45,403 nt of DNA from a virus: IMG/VR virus record IMGVR_UViG_3300021960_000145, positions 1 to 45,403 of that record, one strand, 5' to 3'. The translations under genes and the position numbers were made by a program. Below are positions 1 to 45,403 of the stretch, piece by piece (the first letter of the stretch is position 1; every line of letters starts with the position of its first letter). Below the pieces are notes generated by a model, which was given only the letters and a program-made list of their open reading frames with translations, was not told the DNA's origin and made no database searches.

Positions 1-651
1 CACCACCATCCAATCAGATTCGCCATTAAGGGCCTTCATGACCTGCTCGTAGAACCAGCCGCCAGCGCCATTGGCTGTAGACTCGACAATAACCTCGGAC
101 CCCTCTGCCGGTACAGACTGGAGAAGACCCGACACAATCTCGCCGCTGTTTGGGTAAAACGCAGCTTCAGAAGCGTGAACAAAGCGGTTCGTCATACCTC
201 GACCGATCTGGGTCGAGCGCGCAGTACCTATTCGGTATTGAGAGTTGAGCTTCTCAAATACCATAGTGGTGGTGGTTGATGACGCCAGTGGGGGCTTGAA
301 TATTGGATGGCTGGCATTGTCATAGAAAAACCGGACCATGCGGAAGATGGCGGTGGTGGACTCGGCAAGGTGTGAGAGCACAAAGGCGTTGGCGTTCTTT
401 GTTTTGGTTGTCTTCCAAAAGAACCTTCCCTCGACATAGGTCGAGATTCCCATCTGACGCCCCTTAATCACAAGGGCGCGGATACGGCCTGTTTCTTTTA
501 GCTGCTCTTCCAGCTTTTGATGTAGGATAATCTGACCACGGTTAAGCTTAAGCGGCGTCACCTCGCCATTCTTGTCGACGATCCGCAGCACGTTCTTTGC
601 GTAGAGCGGAAAGCTAGACATAAGCTTTTTGGCAATGTCTTCAATTTCCAC
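1..651 (-). CDS. terL: Terminase large subunit (TerL), N-terminal part, runs off left edge
   Basis: The ATPase/nuclease motor that packages DNA into the prohead; 217 residues are visible and the gene is open at the window edge. A Walker-A-like motif KGRQMGIST lies near residue 70. A Walker-B-like hydrophobic stretch ending in SEAAF and a coupling motif VESTANG follow at about residues 165-195, in the order usual for phage terminase ATPases. The GTG start at 651 has AAGGGA about 8 nt upstream and overlaps the end of the HNH gene by 11 nt; ATG at 621 is an alternative. The C-terminal nuclease domain is outside the window. Family assignment is secure from the motifs; the subfamily is not determined. 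Confidence 0.9.
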   Translation of the reverse strand, partial: MEIEDIAKKLMSSFPLYAKNVLRIVDKNGEVTPLKLNRGQIILHQKLEEQLKETGRIRALVIKGRQMGISTYVEGRFFWKTTKTKNANAFVLSHLAESTTAIFRMVRFFYDNASHPIFKPPLASSTTTTMVFEKLNSQYRIGTARSTQIGRGMTNRFVHASEAAFYPNSGEIVSGLLQSVPAEGSEVIVESTANGAGGWFYEQVMKALNGESDWMVV

Positions 652-1111
652 TGCGCATTCCCTTACTTATCTGCTTGGCCCACCAAAAAAGTTCTTCGTC
701 GCTCATGCGGTTGCGCATACTATTAACTGCGGAACATACCAGACGTATGTTGTCCGGCGTGTATCCTTTGTTGTTGTCTATTCTGTCAATACTGACGTTT
801 GCCCATTTATTATGGCGGCAGTGTGCCATTTTTACTTTAGATACCGCACACATGTTGTGCTGTAACTTAGCTAAAGAAATTAAATCCTCTATGGTGAGGT
901 TGAACTCCTTGCCCCTTTTTTTCGCGTTGTAACGAGCTTGATGCATCTTTTTATACAAGAGGGCGTTTATGTTTTTGTAAAGCCATTCGTCCCCGTCGAC
1001 CTTTGGAGGGCCGCAGTCTAAACAGCGGCGCGCGCGTCGGCCCGTCTTCAGGTTCTTGAAAAACTTTTCAAACGGCTTTTCTTCGCCGCACGAGGAGCAT
1101 CTTGCATCCAC
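641..1111 (-). CDS. HNH endonuclease with N-terminal zinc ribbon
   Basis: A 156-residue protein. The N-terminus carries two CxxC-type pairs (C5/C8 and a later CLDC), a small zinc ribbon. The C-terminal half holds the HNH core with the signature SIDRIDNNKGYTPDNIRLVC followed by VNSMRN, typical of free-standing phage HNH nucleases. Such enzymes nick or cut DNA and can act as homing endonucleases or assist packaging. It sits between the spanin genes and TerL and overlaps the TerL start by 11 nt. The GTG start at 1111 has only a weak ribosome binding site, so the start is tentative. Whether it homes or helps packaging cannot be told from sequence. Confidence 0.85.
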   Translation of the reverse strand: MDARCSSCGEEKPFEKFFKNLKTGRRARRCLDCGPPKVDGDEWLYKNINALLYKKMHQARYNAKKRGKEFNLTIEDLISLAKLQHNMCAVSKVKMAHCRHNKWANVSIDRIDNNKGYTPDNIRLVCSAVNSMRNRMSDEELFWWAKQISKGMRSGN

Positions 1112-1122
1112 TCAACACACCG

Positions 1123-1482
1123 TTACTTTGTGCGATCTATAGCCGCCAGCCAAGCCTCGACTGTCAAGCGATGCTTGACACTACATTCCATGTAGCGAGC
1201 AATCAGGTGGCTTTCCCATAAGGCCCGCTCCGGATCGATGAGCGGGTCTGGAACGTCATCTAGTGGCCGACAGTTACTCTCTAGGTTCGCCGGAGGCGGC
1301 GGCATTGGCGTTATCGACACCGCCTTGGAGCACCCCGACAACATTATCAGGAGCAGCACAGCTAAGAGCGGGAGCAGGAACTTCACGATAAATCTCGCGT
1401 ATGCTCGTTCCTCGGATGGCTCCCAACCCATCGGCATAATCTCTGAGGGTCTCATAGGCTCTGGCTTGTTGTTCCAGTTCAT
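1123..1482 (-). CDS. Rz1-like outer-membrane spanin lipoprotein
   Basis: A 119-residue protein with a hydrophobic segment ending in the lipobox LSGC (about residues 42-51), so signal peptidase II cleavage and lipidation at Cys are expected. A proline-rich stretch (PMPPPPAN) follows, as in Rz1 proteins. It would pair in the periplasm with the inner spanin to fuse inner and outer membranes at the last step of lysis. Its start at 1482 (AGGAG, 7 nt spacing) lies inside the inner-spanin gene in a different frame, the classic embedded Rz/Rz1 layout. The cytoplasmic N-terminus before the signal is longer than in lambda Rz1. The C-terminal tail extends past the end of the Rz-like gene. Confidence 0.8.
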   Translation of the reverse strand: MNWNNKPEPMRPSEIMPMGWEPSEERAYARFIVKFLLPLLAVLLLIMLSGCSKAVSITPMPPPPANLESNCRPLDDVPDPLIDPERALWESHLIARYMECSVKHRLTVEAWLAAIDRTK

Positions 1483-1630
1483 CTTGCATCTCCTGCTGCC
1501 GTTCCGCAGCCTCTTCCAAAGCGTTCGCAAGTGCAGCATCGCATTGCCAATCCCTTATCTTGTAGCCTGCTGTTAAACTAGCAAGCAAAGCTGCGCCAGC
1601 AATGTAGGGCATAAACGGTCTAAAGATCAT
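1274..1630 (-). CDS. Rz-like inner-membrane spanin
   Basis: A 118-residue protein with one N-terminal transmembrane segment (about residues 7-22) followed by a long charged Ala/Glu/Gln-rich helix (about 28-75) likely to form a periplasmic coiled coil. This is the usual i-spanin architecture. The ATG at 1630 overlaps the end of the holin gene, which gives tight coupling; the outer-spanin gene begins within this gene. Function is inferred from topology, position between holin and Rz1-like gene, and nesting; spanins diverge too far for sequence recognition alone. Confidence 0.78.
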   Translation of the reverse strand: MIFRPFMPYIAGAALLASLTAGYKIRDWQCDAALANALEEAAERQQEMQDELEQQARAYETLRDYADGLGAIRGTSIREIYREVPAPALSCAAPDNVVGVLQGGVDNANAAASGEPRE

Positions 1631-1838
1631 TGCTGTCTGCCCCTTTAATTTTACCCCACTCACGAACCCCGAAGGCCGTAGCACAAGCCGTGATAACCGC
1701 AGCCCAGCCCATCAACTCGACAGGCTCTTGTTTGAGTAAAGGAATGATGACGCCATTAACAGCGACACTGGCCGCAATACCAACGCAGGTTAGCGGCCTC
1801 CACCAAACACGAATTGCTTCACGAACTTTTCCAAACAT
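1620..1838 (-). CDS. Holin-like small membrane protein
   Basis: A 72-residue protein with an N-terminal basic segment containing VWWRPLT and two to three hydrophobic segments (about residues 15-32 and 42-58). It resembles the three-TM holin family seen in gene transfer agents and alphaproteobacterial phages. Holins time lysis by opening the inner membrane for the endolysin. It lies between a second small membrane gene and the spanins, and its stop overlaps the inner-spanin start. The ribosome binding site is weak, so the start (ATG 1838) rests mainly on the conserved-looking N-terminus. Confidence 0.75.
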   Translation of the reverse strand: MFGKVREAIRVWWRPLTCVGIAASVAVNGVIIPLLKQEPVELMGWAAVITACATAFGVREWGKIKGADSNDL

Positions 1839-1930
1839 AAAGCTACATACCACATCGCCACAAAGCCGAACACCCAAACCGAACCAGTGCAGAGAACGAA
1901 GATCGCCGCAAAGATCGGCGGTAGGATCAC
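1790..1930 (-). CDS. Small hydrophobic protein in lysis cassette (possible antiholin or second holin)
   Basis: A 46-residue protein from a GTG that overlaps the endolysin stop (GTGA). It is almost entirely hydrophobic for the first 32 residues (ILPPIFAAIFVL...FGFVAMWYVALCL), then ends in a short basic tail. It overlaps the holin gene by 49 nt in another frame. Position and topology suggest a membrane lysis regulator, but no family is recognised. The tight stop/start overlap and strongly hydrophobic composition argue that it is real. Confidence 0.6.
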   Translation of the reverse strand: MILPPIFAAIFVLCTGSVWVFGFVAMWYVALCLEKFVKQFVFGGGR

Positions 1931-2313
1931 GCCGGATAATCACGCCACGGCAATTGCCAATGCGGACCATCTTTAAAACTGCGCCAGTCGCCACCCCACT
2001 CGACAGGAACTTCAACCTGCAGCGCAGCAGCCTTCATTGCGTCAGCAACGGGGTAGAACAGCGGCCAGTCCCAGCGGATTTTACCATCTACATATGGTAC
2101 TATATCTACCGCGTGACCATCAAGATGTCGTGAGCGCATCGTTTTGGTAGCGCCCTTGAGATACAACTGCTTTTGGCGGGCCTGAGTCCGCAGCCCCTCA
2201 ATGACAGTAAAGTCCACAGTGGTGATTGTGATGGCCTTCTTGACCACAGCAACAAGATCAGGATGCACGCCACGTAAGTTATTTAAAGAGCGAAGCCCAA
2301 GCCTGTAACCCAT
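1927..2313 (-). CDS. Endolysin, M15-family L,D/D,D-peptidase
   Basis: A 128-residue single-domain enzyme expected to cut peptide cross-bridges in peptidoglycan at lysis. The zinc-site signature of M15 (VanY-like) peptidases is present: SRHLDGHAVD with H63 and D70, and DGPHWQ with H118 as the last ligand. No signal peptide is seen, so it depends on the holin for release. The start at 2313 has GGAGG at 7 nt spacing. It heads the holin/spanin group, and its stop overlaps the next small membrane gene. Confidence 0.9.
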   Translation of the reverse strand: MGYRLGLRSLNNLRGVHPDLVAVVKKAITITTVDFTVIEGLRTQARQKQLYLKGATKTMRSRHLDGHAVDIVPYVDGKIRWDWPLFYPVADAMKAAALQVEVPVEWGGDWRSFKDGPHWQLPWRDYPA

Positions 2314-2377
2314 ACCCAGTCCTCCGACTAACAAGTTTTCCTACAAAAACCGCAAAACAAAACAACAGTCAAGCGCG

Positions 2378-2521
2378 CTACCAGTCTTCCTTAAGGCTGT
2401 CGCTTTCCTCCCAAATCTTTTGAAGGGGATACTTTTCCTTCTTCCGTTTCTTTGGCTTGATCCTGCGCTGATGAAACCAGTCATCCTCAAGCGCACCGGC
2501 CATTGGACTTCGTCGTTTCAC
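2378..2521 (-). CDS. Small Lys/Arg-rich protein, unknown
   Basis: A 47-residue protein from GTG at 2521 whose start overlaps the stop of the upstream gene (GTGA). It has a basic central block (RRIKPKKRKKEK) and an acidic, Trp-containing tail. It is the last of four overlapping small genes that form one translational unit. No family recognised. The overlap chain is the main support. Confidence 0.6.
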   Translation of the reverse strand: MKRRSPMAGALEDDWFHQRRIKPKKRKKEKYPLQKIWEESDSLKEDW

Positions 2522-2655
2522 TTTTTCTTCCGCGCAGCTTTCTTAAAAGCCTTGGCTGTAGGAGCACCCTTCTCGCCAACCTTGCGCATCTTTTCGCCAG
2601 AGCCGGCCTTAATGCGCTTACGCTTTGCGTGAATGTTCGCGTACAAACCCTTCAT
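2518..2655 (-). CDS. Small basic phage protein, conserved type
   Basis: A 45-residue protein, MKGLYANIHAKRKRIKAGSG at the start and a Lys/Ala-rich end. The KGLYANIHAKRKRI...GSGEKMRK...GAPT pattern is a recurrent small protein of phages, with no established function that I know of. The high Lys/Arg content suggests nucleic-acid binding or a virion role (inference). Its ATG shares one base with the stop of the upstream gene, and its stop overlaps the next GTG. Confidence 0.75.
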   Translation of the reverse strand: MKGLYANIHAKRKRIKAGSGEKMRKVGEKGAPTAKAFKKAARKKK

Positions 2656-2939
2656 CACCACTTCTCCCGATTCGCCCACCAAGCCGCACTCATCTTGCCC
2701 TTGGCAATGTTCTTGGCATGGCGCGCCTTAAAACTGGCGCGCTTCGTTTTCATTCTGTCACTCTCGCCAGCCTTTGGCTTGCCAGCGGTGCTGGCACCCT
2801 GCTCACCAAAACGAATCGTCTTTATCTTGTCGCCCTCTTTGGCAACCACAACGTGAGACTTCTTCGGGTGATTGGGCGTGCGCTTCGGCTTGTTGTATCC
2901 GCTAACGCCAGCCCGTTCCAGACGAGGGTCCTTTTTCAC
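2655..2939 (-). CDS. DUF6321-like basic phage protein
   Basis: A 94-residue, strongly basic protein. The segment NKPKRTPNHPKKSHVVVAKE followed by GDKIKTIRFGEQGAS matches, to my recognition, a conserved phage family of unknown function (DUF6321 type). Translation starts at a GTG overlapping the upstream stop (GTGA). It shares its operon with three other tiny basic genes just before the lysis cassette, so expression is probably late. No catalytic residues are evident. Confidence 0.75.
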   Translation of the reverse strand: MKKDPRLERAGVSGYNKPKRTPNHPKKSHVVVAKEGDKIKTIRFGEQGASTAGKPKAGESDRMKTKRASFKARHAKNIAKGKMSAAWWANREKW

Positions 2940-3052
2940 TTTTTCTTCTTGCCCTTCATCATCATGGGCTTTCCGGTTTTGGCAGCAGCCTTCTTGGCCT
3001 GAGCCATGCCCTGCTTTGTGTAAGCGTACTTTTTGTTACCAACCTTCGGCAT
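2936..3052 (-). CDS. Tiny Lys/Ala-rich phage protein
   Basis: A 38-residue protein beginning MPKVGNKKYAYTKQGMAQAK, a recurrent small protein type of phages, ending in GKKKK. Thirteen lysines make it highly basic. It is the first gene of the four-gene overlapping chain. Function unknown; DNA association is a guess from charge. Confidence 0.7.
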   Translation of the reverse strand: MPKVGNKKYAYTKQGMAQAKKAAAKTGKPMMMKGKKKK

Positions 3053-3061
3053 AAGAACCCC

Positions 3062-3217
3062 CTAGTCTAGAGTTAAAGAAAAAAAGATGGGACCGAAACG
3101 AATTGCAAACAATCCATCGTACCACTCAATCCCGAATGTGAACACATTGCTAGATAAAGCCAGAGAGGCGTTAATGCCAAGCCAGCGAACCAAAATGCCT
3201 GTTAGCTCTTCTTTCAT
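3062..3217 (-). CDS. Small hypothetical protein
   Basis: A 51-residue protein from ATG 3217 (weak ribosome binding site). The C-terminal half is hydrophobic and aromatic (FTFGIEWYDGLFAIRFGPIF) and looks like paired beta strands rather than a clear transmembrane helix. It lies 9 nt upstream of the basic-gene chain on the same strand, which supports a real gene. No family recognised. The open frame continues upstream to 3259, but no better start is visible there. Confidence 0.5.
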   Translation of the reverse strand: MKEELTGILVRWLGINASLALSSNVFTFGIEWYDGLFAIRFGPIFFSLTLD

Positions 3218-3647
3218 AAATACCCAACTACAGGATTCTGGATAAATCGCAAGAAGCAATCCGCGCGTACATTTTTATTATGCCCCGAACATGAATCGGC
3301 TATTTTTATTTTTTTTGGTTTGACTACCTAAAAGTTGGTACCCCCCTGTTTGGGATGCCCCATATGGTGTTAGGTTACGAAACTAACAGCTAGATATTGA
3401 GATAGGTCCTATATAAGCGTGGGATCGACCGCCCCTGCCTGACACCACGTCCCCCCCCTCCCCCTACCCATCATGCCGCATCCGGATCGACCGGTACTGC
3501 ACCGCGCGATACGCGACCTCCGCCGCGCAAAAGAAAAGGCCTCCGCCGCAGCGAAAGCCTCTTCAAAAACCCCTGCCCCTAAAAAAACCAAGGGCATCAA
3601 TGTGTTGAGCGGGGTGGTACGGCTACAACCTTGTCTAGGTTGTCGTC
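3218..3647. other. Gap without a supported gene; AT-rich control-like segment
   Basis: This is the largest gap in the late-left block. It contains a T-rich run (about 3301-3317), an inverted repeat GTTAG-N9-CTAAC (about 3370-3388) and a TATATAAG hexamer-like element near 3410. A plus-strand frame from 3473 encodes a basic Ala/Lys-rich peptide but has no ribosome binding site and runs antisense into TerS, so I do not call it. The inverted repeat plus TATATAAG could be an operator/promoter, or the segment could be an attachment or packaging site. None of these is demonstrable here. Confidence 0.4.
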
Positions 3648-4112
3648 CTATTGCACAGTATCGTCGTCGTCATGCTCGCTCAGGTCGAGCGATGCGAGGA
3701 AGTCGCCGCCATTGATCGTTTCGATCTGCTGCTTCTCTGGTGCGAAGATGCCAGCAACCTTGCCGAGCAGCTCGAGAGCGCGGATGCGGGCTGCTGCAGG
3801 GCTTTCATCGTCAACGGCCTCCAGCTTGAAACGAGAAACAAGCCAGTCAGCATCTACAGCCAGCCGGTCCATTTGTTCACGTTTCGCAGCCTCGATCCTT
3901 TTCTTGATCTTTGGCATGGCCATCATGTTGCTGGCGGTCACTCTGGCGCTTTTCTCGCTATATCCTGCAGCGATGGCGGCGTTGGTCTGGTGTCCACCAT
4001 TTGCCAAGTATTCAGCTACGAACATCTGCTGTTTTGGCGTGATGTAGTCGGGATCATTGCTTGCCATAATTCGGGTCTTTCCTTCGGCTGTAAGTTCTTT
4101 GTCCTTGTTCAT
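3648..4112 (-). CDS. terS: Terminase small subunit (TerS)
   Basis: A 154-residue DNA-recognition subunit of the packaging motor. After a charged N-terminus, YITPKQQMFVAEYLANG and the segment QTNAAIAAGYSEKSARVTAS (about residues 25-65) form the helix-turn-helix typical of small terminases. A long helical segment follows (MPKIKKRIEAAKREQMDRL...), then an acidic C-terminal tail (EHDDDDTVQ) that may contact TerL. ATG 4112 has only a weak upstream ribosome site; ATG at residue 16 (4067) is an alternative start. It lies about 3 kb from TerL with the lysis cassette between them, an unusual separation. Confidence 0.88.
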   Translation of the reverse strand: MNKDKELTAEGKTRIMASNDPDYITPKQQMFVAEYLANGGHQTNAAIAAGYSEKSARVTASNMMAMPKIKKRIEAAKREQMDRLAVDADWLVSRFKLEAVDDESPAAARIRALELLGKVAGIFAPEKQQIETINGGDFLASLDLSEHDDDDTVQ

Positions 4113-4120
4113 CTGTCTGT

Positions 4121-4213
4121 CTACTCTCTCTCTAGTATATCTTTACTTTGGTCAGGTGATGGGATCGCCGCCTCTTGTGTTTTTTTCCGCCGAATTTTCG
4201 GGGCAGTTCTCAC
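4121..4213 (-). CDS. Possible 30-residue basic peptide
   Basis: A short frame from GTG 4213, overlapping the upstream stop (GTGTGA), ending 8 nt before TerS. It begins with a basic stretch (VRTAPKIRRKKTQ) and ends acidic (DILERE). It fills an otherwise empty spot in a chain of overlapping genes, which is the only real support. It may instead be a non-coding spacer. Confidence 0.3.
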   Translation of the reverse strand: MRTAPKIRRKKTQEAAIPSPDQSKDILERE

Positions 4214-4431
4214 ACCATTCCTCGAGGTGACCGGTCAGGCGGAAGTAGTCGCGAGGCTGATTGATTTCTGTCGGCGAATTCTTCTATCGCATCCGCCAAG
4301 GCATCAAGCACAGCAACACAGTCATCCGCCATCAGCATCTCCCACTCTTCCATGTCTTCGACGCCATGCCAAAGCGTGTCGCTAGCAACCTCTCGGATGT
4401 ACCTGACTATGCTTTGTCTGGTTCTGGTCAT
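4210..4431 (-). CDS. Hypothetical acidic protein
   Basis: A 73-residue protein from ATG 4431, which overlaps the stop of the upstream gene (ATGA). A basic N-terminus (TRTRQSIVRYIR) is followed by an acidic helical region rich in Asp, Glu, Met and Ala (about residues 20-55). No family recognised. The longer frame to 4539 would overlap the upstream gene by 112 nt and is rejected. It belongs to the small-gene chain upstream of TerS. Confidence 0.6.
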   Translation of the reverse strand: MTRTRQSIVRYIREVASDTLWHGVEDMEEWEMLMADDCVAVLDALADAIEEFADRNQSASRLLPPDRSPRGMV

Positions 4432-4625
4432 TTGTCCTGTCTCGGCCTGTAGGGTCGCCGCTCCTGTGGTTTTTCCCGCCGACTTTTTGGGAGCAGCAGC
4501 CTTCGGGCCGCTTCCTTGATTGCTTTCGCTTCGTCCCATCGTCCCTCCAAGTCCTCCGCATCAGCCATCGGCCTCAAGTGTTCGCGGACCAGTTCTCTGT
4601 TGGAAAGCTTTCGCCAGTGCGTCAT
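4428..4625 (-). CDS. Hypothetical basic protein
   Basis: A 65-residue protein from ATG 4625, overlapping the preceding stop (ATGA). It is mostly helical and charged: MTHWRKLSNRELVREHLR, then an Ala/Glu-rich segment and an Arg/Pro-rich tail (KSRREKPQERRPYRPRQ). No family recognised. Its stop overlaps the next start (ATGA), so it is translationally coupled on both sides. Confidence 0.6.
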   Translation of the reverse strand: MTHWRKLSNRELVREHLRPMADAEDLEGRWDEAKAIKEAARRLLLPKSRREKPQERRPYRPRQDK

Positions 4626-4918
4626 GCGAAGTAGTTCAGCGCTCCAACCCCAACCGTCAGCGCGATCCAGCCAACCCTCTCCCAAGCCGTAACCACACCA
4701 GAGCTTTTCTGCTGCACCTGCTCAAGGCTCCGCAGCCTGTCCTCATGATCGTCTATATTGTCGCGGTGCTGGCGCAACCGCTCGTCCACTCTGGTCAAGT
4801 GTTGCAGCGCCTCTGCAATCGTCTTGATCTCGTCTTCGATCCTGCCAAGTCGATGGTGGATGGCTTCTGGGGTCACGGCTGCACTCTCATGTTGATATGA
4901 CTGCTCAACCATTACCAT
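4622..4918 (-). CDS. Coiled-coil protein with C-terminal membrane anchor (XhlA-like topology)
   Basis: A 98-residue protein. Residues about 20-70 form a heptad-rich coiled coil (RIEDEIKTIAEALQHL...DDHEDRLRSLEQV), followed by one transmembrane helix (WIALTVGVGALNYF) at the extreme C-terminus. This layout resembles the small XhlA-type phage proteins found near lysis genes; the match is by architecture only. It is the first gene of the leftward block after the control region at about 5 kb. Start may be Met1 or Met3; no strong ribosome binding site is seen. Confidence 0.6.
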   Translation of the reverse strand: MVMVEQSYQHESAAVTPEAIHHRLGRIEDEIKTIAEALQHLTRVDERLRQHRDNIDDHEDRLRSLEQVQQKSSGVVTAWERVGWIALTVGVGALNYFA

Positions 4919-4991
4919 GAAGCAAACCGAAGTGCGACAGCAAAAGAAAATTTTTCGCTATCTTTCAAAAGCATAACACATGGCAAATAAG

Positions 4992-5000
4992 TTATCCACA
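4992..5000 (+). promoter_or_regulatory. Perfect DnaA box
   Basis: TTATCCACA is identical to the strong bacterial DnaA-box consensus. It lies just upstream of the rightward promoter, and the window also encodes a protein resembling the DnaA DNA-binding domain (13647-13943). I saw only this one perfect box, so an origin is not established; it may regulate transcription. Confidence 0.6.
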
Positions 5001-5048
5001 GATGTGATGCATTTTGTTGCTTGACTAATCAAAACACATAACTATTTT
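5001..5048 (+). promoter_or_regulatory. Early rightward promoter P1 with upstream GATGTGATGC element
   Basis: A -35-like TTGACT (5021-5026) and -10-like TATTTT (5043-5048) are separated by 16 bp. GATGTGATGC (5001-5010) stands directly after the DnaA box. The same arrangement recurs at 7529-7566, where the shared block includes ATCAAAA and ATAACTAT between and over the promoter hexamers. Expected to drive the small early genes. Confidence 0.6.
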
Positions 5049-5170
5049 AATGTTTGTCAAAGCGACACGGGACGGACCGCCCAAGCATAACGGTCCCACT
5101 GTCCGGTAGGATAGCGGATGCAGCCTAGCATGGCTTCATCGAAAGGAGTGGCCCGAATGGCTTGAACCAC

Positions 5171-5256
5171 GCACTCTCGCTAATACTGGTTTCCGGCAGT
5201 GCAGAACCCACTGGGTTCCTCTCGCCGCAGCTGAGGCTGTTGCGAGATGAAATCAG
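5171..5256 (+). promoter_or_regulatory. Structured 5' leader of the early operon
   Basis: Several stems can form in a row: GCACT/AGTGC (5171-5175 with 5198-5202), GAACCC-ACT-GGGTTC (5204-5218), and a long stem at 5221-5231/5236-5246 with loop TGAG and one mismatch. The last stem is followed by ATGAAA then TCAG (5247-5256) and a ribosome site. The 3' end matches the repeated structured leaders at 5492, 5898 and 8474, so this may be a diverged relative. Confidence 0.5.
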
Positions 5257-5270
5257 CAAGGAGAATGAAA

Positions 5271-5477
5271 ATGAGTAATTACCTAAGCACTCGCAAAAAG
5301 AATTTCACCATGACGGAATTCCGCGCAATTCCGCGCAACAGTGATGGTGACATCATCGATCTGTTCGATGCGTACCCATTCATCACAGGGATGCAACGGC
5401 TCTTGCTTACTGACGATGACTGGTCGCGCATGGATGAATACGACGAGGAAGTGCGCTGCATGATGGAGGAATTCTAG
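5271..5477 (+). CDS. Hypothetical early protein 1
   Basis: A 68-residue protein, first gene of the early train. The start is ATG 5271, with AAGGAG at 7 nt; in-frame ATGs upstream lie in or before the ribosome site. A basic N-terminus (MSNYLSTRKKNF) leads to an acidic C-terminus (LTDDDWSRMDEYDEE). No family recognised. Small acidic early phage proteins often target host enzymes, but nothing specific shows that here. Confidence 0.65.
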   Translation: MSNYLSTRKKNFTMTEFRAIPRNSDGDIIDLFDAYPFITGMQRLLLTDDDWSRMDEYDEEVRCMMEEF

Positions 5478-5491
5478 CTGATCTACCGAAA

Positions 5492-5542
5492 CTGACCTCC
5501 CCAGAGGGTGGGGCTCCGGCTCCACCCCGAGGATGAATTCAG
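5492..5542 (+). ncRNA. Repeated structured leader, copy 1
   Basis: An outer stem CTGA/TCAG (492-495 with 539-542), an inner stem CCTC/GAGG (496-499 with 529-532), a single-stranded CCCAGA, then a 9-bp hairpin (506-514 with 519-527) with a UCCG loop. An ATGAAT bulge lies on the 3' side. The ribosome site of the next gene follows at once. Copies 2 and 3 share the unpaired positions and change paired positions in a compensating way. Confidence 0.65.
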
Positions 5543-5556
5543 CAAGGAGAATAGAA

Positions 5557-5901
5557 ATGGAACGTCCCTTTGATCACAGTGGAATGTCTGAGCCTGACGG
5601 CTTCGATGTTGACGATTTCCGGCTCGCGGATTGCGATCCGCTCCACCGGTACACCGGAGAGCTGGGTGATAGACTGATGACCATTCGCGTCTGGCTCGCC
5701 CCCGAATGGTGGACACGCGAAAACATCGAACATGCCGTCGATTGGCACATGGAGCCTGAGTATTGCCATCACAGCCACGACTGCTGCGGTCACTGGTACG
5801 GAGGCGGGGGCAAGATCATCGACACCGATCACTCGACCGACAAAAACGGAGAACGCTGCATCGCAGTCACCGTTCGCCGCGACTACAGAATGAACATCTG
5901 A
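5557..5901 (+). CDS. Hypothetical early protein 2
   Basis: A 114-residue protein from ATG 5557 (AAGGAG, 7 nt spacing). Acidic N-terminal region, then a middle rich in Trp, His and Cys (EYCHHSHDCCGHWYGGGGK, about residues 67-85) that could bind metal, then a basic end. The Cys/His cluster is the only distinctive feature; its spacing does not match a zinc finger I recognise. The stop codon forms part of the next structured leader. Confidence 0.6.
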   Translation: MERPFDHSGMSEPDGFDVDDFRLADCDPLHRYTGELGDRLMTIRVWLAPEWWTRENIEHAVDWHMEPEYCHHSHDCCGHWYGGGGKIIDTDHSTDKNGERCIAVTVRRDYRMNI

Positions 5902-5948
5902 CTTCCCCAGAGGCTGGGGCGAAAGCTCCAGCCCGAGGATGAAATCAG
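5898..5948 (+). ncRNA. Repeated structured leader, copy 2
   Basis: Same fold as copy 1: CTGA/TCAG (898-901 with 945-948), CTTC/GAGG (902-905 with 935-938, one G-U), CCCAGA, then a 9-bp hairpin (912-920 with 925-933) closed by a GAAA tetraloop. Hairpin pairs differ from copy 1 (for example a T-A position became C-G) while pairing is kept. The stop codon of the upstream gene is part of the CTGA strand. Confidence 0.65.
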
Positions 5949-5964
5949 CAACGGAGACACCAAC

Positions 5965-6198
5965 ATGAGTAAAACAATCGCCAACCATAGGCGCGTTTTG
6001 GACTACGACACTGACTGCGGTGACGGCTACATCGTCACTCTCCAGCGCGGCTTTGCATGGCATGACGCAGCACGCAAAGGCGAAGACCCCGAGGGCCATT
6101 CAGCCTGCCATGTTCGTCGCTTTGAAACTGTACGCGAGTTTCAGCAGTGCATAACCACCGTCGAGCGCTGCTACTGTGGCCGCTGCTCACACACTTAA
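5965..6198 (+). CDS. Hypothetical early protein 3
   Basis: A 77-residue protein; GGAG lies 8 nt before ATG 5965. It has a basic N-terminal segment, a central DYDTDCGDGYIVTLQ strand-like part, and a C-terminal Cys cluster (CYCGRCSH) that may bind a metal. No family recognised. Followed directly by a UUCG hairpin. Confidence 0.6.
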   Translation: MSKTIANHRRVLDYDTDCGDGYIVTLQRGFAWHDAARKGEDPEGHSACHVRRFETVREFQQCITTVERCYCGRCSHT

Positions 6199-6232
6199 CC
6201 TCAGAGGGGCTTCGGCCCCACCATTTAAGGAG
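6196..6232 (+). ncRNA. UUCG intergenic hairpin, copy 1
   Basis: TAACCTCAGA then GGGGC-TTCG-GCCCC (206-210 with 215-219), then ACCATTTAAGGAG. The same block recurs at 9352 and 9596, each between a stop codon and the next ribosome site. There is no T-run after the stem, so a terminator is unlikely; it may stabilise RNA ends or set the ribosome site free. Confidence 0.6.
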
Positions 6233-6241
6233 AGAATACTC

Positions 6242-6415
6242 ATGGACAACTACACAGCAACAGGCATCGCTGAAGGCTTCATCGACGCAGAGAGCAATGA
6301 ACAGGTGATCGAGGCGTGGCAGCACCTGCACGACACCGGTCTGGCCTACCAGCTCCAAGGGTGGTTTGGCCGCCAAGCTCAGGACCTGATCGCGCAGGGC
6401 GTGATCTCAGAATGA
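6242..6415 (+). CDS. Hypothetical early protein 4
   Basis: A 57-residue acidic helical protein from ATG 6242 (AAGGAG upstream). Sequence pattern: MDNYTATGIAEGFIDAE, then IEAWQHLHDTGLAYQLQGWFG and a short tail. The longer frame upstream would read through the hairpin and is rejected. No known function. It is followed by the first hammerhead element. Confidence 0.62.
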   Translation: MDNYTATGIAEGFIDAESNEQVIEAWQHLHDTGLAYQLQGWFGRQAQDLIAQGVISE

Positions 6416-6431
6416 TGACCAACACTTACTA

Positions 6432-6484
6432 GTCGAAACCGCCTTCGGGCGGTCTGGCGGATTGCCACCCGCCACTGATGAGAC
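6432..6484 (+). ncRNA. Type II hammerhead ribozyme 1
   Basis: All core elements are in type II order. Stem II strands are GTC (432-434) and GAC (482-484). GAA (435-437) is followed by stem III ACCGCC-TTCG-GGCGGT (438-453). The cleavage-site nucleotide is C454. Stem I pairs TGGCGG with CCGCCA (455-460 with 469-474), followed by CTGATGA (475-481). Predicted cut is between 6454 and 6455. Position is between a stop codon and the ribosome site of the next gene. Confidence 0.85.
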
Positions 6485-6510
6485 AGGCTAAAGGATAGAG
6501 GAAACTAACA

Positions 6511-6675
6511 ATGCTCACTGACTTAATCACTTTCGCAGACAACTCAGGTAACCACGCATATGAGATCACCACCGATAAAGGTCGTTACGCGGTCCACGCC
6601 AACAACCGCACGCAAGCTGCCGCCCGCCTCAGACGAGAAGGTTTCACCGTCCACGACGTGAACATGATTGGTTAG
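6511..6675 (+). CDS. Hypothetical early protein 5
   Basis: A 54-residue protein from ATG 6511 (GAGG upstream), too short for most gene finders. Its pattern suggests a beta-beta-alpha unit: LITFADNSGNHAYEITTDKG, then RYAVHANNRTQAAARLRREG and a final strand. No family recognised. It lies between hammerheads 1 and 2. Confidence 0.62.
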   Translation: MLTDLITFADNSGNHAYEITTDKGRYAVHANNRTQAAARLRREGFTVHDVNMIG

Positions 6676-6679
6676 GTCA

Positions 6680-6738
6680 GTCGAAACGCAGCGCAAGCTG
6701 CGTCTGGCAAGGATTTGCCGCCTTGTCACTGATGAGAC
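6680..6738 (+). ncRNA. Type II hammerhead ribozyme 2
   Basis: Stem II GTC/GAC (680-682 with 736-738), GAA (683-685), and stem III ACGCAGC-GCAA-GCTGCGT (686-703) with a GNRA loop. Cleavage-site C704. Stem I pairs TGGCAAGG with CCTTGTCA (705-712 with 721-728, one G-U), followed by CTGATGA (729-735). Predicted cut 6704/6705. Stems I and III differ in sequence from copy 1 but keep pairing. Confidence 0.87.
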
Positions 6739-6755
6739 AGGCAAAGGAGAATGAA

Positions 6756-6983
6756 ATGAACCTTGATGAAATCTTTTCTGTCGTCCGGAAGCGCCCTGCG
6801 CCAAAGCGGCGAGCTTACCGCGCCACTTGGCCATGCGGATCAACGTGGGAATTCGACCGCCACGATCTGGAGGTGCCCGACTTCACTGACGGAGACCAGA
6901 ACGGTGTCACTTTCTGCTTTTCATCACTGCGCGAGGCGCGAGAGGTTCTCTCCGGTCGCGGGTGCTTGGTTGAGCTTATTTAG
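6756..6983 (+). CDS. Hypothetical early protein 6
   Basis: A 75-residue protein from ATG 6756 (AAGGAG, 6 nt spacing). The N-terminus is basic (RKRPAPKRRAYRA). The remainder is mixed, with two Cys (WPCGSTWEF and VTFCFSS) and a final LVELI. No family recognised. The stop codon TAG ends at the first base of stem II of hammerhead 3. Confidence 0.62.
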   Translation: MNLDEIFSVVRKRPAPKRRAYRATWPCGSTWEFDRHDLEVPDFTDGDQNGVTFCFSSLREAREVLSGRGCLVELI

Positions 6984-7038
6984 TCGAAACGGGCTCCGGC
7001 CCGTCCGATCCGGACTGACCACCGGACGCTGATGAGAC
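6983..7038 (+). ncRNA. Type II hammerhead ribozyme 3
   Basis: Stem II GTC/GAC (6983-6985 with 7036-7038), GAA (6986-6988), and stem III ACGGGC-TCCG-GCCCGT (6989-7004). Cleavage-site C7005. Stem I is 7006-7013 with 7022-7028, seven pairs around one bulged A7008. CTGATGA occupies 7029-7035. Predicted cut 7005/7006. The loop of stem I is 8 nt, as in copies 1, 2 and 4. Confidence 0.87.
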
Positions 7039-7058
7039 AGGTCAAATGGAGAATACCT

Positions 7059-7445
7059 ATGTCTTTGAATTGGAATGTCGCCGACGTCGCCAACAGCGAG
7101 GCGATCTGCTTCTATGAGTTCGAGCGGGACGGAGAGCAGTGCCGCAGGCTGACGCAATCGACCGAGAACCTGATCTTCCTCACGATGGTTGTCGGCATGG
7201 GCTCGATCACCGAGGACAACTACAAAGAATTCTACAAGCGCGTCGCACTGTACGAGGGGCTGCGCGGCCCCGTACAGCTCAGGCTCAACGATGGCGGCCA
7301 CTACGTCGAAGTGCCCTACACGCTTGAAGACATCCGCCAGCACATTGGACTGCGCACCAACGTCAGCGAGGAAAAGCCAGCAGCGTGGCGCAAGCGCATT
7401 CTCGAAAGCTGGGAACACGATCTACTGGTCGAACGATACCACTAA
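7059..7445 (+). CDS. Hypothetical early protein 7
   Basis: A 128-residue protein from ATG 7059 (GGAG, 7 nt spacing). An acidic N-terminal domain contains SEAICFYEFERDGEQCRRLT, followed by a hydrophobic helix (LIFLTMVVGMGSIT) that is too short and polar-flanked to call a membrane segment. Then come strands (PVQLRLNDGGHYVEVPYTLE) and a C-terminal helix. No family recognised. Hammerhead 4 begins just after its stop. Confidence 0.65.
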   Translation: MSLNWNVADVANSEAICFYEFERDGEQCRRLTQSTENLIFLTMVVGMGSITEDNYKEFYKRVALYEGLRGPVQLRLNDGGHYVEVPYTLEDIRQHIGLRTNVSEEKPAAWRKRILESWEHDLLVERYH

Positions 7446-7500
7446 GCCGAAACGCCCTTCGGGGCGTCTGGCGGGAATTGTCCCCCGTCACTGACGAGGC
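7446..7500 (+). ncRNA. Type II hammerhead ribozyme 4
   Basis: Stem II is GCC/GGC (446-448 with 498-500), a compensatory change from GTC/GAC in the other copies. GAA occupies 449-451. Stem III is ACGCCC-TTCG-GGGCGT (452-467). Cleavage-site C468. Stem I has 7 bp (469-475 with 484-490, one G-U). The core is CTGACGA (491-497); the change to C is at the position known to be variable in hammerhead cores. Predicted cut 7468/7469. Confidence 0.88.
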
Positions 7501-7509
7501 AGACACCTC

Positions 7510-7525
7510 GGTGCAAGGATGCACC
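7510..7525 (+). other. Short hairpin upstream of promoter P2
   Basis: GGTGCA-AGGA-TGCACC, a perfect 6-bp stem with a 4-nt loop, without a following T-run. It lies between hammerhead 4 and promoter P2. The AGGA loop resembles a CsrA-type GGA-in-loop site, which is notable given the CsrA-like gene at 20890 but unproven. Confidence 0.45.
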
Positions 7526-7528
7526 AAC

Positions 7529-7566
7529 GATGTGATGCTTGACACATCAAAAACAATAACTATATA
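7529..7566 (+). promoter_or_regulatory. Promoter P2 with overlapping operator-like repeat
   Basis: TTGACA (7539-7544) and TATATA (7561-7566) are 16 bp apart, close to the sigma70 consensus. GATGTG (7529-7534) and CACATC (7543-7548) form an inverted repeat spanning the -35 box. The GATGTGATGC start and the ATCAAAA/ATAACTAT block match P1 at 5001-5048. It would drive the ArdC-like gene and genes after it. Confidence 0.7.
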
Positions 7567-7589
7567 AGCTTCAGGAAAAGGAGAAACCC

Positions 7590-8477
7590 ATGAAGCAAGA
7601 CATGTACGAGACCGTCACCAACAAGGTGTTGGAGATGATGGAAACCCACGGCGCGGACTGGATCAACCCGTTCGCTCGCAAGGGCAAGTCACTGCGGCCC
7701 ATGAACGTCGCGTCCAAGAAGGGCTATCGCGGCATCAACGTGCTGCTGCTGGGCTGGATGCCCTACACCTCACCAGTGTGGGGAACTTACAACCAGTGGA
7801 ACCAGCGCGACTGCACCGTTCGCAAGGGCGAGAAGGCAACCGACATCGTGTTCTGGAACTTCGTCGAGAAGGACGATCCCAAGACAGGTGAGAAGGTCAA
7901 GATACCCTTCCTTCGCAACTACAAAGTCTTCAACGCTGAACAGGTTGAGGGTGATGTAGCTGCTGCCCTTACTGCTGATCCTGTAGAGGATAGTGAAGGC
8001 GCTGAGGAGATTGTGTCCGCTGAGGATTTTTTCCGCCGAATTCCTGCGAACGTCCGGCACAGCGATCAGGGCCGCGCCTACTACTCGCCAATGGGTGACT
8101 ACATCCACATGCCGAACAAGGCCGTGTTCGAAGCCACCCCAACCTCAAGCGCGACCGAGTGCTACTACTCGACCCTCGCCCACGAGCTTACCCACTGGAC
8201 TGGTGCCAAGCACCGTCTTGCCCGTCTGACCAGCGACAGCTTCGGCAGCGAGGGGTACGCCCGCGAGGAATTGGTCGCCGAGATCGGCTCTGCCCTGCTC
8301 TGCGCTCACCTTGAGATCAGCGCGTCGCCTCGCCCCGATCACGCCAAGTACCTCAACGGCTGGATGAAGAAGCTGTCCGACAGCAAGCGCGAGTTTGTCT
8401 CGGCAGCGTCTGCCGCAGCCAAGGCTGTCGACTTCATCCTCGACGCAGCCAAGGAGGAAGTTGCGGTCGCGGCCTGA
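7590..8477 (+). CDS. ArdC-like antirestriction/metallopeptidase protein
   Basis: A 295-residue, two-domain protein. The N-terminal ssDNA-binding-like domain (about residues 1-115) has the family pattern WINPF...RPMNVASKKGYRGIN and WGTYNQWNQ...VRKGEKATDIVFW. The C-terminal domain is a zincin with HELTH (H198, E199, H202) and downstream EELVAEIGSALLC supplying a likely third ligand. Plasmid ArdC protects incoming DNA from type I restriction; in phages the same architecture is found in early genes. AAGGAG precedes ATG 7590, and promoter P2 lies just upstream. An acidic linker (about 130-145) joins the domains. Length and both domains appear intact. Confidence 0.85.
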   Translation: MKQDMYETVTNKVLEMMETHGADWINPFARKGKSLRPMNVASKKGYRGINVLLLGWMPYTSPVWGTYNQWNQRDCTVRKGEKATDIVFWNFVEKDDPKTGEKVKIPFLRNYKVFNAEQVEGDVAAALTADPVEDSEGAEEIVSAEDFFRRIPANVRHSDQGRAYYSPMGDYIHMPNKAVFEATPTSSATECYYSTLAHELTHWTGAKHRLARLTSDSFGSEGYAREELVAEIGSALLCAHLEISASPRPDHAKYLNGWMKKLSDSKREFVSAASAAAKAVDFILDAAKEEVAVAA

Positions 8478-8526
8478 CCTCCCCAGAGGGCTGGTGCTCC
8501 GGCATCGGCCCCGAGGATGAGTTCAG
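8474..8526 (+). ncRNA. Repeated structured leader, copy 3
   Basis: Same fold as at 5492 and 5898: CTGA/TCAG (474-477 with 523-526), CCTC/GAGG (478-481 with 513-516), CCCAGA, then a 10-bp hairpin (488-497 with 502-511, G-U pairs included) with a TCCG loop. The 3' bulge is ATGAGT. The stem sequence differs widely from copies 1 and 2 yet pairs fully. The ArdC-like stop codon is part of the CTGA strand. Confidence 0.68.
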
Positions 8527-8541
8527 TGAAGGAGAATGAGA

Positions 8542-8841
8542 ATGGAAAAGGAAGGAACGGAGAGGGCCCCGACAAATTGGCCCGATCTCGAAGCCGAGCT
8601 GTCGGGCATGATCGGCGCGCACGGCTTGGAAAACATAGTCGAATTGGCAATTGCTCTTGAGCGCCACTTTTACGATGAGATCATCGTGGGAATGCTCGAA
8701 AGCCTTAAGTCTATAAAAGCCCACGAAGACGAGCTTTCAAAAACGAGCGTGGGTCTGGCTGTTCTCGCAAGGGTTGGTGCGGCTATCGATTATGCCGACG
8801 TAGGTATCGCTTACGCCAGAGATGCGGGGTACACCGCATGA
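8542..8841 (+). CDS. Hypothetical helical early protein
   Basis: A 99-residue protein from ATG 8542 (AAGGAG, 7 nt). It looks fully helical, with Ala/Leu/Glu-rich segments (ENIVELAIALERHFYDE, VGMLESLKSI, VGLAVLARVGAAIDYADVG). No membrane segment is clear. Its stop overlaps the next start (ATGA). No family recognised. Confidence 0.62.
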   Translation: MEKEGTERAPTNWPDLEAELSGMIGAHGLENIVELAIALERHFYDEIIVGMLESLKSIKAHEDELSKTSVGLAVLARVGAAIDYADVGIAYARDAGYTA

Positions 8842-9050
8842 CAACGACGCCAGAACCACTGCGCTATCGGATCGAGACGATCCGCACGTCTGGCAACGCG
8901 CTCGACGTAATTCAAGCGATTCAAGAGGTCATAAGTTTTCGTGGCCTGCGTCCTGAGCTTGTCAGGCTGGACCACGCCCTTGATCGCGTGTCACTGATCG
9001 AGGAGGTCGGCGTAGACGGCTCAGCCTCTTACGAAATCGAGCTTTGGTAA
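8838..9050 (+). CDS. Hypothetical early protein
   Basis: A 70-residue protein translationally coupled to the upstream gene (ATGA overlap). Strand-helix-strand pattern: LRYRIETIRTSGNALDVIQA, IQEVISFRGL, then SASYEIELW. No known family; the small alpha/beta pattern is all that can be said. Confidence 0.58.
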   Translation: MTTTPEPLRYRIETIRTSGNALDVIQAIQEVISFRGLRPELVRLDHALDRVSLIEEVGVDGSASYEIELW

Positions 9051-9069
9051 ATGTTATAAAGGACAAACA

Positions 9070-9177
9070 ATGGCACAATCTGCAATCATTCTTTTAATAA
9101 TTGGCGCGGCATTTGTCGCAACGGTTAGCCTGCTAGATAGCGCATTGCGCGCAATCAATTTTGTGAAGAGGAAGTGA
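9070..9177 (+). CDS. Tiny single-TM membrane peptide
   Basis: A 35-residue protein: one hydrophobic helix (SAIILLIIGAAFVATVSLL) and a basic C-terminus (NFVKRK). AAGGA-like sequence precedes the ATG. It sits 19 nt after the previous gene and 1 nt before the next. Likely an inner-membrane peptide; function unknown. Confidence 0.55.
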   Translation: MAQSAIILLIIGAAFVATVSLLDSALRAINFVKRK

Positions 9178-9178
9178 C

Positions 9179-9337
9179 ATGAAACCAGACTTGGAAAGAT
9201 TCGAGGACTTGTGCGAAAGGCACGGCCTACCTTCATATGACCTAGATGCAGCGATGGCTGCCGCTGAGGCTCGGCTTCAAGAGGCGCACAGGGTTCGCGA
9301 TGAAATTCGTAGGATGCGCGCTCGTTTAGAGGTCTGA
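9179..9337 (+). CDS. Small coiled-coil protein
   Basis: A 52-residue protein, MKPDLERFEDLCERHGLPSY followed by a long charged helix (AEARLQEAHRVRDEIRRMRARLE) with heptad character. GAGGAAG precedes the ATG. No family recognised. Confidence 0.55.
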   Translation: MKPDLERFEDLCERHGLPSYDLDAAMAAAEARLQEAHRVRDEIRRMRARLEV

Positions 9338-9351
9338 AGAATGGCTCGCCA

Positions 9352-9391
9352 GCTAACCCCAAGGGGGCTTCGGCCCCCACCACTTTAAGGA
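9352..9391 (+). ncRNA. UUCG intergenic hairpin, copy 2
   Basis: CTAACCCC then GGGGGC-TTCG-GCCCCC (363-368 with 373-378), then ACCACTTTAAGGAG. It shares the flanks of the hairpins at 6196 and 9596 but has one extra G-C pair, so the stem and not its exact sequence is kept. Confidence 0.6.
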
Positions 9392-9399
9392 GATATGAA

Positions 9400-9582
9400 A
9401 TGACGCCCCAAGAACGAATTATCCGCAATGCCCTCGCTGTGCCATCCAGTGAACAATTTGGCGAAGGCGGCAAAGCTGCGGTAAAAATCTATCGCGAACT
9501 TGAACCCACCGCTTCACAGTTGCTTTACGCAATCGCAGTGATGGCAAACGGATTGGCAGACCTTGAGCAAGCCGATGCCTGA
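9400..9582 (+). CDS. Hypothetical helical early protein
   Basis: A 60-residue protein from ATG 9400 (AAGGAG). Helical, with a moderately hydrophobic C-terminal helix (ASQLLYAIAVMANGLADLEQ). No family recognised. Flanked on both sides by UUCG hairpins, giving a one-gene cassette look. Confidence 0.58.
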   Translation: MTPQERIIRNALAVPSSEQFGEGGKAAVKIYRELEPTASQLLYAIAVMANGLADLEQADA

Positions 9583-9595
9583 CTGGCCCAATTAC

Positions 9596-9633
9596 CTAAC
9601 CTCAGAGGGGCTTCGGCCCCGACCATTTAAGGA
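9596..9633 (+). ncRNA. UUCG intergenic hairpin, copy 3
   Basis: CTAACCTCAGA then GGGGC-TTCG-GCCCC (607-611 with 616-620), then GACCATTTAAGGAG. Nearly identical to the copy at 6196 although 3.4 kb away and between unrelated genes. Confidence 0.6.
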
Positions 9634-9641
9634 GAGATGAG

Positions 9642-9851
9642 ATGGCACACAGACTAAACATAGGCCCGACAACACCAGCCGAATGTGGCTCCGCTGATGC
9701 TTACTACAGCGGGGGCCGAGGGTATGGATACAAGCCGCACTGCTATCGTGACAGTGGGTATGTTTCTGATTGCGATATGACAGCAGAAGAGCTGCGTGAG
9801 TATTGTAAGGCATTCTTTGCAGAAGACGATGAAAAGGATTGGGGTCGATGA
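9642..9851 (+). CDS. Hypothetical Gly/Tyr-rich early protein
   Basis: A 69-residue protein from ATG 9642 (AAGGAG). Middle region rich in Gly, Tyr and Cys (YYSGGRGYGYKPHCYRDSGY), acidic C-terminal helix (EELREYCKAFFAEDDEKDW). No family recognised. Its stop overlaps the next start (ATGA). Confidence 0.58.
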   Translation: MAHRLNIGPTTPAECGSADAYYSGGRGYGYKPHCYRDSGYVSDCDMTAEELREYCKAFFAEDDEKDWGR

Positions 9852-9982
9852 TTATTGGAGCAGCAAAACCACAGCAGCAAAGGCGGATCAGCTCTGATAG
9901 CGTCTGGCCTTTACGTCGAGCCGATGGCAGAACATGGGCCGAGGCCGAGCAAAAGAAAAGAGAGGAAGTGTCTGATGAGTAG
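9848..9982 (+). CDS. Small basic linker-gene product
   Basis: A 44-residue protein starting at an ATG that overlaps the upstream stop (ATGA). Basic, with a Gln/Arg-rich start (KPQQQRRISSDS) and a charged helical end (AEAEQKKREEVSDE). The next gene begins inside it at 9975. Support is the overlap chain and lack of an alternative; confidence is modest. Confidence 0.5.
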   Translation: MIIGAAKPQQQRRISSDSVWPLRRADGRTWAEAEQKKREEVSDE

Positions 9983-10124
9983 CACTGTAATTGTTGGCTG
10001 CGTTGCCGTTGCCGCAGGAGCCATTGGCTTTCTTGCCGGAATTGTTTGTGGAGCCGGTCTTCTCGACGAGGTGGACATCAACTTCGACGAAGAAGACTAC
10101 AACGGCTGGAGTAACAAGCAATGA
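9975..10124 (+). CDS. Single-TM membrane protein with acidic tail
   Basis: A 49-residue protein: residues 4-30 are a Gly/Ala/Val-rich transmembrane helix (VIVGCVAVAAGAIGFLAGIV), followed by an acidic cytoplasmic or periplasmic tail (DEVDINFDEEDYN). GAGGAAG lies 6 nt before ATG 9975. The longer frame from 9855 overlaps a better-supported gene and is rejected. Function unknown. Confidence 0.58.
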   Translation: MSSTVIVGCVAVAAGAIGFLAGIVCGAGLLDEVDINFDEEDYNGWSNKQ

Positions 10125-10309
10125 AATTCGAGTTCCAACTAAATGACAAGATCGCTGACGAGATCATCCGCCAGACGCTGACCCGTGTGCAGACCTACGC
10201 CATCAGCGAGATGCAACACCCAAACGCCTACGAAGAAGATCGGGACTACTACCGCAGTCTGAGCGAGGCGCTGGATATTGTGCTGGATTATTTTGGAGAG
10301 GGTGAATGA
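10121..10309 (+). CDS. Hypothetical protein, paralogue A of a flanking pair
   Basis: A 62-residue acidic helical protein. It shares the start MKF and the end VLDYFGEGE, with matching spacing, with the protein at 10998-11186. The two genes are paralogues flanking the pentapeptide gene, and their last 30 or so bases are nearly identical DNA. Both ends overlap neighbours (ATGA type). No family recognised. Confidence 0.68.
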
Positions 10310-11001
10310 CAATCGACATCGAGAAAATCCTAGCCGACCACGCACGTTGGATTCGCGGCGACGGGGGCGCGAGGGCCAACCTTAGCGGGGCCGACCTTAG
10401 CGGGGCCGCCCTTAGCAGGGCCAACCTTTACGGGGCCGACCTGCGCTCGGCCAACCTTCACGGGGCCAACCTTCGCTCGGCCAACCTTAGCGGGGCCGAC
10501 CTTCGCTGGGCCGACCTTAGCGCGTCCAACCTTCACGGGGCCGACCTTCACGGGGCCAACCTTAGCGGGGCCTACCTTCGCTGGGCCAACCTTAGCGGGG
10601 CCTACCTTCGCTGGGCCAACCTTAGCGGGGCCAACCTTCGCTGGGCCGACCTTCGCGGGGCCAGCCTTAGCGGGGCCGACCTTCGCTCGGCCAACCTTAG
10701 CAGGGCCAGCCTTAGCGAGGCCAGCCTTAGCGGGGCCAACCTTAGCGGGGCCATAGTGCGCGAAGGTCTGACGCTTGGCCGAAACATCGGCCACGCCTCT
10801 CGCGGCGACGGATACACATTCTACGCCTTCGAGAGCAGCGCGGACGAGCCGTTTATCATTGTGGGCTGTCGAGCCATGCTCCGCAGCGAATACGAGGCGC
10901 ACATCGAGAAGGGATACCACGACACCGCCAAGGCCAAGGCCACCCGTGCGTGTCTGGAATATGTGTGCGGCCTTCGGGCTGATTTCGGAGACGAGAAATG
11001 A
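10306..11001 (+). CDS. Pentapeptide-repeat protein
   Basis: A 231-residue protein. Residues about 22-150 are some 25 tandem pentapeptides of the A(D/N)Lxx type ([15 protein letters not shown]), predicted to form a right-handed quadrilateral beta-helix. Some family members (MfpA, Qnr) mimic DNA and bind gyrase; others have unknown roles. Here a separate C-terminal domain (about 155-231, [20 protein letters not shown]...) follows. The DNA is a 15-bp-unit repeat in which AACCTTAGCGGGGCC recurs, so the number of coils can change by slippage or recombination. ATGA overlaps on both sides couple it to two paralogous small genes. Confidence 0.9.
10370..10756 (+). repeat. Tandem 15-bp repeat within the pentapeptide gene
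   Basis: Units such as AACCTTAGCGGGGCC and GACCTTCGCTGGGCC repeat in phase with the coding frame; each 15 bp encodes one pentapeptide. Some stretches are identical over two or more units (for example around 10560-10620), a substrate for copy-number change. Confidence 0.85.
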
Positions 11002-11186
11002 AATTCGACCTACACAGCAATCTGGCTGAACAGATCACTATCGAAAATCTAAAATGGCACTACGACGCTATTGAGGCGGACTTGTCGAAGGAGGGCTACC
11101 TCACTCACGAAGAAGACATCCGCTACAACTCAGAGCTACTCGACCACCTCGGTGCCGTGCTGGATTATTTTGGAGAGGGTGAATGA
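10998..11186 (+). CDS. Hypothetical protein, paralogue B of a flanking pair
   Basis: A 62-residue acidic protein of the same length as the product of 10121-10309, with a shared MKF start and identical VLDYFGEGE end, but a divergent middle. Its ATG overlaps the pentapeptide stop and its own stop overlaps the next ATG. The near-identical 3' DNA suggests duplication or gene conversion around the pentapeptide gene. Confidence 0.68.
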
Positions 11187-11377
11187 TTGACGATGAAAGC
11201 CCAGCCGGATCATGGAAACAAGCAATAAGGTGGATGAAGCAAATGAAGAATGACGCGCCAGTGGCCGACAGGCCCAACGCCGAGGACTACCGCAATCGTG
11301 CAGAACGTGCCGAAGCTGAGTGCCAAGAGTTACGCGACAAGCTGCGCCGCATCCGCATTATCTTGAAGGAGTATTGA
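11183..11377 (+). CDS. Small coiled-coil protein
   Basis: A 64-residue protein with ATGA overlap at its start. The C-terminal half is a charged heptad helix (YRNRAERAEAECQELRDKLRRIRIILKEY). No family recognised. Confidence 0.58.
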   Translation: MIDDESPAGSWKQAIRWMKQMKNDAPVADRPNAEDYRNRAERAEAECQELRDKLRRIRIILKEY

Positions 11378-11382
11378 TTGAA

Positions 11383-11553
11383 ATGAGCAAGAAGCTTTCG
11401 GCACTGCGCCAACACGACCGACGTTGGGGGGCAAGCAAAGAGCGGGACAAGATAGTCCGGTGGTTGATGCAGCTTCAGGTCGGCGGCAGCACTGACGACG
11501 TACTCCGCACCGTAGCCAATTGGATTCGGTCTGAGATGCACGCCGACTACTAA
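11383..11553 (+). CDS. Hypothetical small protein
   Basis: A 56-residue protein from ATG 11383; AGGAG lies 12 nt upstream, and a TTG closer to it is a possible alternative start. Basic N-terminus (SKKLSALRQHDRRWGASKER), then two helices ending ANWIRSEMHADY. Last gene of the early train before the terminator. Confidence 0.55.
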   Translation: MSKKLSALRQHDRRWGASKERDKIVRWLMQLQVGGSTDDVLRTVANWIRSEMHADY

Positions 11554-11580
11554 TAAAACACAGCAATATCAGTAGAATAG

Positions 11581-11608
11581 ACTAGGCGCTAACGCGCCTA
11601 GTTTTTTT
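11581..11608 (+). terminator. Rho-independent terminator of the early train
   Basis: ACTAGGCGC-TAAC-GCGCCTAGT, a perfect 9-bp stem, is followed by TTTTTT. It lies 27 bp after the last small gene and about 80 bp before the RNR start, so RNR probably has its own promoter or relies on read-through. Confidence 0.9.
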
Positions 11609-11686
11609 GCCTACTGGGCACATGTTTCGTTGCGGGGCGTTTAGTTTTTCACTATGCCAGACGGCCCTGCCTTTTTGGAGATAACC

Positions 11687-13624
11687 ATGCAGCTTCCCTC
11701 AGACTATCAATCTTACATCCACAAGTCTCGCTACGCACGCTTCCTCGACGAGAAGGGCCGTCGTGAAAACTGGGACGAAACAATTACCCGCTTCTTCGAT
11801 TTCTTTGAAGAGGAGCTGGACGAGCACCACGGGTACAAGGTGCCCTCCACACTTCGCAGCGAGTTGGCTGACGCAGTCTCCGGCCTGAAGGTCATGCCCT
11901 CCATGCGGGCACTAATGACTGCAGGTGAGGCGCTGCGGCGAGAGAACGTGGCTGGATACAATTGCAGCTATGTACCCATAGACCGACCCAAAGCCTTTGC
12001 TGAGGTCCTCTATGTCTTGATGTGTGGCACTGGCGTTGGCTTCTCTGTTGAGCGGCAAGAGATCAGCAAGCTCCCTGTTGTGCCGGAAGGCTTTGACCGC
12101 ACCGCCTTCGATGTTATCGTGGGCGACAGCAAGCTGGGATGGGCTGAGGCATTCCACACCCTCATCACTTGTCTATACGCCGGAACCATACCCAACGTCG
12201 ATTACAGTGCGATCAGGCCGTCAGGAGAAAGGCTTAAAACTTTCGGCGGGCGAGCCTCTGGTCCCGATCCCCTGCGCGACCTGTTTGAGTTTACGATCCG
12301 TACCTTCAGCAATGCTGCGGGCCGCAGGTTGAACAGCATTGAGGTGCATGAGATCGTCTGCAAGACAGGTGAGATCGTCGTTGTGGGCGGCGTACGTCGG
12401 TCAGCTCTGATCTCCCTCAGCAACCTGTCGGACCAGCGTATGCGTGACGCCAAGTCTGGCCAGTGGTGGTCGGACAAGCCTCACCTTGCACTCTCAAACA
12501 ACTCTGTTGCCTACACCGAAACGCCAGAGGTCGGCCAGTTCATGGACGAGTGGGCCGCCCTGTATCGGTCGCGGTCTGGGGAGCGCGGCGTGTTCAACCG
12601 TGAGGGTGCCATCAATAAGATACTGCGCCTTGGTCGTCGAGATCACCGCTATGACTTTGGCCTCAACCCGTGCGGCGAAATCCTGCTTCGCCCCCGTGGG
12701 TTCTGCAACTTGACCGAGGCGGTCGTTCGAGCTCAAGACAGCGCCGCTGAGATCGCCGAGAAAGTGCGCCTCGCTTCGATCCTTGGCACATGGCAGTCCA
12801 CCCTGACCCGCTTCAACTTCATCGAGCCTGAGTGGCGTCGCAATGCAGAAGAGGAGCGCCTGCTTGGCGTATCTATCACTGGTATATACGACAACTCCTT
12901 GATGCGCGGCGACAAGGGCCTCGACAAGCTGGCTACCACTCTTGAGAAGCTCAAGTCGACGGCAATCAAGGCCAACCGACTTGAGGCAAACCACATCGGG
13001 ATTAACCCGTCGGTGGCGGTCACGACGATCAAGCCAAGCGGGACGGTGTCGCAGCTCGTCAACTCTCCGAGCGGCATTCACCAAGGTCACGCCCAGTATT
13101 ATATCCGGCGCGTCACTGGCGACAACAAGGACCCAGTCACGGCCTTCATGTCAGACGTTGGCATCCCCAACGAGCCACACGCTGCGCAGCCGCAGGCAAT
13201 GACCGTGTTTTCGTTTCCTGTGAAGCTGGGCGAGGGTACAAAGACCCGCGATCAGGTGTCTGCCATCGAACACCTAGAGCTGGTGAAGATATACAACCTT
13301 CATTGGTCTGAGCACGCCGTGTCCTGCACGATTAGCGTTAAGGAAAACGAGTGGCCGAGCGTGGGAGGATGGGTCTTCGATAATTTTGATGACATCTCTG
13401 GCTTGTCCTTCCTGCCTCACTTTGAGGGTGATAGCAGCTACACGCAGCTACCCTACGAGACCATCGGGCAGGAGCAGTACGAGGAGATGACTGCCCGTAT
13501 GCCAACACAAATTGACTGGGGTGACCTTGGTTTTTACGAACGTGGCGTCGACAGTGTGACCGGCACCAGAGAGTTTGCTTGCGTCGGCAATACCTGTGAG
13601 ATCATCGAGTCAACATCGCTATAA
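11687..13624 (+). CDS. Adenosylcobalamin-dependent (class II) ribonucleotide reductase
   Basis: A 645-residue enzyme converting ribonucleotides to deoxyribonucleotides with coenzyme B12. It has the monomeric RTPR layout. C93 (YNCSYV) and C340 (GFCNLTE) would be the redox pair, with C329 in NPCGE as thiyl-radical site. C632 and C637 near the C-terminus would be the shuttle pair. The 11-residue gap between the NPCGE and GFCNL cysteines and the five-residue step of the C-terminal pair match the Lactobacillus-type enzyme. The chain is about 90 residues shorter than that enzyme, partly between C93 and C329. The start at 11687 has GGAG at the right spacing; the in-frame ATG at 11654 does not. It supplies dNTPs during replication. 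Confidence 0.93.
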   Translation: MQLPSDYQSYIHKSRYARFLDEKGRRENWDETITRFFDFFEEELDEHHGYKVPSTLRSELADAVSGLKVMPSMRALMTAGEALRRENVAGYNCSYVPIDRPKAFAEVLYVLMCGTGVGFSVERQEISKLPVVPEGFDRTAFDVIVGDSKLGWAEAFHTLITCLYAGTIPNVDYSAIRPSGERLKTFGGRASGPDPLRDLFEFTIRTFSNAAGRRLNSIEVHEIVCKTGEIVVVGGVRRSALISLSNLSDQRMRDAKSGQWWSDKPHLALSNNSVAYTETPEVGQFMDEWAALYRSRSGERGVFNREGAINKILRLGRRDHRYDFGLNPCGEILLRPRGFCNLTEAVVRAQDSAAEIAEKVRLASILGTWQSTLTRFNFIEPEWRRNAEEERLLGVSITGIYDNSLMRGDKGLDKLATTLEKLKSTAIKANRLEANHIGINPSVAVTTIKPSGTVSQLVNSPSGIHQGHAQYYIRRVTGDNKDPVTAFMSDVGIPNEPHAAQPQAMTVFSFPVKLGEGTKTRDQVSAIEHLELVKIYNLHWSEHAVSCTISVKENEWPSVGGWVFDNFDDISGLSFLPHFEGDSSYTQLPYETIGQEQYEEMTARMPTQIDWGDLGFYERGVDSVTGTREFACVGNTCEIIESTSL

Positions 13625-13646
13625 AAGCAAACAAAGGAGAAGCAGA

Positions 13647-13943
13647 TTGCTTGTTTCGGAAATTATCACTGAGGCTGCACGCGTGTTCCGTGTCGATAGA
13701 AATCTGATTGCGGGTCGAGATCGGGGGCGCTTTCCGACCTCCATAAGGCAGGCGCTATACGTTGCCCTGCGTCGCAGGGGGGCGTCACTGTCTCGAATTG
13801 GATCGTGGATGGATCGAGATCATTCGACCGTGATCTACGGCATCAAGACCGCCGAAAAAAAGGAGACAGAAGATTTGTGGTACGCTACTCGCATTGAGCA
13901 CCTTACCAACTTAGGCACGGGCAAGCCGTCGCCTCTCGACTAA
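13647..13943 (+). CDS. DnaA domain-IV-like DNA-binding protein
   Basis: A 98-residue protein from TTG 13647 with AGGAGA six nt upstream. Residues about 5-75 match the DnaA C-terminal DNA-binding domain. VSEIITEAARVFRVDRNLIAGRDRGR and SIRQALYVALRRRGASLSRIG correspond to its helices, and MDRDHSTVIYGI to the DnaA signature helix that reads the DnaA box. The AAA+ ATPase domain is absent. It could bind DnaA boxes such as TTATCCACA at 4992 and steer replication or transcription; similar stand-alone domains occur in alphaproteobacterial phages. It lies 22 nt after RNR and is followed by a terminator. Confidence 0.82.
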   Translation: MLVSEIITEAARVFRVDRNLIAGRDRGRFPTSIRQALYVALRRRGASLSRIGSWMDRDHSTVIYGIKTAEKKETEDLWYATRIEHLTNLGTGKPSPLD

Positions 13944-13947
13944 TGAT

Positions 13948-13974
13948 AAGGGGGCCAGAGGCCCCCTTACTTTT
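13948..13974 (+). terminator. Terminator between convergent operons
   Basis: AAGGGGGCC-AGA-GGCCCCCTT, a 9-bp stem, is followed by ACTTTT on the plus strand. It sits between the convergent RNR/DnaA-like unit and the leftward replication operon and may serve both, though the minus-strand T-run is weak. Confidence 0.85.
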
Positions 13975-14422
13975 ATATGATCTTGAATGACTCGATTGGT
14001 ATCTCGACCATCGGCTCCATGTCTTCCCAGTCCCCCCTCTTAACCGTGCCGGAGAAGATTATCTTGTGCTCTGTCGGGATGCTGACGTAACCCATTGCGT
14101 CCTGCCACTCGACAATCATGAAGGCTGGTATGCCGGTGGTCTCCGACATTGAGAGAAGGTTGCGGTACTTGTACAGGCCGAAGATGTAGGTGGGGAATTT
14201 CCCCATTGTATTTTTCCGCGACTTAAACTCGACCCAAGCCATGACCTTGTCGCCCCTGAGCAGGGCAAAGTCTATCGAGTACCTTCGCGGCAGCTTGACC
14301 ACGTCGGTGGCCCACTTATCAGCTACAATACTGATTGCTTTGCGCTCAGTCTGGAGCGTCTGCTCGTTTTCGTATATCAAGTCCCACGCTTTCTCGTCCG
14401 CCACAGGTGCAGGACGTAACAC
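13973..14422 (-). CDS. PD-(D/E)XK-type nuclease-like protein
   Basis: A 149-residue protein. The core SIDFALLRGDKVMAWVEFKSR supplies an Asp, then Glu-x-Lys on the next strand, the typical layout of PD-(D/E)XK nucleases. Residues downstream (TYIFGLYKYRNLLSMSETTGIPAFMIVEW) fit the fold's later helix and strand. The exact reaction is unknown; replication or recombination DNA processing is plausible from its operon. GTG 14422 overlaps the upstream gene by 46 nt and has a poor ribosome site, so the start could lie slightly downstream. Last gene of the replication operon. Confidence 0.65.
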   Translation of the reverse strand: MLRPAPVADEKAWDLIYENEQTLQTERKAISIVADKWATDVVKLPRRYSIDFALLRGDKVMAWVEFKSRKNTMGKFPTYIFGLYKYRNLLSMSETTGIPAFMIVEWQDAMGYVSIPTEHKIIFSGTVKRGDWEDMEPMVEIPIESFKII

Positions 14423-14682
14423 TCAACTAGAGACCGCGCCCAAGGCGGATCACAATCGAGCGGTATGTCATCAATAGCTTGTCGCCTAAGCTCTTTAGTC
14501 GGCATCTCAAATATCTTAAGCGCAAGGATTCCGACCATATGGTCGCGGACCAAAGCTCGGAAATTTTCTGGGACATTCGACTCAATCCATTCCATTCGCT
14601 TTTCATGCGTACTTACCTCCGCTGCCTGCTCTGCCCACGCCACGCTCTGTAGCTTGGTGCCCTTCTTTGATCGATTAGCCAT
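14377..14682 (-). CDS. Hypothetical replication-operon protein
   Basis: A 101-residue, mixed-charge, mostly helical protein. Its ATG shares a base with the resolvase-like stop (TAATG). A basic N-terminus (MANRSKKGTK) is followed by helices (EKRMEWIESNVPENFRALVRDHMVGILALKIFE). No family recognised. Placed between two nuclease-like genes. Confidence 0.62.
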   Translation of the reverse strand: MANRSKKGTKLQSVAWAEQAAEVSTHEKRMEWIESNVPENFRALVRDHMVGILALKIFEMPTKELRRQAIDDIPLDCDPPWARSLVECYVLHLWRTRKRGT

Positions 14683-14993
14683 TACTGCAACAGCTCAAGA
14701 AGTGTCTTGAGCGGTATGACCGCCACGGCGTCGTGCCTGTCCGCCCTGAGTATAAGACCGGCGTTCTCACCCAGCGCCTCCAGCATCCAAGCCGGAAGCT
14801 CTTTGCGACGCTTGGCCTCGAACACCCACGGCTTGCTATCAGGAGAAAAGCTTGGCGTGATCTCAACGTCACCCTTCGCATAGCTTGTCGCGCCCGAAAG
14901 CGGCACGCGCTGTGCCTCAAGGCCGTATTCCTTTGCTTGGTTGACGATCTCTCGCTCGAACACCGCGCCCTTTGTCCGCGACATCTTACCCAT
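14682..14993 (-). CDS. Holliday-junction-resolvase-like PD-(D/E)XK protein
   Basis: A 103-residue protein. SRTKGAVFEREIVNQAKEYG with the first Glu, SGATSYAKGDVEI with Asp, and WVFEAKRRKELP with Glu-x-Lys are the ordered catalytic motifs of the Hjc-like resolvase fold found in many phages. It would cut branched DNA made during recombination and replication. ATG 14993 has GAGGAG at 7 nt and overlaps the DUF3310 stop; the longer upstream frame is a shadow of that gene. Confidence 0.78.
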   Translation of the reverse strand: MGKMSRTKGAVFEREIVNQAKEYGLEAQRVPLSGATSYAKGDVEITPSFSPDSKPWVFEAKRRKELPAWMLEALGENAGLILRADRHDAVAVIPLKTLLELLQ

Positions 14994-15204
14994 TACAAGT
15001 CTCCTCGTGCTCAATGAGGAGGTCGAGGTAGTGCCGCGCCTTGCGCAGATCATCCAGACCGCCCTTGCGCCGCCACCTAGTAACGTACTTGATGACGTTG
15101 CCTTCGCAATATGGGATGCTGTTGGCCATGATGTACTCAACAGGCTGGATCACAACCTCCCTGTAGTGGCTGCCACCAACCTGCTCAGAAAAAGCTGAAG
15201 TCAT
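14986..15204 (-). CDS. DUF3310 protein
   Basis: A 72-residue protein with the DUF3310 pattern VGGSHYREVVIQPVEYIMAN, then CEGNVIKYVTRWRRKGGLDDLRKARHYLDLLIE. Members are common in phage replication modules; the biochemical role is not established to my knowledge. ATG 15204 has AAGGAG at 7 nt and lies inside the 3' end of the Ref-like gene. Confidence 0.85.
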   Translation of the reverse strand: MTSAFSEQVGGSHYREVVIQPVEYIMANSIPYCEGNVIKYVTRWRRKGGLDDLRKARHYLDLLIEHEETCNG

Positions 15205-15508
15205 TTCCATTCTCCTTTACCATCTGTCGGCATAGATCGAGCAGCTCAAGCTGCGTACCAAAGCGTTCTTCAAAGCGGGTCTTCCAAGGGTGGACGCTTA
15301 CGAACTCACCTCGCATGTCACCACCTTGATGGTGGAGGTAACATAGTGGTATGGTCTTGAAGTGCGCGCCCTCTTTCGTTCGCCCGTCGATGTGGTGGAG
15401 CGACACCTGCGGGGAGTGAACGCCAAGCTGGTAGCAGGCGATACAGCCAAGCTGCCCAGCGGCATCCATCCATCGACGCTCTTCTGCTGTTGGCGTCCGG
15501 CCCTTCAT
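15185..15508 (-). CDS. Ref-like HNH nuclease (recombination enhancement function type)
   Basis: A 107-residue protein resembling the C-terminal nuclease domain of phage P1 Ref. A zinc pair C22/C25 (CIACYQLG), then SLHHIDGR with the HNH histidines, then IPLCYLHHQGGD with further ligands. Ref is a RecA-dependent nuclease, and phage versions often lie in recombination modules. Its start overlaps the upstream stop (ATGA). The family match is by motif. Confidence 0.8.
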   Translation of the reverse strand: MKGRTPTAEERRWMDAAGQLGCIACYQLGVHSPQVSLHHIDGRTKEGAHFKTIPLCYLHHQGGDMRGEFVSVHPWKTRFEERFGTQLELLDLCRQMVKENGNDFSFF

Positions 15509-15837
15509 GCGCTGTATGTCTTTCGCTCCATGCGCAAGTTTGCCGCCTGTGTTCTCCAGTGCTCGAAGGCAATCTCCCTAGCCTTAAGCTCCGCCTTTGC
15601 AAAGGCCATCTCTCCTCGGGCTACTCCGTGAGCAACCCGACAGCTATAGACGCTGTCACACTCATCAGCATAGCGAGACTGAGACACGGCACTCTTGTTC
15701 CCCTCAACCTCTGCCTTAACCATCATCTTTGCCACCTCTCGCTTGAGGTCGGCCTCAGTTATCGCCACGTCGATCTCGGCCTGACGCAGCATCTTTGCCA
15801 CCTCGCGGATCGACTCTGCGAATTTTTCTTCCATCAT
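15505..15837 (-). CDS. Coiled-coil protein, unknown
   Basis: A 110-residue, highly helical, charged protein (EEKFAESIREVAKMLRQAEIDVAITEADLKREVAKMM...), with a central pair of Cys (DECDSVYSCRVAHG). It overlaps the helicase stop and the Ref-like start by 4 nt each. No family recognised; the position suggests a replication accessory role. Confidence 0.65.
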   Translation of the reverse strand: MMEEKFAESIREVAKMLRQAEIDVAITEADLKREVAKMMVKAEVEGNKSAVSQSRYADECDSVYSCRVAHGVARGEMAFAKAELKAREIAFEHWRTQAANLRMERKTYSA

Positions 15838-17660
15838 ATGTAACTCTCCTCTTCGACCTTCGGTCTTTCAAAAGCGACGTACTGGCGGGGTTGTTCCTTC
15901 GGCGCGTTCTTAAACTGCATTGTTCCAGCAGACCAGTACGTTCCGACCGTCCCCTCCCACTCGCCGTTGCGCTGCTTGCTGCAAAAGATAACGGAGTCAG
16001 GCTCGAACTCAATCTCTTCGGGCACCTCCTCACCTTCGAAGCGAAGGTCTGCAATCTTCTTTTCCTTGCGCTTGTTTCTCCAGATCGTGAGGACGGAGTC
16101 GGCAAGGTCAGTAATCGATCCACTGCCCTTTACATCCATCTTTCCGGTCGGGTTGTCCTCGCTCTCGCCCTTGCGCGAGTGCGTGACGAGGAACACTGTT
16201 GTTCCGGTTGTGTTCTTGAAGTCGCACAGCTCTTCCATGAATGCCTTCTGGCCGGTGTAGTCGTCATCACCTATGCCGCACTTCGACATGTTGTCGATGA
16301 TGAAGACCTCGATCCCATACCTGCGGCGCGCGTACTCGAACACCTCAAGCATCCGCTTGGTCTTGGCCGTGCCGACAAGGTCGAAGAGCCAAAGCTTACC
16401 GGCGTACCAATCAATGATTGCGTTCGCGAAGTCCTCCGTCGGCAGGGCCTCCTCGATCCCGCCAGCCTGCTTCGTCAACCTAGTAAGCAAGCGCCGTGCG
16501 GGCATCTCCATCGACGCTATGCAAACGCGCTTGGACTGGATCATTGCATCAAGGCTAAACTGGCCAGCCAACTGGCTCTTGCCGTGTCCGTTGATCCCGT
16601 TCAAGATCACCAGCTCCGCATCCCTGAACCGGAACTTCCGGTCGAACCCCCTCAAGAGCGGAGCAAATCCTCTTGTGTCTTCTTCGCTGTTGAACAACTC
16701 CTTCAAGATGTCTTCGCGATATTCGGTGGCACATTTCAATTCATCGGGGTCGTATCCCTTCCCCGTCCTTCTGATTGCCGTGATGTCATCTCCTTCAAGG
16801 AGACAATCATTCAGGTCTTTCTTGGGCAAGGTGACGCGCACGCACCTATGGAAGCCGAGGCGCTCCGCGATCTCGCGGGCAGCCAGCTCACCCTCGTCGT
16901 CCATGTCCATTGCCAGCACGATAGTTTCGAAGCGGTCAAGGTTGTCGTACTCGTTCTCGATCCACTGTTGCTTTGCGCCCTTGCCTCCCCCGAAGGGGAC
17001 CGACAATGCCGACACGCCCATCTGATAGGCAGCCATTGCGTCGAACTCGCCCTCGACTATCCATACCTCGCGGGCGTTTGCGTCAACCACCTGCCACCCA
17101 AACAAGGTTGGCATTTGTCCAGCAGACGTTGGACCCTGCTTCTTCTTGTCGTTGATGTCGCGGAACTTGATCATCCGCGTTTCACCCTGCGGGTCTATAA
17201 AAGGGAATAGGATGCGGTCACCATCAGCAGCAATGCGGAAAGCCTTTGCTGTATCCGCAGTGATCCCGCGCTCTTCGGACAGGTAGCGCTCAACCGGCGT
17301 GGCCTCCACCTTGCGCAGGCCCTCTGGCTTTAGCGGCGCTTTGTATTCCTTTGTCGGGGCCACGAACTTCGGGCGCTCCACACCAAGCCAATCTCGGGCC
17401 TCGTCTATGGCGGCGGCTAAGCTTATCCCTTTGACCGCCGACCACAGGTCCAGCAAGTCACCGCCGCTTTCACCAGACGCAAAGTCAGACCACACACCAG
17501 CCTTTGCCCCAGACAAATGCACGCGCAGAGACTGGCCCTTCTCTCCGCCTGTCCCGCCTACACAGTATTCTGATCCCTGTATCACGCCAGCCGGTAGCAG
17601 GTACCTAAGAGCGGCGAGCAGCGAGTCGTTCAGACGCGCTGAAATATCCGACACGTTCAT
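15834..17660 (-). CDS. Primase-helicase (TOPRIM plus DnaB/gp4-like ATPase)
   Basis: A 608-residue replicative protein like T7 gp4. The N-terminal part (1-120) resembles a primase recruiting domain but lacks the zinc-binding cysteines (only C33 is present). TOPRIM motifs: VEGEFDAMA (E203-E205 region, about 202-210) and MDMDDEG (about 251-257). RecA-like helicase: Walker A GINGHGKS (355-362), Walker B VFIIDN (452-457), and a VTHSRKG motif further on. It would prime and unwind at the fork. It overlaps the initiator-like gene upstream and the coiled-coil gene downstream by 4 nt. No phage DNA polymerase lies in the window, so host polymerase or an outside gene is needed. Confidence 0.9.
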   Translation of the reverse strand: MNVSDISARLNDSLLAALRYLLPAGVIQGSEYCVGGTGGEKGQSLRVHLSGAKAGVWSDFASGESGGDLLDLWSAVKGISLAAAIDEARDWLGVERPKFVAPTKEYKAPLKPEGLRKVEATPVERYLSEERGITADTAKAFRIAADGDRILFPFIDPQGETRMIKFRDINDKKKQGPTSAGQMPTLFGWQVVDANAREVWIVEGEFDAMAAYQMGVSALSVPFGGGKGAKQQWIENEYDNLDRFETIVLAMDMDDEGELAAREIAERLGFHRCVRVTLPKKDLNDCLLEGDDITAIRRTGKGYDPDELKCATEYREDILKELFNSEEDTRGFAPLLRGFDRKFRFRDAELVILNGINGHGKSQLAGQFSLDAMIQSKRVCIASMEMPARRLLTRLTKQAGGIEEALPTEDFANAIIDWYAGKLWLFDLVGTAKTKRMLEVFEYARRRYGIEVFIIDNMSKCGIGDDDYTGQKAFMEELCDFKNTTGTTVFLVTHSRKGESEDNPTGKMDVKGSGSITDLADSVLTIWRNKRKEKKIADLRFEGEEVPEEIEFEPDSVIFCSKQRNGEWEGTVGTYWSAGTMQFKNAPKEQPRQYVAFERPKVEEESYI

Positions 17661-18388
17661 TCATGGCCTCCATTGCCAGCGTATTGTTTTGCTTCCGCAG
17701 CAAGTCGAGACAAGGACGAGCTTCTTGCGCGCTCCTGCTTCTTGATCTCCTGCTGCTTGGCGTTAAGCATTCCCTTTGATGCGTTGAACCAGTTCCTCTT
17801 CCGAGCGTCAGGCTGTCCCTGCCACCACGCATCGAGTGAGAAAAGCTCTGAACGAAGGTCGGGAATGGCGCTGTAGACTTTCTTCCACTCGCCATAGTGC
17901 TTGGCACTCAGTCGGATGACGGCCCCCTCAAACTCATAATCACCACTATTCTTTTCTTCTTTCCCTTCTTTTCTTTCTTTCCTTTCTTCTTGTGTGGTCC
18001 TCGAATGGTCCTCGGATGGTCCTTGAATGGTCCCATTGACGGTCCCATTGATGGTCCCCTCGGTCTGATATTCGTCGTAATTACAGATCGTTATCAGGTT
18101 TCCGGATGGTCCCGTTTTTTGCGAGATCATGGAATATTTTTCGAGGCGATTTAGAAAACGCTTCACGCGCTTCCTGTCCCACTGCCACATGTTGGCAAGG
18201 GTTCGCTCCGCCGTATGGAGTTGGCCGCGACCAACCTCCACGACATCACCCTTACCGCACCTGCGGACCATTGGCTTCCAAGCAGCCGTCTCTAGTAGGT
18301 GTACCCAAGCCTCTCGTTCTGATGCAGGCTCGTAACTAAATGCGTCGCAATCACGCCAGCCGCGATGCAGGCGAATCCACCCACTCAT
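17657..18388 (-). CDS. Replication initiator-like protein (winged helix)
   Basis: A 243-residue protein. The N-terminal region (about 1-100) has the SGWIRLHRGWRD...REAWVHLLETA pattern and a winged-helix-like segment (TLANMWQWDRKRVKRFLNRLEKYSMI) seen in phage O-like initiators. A repetitive linker (NGTVNGTIQ, then EERKERKEGKEEK) precedes a C-terminal part with WWQGQPDARKRNWF. It probably binds the phage origin and loads the helicase encoded next. The start at 18388 has GGAGAG at 7 nt; the longer frame to 18484 lacks support. It overlaps the helicase start (ATGA). Confidence 0.78.
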   Translation of the reverse strand: MSGWIRLHRGWRDCDAFSYEPASEREAWVHLLETAAWKPMVRRCGKGDVVEVGRGQLHTAERTLANMWQWDRKRVKRFLNRLEKYSMISQKTGPSGNLITICNYDEYQTEGTINGTVNGTIQGPSEDHSRTTQEERKERKEGKEEKNSGDYEFEGAVIRLSAKHYGEWKKVYSAIPDLRSELFSLDAWWQGQPDARKRNWFNASKGMLNAKQQEIKKQERARSSSLSRLAAEAKQYAGNGGHE

Positions 18389-18713
18389 TGCGCGGCTCTC
18401 CATTTTTTCAGTTCCATATACGCTCCGTTTCTCTACAAGGTTCGCCCAGTTAGACGGCAGGCCACGCGAGAAAGGAGAAACCACGCGAGGGCGAACATGG
18501 CTTTTCGCTCCGTCGAGCTAGCCGTCCATGACCGCACATAAGGCAGCCAAAAAAAAGTTCAACCCCTTACGGGAGCTACATCACGTTTTTCGGATTTACC
18601 TTATGTGTGATGCAGAACTACCACAGGTAAAACAAATGCAGATATTTTTGCATGATAAGCTTGAATAACCAAAATTCATTGCTACGTAAGTCTGGTCAAT
18701 TGGAGAAGACAAT
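18389..18713. promoter_or_regulatory. Divergent control region between replication and recombination operons
   Basis: About 325 bp without a gene. CACATAAGG (18535-18543) and its perfect complement CCTTATGTG (18599-18607) form an inverted pair 64 bp apart. TGTGATGC close to the second arm resembles the element in P1 and P2. A second small inverted repeat, ATGCA-N8-TGCAT, lies near 18635. Promoters in both directions are expected, but no clear -35/-10 pair stands out. Confidence 0.5.
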
Positions 18714-19325
18714 ATGGATGACACTAAACAATCACTACAGCACATCTGGAACACCCTCTCTTCGGTCAACGTGAACGACAACGTCGAGCGGAAAAACGGC
18801 TTTGCGTACTTGTCGTGGGCGTGGGCATGGGGAACGCTGATGCAGCACTTCCCCGAAAGTAAGTTTTCATTCGACCACTTTGAGGATGGCGGTGAGTGTT
18901 TCCGCTTTCCTGACGGATCGGCTGAGGTGCGTTGCGTTCTTACTGTGTGCGGCTACTCGCGGAGGATGTGGCTGCCGGTGATGGATCACCGCAACAACGC
19001 CATTAAGAACCCAGACGCGCGCGCGGTTAATGACGCCAAGATGCGCTGCTTAGTTAAGACGATGGCGCTCTTTGGCCTTGGCCACTACATCTATGCGGGC
19101 GAGGACCTGCCCCAAACTGGCGGTGCGCCGGAGGCAAAGCCAGCACAGCAAAGCAACGATGCTTTAGAAAAGCTGCTGGCCTCAATCACCGGAGCGCAAG
19201 ACCTAGACTCACTTAAGTCTGCATTTACTAAGGCTACCCGCTACGCAAAGAACCGCAATGATGCAGCTCTTGTTGCACAGATTTCCGCAGTCAAAGACAT
19301 GCGGAAGAAAGAGCTGGCCAACTGA
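18714..19325 (+). CDS. DUF1071 single-strand annealing protein (Sak-like)
   Basis: A 203-residue recombinase that anneals complementary single strands. The DUF1071 signature is clear: NVNDNVERKNGFAYLSWAWAWGTLMQ near residues 20-45 and VNDAKMRCLVKTMALFGLGHYIYAGEDLP around 105-135, followed by a helical C-terminal part. Paired with the YqaJ exonuclease directly downstream, it forms a Red-like recombination unit; the two genes overlap by one base. GGAG lies 8 nt before the ATG. Confidence 0.9.
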   Translation: MDDTKQSLQHIWNTLSSVNVNDNVERKNGFAYLSWAWAWGTLMQHFPESKFSFDHFEDGGECFRFPDGSAEVRCVLTVCGYSRRMWLPVMDHRNNAIKNPDARAVNDAKMRCLVKTMALFGLGHYIYAGEDLPQTGGAPEAKPAQQSNDALEKLLASITGAQDLDSLKSAFTKATRYAKNRNDAALVAQISAVKDMRKKELAN

Positions 19326-20227
19326 TGGAACAGCGGTCTGAAGAGTGGTTCAAGGCGCGCGTTGGCGTAATTACAGGCAGTCGGGTTGGCGCTATTCTCG
19401 GCGTCAATCCCTACCAGTCAGCCGACGACGTAATGCGGGACATGGTTCGCGAGCACTTTGGTGCTGAGAAAGAGTTTAAAGGAAACGCCGCCACGGATCA
19501 CGGCACCCAGATGGAACCTGTCGCCCTTGCCTTTTATGAAAGCAAGAGTGGCAACACAGTCGAGGAAACAGGGCTGGTCAAGCACGACAAGTACTCATGG
19601 CTTGGCGCTTCTCCTGACGGATTGATTGGCATTGATGGGGGTTTGGAGATTAAGTGCCCGTACTGGGCCAAGACGCCATACTCCGTCCACGAAAAGCCCA
19701 GCTATTACGCGCAGTGCCAGCACGTTATGGAGGTGTGCGGCATAGATTGGATGGACTTCCTTTGCTACATCAACGACGACCTCTACTTGTTGGAGCGGCT
19801 GCCACGCGATCCGGAGTGGTTTGCGTCGGCGCTGCCAAAGCTTGAGAAGTTCTACAAGAAATACACCGCCACCATTGCTGACGACAGCAAGGCTAGCGCA
19901 CACCTTGAGAGTGAAGACAAGCACGTCAGTGACATGCGGTCGGAGCGTATGTCGGACCTGTTCCTACAGATCAAGGAAATCGAATCCAGCATCAAGCCCC
20001 TTAAGGAGGAGTTTGACACGCTGAAGAAAGAGCTTGGCGAACAACATGGTTCGTTCCGTACGGGGCGGATCAAGGTAACCAAGATCGAGAAGAGGGGTGC
20101 TGTTGATCACACCGCCGTCTACAAAGACATCGGTGCTGATGAATTGCTTTCCAAGTTAGGCCGCTCGATGGACGACTATCGGAAGAGTGGTGTGATCACG
20201 TACGCAGTAACTTCAATTGAGGAATGA
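19325..20227 (+). CDS. YqaJ-family (lambda-type) exonuclease
   Basis: A 300-residue nuclease. The YqaJ core includes RSEEWFKARVGVITGSR, then E64, SPDG (D98) and LEIKCP (E108, K110) as the catalytic set, and YYAQCQH as the following helix. The C-terminal third (about 205-300) adds a coiled-coil region (EIESSIKPLKEEFDTLKKELGE), found in several phage YqaJ proteins. It resects double-stranded ends to give the annealing protein its substrate. Coupled to the next small gene by ATGA overlap. Confidence 0.92.
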   Translation: MEQRSEEWFKARVGVITGSRVGAILGVNPYQSADDVMRDMVREHFGAEKEFKGNAATDHGTQMEPVALAFYESKSGNTVEETGLVKHDKYSWLGASPDGLIGIDGGLEIKCPYWAKTPYSVHEKPSYYAQCQHVMEVCGIDWMDFLCYINDDLYLLERLPRDPEWFASALPKLEKFYKKYTATIADDSKASAHLESEDKHVSDMRSERMSDLFLQIKEIESSIKPLKEEFDTLKKELGEQHGSFRTGRIKVTKIEKRGAVDHTAVYKDIGADELLSKLGRSMDDYRKSGVITYAVTSIEE

Positions 20228-20403
20228 AGATGGCACGAATACGGAGAAATGAAGCAAACAGGTTGGTGCAGACGACAGTCGACGAAACAACCTACAAGGG
20301 ACTTTTGAATTGGTCGATTACTGAGGACCGCTCTATCGCGAGCGTGATCCGTCAAGCAATCAACCTGTACCTTTCTCACCTTGAGAAGAACCCCAGAAAG
20401 TAA
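20224..20403 (+). CDS. Ribbon-helix-helix-like small protein
   Basis: A 59-residue protein. After a basic start (MKMARIRRNEANRL), VQTTVDETTYKGLLNWSITE reads as the beta strand and first helix, and SIASVIRQAINLYLSHL as the second helix of an Arc/CopG fold. This makes it a candidate DNA-binding regulator and, in this window, one of the few. Its start overlaps the exonuclease stop. Confidence 0.68.
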   Translation: MKMARIRRNEANRLVQTTVDETTYKGLLNWSITEDRSIASVIRQAINLYLSHLEKNPRK

Positions 20404-20415
20404 GAAGGAATACAA

Positions 20416-20721
20416 ATGGCTTACGAACAAAAACCAAATACGTTTGTTCTGTTCAAGGACAAGGATGATCGCGTCGCTGAGCGCAAGCAGTTCTACCGCG
20501 ACAAGGGCTGGAACGAGGACTCTGTTCCGACTTACAGTGGCCGCTTCGTTCTCGAAGACGGCAGCGAGCTGAACATCGAAGCCCGCGTTGTGGACGGCAA
20601 GAACGGTAAGTTCTTTGCTGGTCGCGCTTGGACTAAAAAGGTAACCTCAAATAGTCAGGGCCAGTCGAATAACTATAGCCCGCCGCAGAAGGCGGACTTG
20701 GACGACGAAATTCCTTTCTAA
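20416..20721 (+). CDS. Single-stranded DNA-binding-like protein
   Basis: A 101-residue protein. N-terminal strands (NTFVLFKDKDD, YSGRFVLEDGSELNIEARVVD, GKFFAGRAWTKKV) fit an OB-like barrel. A flexible Gln/Asn/Ser linker leads to DLDDEIPF, the acidic-aromatic tip that SSB proteins use to bind partners. It would protect ssDNA for the annealing protein and exonuclease upstream. AGAAGGAA precedes ATG 20416. It is immediately followed by a terminator hairpin. Confidence 0.75.
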   Translation: MAYEQKPNTFVLFKDKDDRVAERKQFYRDKGWNEDSVPTYSGRFVLEDGSELNIEARVVDGKNGKFFAGRAWTKKVTSNSQGQSNNYSPPQKADLDDEIPF

Positions 20722-20730
20722 CAAAGAACT

Positions 20731-20757
20731 GGGGGACTTAATAGTCCCCCTTTTCTT
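20731..20757 (+). terminator. Rho-independent terminator after SSB-like gene
   Basis: GGGGGACT-TAAT-AGTCCCCC, a perfect 8-bp stem, is followed by TTTTCTT. It separates the recombination genes from the small membrane protein, CsrA-like gene and integrase, which would then need read-through or their own promoter. Confidence 0.9.
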
Positions 20758-20768
20758 GTGGAGGTAGC

Positions 20769-20909
20769 ATGACTTTATTGATTGCCTGTCTGTTGATTTA
20801 TGTTGGCGGTTTGCATTACGGCTGGTACATCGCTGCGACTTGGCTTTGGCTATTGAAGCAGTTTGTAAAAGGTTGGGGTGCGTTCTACGATGCTTGTGAT
20901 GACGCGTAG
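20769..20909 (+). CDS. Small membrane-type peptide
   Basis: A 46-residue protein with GGAGG directly upstream. It is hydrophobic and aromatic: LLIACLLIYVGGLHYGWYIAATWLWLL, one or two short membrane-associated segments, then a polar tail. It overlaps the start of the CsrA-like gene by 20 nt. No family recognised. Confidence 0.6.
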   Translation: MTLLIACLLIYVGGLHYGWYIAATWLWLLKQFVKGWGAFYDACDDA

Positions 20910-21240
20910 GGAAGGCGGTTCGGTCTATGGCGGAACAAGCTTGACTGAAAATATTGAAGAGACCTACGACCACGTCATTCGTGTGGAGAGGATTGTTGAT
21001 GAGCCGGAAATCCGTTCGGCGGAAATCTCTGTGCGCACACCAAGCGGGGAGTATAGCTCCTTTGAACTAACGCCAGCCAAAGATGACTTTCGGATCAATG
21101 ACAATCTGCGTATCGTTCTTGTAGGCATGTACGCCGACTCATTTAAGGGTGGGCCTTTAGAGTCAGTGCTGCGTTTGGGGTTTGATGCGCCAATGTCTTA
21201 CCGGCTTGTGAGGGATGACGCGATCCGGCGAACAGAATAA
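20890..21240 (+). CDS. CsrA/RsmA-like protein with a large insertion
   Basis: A 116-residue protein. The first residues MLVMTRREGGSV match the CsrA N-terminal strand (MLILTRRVGE). The last 50 residues, FRINDNLRIVLVG...VLRLGFDAPMSYRLVRDDAIRR, match the remainder (IGDEVTVTVLGV...[22 protein letters not shown]). The Arg that in CsrA contacts GGA RNA is kept as R in LVRDD. About 50 extra residues lie between the first and second strands, and about 10 between the second and third. CsrA binds GGA motifs over ribosome sites and controls translation. Function here is inferred; start ATG 20890 has a weak ribosome site and a GTG 12 nt earlier is possible. Confidence 0.7.
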   Translation: MLVMTRREGGSVYGGTSLTENIEETYDHVIRVERIVDEPEIRSAEISVRTPSGEYSSFELTPAKDDFRINDNLRIVLVGMYADSFKGGPLESVLRLGFDAPMSYRLVRDDAIRRTE

Positions 21241-21262
21241 ACTAACTAGCAAGGAGGCTAAC

Positions 21263-22087
21263 ATGGAGAAGACTTGGAACGACGCTGCTGAGCGTTGGCT
21301 TGCGGGGCGAACCAGCAAGTGGGTGAAGGAGGAGCACAGGTATGTTGCTTTCCTTACCAGCTACTTGGATGGCAGGCCGCTGAACAAGATCACCAAAGGG
21401 GTGATATCAGACATTAGAGATGACATGCTGAGGACGCGCGTTCCGGCCACTGTCAACCGTTACTTGACGGTGCTCAGGTCCATCCTCAACATGGCGCGGG
21501 ATGAATGGGAGTGGGTCTCCACTGTCCCAAAGATCAAGCGGATGGAGGAGCAGCCCAGAGTACGCTTTATAGACAAGGAGGAGGCACGTCGCTTGCTGAA
21601 GGAGCTTCCCCGCCATCTCAAAGACAAGGTCGTCTTCGCGCTTAGTACGGGACTTAGGGACTCGAATGTCAGAGAGCTGGGGTGGGATGAGGTTGACCTT
21701 CCCAATAAGATGGTGACCATCTCTGGTGACAAGATGAAGAACGGAAAGCCGTTGTCTATTCCCCTGAACGACACAGCCTACGAAGTTCTGTCAAAGCGGC
21801 ACAGGGCAAAGAACCGTCACTCCGAGTGGGTGTTTGCCTACGGGGGCAAGCCTGTTTGCAGGAGCAACACACGCGCCTTCAGGAACGCCTTGAAGCGAGC
21901 GGGTATAGAAAACTTTAGGTGGCACGATCTCCGCCATACGTGGGCATCGTGGCACATCCAGAGAGGAACTCACACCGCCGCCGTCCGTGAGATGGGTGGC
22001 TGGTCTGACGACCGCATGGTTCAAAGGTACGCGCATCTTTCGACTGAGCACCTTCGTAAGGTGGCGGACAACATAGGCAACATCTAG
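21263..22087 (+). CDS. int: Tyrosine recombinase (phage integrase)
   Basis: A 274-residue integrase. The SAM-like core-binding domain occupies about residues 5-85; the catalytic domain follows. Active-site residues are R132 (STGLRDSN), a Lys in KMKNGKPL, H221 and R224 (HDLRHTW), and Y256 (MVQRYAHLS). The usual second His is replaced by Trp (GGWSDD, W247), a known variant. The N-terminal arm-binding domain of larger integrases is missing, so accessory-site requirements may be simple. ATG 21263 has AAGGAGG at 5 nt. It indicates a temperate life style or a prophage ancestor. Confidence 0.95.
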   Translation: MEKTWNDAAERWLAGRTSKWVKEEHRYVAFLTSYLDGRPLNKITKGVISDIRDDMLRTRVPATVNRYLTVLRSILNMARDEWEWVSTVPKIKRMEEQPRVRFIDKEEARRLLKELPRHLKDKVVFALSTGLRDSNVRELGWDEVDLPNKMVTISGDKMKNGKPLSIPLNDTAYEVLSKRHRAKNRHSEWVFAYGGKPVCRSNTRAFRNALKRAGIENFRWHDLRHTWASWHIQRGTHTAAVREMGGWSDDRMVQRYAHLSTEHLRKVADNIGNI

Positions 22088-22191
22088 CAATAAAGCCCTT
22101 GTCTGTGACGGGCTTAAGCGCTACGCCGATAATTGCTGTGACCAAAGTTTGACTGGTCTAGCGTTTTTGTTGATACTTAATCCTCATTACT
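22088..22191. other. Integrase downstream gap, possible attP location
   Basis: About 100 bp without a gene. AAGCCC and GGGCTT (about 22094-22116) form a weak stem, and TGTGAC occurs twice. Many phages keep attP next to int, but no core site can be identified without a host sequence. Confidence 0.3.
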
Positions 22192-22221
22192 CCCCCGACC
22201 CTAGCTGGTCGGGGGCTTTTT
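22192..22221 (+). terminator. Rho-independent terminator after integrase
   Basis: CCCCCGACC-CTAGCT-GGTCGGGGG, a perfect 9-bp stem, is followed by CTTTTTATTT. The stop codon of the convergent giant gene lies in the T-run, so this hairpin marks the meeting point of the two transcription units. Confidence 0.9.
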
Positions 22222-25200
22222 ATTTCTTGTAGTCAGCAACGATCTGATTGAACTCATTCATCAGCATCTGCATCTCTTCAGTCACAGCGTCAATTTCGTC
22301 GCGAGGGGCGTCCTCGTCCTCAAGCTGCCGCTTCAGTTTGCGCAGTTCACTGATGTCGCTTTCGTAGCTCTGGGCATCATACGCGAACTCTGCCTCTGGG
22401 TTGTCGGCGAGATAGGGGGTCACGTCCTTGCCCTGATCCTCCATCTTATCTAGCGCCCGCTTGTACTGGTTCATTTCCTTGATGCCCTCATAGAAGCGTC
22501 GGGATACTGCCGCCTCCTCATTGGCGTCACCGATCATTCTGCCGACGATAGGTATCTTGTAGTTCGGCAGGTCTTCGCCCGTAATCAGCGCTTCCGTGGT
22601 GGCCGTGACCTTCAGGATTTCACGCCCCACGCCGCCGGTTGCCTGTCCGATCAAGAAGTCGACCGCATCAGCCGTCGGGCTGAGGGCACCTCTAGTGTAG
22701 CCATCTCCACCAGTGGCGTAATCAATGGCTCTAGCTATTGCATCGCCGACAACACTGGCACCTCGCCTGTTTCGTTCATACCCCGCAGTCGGATCAAGGC
22801 TGTTGTAGTCTTCGGTGTAAATCTCTCGGCCCGCAAAGTCTCTGTTCTCGCCGAGGGCGATGGCTGGATCGGCGACTGTTGGCGAAAGGGTTTGTGCCGA
22901 AAGCCCTGCACTGCCGATTGGGTTAAACGCGTCTGCAAACATACCCATCATACCGACAACCTGCTCAGCAGGCTTCTCACCGCCCGACATCAGGAACTCT
23001 ATCGACCGGCGAGAGAGCGCGGGGATAGCATGGAAGCCAAGCGGCATCGGGAACGCGAAGTACTTCCCATCGCCGAGCGGGATGATGAGGTTTTTGTCCT
23101 TAAGCCAGTCAGGCTCGTCATCTAAATCCGCAGCGGCCAGAGCCACCGCCTGCATTGCGCCGAGAAGCAAGCCGCCGGTAATAATTTTTTTACCGGCTGG
23201 GCCCCTAAGCGTTTCTACGAGCCGTGCAGAACCCTGAACAGATGCGTTGAAGAACGCATACAACGCCCCGATCTGCGCTGTTTTTGCGCCGCGCCGGTTG
23301 AAGTTGACGGTCAAGTTCTTGGCAATGCTGGCAGCCTCAGCGTTCGAAAGGCCCATATCCTTGGCCTTTTTGTAGGCCGACAGGCGAACGCCGTTTTCAA
23401 TCGCTTCGTTGTAGTCAGACAACCACCCTAGCACTGGCTCCGCAGCCTTGCTCGCGGCGTTGACTACGCCACTTCCCTCGCCAAGCGCCTTCTCGATTGC
23501 CTCGGCCCGCTCCGAAGAATTGCGGAAGAGGTCGCGGTAGCCGGTCTTACCGCCCTCCATTTCGAACTCTTCTGCAAGCGCTGCCCAGTTGGTTGCCTTG
23601 CTGTCGCCTCTGCGCTCAGACCGAAGGTCTCGGTACATTCCCCACGCTGCGGGCAGTGCGTTGCCAATGACCTCCATCTGCTTGCCAGCAAGCGGCGTAC
23701 TGGAAAGGTTCAGCGCCGCACCTTGAAGGTCGCGCAGCAGGTTGTATACACCGAAGGCAGGGTTGTACTGCGTGTTAATCGAAGCGAGATAGCGCGTGTA
23801 CTTTGCCACACCCCCAATAAATCCGCTCATCTGCGCAACGTCTAAATTCTTCAGCGACTCGACCATCCGCTTGGAGCGGGGGTTACGGCTGTTGAAGATC
23901 ACGAACTTGTCTTCGCCGTTAATGCGTGTCGCAAGAACATTGCTAGCATTCATGAAGAGTTGGTTCCGGCGGAACTCAACGAGACCGGTTGTCTTGTTAA
24001 TAGTCCGCGTTACCGGCGCACCCATCACGTTGGCAGCATCATCCGGATCGATCCCGAATTGGACAAGCTTCTGGATCGCAGCGGCTGAGTCAGCGCCCTT
24101 CGGATCGATGACAAACCAGAACGAGTCATTCGGGTTCTGAAGCGCAAGAGCAACCAGCGCATTGCCGACACGGTTTCGTTCGCCGCGCGAGATAACACGC
24201 TCCCTCTGCATCGCAATGTTGGCAAGAATGTCGGAGACCGGAAGGCCCGAGCCCAGTGCCCGACGAGAGGTGCTACCTTGCGTCGAGAAGCCCTGACCCA
24301 TACCGCCGCCTTCTTCAAACCCTTCGCGCTGCAAGGGCACGTAGCTGCTGTATGTGTTGTTCCAAGTGTCAATAGTGGCCTGCGTTTCCAGACCGTACTC
24401 GACCATCATCTTCTGCGTTTCTTTGACAATCGCGTCGACCCGCGCGCCAAGTTTTTCGAGCTGGGCTAGTCTGGCCTTCGGAAAACCAGAGATAATGGCA
24501 TCAGCTTCGGTGTCGGTCATGCCGGAGCCAGCACCTTGGAATTCCGGATTGACCTTCCGGATTTGCGCGTTGCGCTCCTTTGCGTGACGTGCGTGGAGAT
24601 ACTCGTCGATCTGCTCAAGCGAAACACCCTTGGCCTTCATGTCCTCAATCAGGGGATTAAGTTCACGAAGAACAAAGTACTTCGTTCGTGCAGCCGCGCG
24701 CCCATGATACCGCTCCTCGGCATTGTATACGTCAGCGCTTTCATCGATGCGCTTGCCGGTCTGAACAATTGACTGCTGAATTTTCTTGAGGTCGATCAGC
24801 TTGTCTTGGAGATTGTAGACAAGGTTCTCAAAGTTCGATGGATCGTTGCCGCCAAAGTTGAGGTCGTCCTGAGTGAAAGCCGGTGCCGCGCGCAGAGGAA
24901 CTCTCTGGCCTGCGGCTTGGCGTACACCTATTGAGGGTGGTAGGCTGCTACGGCGACCGGAGAGGCGCTGCCCACTGACGGCTGCGGTCTGCATAGCGAC
25001 GGCGGTGTCGTAGTCGTCGGTGTACTCGCCCTCATCCGGCTGATAGACGCCTTCACGGTTCTCGTCATAGGCCATGAAGACAACGTCCGGCTCGCCGTTG
25101 TTGAAGACCGCGAAGGTTTCTTTGCTCCACTCCCTCCGCATGACATCGTCCATCGCTTCATCGCTCCACCGAAGGCGGGAGATGGCACGGAACCCACTGA

Positions 25201-28200
25201 CAGAATATATAGGGGGAAGGACGGTGTCGAAGGCATCAAGGCGACGCCCCCCTAGCGCGACGGCCATTCTGACCATCGGGTAGGCCACCGCTCTGTGCGG
25301 TGATTTGCCCGCCTTAAAGGCGCTGACAATGTCATCGCCCTTTAAAGCGAAGCCAGCCGTACCGTCGCTCGAAAGGAACAGTCGCATGTCGGTGTACTCC
25401 TCGGTCGGGTACACGTAGACGGACGCGCCAAAGCGATTGTCAACCTTGGCTTCGTTGATTAGGCGAGAGTAAAGCGCAGCAGATGCCCTGCCGCCAGTCA
25501 GCTCGTGAAAGTCCGGAGTGTCTACGCCAAGCTCGGCGTATGCCGCCTTAACACCCTCGGAGTGCGAATACGTCGACTTGACCGGAACCCTACCGGTCAG
25601 ATCATCCGCAAGAACTCCTCCGCGTCGTCGTCCGACATTCCCCTCGCGAGCAGGTCCTCCTTCAACGCGAGGAGTGCTGGGGAACCGGCTGCGGATACGG
25701 TCGGCGATTTGGGCTGGGCTTGCGGTGCGTCCGGAATATCGGACGGTGTCTGGTCCGGCACCATCGGCAACGTCTTGGTTCGCATCAGTCCCGCGAAGAG
25801 CCGTCGCTCCACGTCGCTCGGGTTGGACTTCTGTTCCGTATTGTCCTGCGAGTTCTCTGATTTTTTCACGGTTAACCTCCGGTTGATTGTACCAAGGCTG
25901 GTTTCCTGCTTTTTGAACGCTGAAGCCAGTCGGTACTACTCCATTCTTGCCCTGCTTCTTGATCGCACCAAGGAACTGACGATAGCTCGGCACATCAAAT
26001 TTGTACAGGCCCCCGTCTGGGGTGGAGTATATGTAGTATGGGTTGTTTTGAATATCAACACCATATCGAGCGCCATATTCATACGCTCCATACTCGCCCT
26101 GCTTGGCGGTAACCTGAGCGATTGCGTAGTCGTCACCCTTAGCGTCTTTGAGGATTGCGTCCAGTGTGCCGTGGCTAGCTTCCTGCTGACTGTCGGCCAC
26201 CCAAGTTTCCCAATGGAAGCGTCCAATCGAGGCGTCCTGCGGGCGACCAATGGCGGAGTATATCTTTGAGACTTGTGCATCGAGTGCGCGCTCGATTGCT
26301 TCGTAAACGAGTATGCCGCGAACACCCTCGCCGATAGGGGCGAGCGCGGAGCCAGTCACGACCTTGCCATCGACTTTGCGACCGTCGTAAAGGTTGCGGT
26401 CCTTAAAGCGCCCGTCGTCCCAGAGCTGCCTGATCTGAACACGATCAAGCACCATCACGTCGTTAAAGCCAACAACAAGAAGCGTGAAGGACACGACCTT
26501 GTTGTCGATTCCCACCCCTTCGCCGAAGGTTGCAAACTCACGACGGACTTGGCGGCCCGTCATGTCTGGGTCCGCTAGCATCTCATGAAGTCGGCGGAGG
26601 TGGCTCTTGCCATCGTCGCCCCTGCGGCCCATCTTAAGTAGGAAGTCCTGACCAAAAGAATTGAGATTGCTCTTCGCGCCAGCTCCAGCCTGACCCGATC
26701 CAGCGGGCGCAATGGTCTTGGCCCAGTCTAGGTATTCTTTGACGGTGCTCTCATCAAACTTGCCGTCTGCCGCCAAGCGGATGTACTTATCGATCCCAGA
26801 GAAGGAGTCGATAAACATTGCCTCCTGCGTGTAGGGAGAGATGCCGCGAGACAAGAACGACCACAGGAATAGCTTGCCGGTGGTAACTTCACTTAGCTCG
26901 CCATTTGTATATGCGCGTCTAAACTCTCTGGCGTTATCAAACCCATGACTTGCGTCGTCGATCTGCCCTTGCGTCAAGCGCCGTAGATTTTCTACGGACC
27001 CGTTTCCGGTGACCTCTTTAATAAAGCGATACGGCGGGACAGGAACCTCTTGCGATTTGAAGGCATACGACATCATGCCTGCCCACTCGTTCGGATCAAC
27101 GCCAGCATTGGGATATGCGTCAAGAATTCCGTCAAGCTCTGCGATCTGGCGGGCCGCATTCTTGTTGTTGGTAGAAGCCAAGATCAGGGACTTGGGTGGC
27201 ATGGTTACGCCAGATACCTTGACCCTGAGGTCTGGCTCAAACCCAAGCATGTTTCCTTCAGAAACGCCCTTACCTGTTGCAGAGGCAACGGGCTTGGTTC
27301 TTGCGGAGTAGCGCTCCGGTGCACTATAACCAAACGCATTGATTTCAGATTGAGTGGGAGCTGCTTCCGTCAAACGCTCCTGCGCCGCTCCGCTGCTATA
27401 TCCTTCGAACACCTCAGCTACAGAGCGCACCTTGTCCTTGCGCAAGATGTTGCCCATCTGGCGACGGAAAGCGGAGACCATGTCGACGACACGAATGAAG
27501 CTGGCTTTGAGGCCTCGCATCGGAGAGCCCGACTCCTTGGCGTCGACCAGAGCGCCAAAGGCAACGGCCTGCGCTTCGTAAAACGCAAGCGGAGTATCGC
27601 CAAAACTTCCAATAAGATCGTCGTAGAAACTGACGCCGCCAGCCTTTTCAGTCGTCTTCAGTACGCGCAGGATGCTGGGATCAAGGTCCTTGAGCGTCAT
27701 TCCGTCTCTAAACGACTTATTAATTTGTTCGTAGGCCTTGGCGTCGTAGACCTTGAGCATGTCTTGGATAACGTGGAAGGCTTCGTGTGCGGCGTTCTCC
27801 CGCGCAACCGACAGAAGGTCTTCGTTCAGCGAAAGGGTAATCAGTCCGCTGAAGCCGTTCTGCGAAATCTCGTAAACGTCGTAGCGGCCACCGGCCTCTT
27901 CCCCTAAATCCACACCGCTCGCGGCGGCGGCCTGAGCGCTGTCCGCCTTAATCGACGGAACAAAAAGAATATCTACAGTCGCTTTCTGCGGCAGAACGCG
28001 CGACATTACATCTCCCATCTGGAAGGCGTAATACACTTGAATAGGGCTGTAGCCGCTGCGCTGAAGTAGAGAGCGAAGACGGTTGGCAATTATCTTTCCT
28101 TGTCGGCCACGATCCGCAATCTTTTTGAGGCGGTCTTCAATTACAGCCTCATGGTCGATGTCGGGTTTTTGCTCTGCCGCCTGCTCAACCTCTGGCTCCG

Positions 28201-31200
28201 CTGCACGCTCCTCTTGAGCGGCACGCTCCCGCGAGGTTTGGGTGCGTGCAGCAACATCGCTTGCCCTCAGAGTCCGACGGCCAACCCGATCTACGCGACC
28301 AGAGAAACGCGTGTCACCTGCATCCGTCTCATCAAGAATTTCAGACTCAAGGTCAGCCGCAGCGTTGTCGCGCTGCGTTTCGATGGCGTCCTCAATCGCC
28401 GCCATCGCAGCGTCGTGCTTGAAGCCTCTGTCGGTTTCGTCCTTAATTGCTTCATCGATGTCGACGTAGGCGTCTTCGTCGATCACGCCTTCCTTGATCA
28501 GAGCCTTTGCGAGCTTGCGCGCCTCGCGCGTGTTTTCGGTTTCCTGCACACGCTCGATTGCGGCATCAAAGCGGTCGTTGAGTTCAACCATTCGCGGATC
28601 GTTGTCGATGTCGATCTCTTCGTCGACAGCTTCCCGCTCGGGAACACTTGCCTCCTGATCCTGTACTTCAGGGGTGGTTCCTTCCTGCTCGGGAACATTA
28701 GTCGCAGGCAACGCACGTGCGGGGGCTGGCAGTCCTTGAGGCGGAGCTGGCAACTGCTGTGCCTGATCGGGAGCCTGATCCGGTGTTGACTCTACCCCCT
28801 GTGGGAGCGGAATGTTTTCTTGTGCGGGGGTTTCTTGAGCGCTCTGAGGTGCGACATCAGTCGTTGGCCGCGCTCTGTAGCCCTCGTTGACTAGGTTGGG
28901 TTGTATGGCGGGAAGGCCAGCCTCTTCCGTCGTTGAGACGGCTCGGGTTCTGGTCCGGTCCACAGACCTGCGGGGGTCCATGTCAGTGCCAACGCCAGCT
29001 TTAGGAGCGCGAAGGTTTGCAGCAAGGTCTTGCGTCATGCGGTTGGTTCCGCGAATAACACGGGCTGCCACATCAAAAATAGAAATCTCTTCGGATATTG
29101 TTACCGGCCTGCCACTGGCGTCGGTTTCTGTGGGTGACTCATACTGCAGACGGACGGTGTCCGGCGATGCGGCCTGCACGATTTCGACCGGAGTACCGGC
29201 AAGATCACCGTAGTTTTCTCCGAGAAAGAACTGAGTCTCTGGCTCCGGAGCACCGGCACGAAGGTCTTCCCGTTGACGAGTGGTTCCTGTAGCCCTGTCA
29301 AAGCGCTCTTGCCGGAGCTGAGAAAGGCGGAATGCTTGATCTGCTTCGCGCTCACGCTGGGCCTCTTCAGCCACTTGGGCCTGCCCCATGATGACGCTTC
29401 CGTCTGCACCGCGCTCAGGGCGCGCGACAAAGGACTCGCCCTCTCTTGTTGTGGGGGCATAGTTGCCGACAATGTCTCGAATGCCGTTGACGAAGCGCTG
29501 GCCCTTCTGTGGCTGGTCAACAAGATTACGGATCGCGGTTAGCGTCTGGCTTTCTGCGACAACCTCCGGACCAATGCCGTCAAGCAGGTTGCCGATCATT
29601 TGCTTTGAAGATGTTACAGACTGCGTGGGTCCAACAAGGCCTGAAACTTGTTCTACAGCACGCGCCTCTACGCGGTCTGCCTCCGCAGCGTTAAGGGTGC
29701 GGGCAACCTGCGAAGCCTTCTCCATATCCCCGATAGGCTGCGACATAATGCTCGCAATGCGGGGATTAGAGCTGTTATTTTCCGCAAACTCTAGCAACTG
29801 TGCTGGCGTCAGGTTAAGCCCGCCAGCACGGACGGGGCTCATGTCCGGCCCCTCAAGCAGCGCTTGCTGCTCCGGAGTAGGCAAGCCACCTTCGCCCGAG
29901 TCTTCCATAAAACCTTCTAATGCAAGAAGAAGGTCGGTGTCCTCTCGGGTTGCATCAGGTGCCTTTTCTGTAACAGCCCCGCCGACGGCACCAAGTCCGC
30001 CGCCAAGAAGGCCGCCAACAATAGCGCCCTCACCCGCAGCCTTTGCAACATTCTCAAAGGTGCCTACATCAGAGCCAACTCTCTGTAGACTGATGTTGCT
30101 TATGAGCTGTTCCGAGCCAGACTGGGGACCTTCTTGTAGCGCCTCTCGGCCAGCACCAGAGAGGGTCTCTCTAGCGAAGCCGCGATTAGCCGCACCAGCA
30201 AGTAGTTTTGCTTCAAAAGCGGCTGCCGGTAGTGCCAACAGGGCCGTAGCAATTCCAGTTCCGACCGCAGCATCTGCTGCGATTTCTTCGGACGCCATGC
30301 GGGCTGCTTTGTTTATATCTCCACCAGTCTCTTTAATAAGGCGCTGACCAATTTCCGTAGCGGCAAACGCATCGGGGTCGCTTAATATTTGTTGCTCTGC
30401 TTCGAACTTCGTTGACGACCCAGCAGATGCGCCAGACTGAACGCCTTCTACACCAGCGTTCGCGCCCATAGATATTGCGATTCTGCCCGCTTGGGCAGGA
30501 GCCATAGACCCCGTAATTCCAAGAAGACTAGCTATGCGCGGTGATCTACTTGCAAGCTGTAGCGCTCTTGTGCCCACCGCCACTGCGGCCACCTCTGGAA
30601 CAGCGGCGGCAACCGCAACACCAGCGACCGCTGAGGACGCAAGGCTGGGAAGGGTTTCGGCAGTCGCAAGACCAGCGGCATAGGCACGCTGGCCAAGCGT
30701 CATGTCATCGCCAAGTATCCCCTTTTCAGAAGCTTCGCGGCCATAATCACTTAGTCGTGCCCGAGCAATTTCCTGCTCTTTAATGGCCCTTTCTTCTACG
30801 TCTCGCTGGCCCGACAGATAGCCAATCTGGCGATCAATTTCCCGTACACCAGAACCAAGTTTTGTGGCTACGTCTCCGAAAAAACCCGTGTTTCTATTTT
30901 CGGGGTTTGCTAAATCAGCGGCGATTCTTTGACGACGGGCTTTAAGCGCGTTAATCTGATAGTCCCGAGCGCCGCTCACCCCGAGAGACGCCTTGGCATT
31001 AAATCGTTGATCGTCCGGAATCGACTCAAGCCTTTGAATGGCCGAATCAATTTCTGACAATTGCGCCGATAGCAGGTTATTTAAATCTTGTGACTCGGGC
31101 CCCTGACCTCTATTTTGAGCGGGCATCTGGACAGGACCGCGTCCGCGATTAATATTATTAATAACAGAAAAAATATCGTTTGGATTATTTGGGGACGGCA

Positions 31201-31201
31201 T
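22220..31201 (-). CDS. Giant polyvalent-type virion protein with zincin and LPD38-like domains
   Basis: A 2993-residue protein starting at ATG 31201. Gly/Ala-rich hydrophobic segments (about 170-235 and 395-405) suit an ejected internal protein. A long acidic, Pro/Gln-rich region leads to a zincin-like metallopeptidase motif HEAFH near residue 1135. Uncharacterised segments follow (about 1370-1740 and 1880-2020, the latter faintly GNAT-like). Near 2590-2650, YNEAIENGVRLSAYKKAKD through AKNLTVNFNRRG matches the LPD38-type domain of phage polyvalent proteins, followed by a hydrophobic helix near 2680 and a charged coiled-coil end. Such proteins are packaged and injected with the DNA and carry several activities. 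Last gene of the virion block. Confidence 0.85.
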   Translation of the reverse strand: MPSPNNPNDIFSVINNINRGRGPVQMPAQNRGQGPESQDLNNLLSAQLSEIDSAIQRLESIPDDQRFNAKASLGVSGARDYQINALKARRQRIAADLANPENRNTGFFGDVATKLGSGVREIDRQIGYLSGQRDVEERAIKEQEIARARLSDYGREASEKGILGDDMTLGQRAYAAGLATAETLPSLASSAVAGVAVAAAVPEVAAVAVGTRALQLASRSPRIASLLGITGSMAPAQAGRIAISMGANAGVEGVQSGASAGSSTKFEAEQQILSDPDAFAATEIGQRLIKETGGDINKAARMASEEIAADAAVGTGIATALLALPAAAFEAKLLAGAANRGFARETLSGAGREALQEGPQSGSEQLISNISLQRVGSDVGTFENVAKAAGEGAIVGGLLGGGLGAVGGAVTEKAPDATREDTDLLLALEGFMEDSGEGGLPTPEQQALLEGPDMSPVRAGGLNLTPAQLLEFAENNSSNPRIASIMSQPIGDMEKASQVARTLNAAEADRVEARAVEQVSGLVGPTQSVTSSKQMIGNLLDGIGPEVVAESQTLTAIRNLVDQPQKGQRFVNGIRDIVGNYAPTTREGESFVARPERGADGSVIMGQAQVAEEAQREREADQAFRLSQLRQERFDRATGTTRQREDLRAGAPEPETQFFLGENYGDLAGTPVEIVQAASPDTVRLQYESPTETDASGRPVTISEEISIFDVAARVIRGTNRMTQDLAANLRAPKAGVGTDMDPRRSVDRTRTRAVSTTEEAGLPAIQPNLVNEGYRARPTTDVAPQSAQETPAQENIPLPQGVESTPDQAPDQAQQLPAPPQGLPAPARALPATNVPEQEGTTPEVQDQEASVPEREAVDEEIDIDNDPRMVELNDRFDAAIERVQETENTREARKLAKALIKEGVIDEDAYVDIDEAIKDETDRGFKHDAAMAAIEDAIETQRDNAAADLESEILDETDAGDTRFSGRVDRVGRRTLRASDVAARTQTSRERAAQEERAAEPEVEQAAEQKPDIDHEAVIEDRLKKIADRGRQGKIIANRLRSLLQRSGYSPIQVYYAFQMGDVMSRVLPQKATVDILFVPSIKADSAQAAAASGVDLGEEAGGRYDVYEISQNGFSGLITLSLNEDLLSVARENAAHEAFHVIQDMLKVYDAKAYEQINKSFRDGMTLKDLDPSILRVLKTTEKAGGVSFYDDLIGSFGDTPLAFYEAQAVAFGALVDAKESGSPMRGLKASFIRVVDMVSAFRRQMGNILRKDKVRSVAEVFEGYSSGAAQERLTEAAPTQSEINAFGYSAPERYSARTKPVASATGKGVSEGNMLGFEPDLRVKVSGVTMPPKSLILASTNNKNAARQIAELDGILDAYPNAGVDPNEWAGMMSYAFKSQEVPVPPYRFIKEVTGNGSVENLRRLTQGQIDDASHGFDNAREFRRAYTNGELSEVTTGKLFLWSFLSRGISPYTQEAMFIDSFSGIDKYIRLAADGKFDESTVKEYLDWAKTIAPAGSGQAGAGAKSNLNSFGQDFLLKMGRRGDDGKSHLRRLHEMLADPDMTGRQVRREFATFGEGVGIDNKVVSFTLLVVGFNDVMVLDRVQIRQLWDDGRFKDRNLYDGRKVDGKVVTGSALAPIGEGVRGILVYEAIERALDAQVSKIYSAIGRPQDASIGRFHWETWVADSQQEASHGTLDAILKDAKGDDYAIAQVTAKQGEYGAYEYGARYGVDIQNNPYYIYSTPDGGLYKFDVPSYRQFLGAIKKQGKNGVVPTGFSVQKAGNQPWYNQPEVNREKIRELAGQYGTEVQPERRGATALRGTDANQDVADGAGPDTVRYSGRTASPAQIADRIRSRFPSTPRVEGGPAREGNVGRRRGGVLADDLTGRVPVKSTYSHSEGVKAAYAELGVDTPDFHELTGGRASAALYSRLINEAKVDNRFGASVYVYPTEEYTDMRLFLSSDGTAGFALKGDDIVSAFKAGKSPHRAVAYPMVRMAVALGGRRLDAFDTVLPPIYSVSGFRAISRLRWSDEAMDDVMRREWSKETFAVFNNGEPDVVFMAYDENREGVYQPDEGEYTDDYDTAVAMQTAAVSGQRLSGRRSSLPPSIGVRQAAGQRVPLRAAPAFTQDDLNFGGNDPSNFENLVYNLQDKLIDLKKIQQSIVQTGKRIDESADVYNAEERYHGRAAARTKYFVLRELNPLIEDMKAKGVSLEQIDEYLHARHAKERNAQIRKVNPEFQGAGSGMTDTEADAIISGFPKARLAQLEKLGARVDAIVKETQKMMVEYGLETQATIDTWNNTYSSYVPLQREGFEEGGGMGQGFSTQGSTSRRALGSGLPVSDILANIAMQRERVISRGERNRVGNALVALALQNPNDSFWFVIDPKGADSAAAIQKLVQFGIDPDDAANVMGAPVTRTINKTTGLVEFRRNQLFMNASNVLATRINGEDKFVIFNSRNPRSKRMVESLKNLDVAQMSGFIGGVAKYTRYLASINTQYNPAFGVYNLLRDLQGAALNLSSTPLAGKQMEVIGNALPAAWGMYRDLRSERRGDSKATNWAALAEEFEMEGGKTGYRDLFRNSSERAEAIEKALGEGSGVVNAASKAAEPVLGWLSDYNEAIENGVRLSAYKKAKDMGLSNAEAASIAKNLTVNFNRRGAKTAQIGALYAFFNASVQGSARLVETLRGPAGKKIITGGLLLGAMQAVALAAADLDDEPDWLKDKNLIIPLGDGKYFAFPMPLGFHAIPALSRRSIEFLMSGGEKPAEQVVGMMGMFADAFNPIGSAGLSAQTLSPTVADPAIALGENRDFAGREIYTEDYNSLDPTAGYERNRRGASVVGDAIARAIDYATGGDGYTRGALSPTADAVDFLIGQATGGVGREILKVTATTEALITGEDLPNYKIPIVGRMIGDANEEAAVSRRFYEGIKEMNQYKRALDKMEDQGKDVTPYLADNPEAEFAYDAQSYESDISELRKLKRQLEDEDAPRDEIDAVTEEMQMLMNEFNQIVADYKK

Positions 31202-31224
31202 CAGTCGCAAACCCTATGTTAAAT

Positions 31225-32541
31225 TTAATCAGCGTCAGCCGCCAGCTCTCGAATAATTGCTTGCACCAATTCAGCCCTGCTTAATCCGGTGGGCGGAGCC
31301 TTTCCTCGACCGCCATAGAACGCCGCCAGCTCACCCCTTCTGTTTGCAGCAATTTCATTGATTTTAGTAAGTGCATCAAGGGGGCCTTCTATATCTGGAT
31401 TAGTCTCACGCACAACTTCGTAAGCAAGATAAAGCGGTCTAGTGGCGGATCGTGCACCAGCATTAGACCCGATTGACCACAGTGCCTGAAGCACCGCTCC
31501 ATCATAATTTCGCAATGCCTCTTGATACGCGGTTATGTCCTCCGGTTTAGCGCCCCTTTTTTCCGCCGCAACCTTGAGCGCGGAGATGTTGCGTTCAGCA
31601 CTCGCCTCCGCCTGTTGGCGAGCTGCCTGAAATCCCCGTGGATCATCTTGCGCCCACATCTGCGTCAGTCGGATTTGCGCTTGAGGGTCCTCCGCAATTG
31701 CTCTTTGCGCTTGGGACCTCGCGGCTGCCTTTGAAAACAATCGATTTGCTTCCTGCGGCTTACCCCACTTGTAGACAAGCTTGCCGGTTTTTGAACTGAT
31801 GCCCGCGACAAGTGGCGAAATCTTGTCCCCAACCTGCTTGAAGTCAATCATTGAGGAAGAGTTTGGAACCATGCCGTAGCGCTGCTCAAAGCCTCCTCTT
31901 ACTGGCGTTGCAAATGCGGCCATTGCTCTGCGGTCTTCAGTGCTAGAGCCCTGAAGCCAACTGCTTGAACTAAAAATATCTGCGACGCGGCGGCCATTAC
32001 TGAGCGAGCCCATAAAGTTTAATGGTGACCAAGGGGTTCCCGAAAGGTCGGGGGCATCGGGGCTCTCACTGGTATACCATGCCCGAAAGGAGCGGGCCTC
32101 TTCAAGAGCCTTTCTGTCTTGAGCCTCCCAATTAAACCGCTGCGCAGCTTGACGCACCCCTTGACGGGTTGCTGCGCGGCTAGTTCTGGCAGACTCGATG
32201 TCGCTGGTGTGACGTTCCGCGCGCCTGTTTATTTCATTGGGAAGGTCTTCAGCCTCAAGCTTAGCCATTTCCAAATTGGTTTCCGCGCCCTGCGTCGTCG
32301 CGATTAACCCTCTTTCCCTAAGAGGGCGAAGAGTCTCAACGTCGTATCGACGGTTTTCGGTGTCCCAACCAAACCTTTCTCTGTCACGGAGATTGCGTTC
32401 TTCGGTAATATTTTGATTGCGAATAGCCAAATCTTTTGCGAACGCGCGATCTTCATCCTGTCGCGCCTCATCGCGATAGGACTTTATAATGCCGAGGCCT
32501 TGGCCTAGCGCTTGGGAAAAAGACTGTGCTGGATCAATCAT
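31225..32541 (-). CDS. Internal virion protein-like, coiled coil
   Basis: A 438-residue protein, largely helical. Residues 20-160 are a charged coiled coil (YRDEARQDEDRAFAKDLAIRN...). A more globular middle (WYTSESPDAPDLSGTPWSPLNF...) and an Ala/Gln-rich helical region (about 270-340) follow. No family recognised with certainty. Placement between the giant protein and Gly/Ala-rich virion proteins suggests a structural or ejected protein. Confidence 0.6.
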   Translation of the reverse strand: MIDPAQSFSQALGQGLGIIKSYRDEARQDEDRAFAKDLAIRNQNITEERNLRDRERFGWDTENRRYDVETLRPLRERGLIATTQGAETNLEMAKLEAEDLPNEINRRAERHTSDIESARTSRAATRQGVRQAAQRFNWEAQDRKALEEARSFRAWYTSESPDAPDLSGTPWSPLNFMGSLSNGRRVADIFSSSSWLQGSSTEDRRAMAAFATPVRGGFEQRYGMVPNSSSMIDFKQVGDKISPLVAGISSKTGKLVYKWGKPQEANRLFSKAAARSQAQRAIAEDPQAQIRLTQMWAQDDPRGFQAARQQAEASAERNISALKVAAEKRGAKPEDITAYQEALRNYDGAVLQALWSIGSNAGARSATRPLYLAYEVVRETNPDIEGPLDALTKINEIAANRRGELAAFYGGRGKAPPTGLSRAELVQAIIRELAADAD

Positions 32542-32551
32542 GATCTAAACC

Positions 32552-33145
32552 TCAAAAAATATCAAACAGGCTGTCGAGCAGAAGAGCCGCTCCAGCGCCA
32601 ATTAATAGTGGAGTGGCTACAGCGCCGATGGCTGCCATCGTTCCGGTTGAACCGGCAGTGGTGGTAGCAGTGGTGGCGGCGGCAATTTCAGGGGCTGTCG
32701 CTGCTAACGCCGCTTCGCCAGCGGCAGCACCGCTCAAGCCGAGGGTGCTGCCCCCGCCCGCAACAGTAACGCCCCCCGTAGGAGCAGCTATCGTCGATGC
32801 CTCAAAGGCCGCGAGCGCCTCTGGGGCAATCGTTCCTGCGCCTTGCGTAATGGCTTGACCACCAAGCGTCGGGGCTGCATTAAACACCGCACCCGTCCCA
32901 ATGTTTGAGGCACCTGCTATTGGTTGTCCCGCCAGTGCCGCCTTCTGTGCCGCCATCAAGTTATTGACGCCGATGGACGCACCAAGACCGGCTCCGGTGG
33001 TTGCCATACTCATGCGCTGTGCGTTGCGAGCGGCGTCGAGTTGACGGCCCATAGCGTTGCGCGACTGCTCAAGCTGAGATGCTGCACCAAACCCTTGCGT
33101 CGCCTGCCCGAGCGTCTGACGACCTACATTAATAAGACCAGCCAT
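32552..33145 (-). CDS. Gly/Ala/Thr-rich internal virion-like protein
   Basis: A 197-residue protein. Residues 1-45 form a helix (ASQLEQSRNAMGRQLDAARNA). The remainder is Ala/Gly/Thr-rich low-complexity sequence with short hydrophobic stretches, ending in a transmembrane-like helix (AIGAVATPLLIGAGAALLLDSLFDIF). The composition resembles membrane-inserting ejection proteins of podoviruses (T7 gp14-like by analogy only). Its ATG shares a base with the upstream stop (TAATG). Confidence 0.6.
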   Translation of the reverse strand: MAGLINVGRQTLGQATQGFGAASQLEQSRNAMGRQLDAARNAQRMSMATTGAGLGASIGVNNLMAAQKAALAGQPIAGASNIGTGAVFNAAPTLGGQAITQGAGTIAPEALAAFEASTIAAPTGGVTVAGGGSTLGLSGAAAGEAALAATAPEIAAATTATTTAGSTGTMAAIGAVATPLLIGAGAALLLDSLFDIF

Positions 33146-33876
33146 TAGCCCTGACCTCCGCTAGCTACCATGTTCATTGCGCGCTGCTCGTCAGCCATGC
33201 GCGCTTGATTGATGGCACCCACACGGCCACCAGTTATCTCGTTGGACTGCGCAATGTTTGGGCCTGAGTACTGAAGACCATACCGACCCATCGACCGCTG
33301 CTGCTGGCCCTGAAGATTTGCACCAGCATTCATGACCGACTGATTTGCCCTTGCAATGTCATACGGCAAGTCGATGGTGTTGCGCCCCTGTATTGCCGAC
33401 ACAGCATAGTTTTCGATTGGAGCAAAGCGGTTCAGATAGTCTTGATATTGCGCGCGCTGTACGGCGGCGTTCAATCGGGAAGCACCTTCCTTCTTGTCCA
33501 TTAAATACGCTGCAGGGTTGATGTTAGAGTACGCGCTCGTGGTCGGGCTGTAGGTTACGTTGCCGCCATACAGGCCGCTTGCCGACGGTTGGCCAGTAGT
33601 TACGACGCCCTCTGGCGGTGGAGTAAAGCCCTGCCCATAATACCCCTGCCCAAAGGAGCCAAACAAGCCACCAAAGCCACGAAGTGATTCCGGATCAACT
33701 ACTTGCGCTTGATTGTCGGCCTGTGCTGTTGGCGGTGCTGTTGCAATAGGTGGGGCGCTTGGCTCTATAGAACTGGTTGCAGGGGCGGGGGAAAGGTCCG
33801 CAAACGCAGCTCGGAATTGAGGAGTAATCTGCTCCTCACCGCCCATAATGAATGCAAGATTTTCAAAAAACGCCAT
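33145..33876 (-). CDS. Virion-associated protein, unknown
   Basis: A 243-residue protein. The N-terminal third is Pro/Ala-rich and disordered-looking, the middle Gly/Tyr/Pro-rich (GGLFGSFGQGYYGQGFTPPP). The C-terminal part is helical, with Gln/Asn/Gly (RANQSVMNAGANLQGQQQRSMG...). GGGAGGG lies upstream of ATG 33876. No family recognised; a structural role is inferred from neighbours. Confidence 0.58.
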   Translation of the reverse strand: MAFFENLAFIMGGEEQITPQFRAAFADLSPAPATSSIEPSAPPIATAPPTAQADNQAQVVDPESLRGFGGLFGSFGQGYYGQGFTPPPEGVVTTGQPSASGLYGGNVTYSPTTSAYSNINPAAYLMDKKEGASRLNAAVQRAQYQDYLNRFAPIENYAVSAIQGRNTIDLPYDIARANQSVMNAGANLQGQQQRSMGRYGLQYSGPNIAQSNEITGGRVGAINQARMADEQRAMNMVASGGQG

Positions 33877-33879
33877 GTC

Positions 33880-34515
33880 TTACTGCCCTCCCGTCGGATT
33901 AAACGCTGGACTGAATCCGGTTGAGGGCTGCTGTGTAGTGGTCGTTCTGTTTCGTTGTAGCTGCCGGTCAACAAACGGAGAGGCCAAGTAGCCCAGCCCA
34001 GCACCAACACCAGAGCGAATAGCGCTGCTTGTATTGAATGCGCTTTCCGCCGCTTGGTTAGCTCTCTCTTGCGCAGTGCGGGCAATGTCCGCCATGCCGC
34101 TGACCGACTCGGCGGCCTGTCCCTGCCCCAAGTTCATGATGCCGCGTAGGCCTGAGTAGAAGCGGTCGGTGTTCGCTACCTTAGCCTCCGACACGCCAAG
34201 CCCTTGGCGTACAGCCTGTGCCCGACGAAGAGCAGCACTGTTCTCTTCAAACGCCCCCGATGAGGGGTCCACGCCCTGCTGGAACATCTGGTTCTGCAAG
34301 TTGTCCTGTGCCGTCTGGAAGCCCTGCTGGTATGCAGCAGAAGCCAAGCCGCCAGCGGTCTCGTAGTTACCTTGACTGCGGATATCCATGACCTGCTGAA
34401 TGTACTGGTCCTCAAGCGGAGCAAAGACTTCCTTGTAGCGGTTAAAGCGCTCAGCCGCGATCTGAGCTAATGCCCTCTGCTCTTCAGTCTCTTTTGGCTT
34501 CTTTGGCTTACCCAT
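33880..34515 (-). CDS. Internal virion-like helical protein
   Basis: A 211-residue protein. A basic start (MGKPKKPKETEEQRALAQIA) is followed by helices (AERFNRYKEVFAPLEDQYIQ) and Ala/Gln-rich segments (GGLASAAYQQGFQTAQDNLQ). A weak membrane-like region (SGVGAGLGYLASPF) leads to a low-complexity tail. Podovirus ejection-module proteins look like this, but the assignment is by context. Overlaps the stop of the upstream gene. Confidence 0.58.
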   Translation of the reverse strand: MGKPKKPKETEEQRALAQIAAERFNRYKEVFAPLEDQYIQQVMDIRSQGNYETAGGLASAAYQQGFQTAQDNLQNQMFQQGVDPSSGAFEENSAALRRAQAVRQGLGVSEAKVANTDRFYSGLRGIMNLGQGQAAESVSGMADIARTAQERANQAAESAFNTSSAIRSGVGAGLGYLASPFVDRQLQRNRTTTTQQPSTGFSPAFNPTGGQ

Positions 34516-34912
34516 TGAGTTCTTTCCTATAGGTCACTTCGACGGGACTGTACCCGTATTTTTTTGCCGCCCTTTCCCAGCCCTTTCGTGAGGATACGAA
34601 CTCCACCTCGGTGCATTCCGCTTCACGCGCAAGCTGGTCAATTTGCTCTCCGTACAACTTGTCAGCACTTCCTTCCCCACAAAAAGCCGCTAAAACAAAA
34701 AGGGTGCGGACTTTTCTATAAGGACAAGTATGCGTACTCAATACTACAAATGAGTCACTACCGGAAGTGTCCATGAATAGAAAGGCTTTGTTTGTTTTTA
34801 ACTGATCCTCCAAATACTCCGGCATTTCTGGACAAGTATTTTTTTTCGCAAGTTCAGCAATATGCTTTCTCAATGTCGGCAGTGACTGCTCTGGGTCTAC
34901 AGCTAACAACAA
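34508..34912 (-). CDS. Hypothetical tail-module protein, weakly GNAT-like
   Basis: A 134-residue protein. I place the start at TTG 34912, where GGAG stands 7 nt upstream, just after the stop of the tail-assembly gene. The sequence has an alpha/beta pattern: NKAFLFMDTSGSDSFVVLS, VRTLFVLAAFCG, ADKLYGEQIDQLAREA, CTEVEFVSSRKGWERAAKKYGYSP. The end resembles the last part of an acyltransferase fold, as seen in small proteins next to podovirus internal proteins. Activity is not supported. Confidence 0.55.
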   Translation of the reverse strand: MLLAVDPEQSLPTLRKHIAELAKKNTCPEMPEYLEDQLKTNKAFLFMDTSGSDSFVVLSTHTCPYRKVRTLFVLAAFCGEGSADKLYGEQIDQLAREAECTEVEFVSSRKGWERAAKKYGYSPVEVTYRKELNG

Positions 34913-34913
34913 A

Positions 34914-35294
34914 TTAGTTCTCCGTTTTGTATTCCAGCTCCGGCTTTTCTGGCCAAACAACCGTGCTCGTATCGGTAACATTTAACAGAAGAGAGTGCAG
35001 TTTCTTTAACCAGATCATCCAAGCCTGCTGGCAAGCGTCGGTTAAAGGAGAGTCAGGCATGACGGTCCAGCGATAACTATCAAGCATTTCGTTACGGGCT
35101 TGCCTCAGCTCATTAATATGCGGAGGCTGAGGGGGTCTGTCGTCAAGCTCTCCTGTTTCCAAGTTGTATATTTTTTTCGATGAGTCGTGTGCTCCGTCAA
35201 TCGATGCCAGCGCTTCTGGCAGGTCGTCAGGATGCCCGCTGATAACGGGGCCAAGCTCACCAGTCCTTGCGTCGTATATCGTGATCGTTTTCAT
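34914..35294 (-). CDS. Tail fibre assembly/chaperone-like protein
   Basis: A 126-residue protein from ATG 35294 (AGGAAG, 5 nt). N-terminal strands (KTITIYDARTGELGPVISG) lead to the C-terminal motif LRQARNEMLDSYRWTVMPDSPLTDACQQAW, which matches the tail-assembly chaperone pattern of many tailed phages (R-N...S..W...D.P). It lies directly downstream of the Ala/Ser-rich fibre gene, as expected for a fibre chaperone. Confidence 0.7.
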   Translation of the reverse strand: MKTITIYDARTGELGPVISGHPDDLPEALASIDGAHDSSKKIYNLETGELDDRPPQPPHINELRQARNEMLDSYRWTVMPDSPLTDACQQAWMIWLKKLHSLLLNVTDTSTVVWPEKPELEYKTEN

Positions 35295-35296
35295 TT

Positions 35297-38200
35297 TTAC
35301 TTCCTGTAAAGCGTCACGCGCAAAGATGTCTCCCAAACTCGGGAGTCGTCATTGTTGTTTATTAGTTGAATTTTGTACGTGTTAAGCACTCCGGCGATAG
35401 GGTCTTCGTCAAAGAAGAACAAGCCGTAGGTGCTCTTGCCAGAGCGCACGCGCAAAGAAGAGTAAAGCTGAGGCATTACAGCACCGTCATTCGTGCGGAC
35501 GCATCTTGCGCCCACATAGTCATCGCTGCCGCCATCCCTTTGAAGGACGAGGTTGGCGTCTATAGAAACGTGTTGCTCGCCAGAGGCGATTGTAGAGCTT
35601 GTCGTTATACCCGACTCTAGCGTGTAGGTTGTGCTTACGTAATCGTAGCTGCCTTGGTTTTCTCCGACGTAGTAAAAGCCGAACTGGAAGTAATCATAAT
35701 CACCTTCACCCGCGCCCACAAAAACATAACCATTAAAGACAGTGCTTACGTCGTACCAAGTGTTTCGCGTCGGATAAACAAACCCCGAGAAATTGTAAAA
35801 GAACGATGAGGAACGGGTGATGGCAAGGTCTTGTATTTTTTCCGTGCCAATTGTCAGGTCGTCAATCTTGGCATTGGTCACACCAAGATCGCGAATATAC
35901 AGTCGGTTGCGACCAAGCGCTGGATCATAGTAAGTGTCTAGGCTTACGTTATCGACCGTTATCCGTGCCGCGTCGAGAGAGCCCGTTGTAATTTTTGCTG
36001 CACTAAGGTTAGCTATCTTGGCGTCGTCAATTGTTGCATTGCCGATCTTCGCATTGGTAATGCTGCCGTTTTGTATGACAGCATCCGACATGTAGATGCC
36101 GACAGGGACGGACACGCCGTTGATTGTGGTGGGTGTTGTCCTGACAATGAATGGTGTTGCGTCCGGAACACCGGACCCAGAAGGGTTGCTAATCGAAAAG
36201 CTGTCGGCGCGAACAATAAACTCTGACGTTGGCGTGCTATTGTTTGCCGTTGAGGCAAGACCAAAGCCGGACACGTAACCGTTGTTGTCGATCTTAACGG
36301 TATACTGGCCGGTAAGACCACTGACTGTGCTGGCCGTGGCGGATGCGTTTTGCTCGACGCTAACGCCGGTATTGTTAAAGTTATTTAAACGCGCATTGAT
36401 GACCGAATAATCTTGCGCTGATGCCTGAGCAAAACCCTCTGCGTCAGTTGCTGATTGGGCCGCTTGGTCCCTATAGCTTAAGGCACTGGCTGCGTCTGTT
36501 GATGCGGAGGTTGCCGAAGATGACGCTGAAGATGCTGACGATCCCGCTGCTGTTGCGCTGGCGGCTGCATTAGACGCTGATGTGGCTGCAGCGCTTGCAG
36601 AGTTGGATGCATTAGTTGCTGATCCAGAGGCGTTTGTTGCTGCGGTTTGTGCGTCGTTTTTAGCGGCGGTTGCTGTTACCGAAGAGCTCTCTGCTGCTGC
36701 AGCACTATCACTTGCATCACTTGCTTGTGTCGCAGCCGTCGAAGCTGATGTGGCCGCTGCTGAAGCTGATCCAGCCGCTGCGTCGCGAGAACTGTCAGCG
36801 GCAACGCGAGAGGTGTTCGCGGCGCTAGCTGAGTTACTCGCCTCTGTTGCTTTTGTTGCCGCAGTCGTGGCCGAACCTGCAGCAGCATTAGCTGAATTTG
36901 TTGCCGACGTTGCGCTGTTTGCTGCAGTTGTAGCTGAGGTTGCTGCATTGGCTTCCGCTGTTTCTGCGTTGTTTTTTGCACTAACTGCGGAGACACTTGC
37001 TACCTCTGCCGCATTCTTTGCCGACACTGAAGCAACTTCTGCCGCCTCAGCTCCAGCCTGCGCCGACTCAGCGGCGCTTTGAGCCGTCTCTGCGCTTAGC
37101 CTCGATGTTTCTGCGGCACTTGCTGATGTCGCAGAGGAGGAGGCTGACGCGCTTGCGGATGTTGCGCTACCGGCTGCAGCGGTCGCTGAGTTGGCCGCGT
37201 TTGCTTCTGCACTTTCAGCATCGTTCTTTGCTGCTGTTGCCGTCAGCGATGCACTGGTCGCTGTTGTTGCAGCAGACTCTGCGGTGTCGGCATATCCCAG
37301 AGCAGATGTTGCGCTAGTCGCAGCAGCAGACGCAGATGTTTGGGCCGCGCTGTTCGCCGCCTCTGCTGAAGTCTGCGCGCTTTGAGCAGCCGTCGATGCG
37401 CTGGCGGCATCTGTGGCTGCAGAGGTTGCTGTCGACGCGCTAGTAGAGGCGGAGGTTGCCGCAGTTTCGGCGTCGGCTTTTGCGGACTCCGCAGCTACCT
37501 TAGAAGTACTTGCTGAAGTTGCTGCTGTTTGTGCGTTAGTTGCGTAAGTGCCAGCATTTGTTTCAGACACGGCTGCTGCAGAAGAGGCGGTTTGAGCGCT
37601 TGTGTTAGCGCTTTCTGCTGAAATCTTTGCGGCGTTTGCTGCGGTCGCAGAAGTTGCTGCTGACGTGGCGCTATTAGCGGCCTGAGAGGCTGAAGTTGCT
37701 GCGCTCGTTGCCGAGCTGCTTGCCGATCCTGATGATGTTGCTGCGTTTGTCGCAGAAGTCTGAGCGCTATCCTTCGCCAGCACCGCGTCATCTTCTGCAG
37801 CAATGGCGTCAACCTTGGCTTGAACGGCAACATCTCTGGCCCCAATTGCTTCGTTCTTTGCCGCAATCGCTGCCTCGGCGGCGGCTTGAGCTGCGGCCAA
37901 GTTGTCAGCCGAAGATTGAGAGTTGCCGAACGCCGTTTCCAGATCGTCGATCTGAGTTTCTAAACTGTCTTGCGTTGTTTCAATTGTAGTAATTCTAGTG
38001 CTTAGCTGTGTGTTAAGCTGCGAGTTACCAATAGAGTTAGTAAGGGTAGTAAGAAGAAATTGAGTGTCTGGAAGTGTTGTTCCGTTTACGCCGGAGGTTT
38101 GGCTTGTTGCTGACTCAATATTGTTTAGGTTTACATTTGATACCCAATAGTAATAGCTCTTGTTTGAGCCGACATCATCTGAGTAAACTCGGCCATCTAC

Positions 38201-38527
38201 GTTAGCTAATACTTCTGCATCCGCGAAGGCGCTGGTAACAGAGCGGTAGATGCGGGTGTGGCTGTGACCGACATAGTCGGTGTAGTCCCACGTCAGTACG
38301 ATTGACCGGAACGCACCGCTGGCCTGTAGACTTGTTGGGGTTGACGGTGTCGCAATCGTTGGATCATCAAAGTCGAGAGGTATACCATTGCTCTCGAAGA
38401 AACCGTTCTTGCGCATGTCGGCAATGGTGACCATCTGGCCAGCCGTCCTGACAAGCTCCTGCCGTATAGCCTCAAGAAACCTTCTGGTCTCTGCGTCACC
38501 CTTAATAGGAGTTCTGGGTAGGCTCAC
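35297..38527 (-). CDS. Tail fibre with FN3-like domain and Ala/Ser coiled-coil shaft
   Basis: A 1076-residue fibre. The N-terminal 160 residues include a fibronectin-III-like domain (PTSLQASGAFRSIVLTWDYTD...SYYYWVSNVN). Then comes a huge low-complexity shaft (about 200-700) of Ala/Ser/Thr-rich heptad-like repeats (SASSSATSAATSASQAANSA). A C-terminal receptor/tip region (about 720-1076) has beta-rich sequence with ITNAKIGNATIDDAKI-type repeats. The GTG start overlaps the upstream stop (GTGA). It probably contacts the host surface. The shaft length can vary by recombination among repeats. Confidence 0.82.
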   Translation of the reverse strand: MSLPRTPIKGDAETRRFLEAIRQELVRTAGQMVTIADMRKNGFFESNGIPLDFDDPTIATPSTPTSLQASGAFRSIVLTWDYTDYVGHSHTRIYRSVTSAFADAEVLANVDGRVYSDDVGSNKSYYYWVSNVNLNNIESATSQTSGVNGTTLPDTQFLLTTLTNSIGNSQLNTQLSTRITTIETTQDSLETQIDDLETAFGNSQSSADNLAAAQAAAEAAIAAKNEAIGARDVAVQAKVDAIAAEDDAVLAKDSAQTSATNAATSSGSASSSATSAATSASQAANSATSAATSATAANAAKISAESANTSAQTASSAAAVSETNAGTYATNAQTAATSASTSKVAAESAKADAETAATSASTSASTATSAATDAASASTAAQSAQTSAEAANSAAQTSASAAATSATSALGYADTAESAATTATSASLTATAAKNDAESAEANAANSATAAAGSATSASASASSSATSASAAETSRLSAETAQSAAESAQAGAEAAEVASVSAKNAAEVASVSAVSAKNNAETAEANAATSATTAANSATSATNSANAAAGSATTAATKATEASNSASAANTSRVAADSSRDAAAGSASAAATSASTAATQASDASDSAAAAESSSVTATAAKNDAQTAATNASGSATNASNSASAAATSASNAAASATAAGSSASSASSSATSASTDAASALSYRDQAAQSATDAEGFAQASAQDYSVINARLNNFNNTGVSVEQNASATASTVSGLTGQYTVKIDNNGYVSGFGLASTANNSTPTSEFIVRADSFSISNPSGSGVPDATPFIVRTTPTTINGVSVPVGIYMSDAVIQNGSITNAKIGNATIDDAKIANLSAAKITTGSLDAARITVDNVSLDTYYDPALGRNRLYIRDLGVTNAKIDDLTIGTEKIQDLAITRSSSFFYNFSGFVYPTRNTWYDVSTVFNGYVFVGAGEGDYDYFQFGFYYVGENQGSYDYVSTTYTLESGITTSSTIASGEQHVSIDANLVLQRDGGSDDYVGARCVRTNDGAVMPQLYSSLRVRSGKSTYGLFFFDEDPIAGVLNTYKIQLINNNDDSRVWETSLRVTLYRK
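36440..37930 (-). repeat. Ala/Ser low-complexity shaft-coding repeat
   Basis: About 1.5 kb of imperfect short repeats built from GCx/AGx/TCx/ACx codons encode the Ala/Ser/Thr fibre shaft. Several long frames on both strands here are by-products of this composition. Confidence 0.7.
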
Positions 38528-40203
38528 AGGAACTCCTCCGGAGACTCGGCGACCATGACTTGGTTAACGTCGCCGGTTCCGGAAAGCTTTACCTGAAAAT
38601 CTTTGGCTAGATAGCCAGCCGGAAGCCGGAACATGTTGCCGTTCGCCACGGACTGCGTGTGTTTTTGTGTACCATCTGCGTATAACGTAAAGCTGATTGG
38701 ATAGGACTCGGCGTCAATTAGAGCGCACGATGGATTGATAGGCCTTTCACTTCTCATCTCTTTTGATTGCCACGTATAGGCCTGAGCCGATCCACCGTCG
38801 AACTTCTTAACCTTGGCCGCCGCACCTTCAGCAATAACCAAATATAAGGCGTCATCCTTCGGGTCGTTGAATCCTGCAAGGGCGTAGTAGTCCAGAGTGC
38901 TAATCAGCGGCATTTCCATTCGACCGTCGAATACATACCCGCCGCTTGACGCGCCGTTTTGCCAAAAGAAAATATACCGCCCCTCATAATGATAGGCGTG
39001 AATACTGGGCGGGTTAAGCTCCTGCCACTGGTCTCGGCTAAATATCCCTTCAGTTACAAGAGATACTCCGTTTTCGCCTGCCGCAACAAGGCCGTCTGGC
39101 GATGCATACAAAGCCACAGACCCCATGTCGACAATAGACCTGCTAGAAACGCACGCCTGATTGTTGTCGATCTCAACGGCGGACATGCTTGATGGAGAGG
39201 ACCCCGTCATCAAAACAGGCTTACCCTCAGTCATAACCATAAGGCCAATACTGACACTTGCGAGACCGACGATTGGAGATTTGGTAACTAGGCTGTAAGC
39301 CCTTGGAAATGTGTGGGGTAAGAACGGCTCGGAGAAAAATACAGAGCGTCCGGTAAAGCCAGCAAGCACGCCGTTTGGCATCGTGGTCAGCCCCCGCATC
39401 GGGCCGTCGGGGTGATCCCCCGCATCATCGTCTGGAGCAGCGCTCCAGCTCTGAGTGGTTAAAAGCTCGCCAAGGTTTTCGTCCAGCACCGTATCGTCGA
39501 CGCTCGACACAGTTGCAAGAATGTCTTGGACAAACTGATACTCGCCGTTGATGTTTGTTCTGTAAATGCGGCGGAGGGCTGGTCGGGAGGCTGTGCTGTA
39601 GACATAGGCCGGCAAAGAACCGGTAAACGAAAGCGCCACCGTCTCGCCGGACTTTACATCAAGAATGTCGGACGCTGGAGACGGGGCAGACTCCTCTCCA
39701 AGACCTGACACCCACGTGTAGGCATATGCCCTAGACAGGGGAGTGACTGTTGTGTCGTCGCTTGTTACCGTAACCGTTGCCGATGGGGCGTCTTCCGGAG
39801 CGGTAACGCCAAGCTTTCTGCTAACGGTGGGCTCATACGTAGGTGCCACAGAGCCGGTAATCTCGGTGCCCAAAGCCATGCGGGGGTAAAGGTCGCCTGT
39901 CCAGTACAGACGATCATGTGGGTCTTCTGCAATGGGGGATGGGGCCGCGTGAACAACGTCGTCCCAGATCAACCAGTAGTCGTTGTCCTGCCTGTCACGA
40001 TACCGATATATAGTCTTTGTTGTTGTCGGAACAGTAAACTCTGTTCCGTCGTGGTCATTAATTACGGTCGGTGTGCGCCAAGAGGCAAGTCGACCAGAGT
40101 CAAAGCGCGCGTTTTCGGCAATTGTTGCGGCGCTTTCTGGCAGCAAGCGCGGCGACAATTGAGGGATAATACCACCAAATGTCTGTACTTTGATTCCGGC
40201 CAT
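38524..40203 (-). CDS. Tail nozzle/knob-like beta-propeller protein
   Basis: A 559-residue protein. MAGIKVQTFGGIIPQLSPRLLPESAATIAENARF is the typical start of podoviral tail proteins of this kind. Repeated beta segments with YVW/GLGEESAPSP and later blades (GLTTMPNGVLAGFTGRSVFFSE, KSPIVGLASVSIGLMVMTEG, SVALYASPDGLVAAGENGV) suggest a beta-propeller-like tail tube end. It overlaps the next fibre gene by 4 nt. The family name is by overall resemblance. Confidence 0.72.
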   Translation of the reverse strand: MAGIKVQTFGGIIPQLSPRLLPESAATIAENARFDSGRLASWRTPTVINDHDGTEFTVPTTTKTIYRYRDRQDNDYWLIWDDVVHAAPSPIAEDPHDRLYWTGDLYPRMALGTEITGSVAPTYEPTVSRKLGVTAPEDAPSATVTVTSDDTTVTPLSRAYAYTWVSGLGEESAPSPASDILDVKSGETVALSFTGSLPAYVYSTASRPALRRIYRTNINGEYQFVQDILATVSSVDDTVLDENLGELLTTQSWSAAPDDDAGDHPDGPMRGLTTMPNGVLAGFTGRSVFFSEPFLPHTFPRAYSLVTKSPIVGLASVSIGLMVMTEGKPVLMTGSSPSSMSAVEIDNNQACVSSRSIVDMGSVALYASPDGLVAAGENGVSLVTEGIFSRDQWQELNPPSIHAYHYEGRYIFFWQNGASSGGYVFDGRMEMPLISTLDYYALAGFNDPKDDALYLVIAEGAAAKVKKFDGGSAQAYTWQSKEMRSERPINPSCALIDAESYPISFTLYADGTQKHTQSVANGNMFRLPAGYLAKDFQVKLSGTGDVNQVMVAESPEEFL

Positions 40204-40270
40204 TACTTTTCTCGTTCATTACTCTACCACCTCCATACATGTAGAGAGCATTTCAGTCCACGAAAACGAC

Positions 40271-40780
40271 TTAGTTAATATCTTCTGGCAGAGGCATGAT
40301 CCCACGTTCGCAGTCATCGCCGTAGAGTTCCATTGAGCTCTCTGGGATGCTGTATACGTCCATAACCACTTGGCGGATTGGCGAGTCCTTAACCATGAAA
40401 ACGCCTATCTTATCGACGTTGGGAAGCCCTAGAACATAAGCCTGCCACGCACTCTTGAACGGGTCGGCAGCGTGGTATGCTTTAGAGCCGTTTTCGTCAT
40501 AGGCCACCAGAGCGCACTGAATGTAGGCCACTCCCTCACTTAGCCACAACGTAAAATAAATCATGTCTACGTCATCCACGCACACGACCATCCCGTGGAA
40601 GTTGTATGCGTCAACAAGAACGCCGTCGATCCAGTCCGCAAAGTACTGCTTACGTTGCGCTTCGTCAGTCATGTCGTCCGGCCAAGGGTATGAGCCAGCG
40701 GCCATATCCGCGTAGCTATCAGCGTATAGGCGATCAAAGTCGAAGTCGGCGGTTGATGATGTGGACCTAACCGTAATCAC
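40271..40780 (-). CDS. Hypothetical alpha/beta protein of the tail block
   Basis: A 169-residue protein from GTG 40780 that overlaps the upstream stop (GTGA). Features: an acidic N-terminus, FHGMVVCVDDVDMIYFTLWLSEGVAYIQCALVAYDENG strands and PFKSAWQAYVLGLPNVDKIGVFMVKDSPIRQVV. The pattern recalls acyltransferase-like folds, but no acetyl-CoA motif is visible. Function unknown. A 67-bp gap with no evident gene follows before the nozzle-like gene. Confidence 0.6.
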   Translation of the reverse strand: MITVRSTSSTADFDFDRLYADSYADMAAGSYPWPDDMTDEAQRKQYFADWIDGVLVDAYNFHGMVVCVDDVDMIYFTLWLSEGVAYIQCALVAYDENGSKAYHAADPFKSAWQAYVLGLPNVDKIGVFMVKDSPIRQVVMDVYSIPESSMELYGDDCERGIMPLPEDIN

Positions 40781-41331
40781 GTGAATGTTGCCACCGCTGT
40801 AGTTGTTGAGCCAGACTGGTAGGGGAACGGGTTACCCGTGCTTGACCAAACCCACTGTGTCGCGTTTGTGTTGCTGTTGTAACTCGCGCTAGCCCGAGTG
40901 AAAGTATAGTCTGTGCTCAGGTTGCTTACTATTCGCACCTGTGTCCAGCCTGCGTTAGTGTGAGAGCCGGATAAAACAAAATACAGCGAGCCAGAAGAAA
41001 TCCACTCAAACCTTGTAATAGAGGCTCCGCTTTTGGGATTAAACGTGCCGTCCGAAATAGAGCCGCCAGCGAGACCGTATCCGTAGTATGCGCCACTTTT
41101 ACTCGTAAACAGACCAACGGTAACCGTTTGCACGTCGAGCGCGGCGGATGTTCCGTAGAAGTTCGAGACGCTAATCGTGCCGCTAGATGGCACAGCACCG
41201 TTCGTGCCGGAGGTGCCAGCGGGGACGTAAGACCCGCCAGCATAATACTCGGACAAGCCTATAGGGTTGGAGCCGCCGAACTCCGTCTGGATATCTGCTA
41301 GAGTGAGAGTACCAGAAGTCGGCAGCGCCAC
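40777..41331 (-). CDS. Small virion structural protein-like
   Basis: A 184-residue, Gly/Ser/Thr-rich beta protein. MALPTSGTLTLADIQTEFGG followed by PIGLSEYYAGG and VPSSGTISVSNFYG is a recurrent N-terminal pattern of phage tail or neck proteins. The C-terminal half is a beta sandwich-like stretch ending SGSTTTAVATFT. Role probably structural; not further assigned. Confidence 0.65.
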   Translation of the reverse strand: MALPTSGTLTLADIQTEFGGSNPIGLSEYYAGGSYVPAGTSGTNGAVPSSGTISVSNFYGTSAALDVQTVTVGLFTSKSGAYYGYGLAGGSISDGTFNPKSGASITRFEWISSGSLYFVLSGSHTNAGWTQVRIVSNLSTDYTFTRASASYNSNTNATQWVWSSTGNPFPYQSGSTTTAVATFT

Positions 41332-41333
41332 GA

Positions 41334-41510
41334 CTAGTTAACCTGCTTTTGTGCCTGCTCGACGACCTTACGCAAGATAGGGTCAGCCACGCGATGCGGC
41401 AGTTCACCCAAAGCAGCCAAGATCGTGTTTACCTCCTGCACATTCAGCTCAATGCTGATTGTCGGCTGCTCGTCCTTCATTACGAGATTGTCTAGTTCTG
41501 GATTACTCAT
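41334..41510 (-). CDS. Small hypothetical tail-block protein
   Basis: A 58-residue protein, MSNPELDNLVMKDEQPTISI then ELNVQEVNTILAALGELPHR and a helical end (VADPILRKVVEQAQKQVN). It fits exactly between two genes, 2 nt after one start and 4 nt before the previous stop. The ISIELNVQEVNTILAALGELP pattern recurs in phage tail operons, to my recognition. Function unknown. Confidence 0.7.
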   Translation of the reverse strand: MSNPELDNLVMKDEQPTISIELNVQEVNTILAALGELPHRVADPILRKVVEQAQKQVN

Positions 41511-41514
41511 TTAT

Positions 41515-41910
41515 TTATTCCTCGTCTGCGGCCACTTCAGCCGGTTCATCCGCCGCTGTATCAGCAGGCGGCGACCAAGGGAAGTCACCTTCGTTAACTT
41601 CAGTCTCAGGCGCGATCTGTTCTTTGATCTGCTTTTCGATCTGCTCGTTAATGTGATCCATGTAAGACGCAGCAGCAGCTTCCACCCAGCCAAGAACCTG
41701 CGCCTCTGTAAGCTGATCGTAAGGCGTGAAGTCGTCAGGGTCGATGCCGTTAAGATCAAACGGCGTTGCGCCGCTGAACGTTCCAACAAATTCCGGCAGT
41801 TGGTCGGAGTGACCGCTACACTTCCAGTAAGTCTGGACAACTGCGTTAGTGAGGCCATCGCCGCTTTGCAGCTTCATGCCCGTCAATTCCCAAGTGTGAA
41901 CCATAGTCAT
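41515..41910 (-). CDS. DUF7936-like phage protein
   Basis: A 131-residue acidic protein. VHTWELTGMKLQSGDGLTNA, VVQTYWKCSG, FVGTFSGATPFDL and LTEAQVLGWVEAAAASYMDHINEQIEKQI form the pattern of a conserved phage tail-region protein (I recognise it as DUF7936-like). The C-terminal 30 residues are Asp/Glu/Ala/Pro-rich. It lies just after the S74 fibre gene and may be an accessory to fibre assembly (inference). Confidence 0.68.
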   Translation of the reverse strand: MTMVHTWELTGMKLQSGDGLTNAVVQTYWKCSGHSDQLPEFVGTFSGATPFDLNGIDPDDFTPYDQLTEAQVLGWVEAAAASYMDHINEQIEKQIKEQIAPETEVNEGDFPWSPPADTAADEPAEVAADEE

Positions 41911-41914
41911 GTCA

Positions 41915-44900
41915 TTAACCTTTCTTCAGGGTTTCTACTTCCGCCTTCAATTCCTTGATGGCTTCAATCAATAGCGGAACAAGCTTCGCATAATCAACTG
42001 TCTTGTAGCCGTGGCCGATAGCTGCATCCTTTACCACTTCTGGGAGGACTGCTTCAACCTCTTGCGCGGATACACCGACCTGCGGGTTTGCTTTGTATCC
42101 GAACTTCTGAGCTGTCTCGTTGGCCGTGTAATGGAAGCCGTTAAGAGACTGCACTTTGTCTAGCGCGTTGGCAATGTTGTCGCCGCGATCTTTGAGGCGA
42201 TCATCGGAGTAAAAGGCAACAATGTCGCCAGATGCGCGAATACTATCGCCCGTGGATGACAAATCTGCATATCGACCAGTGTCGTTGCTGTCGTAGAAAA
42301 CGGGCGCGCGGAGGTTGCTGTTGGATTGCAAGTAGCCTGATTTAATTTGGTTGGCAGTTCCATCGTCAATTAGAGTGGTTGCACCTGTCCAAGTGCCAGC
42401 GTTTTTCAACCTAAACTTAAAAGTTCCCGTGTTGTCGCTGTAAGATGTGCTGGCAATTTGCAGGGCGTAGCCTGCGTTATTCGAGTGTTGAACATGAATG
42501 CCTAAAGTCCCAAATTGGCCGCCGTTGTCACGATAAAACTTTGAGCGCGAAATATTGTTTGCGCCAACACCGCCATCAGTTGTGAAAGTATTTTCTGTTC
42601 CGTAAGCCGAGCCAGCTTCAGCATAAGGTAGATTTTCTGCTTTTATGTCATTGCAGTTAGATGTTCCATCTGGATTGACGTAGAAGTTAGTGTTGCTGCT
42701 GTCGTAGAAGATGGGTGCGCGGACATCAACGTAAGCGGTTACGTTGCCGTTAGAGCCGATATTTAGTCGTTGGGTGCCACCCAAGTTGTGCGTACTGGCA
42801 TTGTGTGTCCAGAACTGTATATCAGTCGCCGGATTGGCTTCGTAGATAGAGCCGCCGATGACAACCGAGTTAAGGCCCGAAGCCGCGTACGCCCCGATCA
42901 TCGCGATACCTTCGGGTTCCGAAGTATCGTTGTAGTGTGCCCCCGTTATGTACGACCACTTGGTGCTGCCCTCACCAGCGGGGCCGAGTTTGATATTGCC
43001 GCCAGCAGAGTTACCCGCGCTGATGACACGCAGCTTGACGATCTGCGACGTGCTGTTGGGGTCGAGGTAGTAGCCGGTGTCATTGCTGTCGTAGAAGAGG
43101 GGGGCGCGGACACTGGAGCCAGACTGTATATAGTTCTCTGAGTAGAACTGCTTGTTGTTGTAGACACGCACCCAAGTGCTGTCTTGCATGAAAATGCCGC
43201 CGCCATATGTCTGATTATACCAGCCAGTGGAGTTGTATGAACGGAACCAGTTGCTTGAGTATATCGTATTTGTCACGGCGATTTCATACATCGTCGAAGA
43301 ACTTGCTGGATTTGTGAAAAACCCAGTATTGTTGCTGTCGTAGAAGATCGGAGCGCGAGAACTTGTGTTCGAGTAAGTGTTCCCGACACCATCCGTCCAG
43401 AACTTTTTGTTTAGATACGGCTCACTTGATCCAAGCGTATATCCCGCCGAAAGATAAACAATCCCACCATGGTTTCCTACGCCGCCCCACAGGCCGTTCC
43501 CGCTTGCATCGGTGTTTCCGATAACTAAGTCACGCGCCCAGCCGCCAGTCGTTGATATTTCAATGCGATATCCGAGGTTTGTAGAAATTATGTTGGCGCG
43601 AGAAGTGCCAGCCCCATCAAAGTAATACCCAGTGTTGTCGCTGTCGTAGAAAATGGGGGCGCGGAAGTCGCCGCTTGTCTGATAAGTCCCCGTTCCGCTG
43701 GTCTTGTTGAGCAGGTTATTGAACGAGTGGCCGTGGCTATCGTCTACGACTGTCGTGCTAATTGAGACGTTTGCTGATCCATTGAACGACACAGAACCTG
43801 TCGCATCACCAGTAAGGGAGATGGTGCGGGCGGTGGTTAGTGTGTCGGCGTTGGGGTGATAGCCATCATGGAAGATCGTGTCCCCCAGATTGTTGAGGTC
43901 AGCGCTTGCGCCCCACTTTAAGTCACCGCCAACCTTGCCCAAATATCTTGTGGTTGATGTTCCGACAAATTCAATGTTGACGTTATTGTCGCTATTTGTG
44001 CGCTCAAGTTTTAATTGGTCTGCCGCAGCCCGTGAAGTTGTGAGCTTGTTGAATACCGAAGTGCTGGACGGATCAACGTAACGAGCAGTGTTGTCGCTGT
44101 CGTAGAATATCGGAGCGCGGGCTGAGCCATCAATCGTAACATACCCATCGCTGTGGGCGAGCGTGGTGGCTTGAGTGATGAACTTCCACTCTTTGGTCGG
44201 GTAATTGTCGTTACCTCCCGAAGCGATATAGAAGTAGTCCTCATTCCAAGTGTTGTTAGTGCTTTTATAAACGCCAACATCTAGATGTGTTCTATAGCCT
44301 GCATCTTGTAAAAAACGGCCATGCAAAAGAGGGCAATACTGGCTAGTCGCTCCTACGTTTGCTTCAGGGTAGTTTATAGATGCTGATGTTAGGCTAGACA
44401 GAGAAGTCTGCTTGAAATTGTCAGGGTCTTCGGGCGTTAGAACGCCAGCAAGCGTCAGCGCATTAAGGTTAGATGTGCTGGCCGGATCAGCGTAGTAAGC
44501 AGTGTTGTTGCTGTCATAGAAGATGGGGGCGCGGAAAGACTCTGTAGCAAATGCCGCGCCACCTGTTGTCACGCGGAACTGAACAGCGGGGGTGGTGTTC
44601 CAAGCGGCGAAGCAGTTGTTGTTATCCGCACCAATACCACCCCAGCCGACGCTTGTCCCCGTCCGCTCCAGAGTTAGCTGGATGCTCCCCCCGTTGGCGG
44701 AGTAATTACTTGCGTAGTTTAGCGGCAGCGCAGAGGCTGGCCCGACGCGGACAGGGCCAGCGGCGGCGAGCGAAAGGCTCGTACTAGCGGGGTCGAGGTA
44801 GTAGCCGGTGTTGTTGCTGTCGTAGAATATAGGGGCGCGGACATCGACATTAGCGGTGACGCTGCCGCTGCCGTTGATGAGCATGCGTTGGGCGTTGTTT

Positions 44901-45403
44901 GTACGAAAATCAATAGTATTCGCACCCAAAGCGGACAGCCTTATTCCGCCAATGCCCGCCGTTTCCAAACTTAGGGCGTTATCAGACGCTGCAAATAGAT
45001 ACCCGACATCAGCGTTAGATGCGTTCCTGCAAGCTACAATACCACGCAGCGTTCCTCCAACAGTCAAGGCATTATAGGCTGCGTTGCTAAACGGGCTGCT
45101 CGTGCCGATTCCTACGTCGCCTGCGGAGGTTATGCGCATGCGTTCCGCACCAGTATCAGTATTAAAAGTAAGGAAGCCTCCAGTGGTAGCACCACCTCTG
45201 TAAAAATGGATGGATGAGTTTTCTGTATTGCTATAATATAGGCCAACTCTAAACGCTGGCGCTGATGTGCCGTTATTTGTGCCATCATTATAGAAGCGTA
45301 ACTTAAAATTAGTTTCGCTATGATTTATCATATCTAGCCATGTATTATCGGCAGCCACACCGATAATTGAAGTGCTATTTGGATTGATATAGTAAGCAGT
45401 GTT
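41915..45403 (-). CDS. Tail fibre with C-terminal S74 intramolecular chaperone, 5' end outside window
   Basis: 1162 residues visible, open at the right edge. At least nine copies of a repeat of the type RAPIFYDSNNTGYYLDPAS (including a partial one at the edge) are separated by variable inserts of about 60-130 residues, a beta-helical shaft design. The last about 100 residues carry the Peptidase S74 chaperone: SDDRLKDRGDNIANALDKV (self-cleavage before the Ser), then GFHY, VGVSAQEVEAVLPEVV, YAKLVPLLIEAIKEL and a coiled-coil end. This domain guides trimer folding and is then cut off. It is the upstream-most visible gene of the right block. Confidence 0.9.
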   Translation of the reverse strand, partial: NTAYYINPNSTSIIGVAADNTWLDMINHSETNFKLRFYNDGTNNGTSAPAFRVGLYYSNTENSSIHFYRGGATTGGFLTFNTDTGAERMRITSAGDVGIGTSSPFSNAAYNALTVGGTLRGIVACRNASNADVGYLFAASDNALSLETAGIGGIRLSALGANTIDFRTNNAQRMLINGSGSVTANVDVRAPIFYDSNNTGYYLDPASTSLSLAAAGPVRVGPASALPLNYASNYSANGGSIQLTLERTGTSVGWGGIGADNNNCFAAWNTTPAVQFRVTTGGAAFATESFRAPIFYDSNNTAYYADPASTSNLNALTLAGVLTPEDPDNFKQTSLSSLTSASINYPEANVGATSQYCPLLHGRFLQDAGYRTHLDVGVYKSTNNTWNEDYFYIASGGNDNYPTKEWKFITQATTLAHSDGYVTIDGSARAPIFYDSDNTARYVDPSSTSVFNKLTTSRAAADQLKLERTNSDNNVNIEFVGTSTTRYLGKVGGDLKWGASADLNNLGDTIFHDGYHPNADTLTTARTISLTGDATGSVSFNGSANVSISTTVVDDSHGHSFNNLLNKTSGTGTYQTSGDFRAPIFYDSDNTGYYFDGAGTSRANIISTNLGYRIEISTTGGWARDLVIGNTDASGNGLWGGVGNHGGIVYLSAGYTLGSSEPYLNKKFWTDGVGNTYSNTSSRAPIFYDSNNTGFFTNPASSSTMYEIAVTNTIYSSNWFRSYNSTGWYNQTYGGGIFMQDSTWVRVYNNKQFYSENYIQSGSSVRAPLFYDSNDTGYYLDPNSTSQIVKLRVISAGNSAGGNIKLGPAGEGSTKWSYITGAHYNDTSEPEGIAMIGAYAASGLNSVVIGGSIYEANPATDIQFWTHNASTHNLGGTQRLNIGSNGNVTAYVDVRAPIFYDSSNTNFYVNPDGTSNCNDIKAENLPYAEAGSAYGTENTFTTDGGVGANNISRSKFYRDNGGQFGTLGIHVQHSNNAGYALQIASTSYSDNTGTFKFRLKNAGTWTGATTLIDDGTANQIKSGYLQSNSNLRAPVFYDSNDTGRYADLSSTGDSIRASGDIVAFYSDDRLKDRGDNIANALDKVQSLNGFHYTANETAQKFGYKANPQVGVSAQEVEAVLPEVVKDAAIGHGYKTVDYAKLVPLLIEAIKELKAEVETLKKG
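41990..45403 (-). repeat. Dispersed shaft repeat in the S74 fibre gene
   Basis: Blocks of about 60 bp encoding R-A-P-(I/L/V)-F-Y-D-S-(N/D/S)-(N/D)-T-...-(D/N)-P/L...-S-T/S-S recur near 42260, 42690, 43080, 43330, 43640, 44095, 44510 and 44820, with a partial copy at 45370. The repeated DNA could allow shaft length change or swapping. Confidence 0.8.

Follow-up and report, generated by a model that had tools for sequence, protein, structure and literature searches.

Four type II hammerhead ribozymes in consecutive gaps of a phage small-gene block, and a tRNA-like element found in corresponding positions of sister phages

The first natural type II hammerhead ribozymes, and their pseudoknot, were described by Perreault et al. 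2011 (PMC3088659), who also reported clustered hammerheads flanking single genes in prophages and tested three tandem arrangements in vitro. A triple array around ardA of A. tumefaciens was found to cleave in vitro and also, when cloned, in E. coli; processing into gene-length mRNAs was proposed for the prophage clusters in the same paper (PMC3088659). The serial array as an operon splitter, which the initial annotation of the DNA considered here had held to be non-standard, was thus already put forward in 2011. In a search that was thin on subscription journals, no paper after 2011 was found to pursue the role of hammerheads in phages; a paper that includes RNA-seq of the phage Alderaan names them only as an aminoglycoside target.

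The locus described here lies in the window, by which we mean the whole of IMG/VR virus record IMGVR_UViG_3300021960_000145 (45,403 bases). Its phage genes include those for an integrase, Sak-like and RecE-like recombination proteins, a primase/helicase and a ribonucleotide reductase. It shares with the clusters of Perreault et al. the presence of several same-strand hammerheads flanking genes in one transcription unit, amongst them type II members whose loop I forms a pseudoknot with the 3' tail, and an adjoining anti-restriction gene. It differs in having four copies in four consecutive gaps, in belonging to an uncultured phage, in lying 5' of ArdC rather than ArdA, and in that cleavage is only predicted. 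Two further features of the window were noted in passing: a near-threshold match to the Rfam int-alpA RNA in the replication/recombination region (18443-18528, minus strand; 32.2 bits against a cutoff of 35.8), and a single open frame of 2996 aa in the structural half of the genome (22220-31210, minus strand). The hammerheads and the genes around them are, in order:

6242-6415, plus strand: open reading frame 5' of hammerhead 1; 57 aa, DUF7417 (PF24192).
6431-6492, plus strand: hammerhead 1; RF02276 at 40.6 bits and descriptor; stem II GUC 6432-6434 with GAC 6482-6484, stem III 6438-6453, predicted cut 6454/6455, stem I 6455-6474, CUGAUGA 6475-6481; pseudoknot of 3 bp, GCC 6464-6466 with GGC 6486-6488.
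6511-6675, plus strand: open reading frame between hammerheads 1 and 2; 54 aa, no family.
6679-6746, plus strand: hammerhead 2; RF02276 at 41.6 bits and descriptor; stem II 6680-6682 with 6736-6738, predicted cut 6704/6705, stem I 6705-6728, CUGAUGA 6729-6735; pseudoknot of 6 bp, UUUGCC 6714-6719 with GGCAAA 6740-6745, continuing into the Shine-Dalgarno sequence.
6756-6983, plus strand: open reading frame between hammerheads 2 and 3; 75 aa, no family.
6982-7046, plus strand: hammerhead 3; RF02276 at 36.5 bits, under the cutoff of 37, and descriptor; stem II 6983-6985 with 7036-7038, G6983 doubling as the final base of the upstream UAG stop; predicted cut 7005/7006, one bulged base in stem I, CUGAUGA 7029-7035; pseudoknot of 5 bp, UGACC 7016-7020 with GGUCA 7040-7044.
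7059-7445, plus strand: open reading frame between hammerheads 3 and 4; 128 aa, no Pfam or PHROG family, conserved in eight IMG/VR relatives.
7445-7508, plus strand: hammerhead 4; RF02276 at 51.8 bits and descriptor; stem II GCC 7446-7448 with GGC 7498-7500, predicted cut 7468/7469, stem I 7469-7490, CUGACGA 7491-7497; pseudoknot of 4 bp, UGUC 7479-7482 with GACA 7502-7505.
7590-8477, plus strand: ArdC-like anti-restriction gene (ArdcN and zincin), 3' of hammerhead 4.

An anti-restriction gene directly 3' of a hammerhead is a recurrent arrangement, with ArdC in the window, an OCR-like gene in Streptomyces phages and ardA in A. tumefaciens (PMC3088659); the loci concerned are window 7590-8477, L140, L177-L181, L183, L184 and L186.

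The Rfam model for type II hammerheads (RF02276, Hammerhead_II; gathering cutoff 37 bits) has exactly four matches in the window, all on the plus strand. This bears out the initial annotation's four type II elements in four consecutive gaps, as do their complete cores, although of the covariance scores that it had called for only three clear the cutoff: copy 3, the weakest, falls 0.5 bit below it and carries the bulged base. All four copies have an intact core (C3 U4 G5 A6 N7 G8 A9, G12 A13 A14, A15.1-U16.1 and H17), and the cut-site base H17 is C in each. The circular order expected of type II (core, stem III, cut-site C, stem I and CUGANGA, with stem II formed by the flanks) is present in every copy. 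Stem III is of 7 bp and stem I of 6-8 bp, both closed by loops in all four, and stem II is open, being made of 3 bp from the flanks (GUC/GAC in three copies, GCC/GGC in one). It had also been claimed that stems I and III differ between copies but always pair, and so they do; there is no mispair adjoining the core in any copy, the bulge of copy 3 lying inside stem I. The cuts predicted with the descriptor lie at the same four positions as those first proposed. The initial annotation does not mention the pseudoknot that loop I forms with the 3' tail, and this changes in step across the copies (GCC/GGC, UUUGCC/GGCAAA, UGACC/GGUCA and UGUC/GACA). Recent duplication of one ribozyme was considered and rejected, the four copies sharing only the core and the tail pattern. 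When copies 2, 3 and 4 are folded alone with pseudoknots ignored, the minimum-energy structures replace parts of the hammerhead fold; such single-copy folding is uninformative because the RNA is pseudoknotted, and the outcome was to be expected. That the four window elements represent type II hammerheads with intact cores is, on their sequences, as good as certain.

The G+C-rich stems I and III could invite the view that these are ordinary hairpins, whether terminators or RNase sites, which resemble hammerheads by chance. Against this stand the four Rfam matches, the finding of no terminator-like site, and no promoter above chance, between the array genes of the window, and the behaviour of larger sets. 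The descriptor, which combines core and stems, gave 2 matches in 1.6 Mb of reversed sequence. Of 136 distinct IMG/VR matches for which only the core letters and stem II had been required, 129 form both stem I and stem III with 5 bp or more, compared with 84 of 2720 shuffles. A pseudoknot of at least 5 bp with the element's own tail can be drawn for 44% of 224 distinct loop/tail pairs, as against 4.7% when tails are permuted (highest share among 500 permutations, 9.8%); the hammerhead sets were partly selected by the descriptor, and the pseudoknot was no criterion for selection. Because the descriptor is nearly silent in reversed sequence, and because stem pairing is far above that of shuffles, chance matches are excluded as the source of the hammerheads; the hairpin explanation is already refuted by the sequence evidence, and we give it next to no credence.

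Each hammerhead occupies its own gap between consecutive plus-strand open reading frames, and it is quite likely that the array of four pseudoknotted ribozymes processes this co-directional block of small genes, of which the ArdC-like gene is the last, and so uncouples neighbouring genes. Identity, order, pairing, position and conservation are read from the sequence; cleavage is reasoned from the behaviour of known hammerheads, and on that analogy the native window transcript is very probably cut at these sites. Each ribozyme would fold during transcription and cut the RNA once, immediately 3' of stem III. This would leave an upstream mRNA that ends with its stop codon, the stem III hairpin and a 2',3'-cyclic phosphate, and a downstream mRNA that begins with a 5'-OH, the stem I hairpin, the pseudoknot tail and the ribosome-binding site; the transcript ends that the initial annotation had envisaged, a stem I hairpin at the downstream 5' end and a stem III hairpin at the upstream 3' end, are correct. 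The polycistronic RNA would be divided into units of 250, 301 and 463 nt with a single gene each, and for the predicted mRNAs the 5' leaders come to 56, 51, 53 and 121 nt, the 3' tails to 22-39 nt. One gene per unit, as had been proposed, is what the window would yield but is not the general rule, as is seen below in annotated phages.

In viroids and retrozymes, hammerheads produce RNA circles, and it might be supposed that here too the two half-hammerheads of a cleaved unit re-form across stem II and ligate, to give small circular RNAs. Each unit does begin with stem I-CUGANGA and end with GAAA-stem III-UC, which is the geometry for ligation. Stem II is just 3 bp, however, and in the last unit its two halves do not match at the middle position, where GAC of copy 3 would face GCC of copy 4. 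Every unit, moreover, holds an entire gene complete with stop codon and ribosome-binding site, and Perreault et al. detected neither circular nor spliced products when they looked for them (PMC3088659). We regard the formation of circles as very improbable. Operon splitting is the best-supported reading of the window array.

The position of the ribozymes relative to the genes was assessed for 243 distinct phage hammerheads from 120 sources, with shifted positions as the control. In 182 of the 243 there is an open reading frame of at least 40 codons whose end lies 0-8 nt ahead of G12 (control 5%), the stop codon often lying within the strand that leads to stem II (UAGUC, UAAGUC). A Shine-Dalgarno sequence, start codon and open reading frame follow 8-45 nt after A9 in 205 of the 243 (control 14%), and hammerheads occur on both strands in none of the 120 sources. 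The phage hammerhead is a cassette of stop codon, ribozyme and ribosome-binding site. A ribozyme wedged between these two sites should have to compete for its fold with terminating or initiating ribosomes. The elements could act as translation-sensitive switches, in which a ribosome ending upstream or starting downstream blocks folding, so that cutting occurs mainly on poorly translated RNA. In most of the 243 cases the stop codon runs into stem II or lies directly beside it, and the Shine-Dalgarno sequence directly adjoins the pseudoknot tail, as such a switch would have it. On the other hand, hammerheads with the loop I-tail pseudoknot are fast (PMC3088659), and cutting may precede the arrival of a ribosome; the tight placement could also merely reflect the compactness of phage gaps. 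A main role as switches appears unlikely to us, with perhaps a minor share of the probability, and separation of the genes is retained as the preferred reading.

The 128-aa gene that lies between hammerheads 3 and 4 has homologues on eight IMG/VR contigs, and these relatives have 1-4 hammerheads nearby, amid partly different small genes. The match to Limnohabitans phage DC33 is confined to the region of the DUF7417 gene, and no hammerhead is present. In two relatives (L145 and L148) genes are neighbours without a ribozyme where other relatives carry one; since ribozyme-free versions of the same junction exist, cutting at a given junction cannot be essential. Similarity to hammerhead 4 led to cultured Streptomyces phages of the subfamily Arquatrovirinae, of which 10 of the 12 examined have 5-11 hammerheads in one leftward operon; Rfam alone finds 10 in Celia and 8 in Tefunt. 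In those ten phages a hammerhead is held by 68 of 89 gaps of at least 55 nt (76%), compared with 4 of 146 shorter gaps. The units between hammerheads contain 1-7 genes in these annotated genomes, with a mean of 2.4. The annotated start of Tefunt gp79 (L005:1552-1782) lies upstream of a hammerhead, such that the gene covers the ribozyme; this start is probably wrong.

The changing company of genes around the ribozymes raises another explanation, namely that the hammerheads serve mainly as short shared sequences for recombinational exchange or loss of small genes, cutting being secondary. Relatives do share some genes and swap others around ribozymes. Furthermore, contig L141 corresponds to a joint of L142, its left side matching the first hammerhead of L142 and its right side the second, the crossover falling within the GAAA-stem III segment that the two have in common, as though the intervening genes had been looped out (L141:6388-6441 compared with L142:1240-1293 and 1947-2004, a recombination joint within a hammerhead whose halves come from two ribozymes of an array). 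Gene adjacency, however, is conserved at 32% of hammerhead junctions and equally at 32% of other wide gaps, many of the hammerhead-free wide gaps in this comparison coming from two phages; for tight junctions the value is 54%. Recombination is not taken as the main function because hammerhead junctions keep their gene neighbours as often as other wide gaps do. It also leaves the catalytic core, the covariation of the pseudoknot and the position relative to stop codon and ribosome-binding site unexplained, and we think it improbable as the principal role, in favour of RNA cutting.

The sister phages Hydra (L185) and Endor1 (L187) possess the corresponding operon without hammerheads, and most of the wide gaps of that operon hold instead an element of 43 nt. 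This minihelix consists of a 5-bp stem, an 11-nt linker (RSNGGCASNCA), a 6-bp stem and a 7-nt loop (TTCGAGN), followed by ACT. A search of IMG/VR with a pattern that fixed only the linker, loop and end letters gave 119 distinct minihelices, and both stems are fully paired in 87 of the 90 that come from sources with at least two matches. Covariation is strong: in 105 of 108 fully paired minihelices linker base 9 and loop base 7 are Watson-Crick complements, and linker bases 2 and 8 pair in all 30 aligned examples, with changes on both sides; in this alignment of 30 sequences the two stems had been pre-selected for pairing and the two extra, elbow-like pairs had not. Judged by these letters and pairings, the minihelix looks like a miniature tRNA elbow, with a GG mini D-loop that faces a T-loop carried on an acceptor-like stem whose first base is G. 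It was rejected as a tRNA proper: a T-arm, a short acceptor-like stem and a GG mini-loop are followed by ACT and not CCA, with no cloverleaf and no anticodon arm, and ARAGORN finds no tRNA in Hydra or Endor1. Compared with Rfam it gave no match at E <0.05, a literature search found no description of it, and it is possibly a new RNA family. From what is generally known of RNase P substrates, our guess is that the minihelix is cut by that enzyme.

The placement of the minihelix resembles that of the hammerheads. It follows the end of an open reading frame within 60 nt in 110 of 115 cases (median 8 nt; control 37%) and precedes a Shine-Dalgarno sequence and start in 97 of 115 (control 25%). Arrays of it in intercistronic gaps were seen in L185, L187, L192, L215, L217 and L247 and in about 50 other IMG/VR loci; a scan of genome contigs produced one Corynebacterium contig only. 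The minihelix was sought in 91 hammerhead-related sources, the window included, and found in none, and the IMG/VR hammerhead loci and the relatives of the window likewise yielded none. Two contigs mix the elements on the same strand in successive gaps: L217:7439-10505 has a hammerhead (below the Rfam cutoff) and then six minihelices, and L247:859-4698 has a minihelix, a hammerhead (by descriptor only) and then five minihelices. In seven hammerhead-bearing phages the descriptor places a hammerhead in the gap 5' of the OCR-like anti-restriction gene, and in the two others, Daudau and Bowden, one is visible by eye, with a single additional base ahead of stem II. A minihelix occupies the corresponding slot in Hydra, before an OCR-like homologue 50% identical to that of Celia.

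We take this replacement of the hammerhead by the minihelix in a corresponding operon and slot to support the view that the function under selection is to separate genes at the level of RNA, and the pattern suggests that this separation is selected in its own right. A broader proposal, for which the odds seem to us slightly short of even, is that phages use at least two unrelated and interchangeable cutting cassettes between stop codon and ribosome-binding site, the hammerheads and a minihelix that is probably cut by host RNase P. If this is true, hammerhead arrays would be one form of a general strategy for individualizing mRNAs. The benefit to the phage, which we infer only, has perhaps an even chance of being the uncoupling of translation and stability; neighbouring genes would be likely to become independent in both translation and mRNA stability once the RNA was cut. 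With the fixed layout of stop codon, ribozyme and ribosome-binding site, and with cultured arrays of up to 11 copies, the idea of operon splitting can be put to a direct test.

Apparently new are the statistics on placement, the arrays in cultured phages and the substitution of a minihelix for the hammerhead. Relative to the clusters of Perreault et al., it is the placement between stop codon and ribosome-binding site and the arrays of up to 11, both from the related phages, that go further. With respect to RF02276, the four window copies match the full model, copy 3 at 0.5 bit under the gathering score. The type I and type III hammerheads of viroids and retrozymes have the same catalytic core and chemistry, but they are open at another stem and release unit-length RNA for circularization, in contrast to the gene-length mRNAs that would be released from the window array.
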